Notes under the pieces: model-generated | Databases searched by the model: none | What the model saw: the letters and a program-made list of their open reading frames with translations, nothing else | What the model was told of the DNA's origin: nothing | Position numbers and translations under genes: made by a program | Shown here: positions 1 to 40,272 of the stretch, in pieces | How positions within the stretch are numbered: the first letter of the stretch is position 1 | Layout of the letters: each line of letters opens with the position of its first letter | Assembly: GCA_011089965.1 (NCBI GenBank) | Contig: JAANAU010000030.1 | Location: forward strand, 1-40,272 | Direction: 5' to 3' | Origin: Magnetococcales bacterium | Lineage (GTDB): Bacteria; Pseudomonadota; Magnetococcia; Magnetococcales; Magnetaquicoccaceae | DNA length: 40,272 nucleotides

Positions 1-248
1 GATGCTCGTCTGAGGCATCAAATCAAAGAATCGTGAATTTGTAGTGCCACTCGCCAAAAAATAGCCTCGCAAGCTATTGATATATAAATTGATTTTTTAT
101 AGCATGTTAAACCTGGGTTAAAACATTAAAACATTAAAACCCTGGGGGATGAATCCCCCAGACCCCCTCTTTTTTTCAATACTTGGATGCTGGTGCATGG
201 CTCAGGAGTTGAGTTGTTAAACGTGCGCTTGTTGGGAAACCTCAACGG
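1..248. other. Noncoding lead-in region
   Basis: No gene is supported here. The stretch is AT-rich in its first half. It holds a short inverted repeat (AATAGC at 62-67 with GCTATT further on) and, at 118-178, the dispersed repeat described separately. It lies downstream of the minus-strand Nudix gene that ends at 249, so it is probably a 3' intergenic region. Confidence 0.5.
118..178 (-). repeat. Dispersed palindromic repeat, copy A
   Basis: This is an approximately 60-bp element made of AT-rich ACATTAAA iterations, a perfect 9-bp stem palindrome at 142-161 (CTGGGGGAT, 2-nt loop, ATCCCCCAG), a CCCCCTC block and a T run. An almost identical copy lies in inverted orientation at 18194-18255, with one extra A in the homopolymer. 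Both copies are intergenic and lie beyond the 3' ends of, or between, genes. The palindrome next to a T run could also end transcription. No transposase is linked to it. Confidence 0.85.
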
Positions 249-1076
249 TCACAGTTGCTGCTCTCTGCCAGGGAATGTGTTCGATGGGGCTGGCGCTGGT
301 CTGGGCATGCGCTCCGTCAGATCCTGAATCAACTTCTGGGCATGCTCGATGGCCTCTTTGGCCTTTTCCTTCAAGTGGGGAGCCTGGGCATCATAAGTCA
401 GACTGCCGGCCTGCTTGAGCGCATTCACAGCCTCCAACAGATGATTGCGCGCCTTTTGCATGGCTTCGGAACGCTGCGCCTCGGACATGACCGAAGCGTC
501 GTCATTCGCCTGAACCGATCCAATCGTTGCATACCCCCCGAACGCCAACCAGACCATCAAGGCCACTTTGCTCCAGATGCAACGACTCTCCCCTGTCGGC
601 GCACCATCGGGTTTTGGAGGATGCCAACCCAGGTAGTGAGCCTGGGCGCGCATCTGCGGATAGGCCAACTGTCCCTCCTGATCCAATTGCCAGAACTGCT
701 GCTCATCCACCCACAAAGTCTCCAGAATCTCCCGACTCCTGGGTGCAGCCTGACCATTCCAGGAATCACAGAGAAAAATGAAACCAATATTCGGAGACTC
801 CACCAATAATACCGGCACGGTCTCCAGATAACGACACTGCAACAACTCCAAACCGATCTCTTCAGCCACCTCACGCTTCAAGGCCGCTTCCAAACCCTCG
901 CCCTGATCCACAAATCCACCCGGAAACGACCACTTGCCGGCCCGGTGATCCCGATAGGCCAAACGCGCCAACAGAATACGCGCCTCCTGGGATGCATGAT
1001 CCGAATCGCGTATCAAAACATGGGCCGATACGCTGACCTTGAACCGGGCTGCCGGTGGTGTCCATTCGTGGGTCAT
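249..1076 (-). CDS. Nudix hydrolase with C-terminal signal-like and coiled-coil extension
   Basis: The N-terminal ~150 residues form a Nudix domain. A complete Nudix box is visible around residues 53-76 (G-x5-E-x7-REVAEEIGL), so Mg-dependent hydrolysis of a nucleoside-diphosphate derivative is expected; the substrate cannot be named. From about residue 165 the protein continues into a hydrophobic stretch (VALMVWLAFGGYA) followed by SVQA-NDD, which resembles a signal peptide and cleavage site. After it comes an ~80-residue Ala/Glu/Lys-rich helical segment. Typical Nudix enzymes end near residue 150-180, so the extension is odd: either a membrane-anchored fusion or two former genes joined in frame. 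The gene starts 9 bp after the end of the upstream TPR gene on the same strand and is probably cotranscribed with it. Confidence 0.85.
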   Translation of the reverse strand: MTHEWTPPAARFKVSVSAHVLIRDSDHASQEARILLARLAYRDHRAGKWSFPGGFVDQGEGLEAALKREVAEEIGLELLQCRYLETVPVLLVESPNIGFIFLCDSWNGQAAPRSREILETLWVDEQQFWQLDQEGQLAYPQMRAQAHYLGWHPPKPDGAPTGESRCIWSKVALMVWLAFGGYATIGSVQANDDASVMSEAQRSEAMQKARNHLLEAVNALKQAGSLTYDAQAPHLKEKAKEAIEHAQKLIQDLTERMPRPAPAPSNTFPGREQQL

Positions 1077-1085
1077 GTGTGATCT

Positions 1086-2315
1086 CTATTCCGTGGCTGC
1101 ATATTCACGCACAATCTTCCAGTTTTGACCTTCCCGCTCCAAAGAGAGGGTCTTCTTGACACGGTCACGGTAATTTTTGGCCGTGTAGATCTGAATGAAG
1201 GTGGCTTGGGCACGGTTTTCATTCAGCATGGCCACCTGCAACTCGGCAACCTGAATGTGAATCGCATCGGCCTTGGCAATCACATCCCGACGGTTCTTCT
1301 CCCAGGCATCGCGGGTCTTGAAATTCCTGGTGGTCGGCTGAAAGCGCGCCGAATAACTCCCCAGATACTGCTCCAGATTTTTGGCCGACCAGCCTGCCGC
1401 CCAGTCAATGACGGTCTGCTTGACCTCTGATATGGCCGTGGCACTGGGCAATGCTGCCTTGTCCGCGGGTTTGCGTTCCGGCTCTGTCGGTTTTTCAACG
1501 CTCTTTTCTTCGGTTTTGACGTTCTCAACAGCCGGGGCAGGCTGCTCAACCGCAGTGGCTGGAGCCGGTGCAGCAGGTGCAGGCTCCCCATTCTTGACTG
1601 GTTCCGGTTCTGCTTTGGGCTGTGGCGGTTCGGGAGTCGGCGTGACCGCAGTGCTGGCCGGCTTGCTGGCAGCCTCCGGTGCAGCCACGGGAGCCGGACG
1701 TTGAGACTCAACCTTGGCGGTGCTCTTGGGAAGCGGGGCCGGTGCGGCGGTCGTGGCAGCCGCTGTTTGCGTTGCCTTGGATCCCGCCGGTTCGTTGCCC
1801 CCCTCGGTAAAGAGGGTCTTGACCTTGGTCACCTTGTTGGCCAAAACCATGTTGCCAGGGACCAGTTTCAAAGCCTTGGCATAGGCCTGAGAGGCCATCT
1901 TGGCATGAATGTCCCCCAGATTTTCATGGGCCGTGGCATAGTTGGGATGGGCCTTGATCGCCTGGGTCAAAGCCTCCTGGGCCTTGTCAAAATGACCCTG
2001 CTCGGCATACAGCACCGCCAGATTGTTGTAAGGCTCCGGCAACTCCGGAAAATCCTTGCTCAATTGCTGAAAGACCGCAATGGCCTGCTCTCTCTGGCGG
2101 GTTTCGGTCAAAATCAAACCCTTGAGAAACCGACCCTGGGCATCCTGCGGGTGCTGGGCCAGATAGACATTCAACCGCTTGAGCGCACCATCAAACTCTT
2201 TGCGATCCGCCATGCCATAGATCTCATCCAGAGTATCGGCAGCCAGTACCGGATGCGTGGACCATGCCCAGATCATCAGTCCCAGGGCGTAAAAAAAGAC
2301 TCGGACACCATTCAT
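1086..2315 (-). CDS. TPR protein with C-terminal Cds6-like (NTF2-fold) domain
   Basis: This is a predicted exported protein of 409 residues. I chose the ATG at 2315 because it has a GGAG ribosome site 8 nt upstream and opens a clear signal peptide (MNGVRVFFYALGLMIW..., cleavage near VLA-A); a longer in-frame start at 2390 lacks these. After the signal come several tetratricopeptide repeats (about residues 25-165), then a Pro/Ala/Glu-rich linker (about 175-290). A C-terminal domain of ~110 residues follows, with the pattern WAAGWSAKNLEQYLGSYS and a KKTLSLEREGQNWKIVREY ending, as in the NTF2-like domain at the end of Cds6-type L,D-transpeptidases. No transpeptidase domain is present. The TPRs suggest protein binding in the periplasm. 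It lies between mlaA and the Nudix gene. Confidence 0.85.
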   Translation of the reverse strand: MNGVRVFFYALGLMIWAWSTHPVLAADTLDEIYGMADRKEFDGALKRLNVYLAQHPQDAQGRFLKGLILTETRQREQAIAVFQQLSKDFPELPEPYNNLAVLYAEQGHFDKAQEALTQAIKAHPNYATAHENLGDIHAKMASQAYAKALKLVPGNMVLANKVTKVKTLFTEGGNEPAGSKATQTAAATTAAPAPLPKSTAKVESQRPAPVAAPEAASKPASTAVTPTPEPPQPKAEPEPVKNGEPAPAAPAPATAVEQPAPAVENVKTEEKSVEKPTEPERKPADKAALPSATAISEVKQTVIDWAAGWSAKNLEQYLGSYSARFQPTTRNFKTRDAWEKNRRDVIAKADAIHIQVAELQVAMLNENRAQATFIQIYTAKNYRDRVKKTLSLEREGQNWKIVREYAATE

Positions 2316-2470
2316 GAATGCCACTCCAGGGAGAAAGCGTGAAACCTTTGACGGTTTAATGGTCCCAATTCGGTCCCAAAGCCGCTGCATGGCAACCGAA
2401 TAGCGATCATTGTGCCAAAAAATTGTGTCCGTATCAAAGGGGAGCGGAAATCAGGTCAAAAGCTTGCGCC

Positions 2471-2509
2471 CCAGCCTGGTCCCGGATCCTGCTTGCTGGA
2501 TCAGGCTGG
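2471..2509 (-). terminator. Possible hairpin downstream of mlaA
   Basis: A 12-bp stem (CCAGCCTGGTCC with GGATCAGGCTGG, one wobble or mismatch) and a 15-nt loop lie just past the mlaA stop codon on the minus strand. There is no T run after it, so it may stabilise the mRNA end rather than act as a classic intrinsic terminator. Confidence 0.3.
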
Positions 2510-2526
2510 TGGCAAAGAAGGGCAGG

Positions 2527-3312
2527 TCAGTGCTGTACCTGGTCGCGCCGCATTTGCAGATAGGCATCCCGCAAGGCGATATAAGGATCAATGGCCGCCT
2601 TTTTCAGATCTTCATATTCCCCCAAACGCATGGAGGTCTGATTGACCACCTTGCCACCATAGATCTCCGCACGGGTCCAGGGATTCTCCGGAACGTAGCT
2701 CAAAGGATTGAGTGCCGCATCGGCAACCAGCCCGAACGAATCTCGCAACGTGGATGGTCCCAGAATCGGCCACTGGATGTAGATGGCATCATCCATGCCC
2801 AAAGTGGCCAGGGTCTGTCCGAGATCCTCATCGCTGCTCTTGAGGTTGAAATGGGTTTCGGCCACATCAAAAAATCCCAGTCCGCCCAGAATGGTGTTGA
2901 TGCCAAAACGGGTCAACTCCACACCGGCAGCCTCCATTTTGCCTTGCAGCAAGGCGCTCAGGAAATGTTTTGGCATGGCCAGATTGTGGAAGAAATTCCC
3001 GAAGGCGATCCGTACCGGTTCCGGGAGTATGAAGGCGTAGAGTTCGGTCACAGGCTTGAGGAGGCCGTGATAAAACAGATCGTTGAGCGTAAAAACAATA
3101 CGATTCCACGGCTCCAGAGGATCGGAAACCACCGGACCATCGCTCTCCTCCACAAGATCGGCCCTGGGCAGATCTTTGATGCCAGCACCACCATCCACTG
3201 CCGCCATGCGGGCACCAGGGGTCTCATGACGGCCCGGGTCGCTGGCAGCAGCAGACCACCCCGGCAGCCACAAAAAGGCCCATGTCATCAGGATTGCAAG
3301 AAGTTTACGCAT
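2527..3312 (-). CDS. mlaA: MlaA-family outer-membrane lipid asymmetry protein
   Basis: This is the MlaA/VacJ outer-membrane component, which removes phospholipids from the outer leaflet and hands them to periplasmic MlaC. Family features are DPLEPWNRIVFTLND at about residues 68-82, RIAFGNFFHNL, and DLGQTLATLG with the GPSTLRD segment. I place the start at the ATG at 3312, which opens a hydrophobic signal sequence (MRKLLAILMTWAFLWLPGWS), giving 261 residues; an upstream in-frame start at 3366 would add an implausible charged leader. Classical MlaA is a lipoprotein, but no lipobox cysteine is visible here: the signal ends in SAAAS. The gene is divergent from mlaEFDC, separated by 131 bp that must hold both promoters, which supports a shared Mla function. 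Confidence 0.93.
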   Translation of the reverse strand: MRKLLAILMTWAFLWLPGWSAAASDPGRHETPGARMAAVDGGAGIKDLPRADLVEESDGPVVSDPLEPWNRIVFTLNDLFYHGLLKPVTELYAFILPEPVRIAFGNFFHNLAMPKHFLSALLQGKMEAAGVELTRFGINTILGGLGFFDVAETHFNLKSSDEDLGQTLATLGMDDAIYIQWPILGPSTLRDSFGLVADAALNPLSYVPENPWTRAEIYGGKVVNQTSMRLGEYEDLKKAAIDPYIALRDAYLQMRRDQVQH

Positions 3313-3443
3313 TGTCGGAATCCATGCTCGGGTTGTTTTCTTTAATCGGTCATCTTCCCTTGCCAATCCTCCCGATGATCGGTGATAATCTTCGGGTTTG
3401 CAACAAGTTTAAAAAAATTTACACATTTTGAGAGGTTCTGGCC

Positions 3444-4253
3444 GTGATTGACCGGCTGAATCCTTCACGAAAGACAACGCGGATGGTCGATTTGCTGCAA
3501 CATATGGGTGCCAGAACTCTGGGCCTGCTCCAGGAGATGGGACGCATGTTCCTGTTTCTTCTGGAGGTGCTTGCGGCCATTCCCGTGCCACCGTATCGCT
3601 GGACCCTGTTTTTGCGTCAGGTCCATTTCATCGGCATTCGTTCGTTGTTTGTCATTGCCCTGACCGCCCTGTTTGCCGGCATGGTACTGGGGTTGCAGGG
3701 GTATTATACATTGTCGCGCTTTGGTTCCGAGGCCATGCTGGGACCGGCTGTGGCCTTGTCCATCATTCGCGAGTTGGGACCGGTGTTGTCCGGATTGATG
3801 GTGACCGGGCGGGCCGGCTCTGCCTTGACCGCCGAATTGGGGATCATGCGCATTCGCGAGCAGATCGATGCCCTGGAGGTGATGGGGATCGCTCCGCTCA
3901 AATACCTGATCGTGCCACGTTTGACCGCTGGTCTGTTGGTCTTGCCGCTTTTGACCGCCCTGTTTGACGTGATCGGCATCTGGGGTGGCTATCTGGTGGC
4001 CGTACGGCTGCTGGGGCTGAGCGGCGGCACCTATTTCGGCGGCATCGAATCGGCTGTCGAAATGCATGATATCATCACCGGCTTGATCAAATCGTTCAGT
4101 TTTGGTGTGATCATCATCTGGATCTGCACCTACCAGGGCTATTATACCCGCCGTGGTGCCGAAGGGGTCAGCCATGCCACCACCTCGGCAGTGGTGATGA
4201 GTTCGGTGTTGATTCTGGTGTGGGACTATTTCATTACCTCCATTATGTTGTAA
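3444..4253 (+). CDS. mlaE: MlaE-family ABC permease
   Basis: This is the inner-membrane permease of the Mla phospholipid transport system, 269 residues, with about five or six hydrophobic segments. The family signature ELGIMRIREQIDALEVMGI is present at about residues 131-149, along with the GPVLSGLMVTGRAGSA segment before it. A GTG start at 3444 follows an AGAGG ribosome site. It begins a tight plus-strand operon: mlaF starts 12 bp after its stop, followed by mlaD and mlaC. Confidence 0.96.
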   Translation: MIDRLNPSRKTTRMVDLLQHMGARTLGLLQEMGRMFLFLLEVLAAIPVPPYRWTLFLRQVHFIGIRSLFVIALTALFAGMVLGLQGYYTLSRFGSEAMLGPAVALSIIRELGPVLSGLMVTGRAGSALTAELGIMRIREQIDALEVMGIAPLKYLIVPRLTAGLLVLPLLTALFDVIGIWGGYLVAVRLLGLSGGTYFGGIESAVEMHDIITGLIKSFSFGVIIIWICTYQGYYTRRGAEGVSHATTSAVVMSSVLILVWDYFITSIML

Positions 4254-4265
4254 GGAAGGCGTATC

Positions 4266-5255
4266 GTGTCAGCCACCTTGCCATTGGGTGAGCAGCTGGT
4301 CGCCAATGGTTGCATCACCGCCCGCCAACTCGATCTGGCCTTGCAGCGGCAGCGTGCCACCTCGGCGGACCCGACCACCAGCGCCCATCTGGTGGGGCGC
4401 ACCCTGGTCGAAATGGGCTATCTGACCCAACCGGCCCTGCATGAGTGTCTGTATCGGCAATTCGCTGCCGAGCGTGACCACTATTTGGACAACCCGGCTG
4501 TGGCACCGGTGATCCGTTTCGAGCGGGTGGTCAAGATCCTCGATGGTCGGCGGGTGCTGGATGCCGTGGATCTGGCCATTCCGGCCAATCGCGTCACAGC
4601 CATCATCGGCATGAGCGGTGGGGGCAAGAGTGTGTTGCTCAAGCACATGGTGGGTCTGATGAAGCCGGATCAGGGCACGGTCCGGGTGGGAGAGGAGCGG
4701 TTGGACGCCATGTCCGGACGGGCCTTGCGGCAGGTGCGGGGTCGTTTCAGTCTGTTGTTCCAGGGGGGGGCGCTGTTCGACTCCTTGAACGTCTACGACA
4801 ATGTGGCCTTTCCCTTGCGAGAGAAGAGTCAACTTACCGAAGAACAGATTCGTGGGCGTGTGCTTCGGTGTCTGGCCGAGGTCAATCTGATCGGCATGGA
4901 GCGCAAATTCCCGGATGAGTTGAGCGGCGGCATGATGAAACGTGCAGCCCTGGCCCGGGCACTGGTCACGGAACCCGAGATCCTGTTGCTGGATGAACCC
5001 ACGGCAGGTCTGGATCCGATCATTGAAAATGCGATCCACTATCTCATTTGCGACACCTTCATGCGCACCCGTTATACCATGGTCGTGATCAGCCATGCTG
5101 TACCGGAGATCTTTCAATGGTGTCACCATGTGATCGCCCTGCATCGGGGCAAGGTGCTCTATTCCGGCCCCTCCCGGGAGGTGGACGCCTCGCCGGATCC
5201 GGTTTTGCGTCAGTTCATACGGGGCGAACTTGACGGTCCCATTCAGGTGATTTAA
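4266..5255 (+). CDS. mlaF: MlaF-type ABC ATPase with GspE/MshEN-like N-terminal domain
   Basis: This is the ATPase of the Mla transporter. The ABC domain occupies about residues 82-320, with Walker A GMSGGGKS at 115-122, signature LSGGMMKR and Walker B LLLDEPTAGLD. Ordinary MlaF is about 270 residues; this one has 329. The extra ~75 N-terminal residues carry two similar helical motifs (LGEQLVANGCITARQLDLAL and VGRTLVEMGYLTQPALHECL). This LGE-L--G-(I/L)T---L--AL pattern is typical of the N-terminal domain of type II secretion/type IV pilus ATPases (MshEN/T2SSE_N), some of which bind c-di-GMP. The fusion suggests regulated lipid transport, which is inference. GTG start at 4266 after an AAGGAAGG ribosome site; same operon as mlaE. 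Confidence 0.93.
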   Translation: MSATLPLGEQLVANGCITARQLDLALQRQRATSADPTTSAHLVGRTLVEMGYLTQPALHECLYRQFAAERDHYLDNPAVAPVIRFERVVKILDGRRVLDAVDLAIPANRVTAIIGMSGGGKSVLLKHMVGLMKPDQGTVRVGEERLDAMSGRALRQVRGRFSLLFQGGALFDSLNVYDNVAFPLREKSQLTEEQIRGRVLRCLAEVNLIGMERKFPDELSGGMMKRAALARALVTEPEILLLDEPTAGLDPIIENAIHYLICDTFMRTRYTMVVISHAVPEIFQWCHHVIALHRGKVLYSGPSREVDASPDPVLRQFIRGELDGPIQVI

Positions 5256-5279
5256 CGGCATGTCTCCAGGGAGGTTCAG

Positions 5280-5729
5280 GTGAGAAGCGCCCGTTTGGAA
5301 GTTGCGGTGGGTCTGTTCGTATTGGCCGGGTTGTTGGCCTTGGCCTGGTTGTCGGTGCGGCTGGCGCGCATGGAGCTGGTGGGCAGCGGCCTTGTGCCCC
5401 TGTATGCCCAGTTCACCTCGATTGCTGGCCTGAAGGTCGGGGCAGCCGTGGAGATCGCTGGCGTGGGCGTGGGGCGGGTGGATCGCATCGAACTCAATCC
5501 CGCCGATTACGAGGCGCGGGTGCGCATGCTGGTGCAGCCCGAGGTGGCTGTGCAGGAGGATGCCATTGCCTCGGTGCGTACCAAAGGGTTGATCGGAGAT
5601 CGCTACATCGTGATCGCACCGGGTGCCTCCGACAAGATCCTGGTCGCCAATGGGGTCATTCGTCAGACCGAACCGGCCATCAACTTTGAAGAGTTGATCA
5701 GTCAGTTCATTCATGGCAGTGTCAAATAG
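5280..5729 (+). CDS. mlaD: MlaD-family MCE-domain substrate-binding protein
   Basis: This periplasmic, membrane-anchored MCE protein forms the hexameric ring that carries lipid between MlaC and the MlaE permease. One N-terminal transmembrane helix (about residues 8-25) is followed by a single MCE domain with GLKVGAAVEIAGVGVGRV at about residues 48-65. GTG start at 5280 just after a GGGAGG site; 149 residues, the usual size. It sits 24 bp after mlaF and 29 bp before mlaC. Confidence 0.95.
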   Translation: MRSARLEVAVGLFVLAGLLALAWLSVRLARMELVGSGLVPLYAQFTSIAGLKVGAAVEIAGVGVGRVDRIELNPADYEARVRMLVQPEVAVQEDAIASVRTKGLIGDRYIVIAPGASDKILVANGVIRQTEPAINFEELISQFIHGSVK

Positions 5730-5758
5730 TCTTGGCATGTTTTTGAGGAGTGGATGCG

Positions 5759-6391
5759 ATGTTGCGGCGTTTGATCGTCAACCGGTTGTTTTTCTGGATC
5801 GTATTGTTGGCCCCTCTGTCGGTATGGAGTGTGACCGTGGCTCAGGAGGGGGGGCGCATGGGCAAGCTGGCCGCTTCGGTCCAGCAGGCCATTCAGATCC
5901 TCAAGGATCCGGAGTTGGCCGTGCCTGCGCGGCGCGAAGAGCGCCGGGAGATGTTGCGGCGGGTCATCTACCAGGAGTTCGATTTTCCCCGCATGTCGCA
6001 GAGTGCGGTGGGGCGGGCCTGGAACAAATTCACACCCGGCCAGCAGCAACGATTTTCCGATCTGTTTCGCCGGTTGCTGGAAAACACCTACATGAGTGTG
6101 ATCGAGCGGTATGACGGAGAGCGGGTGGAGTTTGTCAAGGAGGTGCCCAAGGCCGATGACCTGGTGTTGGTGGACAGCGTCGTCTATGCCAAGGGGCAGC
6201 AGTATCGTTTGTCCTATTACATGCGCAGCACCAAGGCGGGTTGGAAGGTGGATGATGTGGTCATCGAGGGGGTGAGTGTGGTGGCCAACTACCGTTCTCA
6301 GTTTCAACAGGCCATTCGTACGCCAGAGGATATCGAACCGTTGTTGGCCCGTTTGAAGGAAAAGGTGGAGACCTCCCAGAAGGGGAGTTGA
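5759..6391 (+). CDS. mlaC: MlaC/Ttg2D-family periplasmic phospholipid carrier
   Basis: This is the soluble lipid shuttle between the outer-membrane MlaA complex and MlaD. A signal peptide occupies about residues 1-30 (FFWIVLLAPLSVWSV...). The mature domain shows the family pattern FDFPRMSQSAVGRAWNKFTP, the FSDLFRRLLENTY helix and WKVDDVVIEGVSVVANYRSQF near the end. I prefer the ATG at 5759, 8 nt after GAGGAG, to a GTG at 5750 inside that site; 210 residues. It is the last mla gene; no STAS-domain MlaB gene follows. The NTPase gene starts only 31 bp later and may be read through from this operon. Confidence 0.95.
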   Translation: MLRRLIVNRLFFWIVLLAPLSVWSVTVAQEGGRMGKLAASVQQAIQILKDPELAVPARREERREMLRRVIYQEFDFPRMSQSAVGRAWNKFTPGQQQRFSDLFRRLLENTYMSVIERYDGERVEFVKEVPKADDLVLVDSVVYAKGQQYRLSYYMRSTKAGWKVDDVVIEGVSVVANYRSQFQQAIRTPEDIEPLLARLKEKVETSQKGS

Positions 6392-6422
6392 GGGTTGTCC
6401 AATCACATCCAAAAGGTGCCGT

Positions 6423-7757
6423 ATGCGTGTCAATCATGCCGATTATTGGGAGGTTGCGGTCAATCTCGATCCCAATGTGCCGTTGGACACCGGGACCATG
6501 GATCTGTATGTGGACACCTCCGAAGCACGGGGTGATGTCACTCAGGATGATCTGCTGCGTGCCCTGGGGATCGATGCCACCCAAACCCTGCGCCGCCCCA
6601 TGGAACGGCAATACATCCTCTTCACCAGCCATCTGGGAGGGGGGAAAAGTACGGAGTTGCGGCGTTTGAGTCAGTTGTTGCATGATCCGCAACGCTATTT
6701 CGTGGTCTTTGTCGATGCGGTCGAACAGCTCAATCCCAATAATCTCCACGACACCGATATTCTGCTCAAGCAGGCCGATTTGCTCTGCGCCATGTTGGCC
6801 GGGCAGGGGGTGATGATCGATGACGTCCATCTGTACACCCTGAAGGAGTGGTTCAAACAGCGGATCATCGTGCGTCTGAACGAGCGCGCCTCCTCTCTGG
6901 AGTTGACCGCAGGTCTGGAGGCCAAGGCTGGAATAGGCTGGTTGGGGGGACTCTTCGCCAAACTCACCAGCGCCGTCAAGTTCGGGACCACCTTTCGGGA
7001 AGAGATCCGCTCGGAAACCAAAAATCACCTGGAAGAGTTTGCTGCCGGATTCAACCAGTTGATTCGTGCGGCCAATGCAGCGTTGCAGCGTCAGCAGTTG
7101 GGACAGCGGGTGCTGTTCATGGTCGATGGCACGGATCGCATGCCCTATGCGGACATGGAGCGGTTTTTCGTCACCGATTTTTCCGAGCTGCAACGCATCG
7201 AGGCCACTTTCATCTACTGCACCCAGGTCCATCTGCTCTATCAGCACAATTTCCTGCAACAGCGGTTTCACTACATTCATCGGGTGCCCATGCTGAAAAT
7301 CCACCAGCGCGGGTCGGATGATTTCTGGCCCCCTGCTCTGGAGACCATGCGCGCCATGGTGTACAAGCGTGTGGCTCCCTCTCTGTTCGACAGTGAGGAG
7401 ACGGTGGATTATCTCATTCGTTACTCCGGGGGCCATCCTCGTGATCTGGTGCGCCTGCTGGAGCTGACGCGCATCAAAACACGCAGCGAGATCTTCACCA
7501 GAGAGGCGGCGGAAAAGGCGGTGCGCGATATGGCTGCCGACTTCCTGCGCTTTTTGCAAGGCAAGGATTATGATCTCCTGGTCAGGATCGATTCCCAGGA
7601 TGCACAGAACACCCAGGAGGCGGAAGAAGGGACTCACAAACTGCTCCATACCCTGGCCCTCCTGGAATACAACAATCTGTGGTGGCGTTCGCATCCTTTG
7701 GTGCGCACCCTGCCCGGCTACCAGAAGCGGATGCATTCAACCCATGTCGCCGGATGA
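6423..7757 (+). CDS. P-loop NTPase (KAP/STAND-like), first gene of an overlapping pair
   Basis: This is a 444-residue predicted cytoplasmic P-loop NTPase. A Walker A-like SHLGGGKST lies at residues 69-77, with Ser replacing the usual first Gly, and a Walker B-like VLFMVDGTDRM at 230-240. A Gly-rich, weakly hydrophobic stretch at about 168-185 (AGIGWLGGLFAKLTSAV) lies between them, as in KAP-like NTPases where an insert sits between Walker A and B. Around residues 335-345, YSGGHPRDLVRLLE resembles the sensor-2/winged-helix region of AAA+/STAND ATPases (GG-PR). I do not recognise a named family. Its last 14 bases overlap the next gene, which implies translational coupling. The biochemical partner and trigger are unknown. 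Confidence 0.85.
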   Translation: MRVNHADYWEVAVNLDPNVPLDTGTMDLYVDTSEARGDVTQDDLLRALGIDATQTLRRPMERQYILFTSHLGGGKSTELRRLSQLLHDPQRYFVVFVDAVEQLNPNNLHDTDILLKQADLLCAMLAGQGVMIDDVHLYTLKEWFKQRIIVRLNERASSLELTAGLEAKAGIGWLGGLFAKLTSAVKFGTTFREEIRSETKNHLEEFAAGFNQLIRAANAALQRQQLGQRVLFMVDGTDRMPYADMERFFVTDFSELQRIEATFIYCTQVHLLYQHNFLQQRFHYIHRVPMLKIHQRGSDDFWPPALETMRAMVYKRVAPSLFDSEETVDYLIRYSGGHPRDLVRLLELTRIKTRSEIFTREAAEKAVRDMAADFLRFLQGKDYDLLVRIDSQDAQNTQEAEEGTHKLLHTLALLEYNNLWWRSHPLVRTLPGYQKRMHSTHVAG

Positions 7758-8694
7758 TCAGGCGATCCATGACGAGGGGAGTGTTGAGGTTAGAAACTTT
7801 GTCCTGTGGAGTGCCTCCCTGCTGGAGTTGGAGACGCTGTTGCGGGGGGTCCACCGTTTCAAACTGGTTTTCATGGAATATGATATTTCTGAAGTGCAAG
7901 TGCAAGTGCAGGTGATGGCCAGGCTGCATGTCATGGGCTTGCCTCCCGGACAGAGGGTGGAGATGGCCCCGGAGTGGGAGGAGCTGCACCCTTTGGCACG
8001 CGCCCTGGAAGCTCTGCCGTCCGGAGGCGTGGTCCATCTGATGGGCCTGGGTGACTGGTTGCGGGGCGGGGAGCGTGGGCAGCGGTTCGGCATGCTCAAC
8101 ATGGCGCGGGAGTGGCTGGGAAATTCTTGTTCCCACTCCCCGTTATTGGTGTGGGTCAAATCGGGGGATTTGAATGATTTCCCGCGTCTGGCCCCGGATT
8201 TTTGGGCCTGGCGCAGCGCGGTTTTTTCATTTTTGCCTGTCAGGATCCCTGTGCATGTTGGTCCGATGCTGGGATCTATAATAATAGATGATCCATCGCG
8301 AGATGTAACCAAAAGGAAGCTTCGTATCGCTGAAATTACCAGATATTTACAAAATCATCCCGAACTCAATCCCGCTTCCGTCCATCTGGTGCTGGAAAAG
8401 GGGGGCCTCCTGATGGAGTTGGGTGAGCTGGATTCTGCCGGGCAGGCGGTGTTGGTTGCGGAGCGGTATTTCAAGAGCATCGATGATCCTTTGGGACAGG
8501 GGGTGGCCAAATGTCTGTTGGCAGCCATCCTTGATCAGCGCCAGGAGTTCGATCAGGCGTTGCACATTTTGCAGCACGAGGTTGCGCCGGTTTTTGAACG
8601 GTTTGGGGAGGTGGAGTTGATTGAGGAGATTCGTGCAGCCGTCAAGCACAGAGAGGCCATTCAGTCCAGCAGGTCAGAGAGCGAATCGGCCTGA
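7744..8694 (+). CDS. TPR protein with degenerate NTPase-like N-terminal region, partner of the NTPase
   Basis: The ATG at 7744 lies inside the end of the preceding NTPase gene, giving 316 residues. Residues about 15-165 look like an inactive P-loop-type alpha/beta domain: alternating strands (KLVFMEYDI, VVHLMGLGDWL, PLLVWVKSG) and then DFPRLAPDFWAWRSAVFSF. I recall this APDFW-WRS-VF motif from TPR proteins linked to STAND-type NTPases, a recollection that needs checking. No Walker A is visible. Residues about 185-300 form two or three helical TPR-like repeats (LVLEKGGLLMELGELDSAGQ; KCLLAAILDQRQEFDQALHI). The obligate pairing suggests a sensor or adaptor for the NTPase. The 3' end overlaps the convergent nuclease gene by 34 bp. 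Confidence 0.8.
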   Translation: MSPDDQAIHDEGSVEVRNFVLWSASLLELETLLRGVHRFKLVFMEYDISEVQVQVQVMARLHVMGLPPGQRVEMAPEWEELHPLARALEALPSGGVVHLMGLGDWLRGGERGQRFGMLNMAREWLGNSCSHSPLLVWVKSGDLNDFPRLAPDFWAWRSAVFSFLPVRIPVHVGPMLGSIIIDDPSRDVTKRKLRIAEITRYLQNHPELNPASVHLVLEKGGLLMELGELDSAGQAVLVAERYFKSIDDPLGQGVAKCLLAAILDQRQEFDQALHILQHEVAPVFERFGEVELIEEIRAAVKHREAIQSSRSESESA

Positions 8695-9596
8695 AAGAGG
8701 TGACCAAGCCAGGTGGTCAGTTGTTCCAGAGTGGCGGATGTCACCTGGTGTTGCATCGATTCAGGCACGGGTCCGAAACGGGCGGTCAGAAGTTGCAGCA
8801 GGGTTTCGGCTTTGCCCTCCTGTCTGCCCTCCTGTCTGCCTCTTTTTTCCCCCTCGATCAAACCCAGGCCATAGGTGGAGGCCACCATGCTGGCCTGGAA
8901 GTGCAGATCCTCCTGATAGCGTTCGTAGGCCTGCCGTTCCGGTTCAGGCAGATGCATGATGTCGAACAGCTCCTTGGCCTTGCGCAATCCCCGTGCCGTG
9001 AACTCCTCGCGGATCTCACCGGTTTTGAGAAAATAGATCCACTCATCCAAAGTGGTGCGTGCCACCAGATCAAACCGGTTCACCTTGAGCAGATAGTACT
9101 CGGGAAAAATTTCTGGCACGCTCTGGCGGTGAAACAGACTCTTTTGACCTTCGTTGAGCTGCAACAGGTCATGGGTGTGCAATCCGGTGAACACGGTGGT
9201 TCCATGATAGATGTAATCATTGCCCGTGCCGAGATCAAAATACAAGATGCTGATTGAAATGATTTTTGGAACGTTGAGGTAGGCATCCCCTGTGTTGAGA
9301 TGTTCCGTGATGGTTTTGGAGGTGGCATAGAGCAGACGTTGCAGATAGTCATGCTCCCGTTCGTATTGCAACTCGATCAGAATCAGCTCGCCCTGGCTGT
9401 TTCTGACCTTCATGTCCACGCGGTTGTATTTGTCCAGTACCGACTCCTTGTTGCTTTCGCTCTCCAGGATTTCGATGATCTGCACATCGGTCATGAGCAA
9501 CTCGCTCAACAGCCCTTCCAGCACGTCGAAATTGGCCTTGCTGCGCAACAGCCGTTTGAGTGCCCAGTCAAAACTGATCAGTCGGCGCTGTTTCAT
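8661..9596 (-). CDS. Rpn-family PD-(D/E)XK nuclease (putative transposase)
   Basis: This is a member of the Rpn/PDDEXK_2 family, predicted DNA endonucleases formerly called putative transposases. The N-terminus ISFDWALKRLLRSKANFDVLEGLL is typical, and the active-site region reads VDMKVRNSQGELILIELQYE (Asp, then the E-x-Q of the E-x-(K/Q) motif). A C-terminal GEKRGRQEGRQEGKAE repeat, also usual in the family, precedes a helical tail. ATG start at 9596, 311 residues; an in-frame TTG at 9632 is less likely. It is convergent with the NTPase/TPR pair and overlaps it by 34 bp. Such genes are mobile and often multicopy, and this is probably a lineage-specific insertion. Confidence 0.9.
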   Translation of the reverse strand: MKQRRLISFDWALKRLLRSKANFDVLEGLLSELLMTDVQIIEILESESNKESVLDKYNRVDMKVRNSQGELILIELQYEREHDYLQRLLYATSKTITEHLNTGDAYLNVPKIISISILYFDLGTGNDYIYHGTTVFTGLHTHDLLQLNEGQKSLFHRQSVPEIFPEYYLLKVNRFDLVARTTLDEWIYFLKTGEIREEFTARGLRKAKELFDIMHLPEPERQAYERYQEDLHFQASMVASTYGLGLIEGEKRGRQEGRQEGKAETLLQLLTARFGPVPESMQHQVTSATLEQLTTWLGHLFQADSLSDLLD

Positions 9597-9658
9597 CGGA
9601 AGCCATTCCCAAAAGAGGAGTGTTGCATCCAATCATAGGCCAGCACCACCCAAAAATA

Positions 9659-9678
9659 AAGCCCCCAAACGGGGGCTT
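9659..9678 (-). terminator. Intrinsic terminator after soxZ
   Basis: A perfect 8-bp stem (AAGCCCCC, loop AAAC, GGGGGCTT) lies 18 bp beyond the soxZ stop codon. Read on the minus strand it is followed by a T-rich run (TTTATTTTTG). It closes the cytochrome-soxYZ unit and faces the start of the divergently located nuclease gene. Confidence 0.85.
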
Positions 9679-9695
9679 GTGGGTGCGGGTGGGAT

Positions 9696-10028
9696 TCACT
9701 CCACCTTCAGCTCGACCTTCTCTTTCCACTCCTGACCCTTGTTGTCCTTCCAGGTCACGGTGACCGGTCCCGGCTTGTCAGCCTTGACATAAAACGAAAA
9801 GAAGGGATTCTTGGACACAGCCCCGGTCCAACTCGCCTTGACCACCATTGCGCCACCATATTCCGCTGTCACACTTTCGATGTAGTGAGCCGGAACAGTC
9901 TCGCCGGTTGCTGCATCCTTGCGCAACCCGCTCTCCATGGGATGCTTGATCAAAGTCTTGATGAGCGCCAACTCCCCTTTTTTGACCTTTTCCGGGGCGC
10001 GCACTTTGGGTTCTCCGATATCCGCCAT
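9696..10028 (-). CDS. soxZ: SoxZ, thiosulfate-oxidation carrier subunit
   Basis: SoxZ pairs with SoxY to form the periplasmic carrier on which sulfur intermediates ride. The 110-residue protein has the family pattern: KVKKGELALIKTLIKHPMESG near the start, GAVSKNPFFSFYVKA in the centre, and a C-terminal VTVTWKDNKGQEW. No signal peptide is seen, as expected because SoxZ is exported together with the Tat substrate SoxY. ATG at 10028 with GGAG 6 nt upstream. It follows soxY by 36 bp. Confidence 0.95.
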   Translation of the reverse strand: MADIGEPKVRAPEKVKKGELALIKTLIKHPMESGLRKDAATGETVPAHYIESVTAEYGGAMVVKASWTGAVSKNPFFSFYVKADKPGPVTVTWKDNKGQEWKEKVELKVE

Positions 10029-10064
10029 GATTCTCTCCAAACGTTGAACGTTGTCTTGATCCGA

Positions 10065-10553
10065 TTAACCAGCGCAACCGCCTTCGGCCACTTCAATCTT
10101 CATGACCGCACCATACAATTTGCCCTTGTTGGTCTTGGCAATGGCACGCACCTGCGAGGCTTTGGCCATTTTGATACGCATCTCCACCTCGGCCTTGCCC
10201 GATGCCGGGGTGAACTCGAATTTGCCCACCAAAGGCTTGGGATTGTCATCCACGAAAATCGCAATGGCTGCGATGTAGTTGTCCGGCTCCATGGGATGAT
10301 CGACCGAGACCGGGAAACGCACCAAAGCACCGTTTTCCGCCTTGGGTGGGGTGTCGATCTTCACCTTTTCCAGGGCCACTGTGCCTGCGCCCAACTCCTT
10401 GGCAATGATCTCATCCATATTGACAGCCGCCTCGGCAGCCTCGGCCAACGACGGCATGCCGACCACACCAATGGCCGCACACGCCACACCCGTGGCGCCA
10501 ACCGCCACCAGAAAGCTTCTGCGCGTCAGTGTGGTTTCAGAATGGATACTCAT
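10065..10553 (-). CDS. soxY: SoxY, thiosulfate-oxidation sulfur carrier
   Basis: SoxY binds sulfur covalently through a cysteine on a mobile C-terminal arm. Here the arm ends in VAEGGCAG, the equivalent of the usual GGCGG. The N-terminus carries a Tat signal (LTRRSFLVAVGATGVA). The start is the ATG at 10553, 8 nt after GGAGG; 162 residues. It is followed by soxZ and preceded by the tetraheme cytochrome gene. SoxB, SoxAX and SoxCD are not in the window, so the carrier may serve a truncated Sox pathway or genes located elsewhere. Confidence 0.96.
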   Translation of the reverse strand: MSIHSETTLTRRSFLVAVGATGVACAAIGVVGMPSLAEAAEAAVNMDEIIAKELGAGTVALEKVKIDTPPKAENGALVRFPVSVDHPMEPDNYIAAIAIFVDDNPKPLVGKFEFTPASGKAEVEMRIKMAKASQVRAIAKTNKGKLYGAVMKIEVAEGGCAG

Positions 10554-10605
10554 GGGTGATGCCTCCAGATTCGTTGATTGCGTAGATGTGGAACAACGGT
10601 TCAGA

Positions 10606-11202
10606 TTACTGTTGGGTTGCCGGGGCTTCCGGCTCCTCCGGCATTTTGTGGGCGACACCGGTGTGACAATCGATACAGGTCTTGTCCTGGCTTTCCATGG
10701 CCTTCTTGTGCTTCTTGGAGGCCGACTTGTCCTGTTCGTCCAGTTGCATGGCATCGTAGTTGTGACAGGCACGGCACTCCTTGGAGTCCCGTTCCTTCAG
10801 GGTCTTGATCACATTCTGCGCAAGATCCCAACGCTTCTTCTCGAAGGACTCTTTGTCCGGGAATGTCCCGATCATGTGATGGTAAATGTCTTTGCTGCCG
10901 ATTTCTAACTTGGCCAGAAACTTGTCGATCCAATCCCCGAAGGTCTTGCCGTGGGGCACATGACAATCCGCACAATAGGCCCGCACACCCATGCGGTTCG
11001 TGTAGTGCTTGCTCTCCTTGTACTCCTGGTACACCCCTTCCATTTCATGACAGGAGATGCAGATGCTCATGGCATTGGTCGCGTTCATCGTAAAGTGAAA
11101 CACGATGAAAAAGATCGATCCGGCCAAAAAACCAACCAATAAAATCAGGCCAATGGCCTTCTGACTGGGGGTGCGAAGCCATTTCAAAAGATTTGCGATC
11201 AT
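10606..11202 (-). CDS. NapC/NirT-type tetraheme cytochrome c
   Basis: This is a membrane-anchored multiheme cytochrome. One N-terminal transmembrane helix (about residues 16-37) precedes a periplasmic domain with four heme motifs: CISCH, CADCH, CRACH and CIDCH. Size (198 residues) and layout match the NapC/NirT quinol dehydrogenase family, which passes electrons between the quinone pool and periplasmic partners. It begins a unit with soxY 52 bp downstream. A quinone-linked cytochrome immediately upstream of soxYZ is unusual, and its partner is unknown; it could take electrons from sulfur oxidation or supply them to another periplasmic enzyme. Confidence 0.93.
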   Translation of the reverse strand: MIANLLKWLRTPSQKAIGLILLVGFLAGSIFFIVFHFTMNATNAMSICISCHEMEGVYQEYKESKHYTNRMGVRAYCADCHVPHGKTFGDWIDKFLAKLEIGSKDIYHHMIGTFPDKESFEKKRWDLAQNVIKTLKERDSKECRACHNYDAMQLDEQDKSASKKHKKAMESQDKTCIDCHTGVAHKMPEEPEAPATQQ

Positions 11203-11339
11203 GGTAGCCGGTTCTCCGCTTGAAGATTGGGAAATTTTGGCAGGCTTTGGCCCTCTACCAAAGCACTGGCGCGCTGTTGATCATGCGCACAATAAGCACA
11301 TTCCAGGTGGTGTGCAAGGAATATTTCAATGTGTGTAAA

Positions 11340-11765
11340 TCATTGCAGACTTTTAAGATAGGTGATCAGATCCTTGCGATTGGCAGAACTGTCCATGCCC
11401 TCAAAGGCCACCGGGTGATCCTTGGTCTGTTGGGACATTTTGGTTTTCGGGATAAAGGCCAAAGGATTGGCCAGCCACCGGTCCAGGTGGTCGTCATCCC
11501 ACAAAAACGGGTGCTCTTCCACCAGTTGACGAAACGATGCGCTGAACGAAAAATCCACCACACCTGCCGGACGTTTGTAGATCTCCCACAGGTAGGGGCC
11601 TTTGCCATTTTTGCGTTTGGCGGTCATGTCGTGACACACCCCGCAATTGTTTTCGGCCAGTCGTTTTCCCACCTCCGCATCACCCCGGAAACGTTGGAAA
11701 CCGATTCCGGCCAACAGCACCAGCAACAGGAGCATGATCAAAGACAGCACATGGGCGATTTTCAT
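11340..11765 (-). CDS. Monoheme class I cytochrome c
   Basis: This is a small periplasmic or membrane-tethered cytochrome of 141 residues. An uncleaved or cleaved N-terminal hydrophobic helix (LSLIMLLLLVLLAGIGF) is followed by one heme motif CGVCH at about residues 41-45 and a likely Met axial ligand in KTKMSQQTKDHP. The layout resembles cytochrome c2/c552 electron shuttles. Its start codon overlaps the stop of the diguanylate cyclase gene (4 bp, ATGA), so the two are translationally coupled. It probably carries electrons from the sulfur enzymes to a terminal oxidase, which is inference from context. Confidence 0.92.
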   Translation of the reverse strand: MKIAHVLSLIMLLLLVLLAGIGFQRFRGDAEVGKRLAENNCGVCHDMTAKRKNGKGPYLWEIYKRPAGVVDFSFSASFRQLVEEHPFLWDDDHLDRWLANPLAFIPKTKMSQQTKDHPVAFEGMDSSANRKDLITYLKSLQ

Positions 11766-13609
11766 CGGGTTTCATGCCCTCCTTCGGCATCCATGGATGG
11801 ATGATACTTCCGAAAGTGATTGCGGCCCCCCTTTTTGACGGCATACAAGGCGGTATCGGCCTTTTTCAGGAGTTCTTCGGCCTGTTCCCCATCCCCGGGG
11901 TAGATGCTGATGCCGATGCTGGTGCCAATCTGACACAGATGGTCATGCAGCTGAAAGGGCACCAGCAACGCATCGATGATTTTTTGCGCCACCACGCCGA
12001 CCGAGTCAGGCACCAGGGTTTCATCACCCAGGATCACGGTGAATTCATCTCCTCCCAGACGGGCCACCACATCATTTTCGCGCAGACAGCCGCGAATCCG
12101 TTCTGCGGCCTCGACCAGCAACAGATCACCCACATCATGGCCATAGGTGTCATTCACCGCCTTGAACCGGTCCAGATCCAGAAACATTACGGCCATGGCC
12201 CGGTTGTGGCGTCGGCTGCGCGCCAGGGTCTGTTGCAGAAACAGCATGAAGAGACGACGATTCGGCAATCCTGTCAAGGCATCGTGATGTGCAATCCGTT
12301 CCAGACGTTTTTCCGCCAGCACGCGTTCGGTCACATCGATTCCGGTGGCCAGAAAATTTTTGACCACTCCGGCTGCATCCAGCAGAAAACTCAGGGTCCA
12401 GGAGATGTGACGCACCTCCCCGGAACGGGTCAGCCAGCGCCCTTCAAAGGAGACGATGGCTGGTTCATCATTGGTCAAGGTCAGGATCTCATGTATGCGT
12501 TCCTGTTCGTCTTGCGGGCACCAGGCTGGATCCCAGAAGGGCGATCCGATCATGGCATGGGGGGGCAAACCGGTCAATGCCTCGCAGGCTCCGTTGATCC
12601 GCACCAGACGGCCTTGACGATCCAGGACCGCCACCAGAGCCGAGGCGCTCTCCAGAATCGTGGCAATGAACTGACGCTCTTCCTGCAACGCTTTTTCCGT
12701 GCGGCGATGGCGGATGATGCCGGCCAGGGTATTGGCCAGGGTGGCGAGCAAGGCATCTTCGTCTGACGAGCGGGGATGATTGGCGGAAACGTAGAGGTTC
12801 AACACGCCCAGCAACTCACCCTGGTACAGAATCGGGGTGCAGTAGTGGCCGTGGGGTTTGATCCCCGGAAAGGTCACCGCATGGTCGGCATCCAGATTAT
12901 TTTTGAAAACAATTTCTTTTGTCAAACCCGCCTGGCCGCACAAACAGTGACCCAGTGGCAAGGCGGCACAAGCAGTCAGCAGATGAGGCGCAAGATTGCG
13001 ATGGGCTGCCAGATCCAGACGGTTGGTTTCGGGATTGAACAGATGGATCGATCCTTTGTACTCCACGGCCAGCCAGGGAATGGTCAGGATGATATCCAGG
13101 GCCACCGAGAGTTGCCGTTCCAGGGTCAACGGTTCCAGCGATGTTTCCAAAAGGCCGCTGATGGCCAGTCTGGATTGGGTGGCTTTGATTTCCCGTGTCT
13201 TTTCCAAAGACAGTGCCTGTTCGGCCTGCAACCGGTCCAGGTGGCTGCGGATGCGTGCCCGGATCACTGCCGGACGGAAGGGTTTGCCGAAGTAGTCCAG
13301 CGCACCCAGTGCCATGCCCCGGTTGACATCTTCGGCTTCGGTTTTGGCGGTGACGAAGATCACGCCGATGGTGCGGGTTTTGGGTTGTGCTTTCAGGCGT
13401 CGGCACACCTCGAAGCCATCCATGCCGGGCATCATGATGTCCAACAGAATGAGGTCCGGCTGCCAGGAGAGAGCGAGTTCCAATGCTTTCTGACCATTAT
13501 CCGCCTGGAGTACGTCGTAATCCTGGGTCAGAAGTTCAGACAGCAGGGCGAGATTGATGGGAACATCATCGACGATGAGGATCTTTTCCTGTTTGACTTT
13601 GGTGGTCAT
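11762..13609 (-). CDS. Response regulator diguanylate cyclase (REC-GAF-PAS-GGDEF)
   Basis: This is a 615-residue cytoplasmic signalling protein. Domains in order are REC (about 9-125, acidic pair DD14-15, phospho-acceptor D57 in LLLDIMMPGMDG, conserved K in GKPF); GAF (about 165-310); PAS (about 320-435); GGDEF (about 445-605). The active site reads GGDEF and is preceded by the inhibitory I-site REND five residues upstream, so cyclic di-GMP synthesis with product inhibition is expected. No EAL domain is present. The gene overlaps the cytochrome c gene by 4 bp and lies between the fcc and sox genes. No partner histidine kinase is adjacent. Confidence 0.94.
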   Translation of the reverse strand: MTTKVKQEKILIVDDVPINLALLSELLTQDYDVLQADNGQKALELALSWQPDLILLDIMMPGMDGFEVCRRLKAQPKTRTIGVIFVTAKTEAEDVNRGMALGALDYFGKPFRPAVIRARIRSHLDRLQAEQALSLEKTREIKATQSRLAISGLLETSLEPLTLERQLSVALDIILTIPWLAVEYKGSIHLFNPETNRLDLAAHRNLAPHLLTACAALPLGHCLCGQAGLTKEIVFKNNLDADHAVTFPGIKPHGHYCTPILYQGELLGVLNLYVSANHPRSSDEDALLATLANTLAGIIRHRRTEKALQEERQFIATILESASALVAVLDRQGRLVRINGACEALTGLPPHAMIGSPFWDPAWCPQDEQERIHEILTLTNDEPAIVSFEGRWLTRSGEVRHISWTLSFLLDAAGVVKNFLATGIDVTERVLAEKRLERIAHHDALTGLPNRRLFMLFLQQTLARSRRHNRAMAVMFLDLDRFKAVNDTYGHDVGDLLLVEAAERIRGCLRENDVVARLGGDEFTVILGDETLVPDSVGVVAQKIIDALLVPFQLHDHLCQIGTSIGISIYPGDGEQAEELLKKADTALYAVKKGGRNHFRKYHPSMDAEGGHETR

Positions 13610-13653
13610 GAGGTGCCCTGTCGCTCACGTGTCGGGTTGGTCTGGATGTGCGA

Positions 13654-13678
13654 AAAGCGGGGCTGATCGCCCCGCTTT
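13654..13678 (-). terminator. Intrinsic terminator after fccB
   Basis: A perfect 10-bp stem (AAAGCGGGGC / GCCCCGCTTT) with a 5-nt loop lies 30 bp beyond the fccB stop. On the minus strand it is followed by TTTTCG. It separates the DUF302-fccAB transcript from the cyclase-cytochrome unit. Confidence 0.8.
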
Positions 13679-13707
13679 CCAGGTCTCACTGCACTTGTGG
13701 TGGCAAC

Positions 13708-14988
13708 TCAACTGAATGTATCGGCCATGATGCTCTGATACCAGCTTTCGTTGTAGAGGGCTTCCTGCTTGCGGATGAAATCCTGGGCCTTGTCCGAGGA
13801 GACGCCGCCAGACACTTCGACGATCTTGCCAGCGTTCAGTTTGTAGACACCTGCCACCGAGATGCCGTAATCCGGGCTGATCAGGCTGTAGCAGGTATTG
13901 ACGTAGGAGGGTATGCCCACCGGTTTGCCGTTCAGAAGGTTCACCACGGCTGCGGCACACACTTTGGCTTCGGAGTTGGCGGCATAGCCCGATTTCGGCA
14001 GGCCGGTGGCCGCACTGGCATCGCCGATGACGTGAATGTTTTTCTGTTTGGTCGATTCAAAGGTCTCGAAATTGATCGGGCAGAAACCCTTTTCGTCGGT
14101 CAGGCCGGCTTTTTCAGCGATGTCACCGGCCTTGTTGGGCGGAATGATGTTGATGCAGGAGCTTTTGAATTCGGCCATGTCGGTATAGACGGTCATGGTC
14201 TTGGCATCCACGCGGGTCACCTTGCCGCCCTGGGCACCGGGCACCCATTCGATCAGGCTGTTGGGCGTATCGTAGCCATAGAGTTTTTTCCAACCGCCGG
14301 TGAACAGGCCCATCTTGGAGAATTTATCCTTGGGATCCAGGATGATCACCTTGGATTTGGGTTTGTTCTTTTTCAGATAGTGCGCCACCAGGCTGGCCCG
14401 TTCGTAGGGTCCGGGCGGGCAGCGGTAGGGATCCGGCGGGGCCACCATCACGAAGGGGTCGCCATCCTTCATTTCGGCGAGCTGTTTGGTCAGCAGAGAG
14501 GTTTGTTCACCGGCGATCCAGGCATGGGGCATTTTTTTCATGGCTTCGGCATCATACCCTTCCAGGGCCTTGAAGCCGATACCCGGCGACATGATCAGAC
14601 GGTCATACTCGAACTTCTTGCCCCCTGCCGTGGTCACGCTTTTGGCTGCCGGATCCACACCGGTCACGCTGTCGATCACCACCTCGATACCGTATTTCTT
14701 GAGACCCTCATAGCCCCATTTCTGGACTTCCAGCTTGCGGAATCCGGCCACCACCCAGTTGGAGAGCGGTCCCGAGTAGTAATCCTTGTTCTGTTCGATC
14801 AGGGTGACCTGAATGTTGGGATCGGCCATGCGAATATATTTGGCCGCCACCGATCCGCCATATCCACCTCCCACCACCACCACCCGTTTTTTGGCATTCG
14901 CCAAAGAAAGGCTCGGGGGTGTAACCAGACCGAGCGCAGCCATACTGCCGGTCAGCTTGACAAAACCTCTGCGTGTGCAATTGATCAT
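13708..14988 (-). CDS. fccB: Flavocytochrome c sulfide dehydrogenase, flavoprotein subunit
   Basis: FccB (SoxF-like) is the FAD-containing subunit that oxidises sulfide in the periplasm and passes electrons to the FccA cytochrome. A Tat signal (TRRGFVKLTGSMAALGL) is followed by the dinucleotide-binding motif VVVVGGGYGGSVAAKY. Two conserved cysteines that form the redox disulfide in this family are visible in YRCPPGPYER and EKGFCPIN. The C-terminal FCSD flavin-binding region includes VYKLNAGKIVEVSGGVSS. I prefer the ATG at 14988, 9 nt after GAGGGAG; ATGs at 14994 and 15006 are in frame. 426 residues. It follows fccA by 25 bp. Confidence 0.96.
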   Translation of the reverse strand: MINCTRRGFVKLTGSMAALGLVTPPSLSLANAKKRVVVVGGGYGGSVAAKYIRMADPNIQVTLIEQNKDYYSGPLSNWVVAGFRKLEVQKWGYEGLKKYGIEVVIDSVTGVDPAAKSVTTAGGKKFEYDRLIMSPGIGFKALEGYDAEAMKKMPHAWIAGEQTSLLTKQLAEMKDGDPFVMVAPPDPYRCPPGPYERASLVAHYLKKNKPKSKVIILDPKDKFSKMGLFTGGWKKLYGYDTPNSLIEWVPGAQGGKVTRVDAKTMTVYTDMAEFKSSCINIIPPNKAGDIAEKAGLTDEKGFCPINFETFESTKQKNIHVIGDASAATGLPKSGYAANSEAKVCAAAVVNLLNGKPVGIPSYVNTCYSLISPDYGISVAGVYKLNAGKIVEVSGGVSSDKAQDFIRKQEALYNESWYQSIMADTFS

Positions 14989-15013
14989 CGTCATGGTCTC
15001 CCTCATACCCCGT

Positions 15014-15736
15014 TTAGCGCTTGCTGGCATAGAAATGGGCGGCATCTTCCAACTCTTGAGCAGAGAGTTTGCCAATGGCCTTTTCCATCTTTTCCGGCTG
15101 AGGTATTTTCAGTTCGGCATTTTTCAGATCCTGCATTTTGATCAGCAGGTAATCCACCCATTGACCGGCCATGCGCGGGGTATCCTCATCCTGGGTCAGG
15201 CCATCGTCTTCATGGCATTTGCCGCATTTCTGGGCTTCGACCACTTTTTTCCCTTTTTTGGCTTTGGCGTCATCGATTTTTGTGGCCATGACCGAGTTGG
15301 CGTGGGATTTGACCGTTTCCCATTTTTGTTTGGACAGATATTCGGCGATGCGTGCGGTTTCAGCCTCGGTATATCCTTTGGCGATCCGACCCATGATGGT
15401 GGATGGACGTTTGCCGCTCTTGAAGTCTGCCATGATGCCTTCCAGATATTTGGCGGGCATACTGGCAATCGAGGGCATGCTGGGGCCAGCCGATACACCG
15501 TTCGTGCCATGGCATCCGGCGCACGTATTGGCGAGCATGGCTGCTTCTGCCGGTGGTGCGGCGATGGCTTCTGCAATCGCTTTTTCCTTGGCTGCCTTCT
15601 CTGCGTCGGCTGCCGAGGGGGCCGCTGCTGCCGGGGCTGCTGCCGGGGCATCTGCTGCCAGCAGAGGATTCATCCAGGCCAATGCGCCCAGCAATCCACC
15701 TGCGACCACCAACATCTGGATTTTTTTTCGTTGCAT
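15014..15736 (-). CDS. fccA: Flavocytochrome c sulfide dehydrogenase, diheme cytochrome subunit
   Basis: This is the periplasmic c-type cytochrome partner of FccB. A signal peptide (QMLVVAGGLLGALAWMNPLLA) precedes an Ala/Glu-rich spacer (about residues 28-65), then two class I cytochrome folds with heme motifs CAGCH and CGKCH and Met ligands in SMPSIASMP and RMAGQW. ATG at 15736 with GGAGGG 4 nt upstream; 240 residues. The long Ala-rich spacer is unlike compact FccA proteins and may act as a flexible arm. Adjacent fccB strongly supports the assignment. Confidence 0.92.
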   Translation of the reverse strand: MQRKKIQMLVVAGGLLGALAWMNPLLAADAPAAAPAAAAPSAADAEKAAKEKAIAEAIAAPPAEAAMLANTCAGCHGTNGVSAGPSMPSIASMPAKYLEGIMADFKSGKRPSTIMGRIAKGYTEAETARIAEYLSKQKWETVKSHANSVMATKIDDAKAKKGKKVVEAQKCGKCHEDDGLTQDEDTPRMAGQWVDYLLIKMQDLKNAELKIPQPEKMEKAIGKLSAQELEDAAHFYASKR

Positions 15737-15815
15737 CTTTCCCTCCGCACTTAAGTTCAATGGATTAGGGTCTTTTTCGAGAAGTCCGGTTCACCGTTGA
15801 CCGTTTGGGTTGCCA

Positions 15816-16397
15816 TCAAAATTCACCCTTGGCGGCCTGCGTCATCAGCTCCTTGATGACGTTCCGAATTCTGAGTGCCTCCTTTCTGAGTTCAGGTGGC
15901 AGCTCTTTGCCGCCGTGAATCATCATGTCCAGATTCATCGAATAGAGCCACAATTTGCCCTGTTTGTCACGCACCAGAGCGATGCGGCAGGGCATGAATG
16001 CCGTATAGGCATCCTGATAATCGGCCATCATTTTGCCAACGCGCGCATCGCAAAACGACAGGAACTCCACATGCCGATAGGGTTGACCGGTCACCGCTTC
16101 CACCTGTTTGTAAAAGGCGGCTTCGCCCACAAACAGGAAATTCTTTGCCGATGCCAGGCTTTTCAAAGACTCCTTGATATCGTTCGGGGTCAGATCCGGA
16201 TTTTCCACCGGCACGGCCCAGGTCATGGCCACTCCGGGATCCAGCGTCTCCAGCAGGCGGTTGGCAAAATCCATATACATCGGCATATATCCCGGGTCCA
16301 TTTGGCTCAGTTTCGGTGCCACTTTGGCATACCCATATCCAGTGCCAAGCAGTGTTACCAGGCCGATAATGGCCAGAACATTCTTGATCATCCCCAT
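15816..16397 (-). CDS. DUF302-domain protein
   Basis: This is a 193-residue protein with an N-terminal membrane anchor or signal (MIKNVLAIIGLVTLLGTGYG) and a C-terminal DUF302-type domain: HVEFLSFCDARVGKMMAD, FMPCRIALVRDKQGKLWLYSMNLDMMI. The biochemical role of DUF302 is unknown, but it recurs beside sulfur- and redox-metabolism genes. ATG at 16397 with GGGGAG 6 nt upstream. It is the first gene of the DUF302-fccA-fccB transcript, with a 79-bp gap to fccA. Confidence 0.88.
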   Translation of the reverse strand: MGMIKNVLAIIGLVTLLGTGYGYAKVAPKLSQMDPGYMPMYMDFANRLLETLDPGVAMTWAVPVENPDLTPNDIKESLKSLASAKNFLFVGEAAFYKQVEAVTGQPYRHVEFLSFCDARVGKMMADYQDAYTAFMPCRIALVRDKQGKLWLYSMNLDMMIHGGKELPPELRKEALRIRNVIKELMTQAAKGEF

Positions 16398-16828
16398 GGA
16401 TCTCTCCCCTTGATCGATTGTGTCCGGGAACCCGGCCCGGTTTGGTTTGTCCAATGTATTCATGACATCACACCGTGTCATTCAAAGCATGGGACGCGAG
16501 CTGCGTTTCTGTCAACCCTATAATTTGGTTTTTATTTATTAATATATTTTAATATTTGAATATGTTTATTTTCTTACCATGTATTTCTTTTGTATGAATC
16601 ACGGTTGAACGGTGTGAATATTTTGATGGTAAATATATGAAAATTAAATTTTATTTGTCTACGCTCCCCGGGCATGCACGGCTCTCTCTCATGGCAAATT
16701 TCTGCTGGTGCAGCATGGTGTAGAGTTCTTTTTTATTTACCATTAAAAATTGTACAATAAACAGAAAAAAAATGCATTCTGTCTGGACCTGTTGGGGTGT
16801 GGGCGTTGGAATCCCGTCATGGTTTTGT
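16398..16828. other. AT-rich intergenic region upstream of the sulfur operon
   Basis: No convincing gene is seen. Base composition shifts sharply to AT (about 16515-16660), unlike the GC-rich coding DNA around it. It should hold the promoter and perhaps a long 5' leader for DUF302-fccAB, plus the 3' end of the Nudix transcript. A possible promoter is listed separately. Confidence 0.6.
16632..16661 (-). promoter_or_regulatory. Candidate sigma-70 promoter for DUF302-fccAB
   Basis: On the minus strand, TAGACA (16661-16656, five of six consensus bases) is followed after 18 nt by TATATT (16637-16632, five of six). It would give a leader of about 230 nt before the DUF302 start. A perfect TTGACA nearer the gene (16515-16510) lacks a good -10 partner (CATGCT). 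Confidence 0.4.
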
Positions 16829-17266
16829 TCATTGTGGGAACCAGGGTTGGTTGACGGCACCGAGGTGGACCGGGAAAGGGGTGTCATTCAGCCACGCCAG
16901 CAGGGCTGGTCCGATGGCCGGGTAGAGGGGTGCCCGGGTCAATTCGGCTGGGGTGAGCCAGACCAGTTCACAGGCTTTGGAGTGTTGGGGGTTGATGTGC
17001 GGGGTTCCGGTGGTTTCCACGCGAAAGACCAGGTGGAGGGTGGAGCGATGGGTTTTGGTTTCCGCGATGTATAACAGTTCATGCGGTGTGATCGTCAAGT
17101 TCAGTTCCTCCTGGAATTCGCGGATCAGGCAGGTGTGGAGTTGTTCTTCGGGTTCCAGGTTGCCACCAGGCAGGTTGAGGCGGTCGTGTGGGCCATAGCG
17201 ATAGCGCATGGTCAGAAGCGTTGATTCGCGCAGCACCAGACCGCATGGGCGAATGATCGTGCTCAT
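16829..17266 (-). CDS. Nudix hydrolase
   Basis: This is a compact 145-residue Nudix enzyme. The Nudix box begins GGNLEPEEQLHTC and ends REFQEELNL, with Asn in the position normally held by Gly but all catalytic acidic residues present. Mg-dependent cleavage of a nucleoside-diphosphate-linked substrate is expected; the substrate is not predictable. Its start overlaps the stop of the YkgJ-type gene upstream by 4 bp, so the two are cotranscribed. Confidence 0.92.
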   Translation of the reverse strand: MSTIIRPCGLVLRESTLLTMRYRYGPHDRLNLPGGNLEPEEQLHTCLIREFQEELNLTITPHELLYIAETKTHRSTLHLVFRVETTGTPHINPQHSKACELVWLTPAELTRAPLYPAIGPALLAWLNDTPFPVHLGAVNQPWFPQ

Positions 17267-18132
17267 GGGGTATCCGGGGGCGTGGTTTGCGGTTTGGGTT
17301 TGACGGCCATTTTCTTGTCTCCGAACAGGATGGATTTCAGCCAGTCAAAGGCGAATTCCAGCATGGCTTCGTCATCGTTTCGGATCTGTTCAATGGTTTC
17401 TTCGGGGATATCGAACCGTTGCAGGAAGGTGGATTCAAACACGAAGCGTCGGAACTCTTCCGGGTTGGTACAGGCCATGTAGAAGAATTCGGACAGTTTG
17501 ATGGAGGTATTCACTTCGTCGCCGGCGGAGCGGCGTTTCAGGATCAGGTCCATCCATCCGGCGTTATGGAGGTCGTAGCCATCAGATCCCTGGTCGGTGC
17601 GCCACTCTTCCACGCTCCATTCTTGGGTTTCCTGATGGCCTTGGCAATAGGACTCTTTGACCAGGTAGTAGAAGGTTTCGTTATGGGTTGTTTGTTCTTT
17701 ATGCATCAATGCCAGGCCGATGGGGTAGTAGCGGCAGGCGACCGGGCGGTCGGAGTAGACCGAGCATCCTTGTGGGGTATTGAAGGGGCATTTACCTGTT
17801 TCCGGGTCCATACGGATCAAGGGGACCGGGAGTTGTCCTTTGGTCAGGGTATAGGGTGTGGCGTATTGGTAGAGGAATTCGTCGGCGGTCAGGTTGAGTC
17901 GTTTGCGCAGTCGCAGCATATCGTAGGGGGTCAGGATGATTTCGATATGGGCGCAGCAGGCATTGAAGCAGGCGATTTCCGGGTGGCAGCGGAAGCAGAA
18001 TCGGCTTTGATCATTCATTTGCACCGGGTGGAGTACATTACGCACTTCCCGGGGCATGGTACGCATTTCCGGTTCCAGGTGCAGGGCCTGGTCGCGATCT
18101 GCGATGTAGTCGTGGTCCTGGTGTTCGTTCAT
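17263..18132 (-). CDS. YkgJ-family cysteine-cluster protein
   Basis: This is a 289-residue cytoplasmic protein with the Cys-rich pattern of YkgJ/CxxCxxCC proteins: RFCFRCHPEIACFNACCAHI near residues 45-64 and GKCPFNTPQGCSVYSDRPVA followed by CRYYP at about 114-140. These cysteines probably bind Zn or an Fe-S cluster. The C-terminal half is helical and ends in a charged Lys/Pro tail. I start it at the ATG at 18132 after a GGGAAG site; the in-frame extension to 18225 would run into the dispersed repeat. No precise function is known for the family. Confidence 0.88.
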   Translation of the reverse strand: MNEHQDHDYIADRDQALHLEPEMRTMPREVRNVLHPVQMNDQSRFCFRCHPEIACFNACCAHIEIILTPYDMLRLRKRLNLTADEFLYQYATPYTLTKGQLPVPLIRMDPETGKCPFNTPQGCSVYSDRPVACRYYPIGLALMHKEQTTHNETFYYLVKESYCQGHQETQEWSVEEWRTDQGSDGYDLHNAGWMDLILKRRSAGDEVNTSIKLSEFFYMACTNPEEFRRFVFESTFLQRFDIPEETIEQIRNDDEAMLEFAFDWLKSILFGDKKMAVKPKPQTTPPDTP

Positions 18133-18193
18133 CCGTGATCTTCCCTTCTGTCCAATTCGATTGGGTTGTTTTGCAATCGGCAGGGTAAAATGA

Positions 18194-18255
18194 TTGAAAA
18201 AAAAGAGGGGGTCTGGGGGATTCATCCCCCAGGGTTTTAATGTTTTAATGTTTTA
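18194..18255 (+). repeat. Dispersed palindromic repeat, copy B
   Basis: This copy is nearly identical to copy A (118-178) but inverted: A run, GAGGGGGTC, perfect palindrome CTGGGGGAT-TC-ATCCCCCAG (18213-18232), then iterated TTTTAATG. It lies just upstream of the YkgJ-type gene start, so it may lie within that gene's promoter region. Confidence 0.85.
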
Positions 18256-18286
18256 TATTAAAAAAATAAATTTTAAATTTTTTTTG

Positions 18287-18320
18287 TTTAAAAGATTTAA
18301 AAGATTTAAAAGATTTAAAG
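18287..18320. repeat. 9-bp tandem repeat TTTAAAAGA
   Basis: Three full copies and one partial copy of TTTAAAAGA occur in a row in AT-rich intergenic DNA, between the palindromic repeat and the hairpin array. They could be iterated protein-binding sites or a simple slippage tract. Confidence 0.85.
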
Positions 18321-18321
18321 T

Positions 18322-18375
18322 CCCAAGGGCGTTGCCCTTGGATCCCACCAGGGGGGTAACCCCCCTGGACCCCTG
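18322..18375 (-). repeat. Modular hairpin array, inverted two-hairpin copy
   Basis: Two strong palindromes lie in tandem: CCAAGGGC-GTT-GCCCTTGG (18323-18341) and CCAGGGGGG-TAA-CCCCCCTGG (18348-18368), joined by ATCCCA and followed by ACCCCTGATC. Read on the minus strand, order and spacers match the array at 40160-40215 (CCAGGGG hairpin, TGGGAT spacer, CCAAGGGC hairpin), so this is the same repeat family in the opposite orientation. It lies downstream of the aprA terminator. Confidence 0.8.
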
Positions 18376-18473
18376 ATCATTTCATCCATGACTCGCCTGA
18401 CTCCCCCCCCCCCGCCTGACTCCCCGATTATCTCATGACTGAATAAAAAAAATCATCACATAATCCAAAAAAA
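18376..18473. other. Intergenic remainder with C-run and short direct repeat
   Basis: Between the hairpin array and the aprA terminator there is a run of twelve C flanked by two copies of CGCCTGACTCCCC, then AT-rich DNA. No gene is seen. The homopolymer is a likely site of sequencing error or slippage. Confidence 0.5.
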
Positions 18474-18499
18474 AGCGCGGCCCGTAAACAGGCCGCGCT
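18474..18499 (-). terminator. Intrinsic terminator after aprA
   Basis: A perfect 9-bp GC-rich stem (AGCGCGGCC / GGCCGCGCT) with an 8-nt loop lies 10 bp after the aprA stop. On the minus strand it is followed by an uninterrupted run of eight T. It is a textbook terminator for the sat-aprBA transcript. Confidence 0.93.
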
Positions 18500-18509
18500 C
18501 GTGACGGTC

Positions 18510-20474
18510 TTACTTGGCAACCAGATCCTTGTGCGCCCGCTTGAATACCTGCCACTCACCCGTGGCCGGATCCATGTAGCTGTTCACAAAACACTTCCAG
18601 TTGGTCTCATCCACGAAGTTGTAGTCCATGTTGTAGTAGAAGCCCGGATAACGGGTCTCCTTACGGAACAACATGTGACGCAAATGGGCCTCACCAGCAA
18701 AGATACGATGATAGTTTTCCCAGGCACGCATCAACTCGTGCAGATCCCGGGCCATCATCTTCTCGGAGTCCTTCTTCAACTCGGTCAACTTGCGCACCGC
18801 AATCTCCATCATGGTGACGCTCGTGGTGTACAAGGTGCCCACACCCGCCACATACTCGTCCATGATCTTCTGAAGACGCGCCTGCAACATGCGCGGGGTG
18901 ATGTAATGAGGATTGACCTCCTCAGCCGTGCTGTAATCCTTGTGCTCCATATAGGTGCGCACCGGCTTGTAAATCTCTTCGGCCAGCTCCTGGGCGGTCT
19001 TGCTCAACGAAGGAACATAATCCTTGTGATCCAACACCCACTGCAACACGGACTTGATGGCAATACGACCCTCGGCATGCGAACCCGAAGAGAACTTGTG
19101 GCCCGAAGCACCCACACCATCACCAGCCGTGAACAAACCCTTGACCGTGGTCATGCGGTTGTAGTTCTTCTGACCCGGCTGCGGATCCTGACCCGGCTTC
19201 GGCGGATGATCGCCCCACTGCCATTCCTGCGGAGCCAGATCCGACGGACCCGTGGTCCAAATGCCGCAACAACCGGAATGGGAACCCAGGAAATAAGGCT
19301 CGGTCGGCATCAGCTCCGAAGGAGTGACCTCCGGCTCGATGTTCTCACCCGCCCACACACCCGCCTGACCAATACACATGTCCAGGAAATCTTCCCAGGC
19401 CTCGGCCTCCAGATGCTTGATCTTCTTCTTGGCCTCCTTGGGACCGAACTCCTCTTCATAAGAGGCAGCCAAAGCCTGCAAGGCAATGTCCGTGCGCATC
19501 AGAATCGGACCGCGACCTTCACGCATCTCTTTCATCATGAGATGGTTGCGCAGGCAGGTGGCCGGAACCTTGGCCAGACCATACGGAGGATAATCCTTGA
19601 GCATCTCCTTGTTGGTCTCCATGTACACATCACCGCGTCCATTGGTGGCCTTGGCCTTGAACAACAAGAACCAGGCACCCACCGGACCGTAACCGTCCTT
19701 GAAGCGGGCCGGCACGAAACGGTTCTCCATCATGGTCAACTCGGCACCCGACTGCAATGCCATGGCATAGGTGGAACCCGCATTCCACACCGGATACCAG
19801 GTGCGACCCATACCCTCGGCCACCGAACGGGGACGGAAGACGTTCACCGCACCACCAGCCACCAACAGGATCGCCTTGGCCGTGTAAACATAGATCTTGT
19901 CTTCGCGATTGGAGAAACCCACCGCGCCAGCCACCCGATTCTCTTCCTTGCTGTCCAGAATCAGCTTGACGATGAAGACACGCTCCTGAATGTTCTCCAT
20001 GCCCAATGCTTTCTTGGCAGCTTCGGCCACAATGGTCTTGTAGCTCTCACCATTGATCATGATCTGCCACTTGCCGGAACGAACCGGCATACCGCCATCC
20101 TTCAAGGATTTCTCTTCGTCACCCGGCTGCTTCCAGATTGGCAGACCCCACTCCTCGAACAGATCCACCGAATTGTCCACATGCCGACCCACGTCGCAGC
20201 ACAGGTCGTCACGGGTGATGCCCATCAGGTCATTGGCCACCATGCGGGCATAGTCCGCCGGATCCTGGTTGCCCAGATAGGTGTTGATGGCCGACAAACC
20301 CTGAGCCACAGCACCGGAACGCTCCATGGCCGCCTTGTCCACCAAACGCACACGAATGCCCGGCGGCAGCCAGCGCATCAGTTCATAAGCCGCACCACAC
20401 GCGGCCATGCCACCACCGATGATCAGAATGTCGGTGTCAATGGTCTCAATATCGGGATTCCCAAAGCTTCCCAT
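18510..20474 (-). CDS. aprA: Adenylylsulfate reductase, alpha subunit
   Basis: AprA is the FAD-containing catalytic subunit of APS reductase, which interconverts APS and sulfite plus AMP in the cytoplasm. The FAD-binding motif TDILIIGGGMAACGAAYEL lies near residues 14-32. Active-site regions typical of AprA are seen at RSGAVAQGLSAINTYLGNQ and HSGCCGIWTTGPSD, and the flavin-contacting GDGVGASGHKFSSGSHAEGR lies further on. ATG at 20474 after AGGAG; 654 residues, full length. With sat on the same strand and sulfide or thiosulfate genes nearby, it probably works in the oxidative direction. Its membrane partner (QmoABC or AprM) is not in the window. Confidence 0.97.
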   Translation of the reverse strand: MGSFGNPDIETIDTDILIIGGGMAACGAAYELMRWLPPGIRVRLVDKAAMERSGAVAQGLSAINTYLGNQDPADYARMVANDLMGITRDDLCCDVGRHVDNSVDLFEEWGLPIWKQPGDEEKSLKDGGMPVRSGKWQIMINGESYKTIVAEAAKKALGMENIQERVFIVKLILDSKEENRVAGAVGFSNREDKIYVYTAKAILLVAGGAVNVFRPRSVAEGMGRTWYPVWNAGSTYAMALQSGAELTMMENRFVPARFKDGYGPVGAWFLLFKAKATNGRGDVYMETNKEMLKDYPPYGLAKVPATCLRNHLMMKEMREGRGPILMRTDIALQALAASYEEEFGPKEAKKKIKHLEAEAWEDFLDMCIGQAGVWAGENIEPEVTPSELMPTEPYFLGSHSGCCGIWTTGPSDLAPQEWQWGDHPPKPGQDPQPGQKNYNRMTTVKGLFTAGDGVGASGHKFSSGSHAEGRIAIKSVLQWVLDHKDYVPSLSKTAQELAEEIYKPVRTYMEHKDYSTAEEVNPHYITPRMLQARLQKIMDEYVAGVGTLYTTSVTMMEIAVRKLTELKKDSEKMMARDLHELMRAWENYHRIFAGEAHLRHMLFRKETRYPGFYYNMDYNFVDETNWKCFVNSYMDPATGEWQVFKRAHKDLVAK

Positions 20475-20534
20475 GTCAAACAATCTCCTTACGCAGGTGA
20501 ATGATGGATGCAAATTCTGGTCGGAACAATCGGC

Positions 20535-20969
20535 TTACGCGCCCACTTTGGGCAGATCTGCGGTGGCCAGATTGAAGAAACCCGGATCGTTCAGCTTGGA
20601 CAGATCCGGCGTCGGCTTGCCTGCATAAGGTTCGATGGAGCCTTCAGCCGTGGTGCGAATCGGGAACTTGAACCGCTTGACATTGCCATTGCGGAACTGA
20701 ATCGTCCACATGATGGAATCCGAACCCCGCAACGGGATCACCGCACCACCCATGGGCACGATATCCGCATAGGCCCGCACCTCAATGGCCTGCTGCGGGC
20801 AGATCTTGACACAGGAATAGCACTCCCAACATTGATCCGGCTCCTGATTGAAGGCTCTCATCCGCTCCTTGTCGAGCTTCATCAGGTTGTTGGGGCAGAT
20901 GTACATGCAGGCGGTCTTGTCCTGGCCCTTGCAGCCGTCACACTTGGCATTCATTACGAAACTTGGCAT
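20535..20969 (-). CDS. aprB: Adenylylsulfate reductase, beta subunit
   Basis: AprB is the iron-sulfur subunit that links AprA to its electron partner. Two ferredoxin-type [4Fe-4S] motifs are visible: CDGCKGQDKTACMYICP (residues 10-26) and CWECYSCVKICP (about 47-58). The C-terminal tail that wraps around AprA follows (PYAGKPTPDLSKLNDPGFF). ATG at 20969 after GGAGAAAA; 144 residues. It lies 60 bp upstream of aprA and 84 bp downstream of sat. Confidence 0.97.
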   Translation of the reverse strand: MPSFVMNAKCDGCKGQDKTACMYICPNNLMKLDKERMRAFNQEPDQCWECYSCVKICPQQAIEVRAYADIVPMGGAVIPLRGSDSIMWTIQFRNGNVKRFKFPIRTTAEGSIEPYAGKPTPDLSKLNDPGFFNLATADLPKVGA

Positions 20970-21053
20970 GGATGATTTTCTCCTGATTTGGTTTTTTTGG
21001 TTTCAATCATTTGTGTGTGTCCGTGGCACCGGGTATGGACCCCGTGCGTCCGC

Positions 21054-22271
21054 TCAACCTGTGGCTGCCTTGTGCAGCTTGACTTCCACCTTGTCTCCTT
21101 CATTGAGGCTTGCATAGTAGGCTTGCAGAATCTTCACCACCTCAGGCCGACTGAACTCAGCCGGGGGCTGTTCTCCCTCGGAGAGCATCTTTCTCAACTT
21201 GGTGCCGGAAAGCAACAGACGGTCATCCTTGCTGTGCGGACAGGTCTTCAGCGACGCCATGCCCTGACACTTGTAGCAGTAGAAGGTCCAGTCGATCTTC
21301 AAAGGCCGGGTCTTCAGATCCTGTTCCGAAACTGTATCAAAGATGTGCTGGGCATCGAAAGGTCCATAATAATCCCCGACACCCGCATGATCCCGACCCA
21401 CGATCAAATGGCTGCATCCGTAGTTTTGACGGAATACGGCATGCAACAACGCTTCACGGGGTCCGGCATAACGCATCTCCATCGGATAGCCAGCCTGAAT
21501 GACCGTATCCTTGACAAAATAATTGTCAATCAGCGTGTCAATCGCCTCGGCACGCACTTCCGCCGGAATGTCCCCGGCCTTGAGCTTGCCCAGAATCTGA
21601 TGCACCAATACCCCATCCATGGTCTCCACCGCGATCTTGGCCAGGAATTCGTGGGAACGATGCATCGGGTTGCGGGTCTGGAATGCCGCCACCTGGCTCC
21701 ACCCCTTGGACTCGAACAACTCCCGCGTCTGGGCCGGACGCATGTAGATGTTGCCATACTTGATGGGAAATTCCCCTTCGGACAGAACCTGTACCGGACC
21801 GGCAATGTTGACTTCAGGCTGCTCCATCACCTTTTGAACGCCAGGATGCTCCAGGTCTTCGGTCCCGAAGATCGTCCGGCACTCCAGTCCCTTGTCAATG
21901 GAGTATTTCTCGGTGATGGTGATGATGCCGCGAATCTCGCCGCTCTCCTCATCCACCAAAACCGCCTCTTGACCGATTTTCAGACTGTTGGCCTGACCAT
22001 GGGTCGTGGACAGAGTGACCGGAATCGGCCAGAAGATCCCGTTGGACAACTTCATCCGCTCGCAGACCCCCTGCCAGTCGGCATGACCCATGAAACCATC
22101 CAGCGGGGTGAAGGCCCCAATCCCCAACATGATCAGATCACACGATTCCCGCGAGGTCATCTTGATCTGATCCAGCTCCTTGGCCCGCTTCCTGGCCTCA
22201 TCCAGGGCAATGCCGGTGAGCAGCAGGGGTTTCAATTCACCTCCACCATGAGGGGGGACGAGTTTGGACAT
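21054..22271 (-). CDS. sat: Sulfate adenylyltransferase (ATP sulfurylase)
   Basis: Sat makes ATP and sulfate from APS and pyrophosphate in the oxidative direction, or the reverse in assimilation. Active-site motifs are present: [11 protein letters not shown] at about residues 204-214 and [15 protein letters not shown] Cys cluster [16 protein letters not shown], seen in the zinc-containing homo-oligomeric bacterial form, lies near residue 335. I start at the ATG at 22271 (AGGAG 11 nt upstream); 405 residues. Together with aprBA it forms the cytoplasmic sulfite-to-sulfate branch that conserves energy as ATP. Confidence 0.97.
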
Positions 22272-22326
22272 GTGGATCAATTCTCCTTGGGTGAGTTGGC
22301 GGCAGTTGATCGACTGTTTGAGCAAG

Positions 22327-22989
22327 CTAATTTTTTAGTGCAAAAATTTCCTTTATTTCTTTCGCAAGTGCAGCAAGAGCAGCTCCCCGGTGGCTCATGG
22401 CGTCTTTGGCCGCAGGTTCCATGACGGCAAAAGAGATCTCGTGACCGTTCGGAATGAAAACCGGATCGTATCCAAATCCGTTATAACCTTGAGGTTGTTC
22501 AGCAATGCGACCTTCAACCGTGCCGGTGAAGTGGTGGCTGTGGCCGTTGGGCTGGGCCAGAGAGAGGACGCACACAAAGCGCGCCGTGCGGGCCGCGTGC
22601 GGGCGCGCGGCCAGCTCGGTCAGAAGTTTGGTGACATTTTGGGCATCGCTGGCCTGTTCTCCCGCATAGCGGGCGGAATAAACGCCGGGTGCGCCGTTGA
22701 GTCCATCCACCACCAGTCCGGAGTCGTCAGCCAGAGCGGGCAAACCGGTGTATCGGGCCACGCTGCGGGCTTTTTTCTCCGCGTTTTCCAGAAAGGTGGC
22801 ACCATCTTCGATCACCTCCGGACAACCCGCAAAGTCATCCAGTGAGAGCACATGGCCGTCAGGAAGGGCCAGCATCCGTTGGATCTCTTCGAGTTTCTTG
22901 CGGTTGCGGGTAGCGAGGACCAGTTTCAAGGGTGCTGCCTGTTCATCCGAGTGGCGTTTATGGGCATATTCGTATATTCGGATGAACAT
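22327..22989 (-). CDS. rdgB: XTP/dITP diphosphatase (RdgB/HAM1 family)
   Basis: This enzyme removes non-canonical purine triphosphates (dITP, XTP) from the nucleotide pool. Family motifs are [14 protein letters not shown] near residue 23, [20 protein letters not shown] with SARYAG at about 86-111, [13 protein letters not shown], and the C-terminal MSHRGAAL. 220 residues; a 20-residue N-terminal extension precedes the core, and a start closer to the core cannot be excluded. It lies 55 bp upstream of sat, so the housekeeping gene may be read with the sulfur genes. Confidence 0.95.
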
Positions 22990-23107
22990 GGTGCCCCAAT
23001 TCCATGTTCCGCGTCAAGGATTTTCGCAAGATAAGCGAATTTTTTTCACGCAAGATGGATTTTATTGTCAAAGATCAGGAAAGATCCTTCCAGAACAAAC
23101 AGAAATC

Positions 23108-23410
23108 CTATTTTTCACCGTTTTGGTGACGCGCAGTCCGGATCTGTTCCAGTTCCAGGTAGTGACGTTGACAGTTGAGTTGCAACTCTTTGATTTCACG
23201 TTGGAAACGCGCTTCCATCTTTTTGACCTCCTTCAGGAGGTTCTCTTCCAGGGTTTTGGTCTCATCGGTCCAACGCAGGGTGATGGCTTCGATGAGCAGT
23301 TGTACCACCAGGGTGGCCTGGGCTTCCGTGAACCCGCTGGCCATCAACAGGGTGATGTAGGCGTGGGAGTCAAGGGTCGGGGGGCGGTGGGTCATGGGTG
23401 AGACATCCAT
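23108..23410 (-). CDS. Small coiled-coil protein, DUF1640-like
   Basis: This is a 100-residue protein. Residues about 14-45 (LDSHAYITLLMASGFTEAQA followed by TLVVQLL) resemble the start of DUF1640/CCDC90-type proteins, and the rest is a charged coiled coil (KTLEENLLKEVKKMEARF...). The usual C-terminal transmembrane helix of the family is absent. An alternative ATG at 23395 is five codons in. No ribosome site stands out for either. Function unknown; same strand as rdgB, 118 bp upstream. Confidence 0.7.
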   Translation of the reverse strand: MDVSPMTHRPPTLDSHAYITLLMASGFTEAQATLVVQLLIEAITLRWTDETKTLEENLLKEVKKMEARFQREIKELQLNCQRHYLELEQIRTARHQNGEK

Positions 23411-23429
23411 CTGGTTGAGAGTGTGATTA

Positions 23430-23556
23430 TTAAACCGTACCCATTTCGGGATGCGTCGTTCATGTCAAGGGGGTCCAGGGGCCAATGGCCCTTGGTGGGG
23501 TTTGGGGCAACGCCCCAACAAAACAAATTATACATTCCAGAATGGTTTTGGTTTAA
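23430..23556 (+). repeat. Dispersed hairpin-array repeat, copy 1
   Basis: This repeat starts TTAAACCGTACCCATTTCGG, continues with the hairpins CCAGGGGCCA...TGGCCCTTGG and TTGGGGC-AAC-GCCCCAA, and ends ATGGTTTTGGTTT. A second copy in the same orientation lies at 40124-40272. Copy 1 lacks a 25-bp hairpin module present in copy 2, which leaves a mismatched first hairpin. It is intergenic, between the ABC exporter pair and the DUF1640-like gene. Confidence 0.88.
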
Positions 23557-23594
23557 GTGCTCAAAAACAAACAATCATGAATCATTTTGCATCT

Positions 23595-25412
23595 TTATTT
23601 CAAGTTTTCCAGTCCACGCCTTCCAGACGCGCCCTGGAACTGCAACGCATGCAATGTGGCGAACAACCCGTGGTGGGCCAACAGCTCTTCATGGGTTCCG
23701 GTCTCGATGATCCGCCCCTTGGCAAGCACCACGATGCGGTCCACGTGTCGAATCGTGGAGAGACGATGGGCAATGATCACCGAGGTGCGATTCACCATCA
23801 GCCGTTCCAATGCTGTCTGGATCAACCGTTCGCTGACCGCATCCACGGAACTGGTGGCCTCATCCAGAACCAGAATCGGCGGATCCAGCGCGAAAATGCG
23901 CGTCATGCCCACAAGCTGGCGTTGACCTGCGGAGAGGTTGTTGCCCCGTTCGCTCAACCGACTCTCCAGTCCATCCGGCAAACGTTGGATGAACTCCCAG
24001 GCTCCGGTCTCCCGGGCCGCCCATGCGATCCGTTCCTTTGTGATGGTCGGATCGAACAATCCGATGTTGTCGGCCACACTCCCGGCAAACAGGAAGGTCT
24101 CCTGACGCGCCACCCCGGCCAGTCGTCGCAACCGGGCCAGGGGGATCTGATTGACCGGCACGTCATCGATGGTCACCACCCCGCGTTGGGTCTCAATCGT
24201 GCGGTTCAGCAGTTTGATCAGTGTGCTTTTTCCCGCACCGGTGGGACCGACGATGGCGATGCGCTCGCCCGGAGCAATGGTCAGATCCAGATCGCTCAAC
24301 ACCACGTCAGAGCCGTAACCGCACTGCACCCCGTGGAAGCGGATCGCGCCTTGAGGCCGTTCCGGCAGGGTGTGGCACACGGCCACCGGAGGATCGACTA
24401 TCGCCGCCTTGGTGTCCAGCAGGGCAAAGACCCGCTCCAGGGCGCTCATGGCCGACTGCATGGTGGTGAACTTGCCTGCCAGATCGCGAATGGGAAAGAA
24501 CAGACGCCGCACCGCATCGATGAAGGCGGTCAACACCCCCATGGTCAGGGTTCCCTCTGCCATCAGGGTGGCCCCATGCCAGAAGAGCATGGCCACCACT
24601 GCCGTCGAGGCCGCCTCGACAAAGCTGAATTGAAACGCTTCCAGGAAATTGCTGCGGTCGGCATTGGTGCGATGGTCGCGGTTGAGCTGGTCAAACCGTT
24701 CCCTGGCCGCCTGTTGTTGATGAAAGAGCCGGATCACATCCCGGCCTTCGGTCTCCTCGGTGAGCCGGGCGGTCATGCGGGCCATCAGGAGGGTGCCCTG
24801 ACGTTGGATCAGTCGCATGCGCCGGGTCACCTGGAAGGCGACCGCAATCACCAGAGGCATCAGGACCACCACCACCACCGCCAGTTGGGGCGACAACAGC
24901 ACCATGCCCACGGCAATGGCCACCAGCAGAAACAGATCCCCGAACAGATTGATCAATCCGGAGCTGACCATCTGACTGATGGCTTCGGCATCGTTGGCCA
25001 CCCGATTGGTCAATGCCCCGCTGGGATTCTTGGCGAAAAAGGCGGCATCCAGGGTCAGCAGATGGGCAAACAGCTCTTTGCGCAGATCGCCGATCACCCG
25101 TTGTCCCAGCATGGCGTTGACCGTGGATTGCAGATATCCGGCCAGAAATTGACCAAACACCAGGGCAGCCAAAACCAGAAGCAACACTCCGAACCCGGTC
25201 ATGTCACCTGTGAGCAGATGACGATCCACGGCCATCTGGATCACCATGGGTTGGGCCACCTGGGCCAAGGCACCCAGGGGCGGCAAGAGCATGGCCAACC
25301 CCAGCCAGCGCCGATGGGGCCGGGCATAGCCGAGAAAACGGGCCATCAGTCCCAGATCCAGAAAGGTGCCGTAGCGGGTCTCTTCGGTTTCGGCGTTGAC
25401 GGCAGGCATCAT
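23595..25412 (-). CDS. ABC exporter half-transporter with consensus ATPase site (MdlB/SmdB-like)
   Basis: This is a 605-residue half-transporter: six predicted transmembrane helices (about residues 35-325) and a C-terminal ATPase domain with Walker A GPTGAGKS, variant signature LSAGQRQL and Walker B ILVLDEATSSVD including the catalytic Glu. It forms a heterodimer with the gene just upstream, which it overlaps by 4 bp (ATGA). Such pairs export lipids, peptides or drugs; the substrate cannot be read here. The signature motif with Ala for Gly fits the usual asymmetry of heterodimeric exporters. Confidence 0.93.
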   Translation of the reverse strand: MMPAVNAETEETRYGTFLDLGLMARFLGYARPHRRWLGLAMLLPPLGALAQVAQPMVIQMAVDRHLLTGDMTGFGVLLLVLAALVFGQFLAGYLQSTVNAMLGQRVIGDLRKELFAHLLTLDAAFFAKNPSGALTNRVANDAEAISQMVSSGLINLFGDLFLLVAIAVGMVLLSPQLAVVVVVLMPLVIAVAFQVTRRMRLIQRQGTLLMARMTARLTEETEGRDVIRLFHQQQAARERFDQLNRDHRTNADRSNFLEAFQFSFVEAASTAVVAMLFWHGATLMAEGTLTMGVLTAFIDAVRRLFFPIRDLAGKFTTMQSAMSALERVFALLDTKAAIVDPPVAVCHTLPERPQGAIRFHGVQCGYGSDVVLSDLDLTIAPGERIAIVGPTGAGKSTLIKLLNRTIETQRGVVTIDDVPVNQIPLARLRRLAGVARQETFLFAGSVADNIGLFDPTITKERIAWAARETGAWEFIQRLPDGLESRLSERGNNLSAGQRQLVGMTRIFALDPPILVLDEATSSVDAVSERLIQTALERLMVNRTSVIIAHRLSTIRHVDRIVVLAKGRIIETGTHEELLAHHGLFATLHALQFQGASGRRGLENLK

Positions 25413-27178
25413 TGGGAGAGGGCCTCCAATGCTTCGGTACGGCTCATGGTCATGTTCAGGTCACGATAGAGTTCCGAGGTGGCCAGCAGGCTCTCGTGAG
25501 TGCCTGAGGCCACGATGCGTCCCTGATCCATGAGATGAATGCAATCCGCACGTTGCAGCGCGGCAATGCGGTGGCACACCATCACCACGGTACGCCTGTG
25601 ATTGGCATGACGCAGATTGGCCAGGATGCGCTCTTCCGTGCGTGCATCCACATGGGCGAAGACATCGTCCAGCAACAAAATGGACGGATCGCCCAACAGG
25701 GCGCGTGCCAATGCCGCCCGTTGCCTCTGTCCGCCTGAAAGGGTGATCCCCCGTTCCCCGATCATCGTATCCAACCCTTTGGGAAACCGTTGCACCTCTT
25801 CGTCCAAAGCTGCCGTGGTCACGGCGGCCTCTGTCCGGGAGCGCCCTTCATCCGTGCGATTCAAAAGCAGGTTCTGGATCAACGGCGCGGAAAAGAGAAA
25901 ACTCTCCTGGGGCACCATGGTCAATTCCCGGCGCAGTTCGGCTTCGGGAATGGTGGTCAGATCCTGGCCATCGATTCGGATCGTTCCGGCTGGCACCGGG
26001 TAGAGACGAGCCAGAACCTGCAAGAGTGCCGATTTGCCACAGCCGATGCGGCCTGCCAGACCGATCAGAGCGCCAGCCGGGATCTCCAGGGTGATGCCGT
26101 GCAAGACCGGCGTGCCGGGCCGAAAGGCAAATTCCAGATTGTCGATCCCAATCGCCCCTGGCCAGCGTTCGGGTCGGGCTGGAGCAGCGGCCACTTCGGC
26201 AGCCAGAAAGGGTTGGGCATCCAGCACCCCGCTGATCCGGTCCAAGGCGGCCAGACCGCGTTGCATCACGGTCAGAATCCAGCCAAAACCGACGGTCGGC
26301 CAGATCAGCATGGCCAGATAGCCGGAAAAGGCGATGAAATCCCCCATGGTGAGCCGCCCTGCTGCCACCTCGCCACCCCCATGGGCCAGAATGATGAATC
26401 CGCCAATGGCTCCGGCCAGCACCACCATGGGACCGAACAGACTTTGCAAGCGGGCGTGACGAATGGCTGCCTGGGCCAGCTCTTCGTTTTCGTGGGCAAA
26501 ACGGCGTTGCCAGTCGGCTTCGCGGGCGTGGGCATGAATGGCGGCAATGCCGGCAATGGACTCTTGAATGAAGCCGGAAAGATGACCGAATCGGTCTGCC
26601 ACCACGCGGCTCAACCGGTACATGCGTCGGGTGAGCAGTCGGGAGAGTCCCAGGACCAGAGGAATCGGGGCCAACGTGTAGAGAGTCAACCAGGGGTCGA
26701 GCATGATCATCACCGGCAGAGTGGCGGCATAGGCCATGAAGACGTTGGAGATCTGCAAAAATCCCGGTCCCACGAACATGCGCACCGCACTCACGTCGGC
26801 TGCGGCCCGGGCTGCCAGATCCCCGGTCTTTTCCTGATTGAAAAACGGGGCATCCAAAGAGAGCAGTTTGGCGTGATAGGCGCGGCGCAGGGCGAACTCC
26901 ACGTCGCGACCAATACCAAAGATGCAGGTGCGTGATTGAATGCGAAAAAAGGCGTTGAGCAGCGCCAAAGCCAGCAGCATGAAGATGTACCAGCCCGGCA
27001 TTTGCTGGTGCATCAGCGTTTCGGTGGTCAATTTCATCACATAGGGGATGGCAGCGGCACTGGCATTGGTGATGGCCAGCAGCATGAATCCCAGGGCAAA
27101 AGCCCGTTTCTGCCCGGAAAATAAAGGCAGAAGGTGACGCAGCCGCAAGCGCATGGCTGTGGGGATCCTGTTTTTCAT
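25409..27178 (-). CDS. ABC exporter half-transporter with degenerate ATPase site (MdlA/SmdA-like)
   Basis: This is a 589-residue partner of the downstream ABC gene. Transmembrane region about residues 20-310; ATPase domain with Walker A GRIGCGKS, canonical signature LSGGQRQR, and Walker B ILLLDDVFAHVD, where Asp replaces the catalytic Glu. Together with the variant signature in the partner, this gives one active and one degenerate site, as in MdlAB and TM287/288-type exporters. The start is placed at the ATG at 27178; a further ATG at 27154 is possible, and longer starts would run into the divergent mltB promoter region. Confidence 0.92.
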   Translation of the reverse strand: MKNRIPTAMRLRLRHLLPLFSGQKRAFALGFMLLAITNASAAAIPYVMKLTTETLMHQQMPGWYIFMLLALALLNAFFRIQSRTCIFGIGRDVEFALRRAYHAKLLSLDAPFFNQEKTGDLAARAAADVSAVRMFVGPGFLQISNVFMAYAATLPVMIMLDPWLTLYTLAPIPLVLGLSRLLTRRMYRLSRVVADRFGHLSGFIQESIAGIAAIHAHAREADWQRRFAHENEELAQAAIRHARLQSLFGPMVVLAGAIGGFIILAHGGGEVAAGRLTMGDFIAFSGYLAMLIWPTVGFGWILTVMQRGLAALDRISGVLDAQPFLAAEVAAAPARPERWPGAIGIDNLEFAFRPGTPVLHGITLEIPAGALIGLAGRIGCGKSALLQVLARLYPVPAGTIRIDGQDLTTIPEAELRRELTMVPQESFLFSAPLIQNLLLNRTDEGRSRTEAAVTTAALDEEVQRFPKGLDTMIGERGITLSGGQRQRAALARALLGDPSILLLDDVFAHVDARTEERILANLRHANHRRTVVMVCHRIAALQRADCIHLMDQGRIVASGTHESLLATSELYRDLNMTMSRTEALEALSQ

Positions 27179-27282
27179 GGCCGGTGTGAATGAAAAACGG
27201 TTTTTATTGGTGGCAAATTCTGTATCATGTTCACAATGGGGATGTGATCGTCCGTGAGACCGCGTGACCAGAGGAGATGAAC

Positions 27283-28383
27283 GTGAACGGGATTCAGCAT
27301 GCACCCGTGCTGCCACAAGAGCAAGGTCTGACGCATACCGTTTCTGTCGGACGGCGTCAGATGGTGCGTCTGTTGTCTGGAGTGGCCTTGCTGGGGAGCG
27401 TGCCCTGGGCCTGGCCGGTCCCGGTTCTGGCCCAGGGGGTCAACCAGGAGTGGTGGGAGCGCCACGCCTGGTTGACACCGTGGATCGAACAAAACGGGTT
27501 GGATCCGGTGTGGCTGGAGCGGTTGCTGGGTCCGGTGGAGCTGGACAAGAAGGTGCTCTACCTGATGGATCATCAGACCGAGGCGAAACCGTATCATGCC
27601 TATCGTGCCCTGGTGCTCAACTGGCGCAAGATCGATGTGGGGCGTCGGCTCAGGCAGCGGCATGGGACGCTGCTGACCGAGGTGGAGGCGTTTTACCGGG
27701 TGCCGCCGGAGATCATCGTGGCGTTGTGGGGGCTGGAGAGCGATTTTGGCAACAACATGGGCCGCTTTTCGGTGTTGCGCACCCTGTATACGCTGGCAGC
27801 GGGTTATCCACGGCGGGCTGATTATTTTCGTTCCGAGTTGCGGGAGTTTCTGCTGCTGTGCCGCGAGGAGGGGTGGGATCCCAGGCTGATGAAAGGGTCG
27901 TATGCCGGGGCCATGGGGCAGGTGCAGATGATGCCGGGCAGCATGCGGCGTTATGCCGTGGATTTCAACCAGGATGGCCGACGGGATGTGCTGGGGGATG
28001 TGGTGGATGTGCTGGCCTCGATCGCCGCGTTTCTGCATGGTCACGGCTGGTGTGCCGAGGGTCGTCTGGTACAGCCTCTGGAGGCGCGGGTCGGATTGGA
28101 GGGGCTGGTTTCGGCCTCGGCCCAGGATCGTCGCCCCTGGCGTGAATGGCGCGAACGGGGCATTGTCTGGCCGTTGGAGTCCGCACCGCCGGATCCGGAT
28201 GAGCGATTGGCATTGATTGCCCTGGAAGAAGCGGATGGACCTCGTTATTATATGACCTTCATGAATTTTTGGGTGATCACGCGCTGGAACCGTTCCAACC
28301 GGTTTGCCATGGTGGTGTGCGAATTTGCCCGGGATCTTAAACAGATGGAGAGGGCGTGCGAATGCGCGGGGTGGCACAGTTGA
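27283..28383 (+). CDS. mltB: MltB-family lytic murein transglycosylase
   Basis: This is a GH103-type lytic transglycosylase that cleaves the MurNAc-GlcNAc bond of peptidoglycan. The catalytic Glu lies in VALWGLESDFGNNMG, and the family segments GSYAGAMGQVQMMPGSMRRY and DFNQDGRRDVLGDVVDVLAS are present. The N-terminus holds a signal with a twin-Arg-like start (VGRRQMVRLLSGVALL). I choose the GTG at 27283, 6 nt after GAGGAG; the ATG at 27277 touches that site directly. 366 residues. It overlaps rlpA by 28 bp. Confidence 0.95.
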   Translation: MNGIQHAPVLPQEQGLTHTVSVGRRQMVRLLSGVALLGSVPWAWPVPVLAQGVNQEWWERHAWLTPWIEQNGLDPVWLERLLGPVELDKKVLYLMDHQTEAKPYHAYRALVLNWRKIDVGRRLRQRHGTLLTEVEAFYRVPPEIIVALWGLESDFGNNMGRFSVLRTLYTLAAGYPRRADYFRSELREFLLLCREEGWDPRLMKGSYAGAMGQVQMMPGSMRRYAVDFNQDGRRDVLGDVVDVLASIAAFLHGHGWCAEGRLVQPLEARVGLEGLVSASAQDRRPWREWRERGIVWPLESAPPDPDERLALIALEEADGPRYYMTFMNFWVITRWNRSNRFAMVVCEFARDLKQMERACECAGWHS

Positions 28384-29246
28384 GAAGCGGATCAAGGTTG
28401 GTGTGGGTGGTGCTGGGGATGATGGTTGGGTTGACCGGATGCGTATCAACCCCGGACAAGCCGGACACCGGACCTGGGGTTCCCAAGACTGCCACCGGGA
28501 AACGGGGGACGGCCAAGCCCTATGTGGTCTTTGGCAAGACCTATTATCCCCTCAGTGAACAGGAGGCTGCCGGTTACTCGGAGGAGGGGATTGCCTCCTG
28601 GTATGGCCGGGAGTTTCACGAGCGGCCCACGGCCAATGGGGAACGATTCGACATGTACAAAGTGTCGGCAGCCCATACCGTGTTGCCGTTGCCCATTCTG
28701 GTGCGGGTGACCAATTTGGAAAATGGCCGCACCCTGGATGTGCGGGTCAATGATCGCGGGCCGTTCATCGACAATCGGCTGATCGATCTCTCCTATGCAG
28801 CGGCTGAGGAGTTGGGATATGCCCGGCGCGGTCTGGCCCGGGTGCGGGTCGAGGCATTGTCCATGCTGGCCAAGGCCGAACCAGCCGAGATGTATCGCTC
28901 CCGTCCCGGCACGCCCCCATCGCCCATGCCGCGTCCCGAATCCTCCCCGGGAGAGTCTCCACCCCGGACAGCGGCGGGCAGCGACACCCCCTGGAAGGAG
29001 AGTGCAGGGGGCGCGGGTGGCGGTCATTTCATTCAGGTCGGCTCCTTTGGCCGTTATGAAAATGCCCAGACCGTTGAACGTCGGTTGCAGCAGGTTGGCA
29101 AACCCAAGATCATCAAGAGTTCCGTGGGCGCACGCATGATGTACCGGGTGCGGCTTGGACCGTTTGCCACGGTGGAACAGGCCGAACAGATGGAACGCAC
29201 CCTGCGCAAGATGGAGATCGGTGATGCGGTGATCATTCGGGATTGA
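28356..29246 (+). CDS. rlpA: RlpA-family septal lytic transglycosylase with SPOR domain
   Basis: RlpA is an outer-membrane lipoprotein that cuts naked glycan strands at division sites. A lipoprotein signal with lipobox LTGC lies at about residues 26-29. The double-psi barrel domain follows (GIASWYGREFHERPTANGER, AAHTVLPLP, VRVNDRGPFIDNRLIDLS), with the catalytic His and Asp visible in AAH and VNDRG. A Pro/Ser-rich linker (about 188-225) leads to a C-terminal SPOR domain (FIQVGSFGRYENAQ). GTG at 28356 or ATG at 28362; both fit the GGAGAGGG site. Coupled to mltB by overlap. Confidence 0.95.
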   Translation: MRMRGVAQLRSGSRLVWVVLGMMVGLTGCVSTPDKPDTGPGVPKTATGKRGTAKPYVVFGKTYYPLSEQEAAGYSEEGIASWYGREFHERPTANGERFDMYKVSAAHTVLPLPILVRVTNLENGRTLDVRVNDRGPFIDNRLIDLSYAAAEELGYARRGLARVRVEALSMLAKAEPAEMYRSRPGTPPSPMPRPESSPGESPPRTAAGSDTPWKESAGGAGGGHFIQVGSFGRYENAQTVERRLQQVGKPKIIKSSVGARMMYRVRLGPFATVEQAEQMERTLRKMEIGDAVIIRD

Positions 29247-29311
29247 ACGGGGCGGTTGGCAGCAAAAACCATGAACAGGATCAATACGTGTTGCTCAAGA
29301 TTGTGGACGCC

Positions 29312-30463
29312 ATGAGAATACCCTCTAGAGTGCCGGTGTGGTTGCTGATTCTGATTGGAGTGTTGTGGCCGTGGGGGTTGCTGGCGGCCAGTCTGGAAGA
29401 GTCGCCCCCCAAGGTGCGGGGTACGGCGGGGTTGCTGGGGGATCTGGATTCGGGACGGGTGCTGTATGCCCAGGATGCCGATGTCCGTCTGGCTCCGGCC
29501 TCCCTGACCAAGGTGATGACCTTGTATCTGGTCTATGAGGCGTTGGCTGCCAAGACCTTGCAACTGGATGCCGAGCTTCTGGTCAGTGAAAACGCCTGGC
29601 GTACCGGCGGTTCCAAGACCTTTGTCAAGGTGGGGGACCGGGTGCGGGTGGAGGATCTGGTGCGCGGCATTGCCATCCAGAGCGGCAACGATGCCTGTGT
29701 GGTGCTGGCCGAACACATCAGCGGCTCCGAGAGTGCATTCGTGGCCTTGATGAACGCCAAGGCTGCGGAACTGGGTTTGACCAACACCCACTTCACCAAT
29801 GCCACCGGCCTGCCGGATCCGGAGCATTACACTTCGGCCCGCGATCTGTTTCTGCTGGCCAGCGCCCTGCTGCGCAAATTTCCCCAATACAGCCATTATT
29901 CGCAAGAGAAACAATTTACCTATAATAATATTCGCCAGCACAACCGAAACAATCTCTTGTGGCGGGATCCGATCATCACCGGCTTGAAGACCGGCCATAC
30001 CCGCGAGGCGGGATACTGTCTGTTGGCCACCAGCGACAAGGAGGGTCAACGGATGGCAGCGGTCGTGTTGGGGGCGGCCACGCGCAAGATCCGCGAGGAT
30101 GATGCCTTGCGTCTGATTCACTACGGCAACAAGATGTATGAGACGGTCAAATATTTTGAAGCCCGCGCCCCGGTACGCAAGCTGCGGGTCTGGAAGGGGG
30201 ATCAGCGCGAGGTGGATGGGGTGGTGAACGAGCCGTTGGTCGTGACCATATCGCGCAAGGAGCGGGCAGGTCTGGAGGTTGGGGTGGCATACGATGAGCC
30301 GTTGGTGGCACCGATTGCTGCGGGTCAGAAGATCGGCAGCGTGGTGGTCAAGTCTGGGGGCAAGGAGCTGTTCGTGCGGGATCTGGTGGCCGGGGCACCG
30401 GTGGAGCGCGGGAATATTTTTCGGGTCATGGTCGATGCCGTGCGCATGACCGTGGGCTGGTAA
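29312..30463 (+). CDS. D-alanyl-D-alanine carboxypeptidase (PBP5/6 family)
   Basis: This enzyme trims the terminal D-Ala from peptidoglycan pentapeptides. All three serine-peptidase S11 motifs are present: SLTK (SxxK), SGN (SxN) and KTGHT (KTG). The C-terminal PBP5-type beta domain ends in an amphipathic helix (FRVMVDAVRMTVGW) that would anchor it to the inner membrane. A signal sequence lies near the N-terminus (WLLILIGVLWPWGLLAAS). Start placed at the ATG at 29312 (383 residues); a GTG at 29288 with AGGA 7 nt upstream is a real alternative. Third gene of the peptidoglycan run mltB-rlpA-dac. Confidence 0.95.
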   Translation: MRIPSRVPVWLLILIGVLWPWGLLAASLEESPPKVRGTAGLLGDLDSGRVLYAQDADVRLAPASLTKVMTLYLVYEALAAKTLQLDAELLVSENAWRTGGSKTFVKVGDRVRVEDLVRGIAIQSGNDACVVLAEHISGSESAFVALMNAKAAELGLTNTHFTNATGLPDPEHYTSARDLFLLASALLRKFPQYSHYSQEKQFTYNNIRQHNRNNLLWRDPIITGLKTGHTREAGYCLLATSDKEGQRMAAVVLGAATRKIREDDALRLIHYGNKMYETVKYFEARAPVRKLRVWKGDQREVDGVVNEPLVVTISRKERAGLEVGVAYDEPLVAPIAAGQKIGSVVVKSGGKELFVRDLVAGAPVERGNIFRVMVDAVRMTVGW

Positions 30464-30490
30464 GGCAATACGGGCGGGGGCCAAGGGGCG

Positions 30491-32179
<1,689 letters not shown>

Positions 32180-32207
32180 GCCAAGGTCAGGTTGTGGGTT
32201 GTTGTGA

Positions 32208-32254
32208 GCGGTCAGGTTCTGGTCCGGGAACGCCCCGGGTGCGGACCTGACCGC
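32208..32254 (+). terminator. Hairpin between the popZ-like gene and valS
   Basis: A 10-bp stem (GCGGTCAGGT at 32208-32217 with ACCTGACCGC at 32245-32254) encloses a smaller CCGGG/CCCGG hairpin. A T-rich stretch (TTGTTTCTTG) follows, then the valS start 35 bp later. It may end or attenuate the popZ-like transcript, or act in the valS leader. Confidence 0.45.
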
Positions 32255-32289
32255 TTGTTTCTTGCATCTATTGAAATTCGTGAAAAAAA

Positions 32290-35175
32290 ATGTCGGATAC
32301 CACCTTGCCCAAATCCTATGATGCCCACGGCGTGGAACGGCGCTGGTATGCCATCTGGGAAGAGAACGGTTATTTTGCCCCAGGGGGCAATCCGGATGCT
32401 GCGCGCTATTGCATCATGATTCCGCCACCGAACGTGACCGGCAGCCTGCATATGGGCCATGCCTTTCAAGACACCATCATGGATGCCTTGATCCGGCGGC
32501 GGCGCATGCAGGGTGGGCGCGTGCTCTGGCAAACCGGAACCGATCATGCGGGTATTGCCACCCAGATGGTGGTGGAGCGCCAGTTGGAGGCCGAAGGGCT
32601 GAGTCGGCATGACCTGGGGCGGGACCGTTTTCTGGAGCGGGTGTGGAACTGGAAGCAGCACTCCGGTGGCACCATTGTCCGGCAATTGCGACGTTTGGGC
32701 ACCTCGTGCGACTGGACCCGGGAGCGGTTCACCATGGACCCGGAGCTGTCCCATGCGGTGCGTGAGGCCTTTGTGCGGTTGTACGACGAGGGGTTGATCT
32801 ATCGGGGGAAGCGTCTGGTCAACTGGGATCCGGTGCTGTCCCATGCGGTGCGTGAGGCCTTTGTGCGGTTGTACGACGAGGGGTTGATCTATCGGGGGAA
32901 GCGTCTGGTCAACTGGGATCCGGTGCTGTTGACCGCCGTGTCGGATCTGGAGGTGAGCGCAGAAGAGGAGCGGGGCCATTTGTGGCATTTGCGTTACCCC
33001 CGGGCCGATGGCGCGGGTCATGTGGTGGTGGCCACCACCCGTCCTGAGACCATGCTGGGGGATGTGGCCGTGGCGGTTCATCCCGAGGATGACCGTTATC
33101 GCCATCTGATTGGTTGCATGCTGCATCTGCCCTTGACTGGACGGACCATTCCGGTGATTGCCGATCTCCATGTGGATCCGGCTTTTGGGAGCGGTTGCGT
33201 CAAGATCACTCCGGCCCATGACTTCAATGACCATGAGGTTGGCCAGCGTCACCAACTGCCGCTGATCAATATTTTCACCCCGGATGCCTGCATCAACGAT
33301 CAGGCCCCGGAGTGTTACCGTGGTCTGGACCGTTTCGAGGCGCGGCGCCGGGTGGTGGCTGATCTGGAGCAGCAGGGGTTGTTGGAACGGGTTGAAGAGC
33401 ATCGTCTGATGATTCCCCGTGGCGACCGTTCCAAGGCGGTGCTGGAGCCGTATCTGACCGATCAGTGGTTTGTGCGGGCTGCGCCTTTGGCCGAAGAGGC
33501 GATCCGTGCCGTGGAGGATGGACGCATCCGGTTCATTCCCGGCAACTGGGACAAGACCTATTTTGAGTGGATGCGCAACATTCAGGATTGGTGCATCTCC
33601 AGACAGATCTGGTGGGGTCACCGCATTCCAGCCTGGTATGGTCCGGACGGTCACGTGTTCGTGTGCAACTGTGAAGAGCAGGTCTATGAACTGGCTGCCG
33701 AACACTATGGCACCCTGGTGGAGTTGACCCGGGATCCGGATGTGCTGGACACCTGGTTTTCGTCGGCCCTCTGGCCGTTTGCCACCTTGGGTTGGCCGAA
33801 GCAGACCCCGGAGTTGCACCAGTTCTATCCCACGGATGTGCTGGTGACCGGATTTGACATCATCTTCTTCTGGGTGGCCCGGATGATCATGATGGGTCTG
33901 AAGTTCACCGGGGAGGTGCCGTTTCGCGAGGTCTACATCACCGGTCTGGTGCGGGATGGCGATGGCAACAAGATGAGCAAATCCAAGGGCAACATCCTGG
34001 ATCCTCTGGATCTGATCGACGGGATCGACCTGGAGACCCTGGTGAACAAACGCACCCGGGACATGATGCAGCCCCAGTTGGCCGCCAAGGTGGCCCAGGC
34101 CACCCGCACCGAGTTTCCCGCAGGGATTGCCGCCTTCGGGACCGATGCCTTGCGCTTTGCCATGGCCGCTCTGGCTGTGCAGGGCCGGGATATCAAGCTG
34201 GATATGGGACGGGTCGAAGGGTATCGGAATTTTTGCAACAAGTTGTGGAATGCCGCCCGCTTTGTGCTGATGAATGTGGAAGGGCAGAACCTGAGCGGTC
34301 GCATCGAAGCGACCACCTTGCCGGACCGCTGGATCCGTTCCCGTTTGCAGAAGGTGATCGCCGCTCTGGACAACGCCATGGAGCGGTATCGATTTGACGA
34401 GGCCGCCTCGGTGCTGCATCGCTTTTTGTGGGGTGAGTTTTGCGACTGGTATCTGGAGATGGTCAAGCCGGTGCTGTATGACGCCGCAACAGCCGCCAGC
34501 GTCAAGAGCACGACCCGTCGGGTGATGGTGGATACCCTGGAGGTGGCCTTGCGGCTGCTGCACCCTTTGATGCCGTTCATCACCGAGGAGTTGTGGCAGA
34601 AGGTGGCGCTGCTGGCCGGACAGGGCGGCGAAACCGTCATGCTGGCTGCCTGGCCCCGGGTGGATCCGGCCTGCGAAGATGGGGCGGTCGAGGAGGAAAT
34701 GGAGTTTGTCATGACCCTGGTCAGCGCGGTGCGCACGGTGCGCGGGGAGATGGACATCCCGCCGGGCCGTCGTCTGGTTCTGCTGGTCCAGGGGGATGAG
34801 CAGGCTGTGGCCACCATGCAGCGCCATGACGTGCTGATCGGGGTGCTGGCCCGGCTGGAGAGCTGGGAGGTGTTGTCCGGACCTGTGCCGGAAGGGGCGG
34901 CCACAGCGGTTGTGCCCGGTTTGCGTTTGTTCATTCCTTTGGCCGGGATCATCGATGTGGCCTCCGAGATCGCCCGTCTGGAAAAGAGTCTTCAGAAACT
35001 GGATGGTGATCTGGCGCGGGTGCAGGGGAAACTGGGCAACAGCGGTTTTCTGGCCAATGCCAAACCCGAAGTGGTGGCCGGAGAACAGGCCAAGGCGCGT
35101 GAATTCACGGAGAAGAGGCACGGCGTGGCCGAGGCCTTGGAACGGATGCAGCGACTGCAAGGAGCGGCATGTTGA
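32290..35175 (+). CDS. valS: Valine--tRNA ligase with internal 30-residue tandem duplication
   Basis: ValRS charges tRNA-Val in the cytoplasm. The class I motifs are intact: HMGH in the HIGH position (about residues 54-57) and KMSKSKGN, and the C-terminal coiled coil ([19 protein letters not shown]) is present. 961 residues. Residues 153-182 are repeated exactly as 183-212 (segment beginning [10 protein letters not shown] and ending LVNWDPV) by a perfect 90-bp tandem duplication. In ordinary ValRS this segment occurs once and leads straight into TA(V/I)SDLEV. ATG at 32290 with only a weak upstream site. The stop overlaps the nadC start. Confidence 0.96.
32746..32925 (+). repeat. Exact 90-bp tandem duplication inside valS
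   Basis: Bases 32746-32835 and 32836-32925 are identical over all 90 positions, in frame, with no substitutions. The lack of any difference means either a very recent event or an assembly or sequencing artefact. Confidence 0.97.
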
Positions 35176-36002
35176 ACCCATCCTGGTCTGAGATCGTGGC
35201 CCTGGCCCTGGCCCAGGATATCGGACGGGGCGATCTGACCACAGATACCCTGGTTGCTCCCGGCCATCAGGCCGAGGCCACCTTGTGGGCCAAACAGGAG
35301 CTGGTGGCCTGCGGTTTGCCGGTCATGGGCGCTGTGTTCGCCCGGGTGGATCCTGCCATTGCTCTTGAACCTCTGGTTCAGGAGGGGGAGCGCGTGGCTG
35401 CCGGGAGTGCCATCTGTCGGATAACGGGTCCGGCCCGGGGGATTCTGACCGGTGAACGGGTGGCGTTGAATTTTTTTCAGAACCTGTCCGCCGTGGCCAC
35501 CGTGACCCGTCGCTATGTGGAGCGTCTGGAAGGGTGTCGCGCCCGGGTGGTGGATACCCGCAAGACCACTCCGGGATTGGGCGCTTTGCAGAAATATGCG
35601 GTCCGGATCGGTGGGGGTCGCAACCATCGGTTGGGACTGGATGATGGCATTCTGGTCAAGGAGAACCATCTGGCCCTGGCCGGGGGCATTCGCGCGGCAG
35701 TGGAACGGTTGCGGGCCGGAGCGGGTCATCTGCACCGCATCGAGGTGGAGTGTGAAACCTTGACCCAGGTGGCCGAGGCCGTGGCCATGGGGGTGGAGGT
35801 GATCCTGTTGGACAACATGGATCTGGCGGGGTTGCGTCAGGCCGTGGAGCTGGTGGCCGGACGGGCGCTTTTGGAGGCGAGCGGCAATGTGACGCTGGAG
35901 ACTGTCCGGGCCGTGGCCGAAACCGGTGTGGATCTGATTTCGGTGGGTGCCTTGACCCATAGTGCAGGATCGGTGGATGTCTCGTTGCGCATCGTGGTCT
36001 GA
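35169..36002 (+). CDS. nadC: Nicotinate-nucleotide pyrophosphorylase (quinolinate phosphoribosyltransferase)
   Basis: NadC makes nicotinate mononucleotide from quinolinate and PRPP in de novo NAD synthesis. Conserved blocks are [17 protein letters not shown] near the start, [17 protein letters not shown], the [17 protein letters not shown] motif, [20 protein letters not shown], and the C-terminal [12 protein letters not shown] and ISVGALTHS. 277 residues. The start overlaps the end of valS by 7 bp. Confidence 0.97.
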
Positions 36003-36027
36003 AGGGGGAGATCTGACCCGGCAGGCC

Positions 36028-36798
36028 ATGGCCGGACGGTTGACCGGTGGTTTGTTCACTGCGGATCGGTATCACCATCAGCCCGAAATCGACTCCACCA
36101 ACCGTTTGGCCATGGCTCTGGCCCAGGCCGGGGCGGCTGCCGGGAGCGTGGTGGTGGCCGATGCCCAGAGCCGGGGACGTGGTCGGATGGGGCGGTGTTG
36201 GGAGTCGCCTGCCGGGGGTAATCTGTATGTCTCCATGGTGTTGCGTCCGGAGATGCCGGTGGCGCACGCACCGCGTTTGACACTTTTGGCCGGGGTGGCC
36301 CTGCATGAGGCGGTGTCTGCTTATGGCATACGAGGGGCACGGTTGAAATGGCCCAATGATCTGTTGGTGGATGGACGCAAGATGGCCGGGATTCTGACCG
36401 AAATGGCGGCGGAAGGGGAGCGGATCCGTCATGTGGTGGTCGGGATCGGCGTGAATGTGAATGGGTGTGCCGATGGTTTTTCTCCCGAGGTGGCGGCGCG
36501 CGCTGTGACCATGGCCGATATTTTGCATTCTCCGTGTGATCGTGCTGGTGTGCTGGCTGCATTGCTGGCAGCCATGGAAGAGTGGTATGTTCGTTATGTG
36601 CGCGACGGGTTTGCACCGGTGCGTGCGGCCTGGAAGGAGCGTGGGCTGTTGACCGGGTGTCGGGCGTGCATCGATCAGGCGGGTGCCACCCGGGAGGTGT
36701 GGTTGGAAGATCTGGATGTCGAGGGTTTTCTGCTGGCACGCACGGCAGGAGGTGAGCTGGTGCGGGTGGTGGCAGGAGATGTGGTGATGATGGGGTGA
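36028..36798 (+). CDS. birA: Biotin--[acetyl-CoA-carboxylase] ligase (BirA-type, no DNA-binding domain)
   Basis: This enzyme attaches biotin to the acetyl-CoA carboxylase carrier protein through biotinyl-AMP. The catalytic motif SRGRGRMGRCWESPAGGNLY and the LKWPNDLLVDGRKMAGIL segment are clear, and a C-terminal SH3-like domain follows (about residues 205-256). The N-terminal helix-turn-helix of repressor-type BirA is missing, so this is the monofunctional type. Start at ATG 36028 (256 residues) is tentative; no strong ribosome site is seen. It lies 25 bp after nadC and 24 bp before coaX; birA-coaX adjacency is common. Confidence 0.94.
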   Translation: MAGRLTGGLFTADRYHHQPEIDSTNRLAMALAQAGAAAGSVVVADAQSRGRGRMGRCWESPAGGNLYVSMVLRPEMPVAHAPRLTLLAGVALHEAVSAYGIRGARLKWPNDLLVDGRKMAGILTEMAAEGERIRHVVVGIGVNVNGCADGFSPEVAARAVTMADILHSPCDRAGVLAALLAAMEEWYVRYVRDGFAPVRAAWKERGLLTGCRACIDQAGATREVWLEDLDVEGFLLARTAGGELVRVVAGDVVMMG

Positions 36799-36822
36799 TC
36801 GGAGGGGCTGAGGGTCTCTGAC

Positions 36823-37590
36823 ATGCTTTTGGTGATCGACATAGGCAATACCAACATCGTACTCGGGGTGTACCAGAAGGAGCGTCTGACCCATCACTGG
36901 CGGATCGCCACCCGCGCTGGTGCCACCGCAGACGAGTATGGCATCTGGATGATACAGCTGTTCCAGTGGGCCGGGATCGAGGCGCGCAAGATGACCGGGG
37001 CCATTGCCGCCAGTGTGGTGCCCACGGTCGAAGCTGCGGTACTGGGCGGGGTGAAGCGGTATTTGCGTGTCACCCCCATGGTGGTGGGACCGGGTTTCAA
37101 GACCGGCATGGCCATCCGCTATGACAACCCGCGCGAGGTGGGCGCGGATCGGATCGTCAATGCCGTGGCTGCCTATCACCATTTGCAGAGTGCGGCGATT
37201 GTGGTGGATTTTGGCACGGCCACCACCTTTGATCTGATCGGGCCGCAGGGGGAGTATCTGGGGGGCGCGATTGCCCCGGGGTTGGGGATCTCCATGGAGG
37301 CGTTGTTCGAGCGTACGGCCAAGCTGCCCCGGGTGGATTGCGTGCGTCCGGCCAATGTGGTGGGACGGGATACGGTGGGTGCCATGCAGGCGGGTGTCTA
37401 TTGGGGTTATGTGGGGTTGGTCGAGGGGTTGATCACCCGCATGGTGACCGAATCCGGGTTTGCGCCGGTGCGGGTGTTGGCCACCGGTGGTCTGGCACCT
37501 CTGATTGCGCGCGATTGTCCGCTGATCGAGGAGGTCGATGAGTTTCTGACCTTGACCGGTCTGCGCATGTTGTACGAACGGAACCGATAA
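36823..37590 (+). CDS. coaX: Type III pantothenate kinase
   Basis: CoaX phosphorylates pantothenate as the first step of coenzyme A synthesis. It belongs to the ASKHA fold: phosphate-1 motif DIGNTNIVLGV at residues 6-16, substrate region GADRIVNAVAAY, and phosphate-2 motif VVDFGTATTFDLI, followed by GGAIAPGLGIS. 255 residues, normal length, ATG at 36823. The SPOR gene follows closely. Confidence 0.97.
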   Translation: MLLVIDIGNTNIVLGVYQKERLTHHWRIATRAGATADEYGIWMIQLFQWAGIEARKMTGAIAASVVPTVEAAVLGGVKRYLRVTPMVVGPGFKTGMAIRYDNPREVGADRIVNAVAAYHHLQSAAIVVDFGTATTFDLIGPQGEYLGGAIAPGLGISMEALFERTAKLPRVDCVRPANVVGRDTVGAMQAGVYWGYVGLVEGLITRMVTESGFAPVRVLATGGLAPLIARDCPLIEEVDEFLTLTGLRMLYERNR

Positions 37591-37602
37591 GGGGGCTTGG
37601 CC

Positions 37603-38466
37603 ATGGCTCGAAGCTCTGCGATGACGCGCATTCTGCCTTTGGCAGCAGTGGTTTTGCTGGCGGTTTTGAATCTGGCCGTGCAGGGGATGGGTTTCATGGG
37701 GATGGGGTTCAAGACCCCGGAGAGTGCGATCTGGAAAGGTCCGGTGATGCCGGACAAGCAGTTGGCCCTGCCGGATCCGGCGCAAGCGCGGGTGGTGGCC
37801 GGGGGCGTGGCTGAAAAACCGCCTGAACCCAAACCCGAACCCAAGCCGGAACCCAAACCCGAACCCAAACCCGAACCCAAGCCGGAACCCAAGCCCGAAT
37901 CCAAGCCCGAACCCAAGCCCGAACCCAAGCCGGAACCGCCCAAGGTCACTCAGGCAACGATTCCTTCGGCACCTGCGAGCACGGCAGGGGAGCAGTTCAT
38001 GGTTCAGGTGGGCAGTTTCCCCATGAGCATGGGGGTGGAGTCGTTGGTGGAGCAGTTGACGCGCGTGGGGTTGACCCCGCGTGTGGAGCAGGTGCGGGAG
38101 CGGACCGCGTTGAACAATGTGCAGGTGGGACCGTTTGCCAAACTGGAGCAGGCCCGGGAGGCGGAAGCCAGGCTCAAGGCTGGCGGGATCTCGGCGCGTG
38201 TGGAGGAGGGTTGGGAAGGGTTTGTGATCCTGCTGGGCAAGTCGTTGCTGCTGGCCCATGCCATGGATGAGCTGGAGCGGATCAAGGCTTTGGGTGTGGC
38301 ACCCTTGCGTCTGGTGAAGGTGGAAACCGATCTTCAGGTGCGCAAGGTGTTGCTCGGGCCATATGAGAGCAAGGAGCGCGCCCGCAAGATGAGCGAGCGG
38401 GTGGCGGAACTCGGCATTGCAGCCCCGGTGATCAAGAGCTGGCCCTTGTCCAACACCTTGCCGTAA
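37603..38466 (+). CDS. SPOR-domain protein with Glu-Pro-Lys-Pro linker
   Basis: This is a 287-residue protein with an N-terminal transmembrane helix (LPLAAVVLLAVLNLAVQGM). A Pro-rich linker follows, with about eleven EPKP-type units (about residues 75-110). A C-terminal SPOR-like region (FMVQVGSFPMSMGVESLVEQ ... VQVGPFAKLEQAREAEARL) binds denuded peptidoglycan at the septum in known families, and a second SPOR-like segment (VRKVLLGPYESKERARKM) lies near the end. ATG at 37603, 7 nt after GGGGG. The topology resembles FtsN/DedD-like division proteins; the exact orthologue is uncertain. Confidence 0.9.
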   Translation: MARSSAMTRILPLAAVVLLAVLNLAVQGMGFMGMGFKTPESAIWKGPVMPDKQLALPDPAQARVVAGGVAEKPPEPKPEPKPEPKPEPKPEPKPEPKPESKPEPKPEPKPEPPKVTQATIPSAPASTAGEQFMVQVGSFPMSMGVESLVEQLTRVGLTPRVEQVRERTALNNVQVGPFAKLEQAREAEARLKAGGISARVEEGWEGFVILLGKSLLLAHAMDELERIKALGVAPLRLVKVETDLQVRKVLLGPYESKERARKMSERVAELGIAAPVIKSWPLSNTLP

Positions 38467-38498
38467 GCCGGTCTTTGGGGTGTGGCACGGTTTTTGGC

Positions 38499-38528
38499 TT
38501 GACTTGTGACAGGTCAGGTTGCTAGTAT
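38499..38528 (+). promoter_or_regulatory. Candidate sigma-70 promoter of tRNA-Met
   Basis: TTGACT (38499-38504) and TAGTAT (38523-38528) are separated by 18 nt and placed 19 bp upstream of the mature tRNA start. Position and spacing fit a stable-RNA promoter. Confidence 0.6.
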
Positions 38529-38547
38529 GTCGATTCTTCAGAGACAT

Positions 38548-38624
38548 GGCGGGGTAGCTCAGTCGGTCAGAGCTGCGGATTCATAATCCGTGTGTCGGCG
38601 GTTCAAGTCCGCCCCTCGCTACCA
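38548..38624 (+). tRNA. tRNA-Met (anticodon CAU)
   Basis: This is a 77-nt cloverleaf. The acceptor GGCGGGG pairs with CCTCGCT (two G-U pairs); D arm GCTC/GAGC; anticodon stem GCGGA/TCCGT with loop TTCATAA giving CAU; T arm GGCGG-TTCAAGT-CCGCC; discriminator A and an encoded CCA. The acceptor G1-U72 pair and overall sequence resemble alphaproteobacterial elongator tRNA-Met. A lysidine-modified tRNA-Ile cannot be fully excluded. The initiator type is unlikely because it has a mismatched 1-72 pair. Confidence 0.93.
38580..38622 (+). repeat. 43-bp direct repeat within tRNA-Met (attL-like)
   Basis: The anticodon loop to acceptor portion of the tRNA gene is repeated exactly at 39821-39863. Exact 3'-tRNA duplication is the usual signature of a tyrosine-recombinase attachment site. 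No integrase gene lies between the copies. Confidence 0.85.
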
Positions 38625-38644
38625 GTTTTTTTCCTTGTACGACG

Positions 38645-38676
38645 GGCGGTTCCGGGAGCAGCGGAACCGCCTTTTT
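38645..38676 (+). terminator. Intrinsic terminator after tRNA-Met
   Basis: A perfect 10-bp stem (GGCGGTTCCG / CGGAACCGCC) with a 7-nt loop is followed by five T. It lies 20 bp after the tRNA. Confidence 0.9.
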
Positions 38677-38696
38677 CATTTGGATCATCCCATGGT

Positions 38697-38721
38697 GTGA
38701 CCGGAACGTGACCTGGAACTG
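38697..38721 (+). repeat. Imperfect 25-bp direct repeat, left copy
   Basis: A sequence starting GTGACCGGAACGTGACC recurs with about 21 of 25 matches at 39695-39719, near the other end of the tRNA-bounded segment. Such paired repeats could be recombinase arm sites or element-end sequences. Confidence 0.65.
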
Positions 38722-38783
38722 AGGCCATCCAATACGGCAAAAGCCTCTCTGGTGTTCTCTGGAGCCAAGTGAGCATACCGCAT

Positions 38784-38815
38784 CTATCCTTTTATAATTA
38801 CCCGGGATCGGATAG
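38784..38815. promoter_or_regulatory. Possible promoter/operator of the toxin-antitoxin operon
   Basis: An inverted repeat CTATCC (38784-38789) / GGATAG (38810-38815) flanks an AT-rich core containing a TATAAT box (TTTTATAATT). It lies about 125 bp upstream of the antitoxin start. Phd/YefM-type antitoxins often bind palindromes in their own promoter, but this site is only a candidate. Confidence 0.3.
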
Positions 38816-38940
38816 CGGCGATATTATAGTTCGCAATTTTTTGCTCTCTCAAGGCCAAGAACAGTCGGATCCCAGTGCCAAGTGTCGTGACCGCTGTGAA
38901 TGAGGTCTGTGCGTCCTTCATCCCAATTTGGAGTTTGATG

Positions 38941-39183
38941 ATGTACACCATCAGTATTCATGAAGCCCAGACCCGATTGGACCGTTTCGTTGACCAGGCG
39001 GCAGCAGGTGAGGAGATTGTCATTTCGCGTGCAGGCAAGCCCGTTGCTCGTTTGATGCCATTGGCGTCTCCCTGTCGAAAACCTCGTCAGCTTGGGCTTG
39101 GCAAAGGAAAATTTCTTCTCCCTGCTGACTTTGATACCATGAATGCCATGGAAATTCAGCGCATGTTCGAGCAAGGAGAATGA
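38941..39183 (+). CDS. Phd/YefM-family antitoxin
   Basis: This is an 80-residue antitoxin. The N-terminal half shows the Phd/YefM fold pattern: YTISIHEAQTRLDRFVDQAA followed by AGEEIVISRAGKPVARLMPL. This half binds DNA and represses the operon in the family. The C-terminal half (GKGKFLLPADFDTMNAMEIQ) would wrap around the toxin. The ATG at 38941 has GGAG 7 nt upstream; an ATG at 38938 is next to it. The toxin gene starts 1 bp after the stop. Confidence 0.93.
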   Translation: MYTISIHEAQTRLDRFVDQAAAGEEIVISRAGKPVARLMPLASPCRKPRQLGLGKGKFLLPADFDTMNAMEIQRMFEQGE

Positions 39184-39184
39184 G

Positions 39185-39601
39185 TTGCCCTCCCTCCAGA
39201 CCTATCTGCTGGATACGAACGTTTTGTTGATTGCGCTTGTCTCCCCGGAACGGCTCCCCCAGGAGGTTCAAAGCTGGCTTGTCAATCCAGATCATGATAT
39301 TTATTTCAGTTCGGCGAGCATTTGGGAGATCGCCATCAAGTGTTCATTGAGACGGGAAGGCTTTTCATTCCTTCCAGAAGAGATCCATCGCCTCGCAATC
39401 GAAGCCGGATTTGTTGAGTTGACTTTGCAGAGCAGCCATTGTTATCCGGTTGTGAATATGCCATGGCATCATCGAGATCCTTTTGACCGGATCCTGGTGG
39501 CGCAAAGCCAATCGCTATCCGCCCGTTTGCTGACGACAGATTCCATGCTCAGTCGATACTCTGATTTTGTGATCGTCACTCCCCTGGAAGTGGTTCAGTA
39601 G
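39185..39601 (+). CDS. VapC-type PIN-domain toxin
   Basis: This is a 138-residue PIN ribonuclease, probably cleaving tRNA or rRNA when freed from the antitoxin. The acidic active-site residues are in place: YLLDTNVLLIAL (first Asp), SASIWEIAIK (Glu), HHRDPFDRILVAQ (Asp) and LLTTDSML (last Asp). I choose the TTG start at 39185 because AGGAG lies 6 nt upstream and it follows the antitoxin stop by 1 bp; no ATG is in a suitable place. The non-ATG start may keep toxin levels below antitoxin levels. Confidence 0.94.
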   Translation: MPSLQTYLLDTNVLLIALVSPERLPQEVQSWLVNPDHDIYFSSASIWEIAIKCSLRREGFSFLPEEIHRLAIEAGFVELTLQSSHCYPVVNMPWHHRDPFDRILVAQSQSLSARLLTTDSMLSRYSDFVIVTPLEVVQ

Positions 39602-39820
39602 CCGCTTTCCCCGACCAGTTCGCTGGATTTCCCATTGATTTTTTGGTGCCATCCATTACACTTTGTTGCCAATTTTTCAAGGGATTGAAGAAGCGTGACC
39701 GGGACGTGACCGGATACTGTCTTCAAAAATTCACTCTGATCATATCCGGTCACGTACGCAATGGGTCAGATGCGGCGTAACTGTTTGATTTTGATATGGA
39801 ATTATTAGGTGCAACGCACC
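39602..39820. other. Right end of the tRNA-bounded segment, noncoding
   Basis: No gene is seen. It contains the right copy of the 25-bp repeat (39695-39719) and a perfect 12-bp inverted repeat, CGTGACCGGATA at 39705-39716 with TATCCGGTCACG at 39743-39754. This could be a protein-binding or recombination site next to the attR-like tRNA fragment. Confidence 0.6.
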
Positions 39821-39863
39821 TTCATAATCCGTGTGTCGGCGGTTCAAGTCCGCCCCTCGCTAC
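39821..39863 (+). repeat. Duplicated tRNA-Met 3' half (attR-like)
   Basis: This exact 43-bp copy of 38580-38622 has no acceptor 5' strand or D arm, so it cannot be a working tRNA. The next two bases differ (ACAA rather than ACCA), but weak similarity continues into the downstream CCTTGTA and terminator. Confidence 0.9.
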
Positions 39864-39884
39864 AAAATTTTACCTTGTATATCA

Positions 39885-39917
39885 AGCGGTTACTGTGACA
39901 GCAGTGCCGCTTTTTTT
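39885..39917 (+). terminator. Terminator-like hairpin after the tRNA fragment
   Basis: AGCGG pairs with CCGCT, with an inner CTG/CAG pairing, followed by seven T. It is a diverged counterpart of the terminator after the intact tRNA, which suggests that the duplicated unit was longer than the 43-bp identity. Confidence 0.65.
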
Positions 39918-39937
39918 GTGTTGTCAAGCGACATTCA

Positions 39938-40272
39938 AACCAAAACCAGTTTGGAATATGTCTGTATGTACCGCGCCACATGGTTCTAAAATTACATCGC
40001 GCCAGACAAAATAATACATTGCGCCAAACAAAATTATTTGGCGCCATTTTGACCCATGATCAAGAAGGTGATAGAGACGGGGATAAAGAAGGGGATAAAA
40101 GCCCGGCCTTGAGGTCGGGCTTTTTAAACCGCACCCATTTCGGGATGCGTGGTTTATGTCAAGGGGGTCCAGGGGCCAATGGCCCCTGGTGGGATCCAAG
40201 GGCAACGCCCTTGGTGGGGTTTGGGGCAACGCCCCAACAAAACAAATTCCACATTCCAAAATGGTTTTGGTT
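39938..40272. repeat. Repeat region bounded by 21-bp inverted ends, including hairpin-array copy 2
   Basis: The left end AACCAAAACCAGTTTGGAAT (39938-39957) is the inverse of the right end at 40252-40272 (19 of 21 match), as in a small non-autonomous element. Inside are three GCGCCA iterations plus one inverted (39973-40046), a terminator-like hairpin (40098-40125), and from 40124 the second copy of the repeat at 23430-23556. That copy has three hairpins in series: 40169-40189, 40196-40214 and 40221-40237. No protein gene is supported. The element reaches the window edge. Confidence 0.6.
40098..40125. terminator. Intrinsic terminator, possibly bidirectional
   Basis: An 11-bp stem with one wobble (AAAGCCCGGCC / GGTCGGGCTTT) and a TTGA loop is followed by T on the plus strand and preceded by A. 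No gene ends close by on the plus strand within the window, so it may belong to a mobile element or act on a transcript from beyond the right edge. Confidence 0.75.

Follow-up and report, generated by a model that had tools for sequence, protein, structure and literature searches.

The window, that is, the whole stretch of 40,272 nucleotides that was analysed, carries the genes mlaE, mlaF, mlaD and mlaC in a row at 3444-6391 of the plus strand. The features to which the text refers are as follows.

2527..3366, minus strand: mlaA, divergent neighbour (Pfam MlaA, 4e-63)
3444..4253, plus strand: mlaE, permease gene immediately 5' of mlaF (Pfam MlaE, 6.6e-84)
4266..5255, plus strand: mlaF, 329-aa ATPase with an MshEN_N-like and an ABC domain (GTG start; stop codon at 5253-5255)
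4275..4469, plus strand: MshEN_N-like domain, residues about 4-68 (profile-PDB matches, hhalign, AlphaFold2, Foldseek, VIA-align)
4281..4352, plus strand: motif I, residues 6-29, P-L-G-xx-L-V-xx-G-C-I-xxxx-L-xxx-L-xx-Q (motif of PMC5013675 mapped on the alignment)
4353..4388, plus strand: inter-motif spacer, 12 residues (alignment of 36 proteins)
4389..4460, plus strand: motif II, residues 42-65, L-V-G-xx-L-V-xx-G-Y-L-xxxx-L-xxx-L-xx-Q (motif mapped on the alignment)
4461..4505, plus strand: last part of helix 4, then the junction with the ABC domain (E69 in 36/36, Y73 in 34/36)
4506..5252, plus strand: ABC (NBD) domain, residues 81-329 (Pfam ABC_tran at 98-247, E 3e-29)
5280..5729, plus strand: mlaD (Pfam MlaD, 1.1e-19; NCBIfam OM_asym_MlaD, over its cut-off)
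5750..6391, plus strand: mlaC, with no mlaB after it (Pfam MlaC, 9.8e-48)
11762..13609, minus strand: REC-GAF-PAS-GGDEF gene, diguanylate cyclase candidate, loosely linked (Pfam)

The ATPase of the window is MlaF, as its ABC part is closest to MlaF and it is encoded together with mlaE, mlaD and mlaC. The closest solved chains for the ABC part were those of MlaF/Ttg2A (E 5.7e-55), and the best model for the protein was the NCBIfam MlaF model, with 200 bits, which is below the model cut-off of 441. A Shine-Dalgarno-like sequence, AAGGAAGG (4252-4259), lies upstream of the mlaF GTG and overlaps the stop codon of mlaE. Approximately 75-80 residues of the protein stand N-terminal to the ABC domain. 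The arrangement of mlaA and mlaE-F-D was kept in 16/16 extended loci and mlaC in 15/16, the contig of the remaining locus ending early. The MlaC of the window matched the hopanoid-associated HpnM model (1.8e-27, below cut-off) better than the NCBIfam MlaC model (4.2e-8). A second MlaE-type permease is encoded in the same genome at C30:43976-45593, and its adjoining ABC partner had no match to the MshEN part of MlaF.

In the earlier note on this DNA, a GspE/MshEN-like domain with two helical motifs had been proposed for the roughly 75 residues that precede the ABC domain. The relationship of this stretch to the MshE-type N-terminal domain was borne out by profile-PDB comparison and hhalign, and the top Foldseek matches were of the same family; the MshEN_N subdomain is there, and the MshEN_C subdomain is absent. 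When the single window sequence was compared with the PDB, its best matches, to PilF, PilB and MshE, were weak (E 0.007 to 0.33). The profile of 36 relatives matched PilF at 8.3e-23 (several stretches), MshE at 1.3e-12 and PilB at 2.5e-12; the 14 PDB chains of this same family (PilF, MshE, PilB) had E values from 8.3e-23 to 1e-4, and the next match, which was unrelated, had 0.38. Comparison by hhalign with 16 true MshEN domains from Magnetococcales gave a probability of 99.1 and an E value of 6.6e-19. These reference domains were selected from the 35 MshEN loci scanned by a regular expression demanding part of motif I; therefore, motif I counts among them are favoured. The aligned set of 36 proteins excluded three domain-less proteins and the split protein of G006, and one of its rows (L032) begins at the edge of a contig and has no start codon. 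Pfam PF05157 had no match at E<=10 in the window or in the family table of 36 members, nor any at E<=1 at the mlaF N-terminus when the bacterium's own genome was scanned, and no curated family in the Pfam and NCBIfam scans named the domain. DUF4388 had matches in 23/36 members, but these were weak (best 0.003), and in the window the match covered only residues 6-40, mainly motif I. From the profile comparisons, it was confirmed that the N-terminal domain of the window MlaF is an MshEN_N relative.

Structure prediction had been proposed in the earlier note as a check, as an alternative to HHpred. The AlphaFold2 model of the domain, which was of middling quality (pLDDT 75, pTM 0.56), contained helices in the expected order at residues 7-13, 19-32, 43-50 and 55-75 and an extra short helix at 36-41 in the spacer. 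The top four Foldseek matches were c-di-GMP-bound MshE and three PilF-GSPII-B structures (probability 1.00-0.87; E 0.14-1.7, not significant alone). The VIA-align comparison, carried out within the families listed, aligned 58 residues to MshE with a Z score of 8.1, below the approximately 13 advised for helical bundles, and an rmsd of 2.2. Because the structure evidence by itself is insufficient, the identity of the domain rests on the sequence profile. The Magnetococcales MlaF consists of an MshEN_N-type domain followed by a short junction, after which the first strand of the ABC domain begins.

Both motifs resemble the published 24-residue MshEN type. In comparison with the consensus (R/K/L)LGxx(L/V/I)(L/V/I)xxG(L/V/I)(L/V/I)xxxxLxxxLxxQ, motif I of the window deviates at positions 1 (P) and 11 (C), and motif II departs at positions 2 (V) and 11 (Y), the Gly, Leu and Gln contact positions of both being otherwise kept. 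The first residue of motif I is Pro or Ser in most of the aligned proteins. The guanine-contact glycines were conserved at G8 in 36/36 and at G44 in 35/36 proteins. The hydrophobic positions were kept almost as strictly: L7 (L/I/V in 35/36), L22 (L/V/I/M in 36/36) and L26 (L in 34/36) in motif I, and V43 (I/V/L in 35/36), L58 (35/36) and L62 (36/36) in motif II. Both glycines and all positions of the hydrophobic clusters were kept in 34/36 proteins. The contact glutamines were retained less often, Q29 in 28/36 (lost in 8) and Q65 in 23/36 (lost in 13); the second Gln was lost in 6/16 true MshEN domains of the order too. The full pattern of both Gly, the hydrophobic positions and both Gln was found in 16/36 proteins, among them the window and 8/10 aligned sequences of the window's genus. 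As regards the nucleotide-contact residues on which the suggested c-di-GMP binding depended, most MshE/PilF contacts are present in the window, and one or both Gln are lost in 20/36 aligned proteins.

It was reported that the G11 and G40 variants lost binding, and in XpsE, which does not bind, the fold is kept and both Gly and several Leu positions are changed (PMC5013675). Isolated MshEN_N halves are reported to bind c-di-GMP, with values of 0.35 uM for MshE and 54 nM for PilF, and Leu at the first motif position to go with high affinity (PMC11731258); L42, the first position of motif II, is Leu in 34/36 proteins here. The inter-motif spacer has 12 residues in the window and 6-12 in the 36 proteins vs the 5 of MshE, so that the five-residue spacing is absent; the spacer joins two ligand-touching stretches, and its length counts against binding. 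The Pro that opens motif I, in place of R/K/L, and the Val at position 2 of motif II count against it too. Considering the contact pattern, the Leu at the start of motif II and the binding by isolated N-halves, c-di-GMP binding in the window's genus would be plausible, with about an even chance, and in several other genera it appears doubtful.

The survey of MlaF in relatives suggested by the earlier note revealed the fused domain in 36/39 Magnetococcales genomes with MlaF. Among 48 genomes of the order examined, 39 had an MlaF of the window type at E<=1e-60; of those with the domain, G006 has a copy that is divided between two contigs, and two copies are present in G046. In the MlaF of the other three (G020, G044 and G047), the motifs are lost and a stretch resembling the junction helix is kept, which suggests a role of its own for this helix. 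In these proteins (L050, L051 and L052), the E..Y pattern of the helix 4 end is retained just before the ABC domain. Among the nine genomes of the order without an MlaF match, G031 has just a C-terminal fragment, and no close MlaF was found in the remaining eight. In G027, G034 and G038, near-complete genomes of one family, MlaF of the window type is absent and the mla ABC transporter appears to have been lost.

When 398 Pseudomonadota genomes were searched with the MlaF profile, at least 150 rows were obtained (our count among the matches listed). Among these, the match started at profile positions 1-18 in 36 proteins of the order and at 65-66 in the three domain-less proteins, and two rows were the G006 pieces. 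The 109 rows from outside the order among the matches listed started at position 70 or later, except for two (48 and 49) that cross stop codons, and the fused domain was found in 0/109 of these MlaF-like matches from Pseudomonadota. With the domain profile alone, none of the matches listed outside the order fell within the 290-415 aa that MlaF frames of the order span; their frames were of 238 or 438-1319 aa. One entry (L123), with 71% identity over the domain, is a Magnetococcales MAG. Another (L124, Caldisericota, 32%; L124:4001-5719) was considered as an MlaF outside the order and rejected, as it is a PilB-type ATPase of 572 aa. Its MshEN motifs also appear to be separated by a long spacer; therefore, MlaF may not be the only protein with long spacers. 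Magnetococcales is an order of magnetotactic-type bacteria, and MlaF carries an extra front domain there. Within the genomes and matches listed, it was confirmed from sequence that the MshEN_N-MlaF fusion is a trait of this order, both order-wide and order-specific.

The claim that no mlaB lies beside mlaF held, although other STAS proteins are encoded elsewhere in the genome. An mlaB-like match on the mlaF contig was found in 0/39 genomes of the order (draft contigs), and the same search found a match within about 2-4 kb of MlaF, on the same contig, in G048, G049, G052 and G055. At the strict cut-off, no mlaB was found (0/61), which proves little because the plausible MlaBs beside MlaF in these four genomes also miss it; position beside mlaF was therefore applied in place of this cut-off. 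The window MlaF terminates 3 residues after GPI, without the E. coli-type C-terminal extension, and 36/36 proteins end 3 residues past GP[IV], where the E. coli protein has 17 further residues by alignment. The MlaF proteins of G048, G049 and G052, whose C-termini were read, have C-terminal tails. In E. coli, MlaF minus residues 247-269 was reported to be non-functional and to be largely rescued by forced dimerisation, and MlaB to be needed if MlaF is to remain with MlaE and MlaD; the same paper describes the function of MlaB as not well understood (PMC7367683). As read from the genomes, one regulator-stabiliser is missing from the order and a different domain has been gained. The MshEN_N-like domain may have replaced MlaB, as the earlier note had supposed. 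The idea is weakened by three members of the order (G020, G044 and G047) that retain MlaF with neither the motifs nor the C-terminal extension, and by the existence of L106, an MlaF-like ATPase without the extension and without an MshEN_N-like domain.

The diguanylate cyclase gene previously placed 7 kb away is present as a GGDEF gene 6.5 kb from the end of mlaF, and as a pointer to c-di-GMP it is weak. The 3.66 Mb draft genome contains 42 GGDEF domains, which by our own arithmetic gives a roughly 14% chance of some GGDEF domain within 6.5 kb on either side; the proximity was therefore set aside as evidence. A strong match (74-75%) to this cyclase at the same place was found in 2/16 extended loci, both of the same genus, and weaker GGDEF matches were found in four others (G024, G044, G020 and G023). 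The cyclase gene interrupts a sulfur-oxidation cluster (9696-15075, minus strand) that encodes SoxZ, SoxY, a NapC/NirT-type cytochrome, a cytochrome c and a flavocytochrome c sulfide dehydrogenase flavoprotein. Between this cluster and the mla region lies a PD-(D/E)XK transposase-family gene (8661-9632, minus strand; PF12784 with DUF4351). On the 3' side of mlaC, a P-loop protein with weak NACHT/nSTAND similarity is encoded at 6423-7757 of the plus strand, followed and overlapped by an ORF without a Pfam match (7570-8694, plus strand). In the 16 extended loci of relatives, tblastn found neither of the two next to mla.

The reading that we prefer, held at somewhat under an even chance, is that the domain is regulatory and that, within the genus of the window, c-di-GMP is most likely still bound as in MshE and PilF, so that lipid transport would be tuned. 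The domain would then be a regulatory module, of which each transporter would contain two if its architecture follows that of E. coli MlaF2E2D6. The backbone amides of G8 and G44 would contact the guanines, the leucine clusters L7-L58-L62 and L22-L26-V43 would lie under the bases, and Q29 and Q65 would reach the ribose and phosphate. Occupancy by the ligand could alter how the two N-domains pack, either together or against the ATPase, and this could tune dimerisation and ATPase activity and, through them, lipid transport; both activation and inhibition are possible. A broader proposal, according to which c-di-GMP binds MlaF and switches phospholipid transport throughout the order, and the MshEN_N pair stabilises the dimer in place of MlaB and the handshake, is considered unlikely as a whole.

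Other explanations were weighed against this reading. It is hardly credible that the similarity of this helical segment arose by chance, or that the start codon was misassigned and the region is untranslated: such an explanation would account for the weak single-sequence scores (best E 0.007) and for the miss by Pfam, but not for profile matches as low as 8e-23 that are clearly separated from unrelated proteins, the hhalign value of 6.6e-19, the conservation of the frame across 36 proteins, with purifying selection, or the Shine-Dalgarno sequence before the GTG. Because of the profile results, it is refuted in the main. The domain could also be a neutral passenger that arose by one fusion event and has been kept by inertia, without a regulatory role, although this seems improbable. 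The lengths of its N-terminal tail and spacer vary across the family, it was lost in two lineages (G020; G044 with G047), and its within-genus dN is approximately two to three and a half times that of the ABC part, all of which a passenger would explain. However, its median pairwise dN/dS was 0.26, 0.16 and 0.19 in three genera, compared with 0.10, 0.07 and 0.07 for the ABC part in the same genera (rough values because dS is near saturation), and five invariant columns and the contact Gly are conserved across 12 families of the order. To the precision that this saturation allows, the MshEN_N-like domain is under purifying selection.

A more serious competitor, which we regard as quite possible without favouring it, is that the domain is an MshEN_N relative for which the ligand is no longer needed in most or all lineages and which serves as a protein-binding or dimerisation piece. 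It would either stabilise the MlaF dimer, replacing the C-terminal handshake and MlaB, or dock a partner as in the PilB-PilZ pair of Xanthomonas. The drift of the contact Gln (28/36 and 23/36), together with the near-invariance of the helix-packing positions and of E69 and Y73 at the junction, would fit such a function. A stabilising role would suit the extension missing in 36/36 proteins, given the reported rescue of extension-less MlaF by forced dimerisation (PMC7367683), and docking has a precedent in a non-binding MshEN-type domain that serves PilZ (PMC8389850). Yet the XpsE fold is reported to survive with other residues at the guanine Gly (PMC5013675), whereas these are kept in 36/36 and 35/36 proteins here; three genomes keep MlaF without motifs and without the extension; and PilZ is described as touching PilB mainly via the C-terminal ND1 subdomain (PMC8389850), which is missing here.

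The order-wide fusion of two known parts is real as judged from the sequences, and its control by c-di-GMP would be plausible. No MlaF-MshEN or MshEN-ABC transporter fusion was found in the titles and abstract starts of the literature searched; the supplementary architectures of PMC5013675 could mention one. If the broader proposal, in which c-di-GMP switches transport throughout the order, is true, this would be the first example of an MshEN domain gating an ABC transporter, as far as the literature was searched. Lipid transport between the two membranes may be under direct second-messenger control in the order, and ABC transport would join secretion ATPases and signalling enzymes among the outputs of MshEN domains. 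A receptor-type domain naturally fused to MlaF would be a directly testable candidate regulator of Mla, and the order would provide a natural experiment in which MlaF works without MlaB and the handshake.

Among known systems, the domain most resembles MshEN_N (PF05157) of Vibrio cholerae MshE and of Thermus thermophilus PilF (GSPII-B), with which it may share the four-helix fold, as the model predicts. It has two similar 24-residue motifs, in which the Gly that contacts guanine and the leucine positions are shared, as are both Gln in most sequences of the window's genus. Unlike in MshE and PilF, it sits on an ABC ATPase rather than a secretion or pilus ATPase, MshEN_C is absent and the spacer is longer; motif I starts with Pro or Ser in most of the proteins, the Gln are lost in many relatives and the Pfam model is silent. 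The window MlaF is like E. coli MlaF (MlaFEDB) in its ABC domain, its 'LSGGM' signature and the E/F/D/C genes in a row. However, the E. coli protein has no N-terminal domain, has 17 residues past GPV (the end of the handshake extension) and has MlaB as a partner, and the window MlaF is the reverse in each respect. The N-terminal domain of Xanthomonas PilB (ND0-ND1), which binds PilZ, belongs to the same fold family and likewise provides a regulatory input on an ATPase, but in PilB the c-di-GMP motif is absent and the C-terminal subdomain is present, the opposite of what is found in the window domain.
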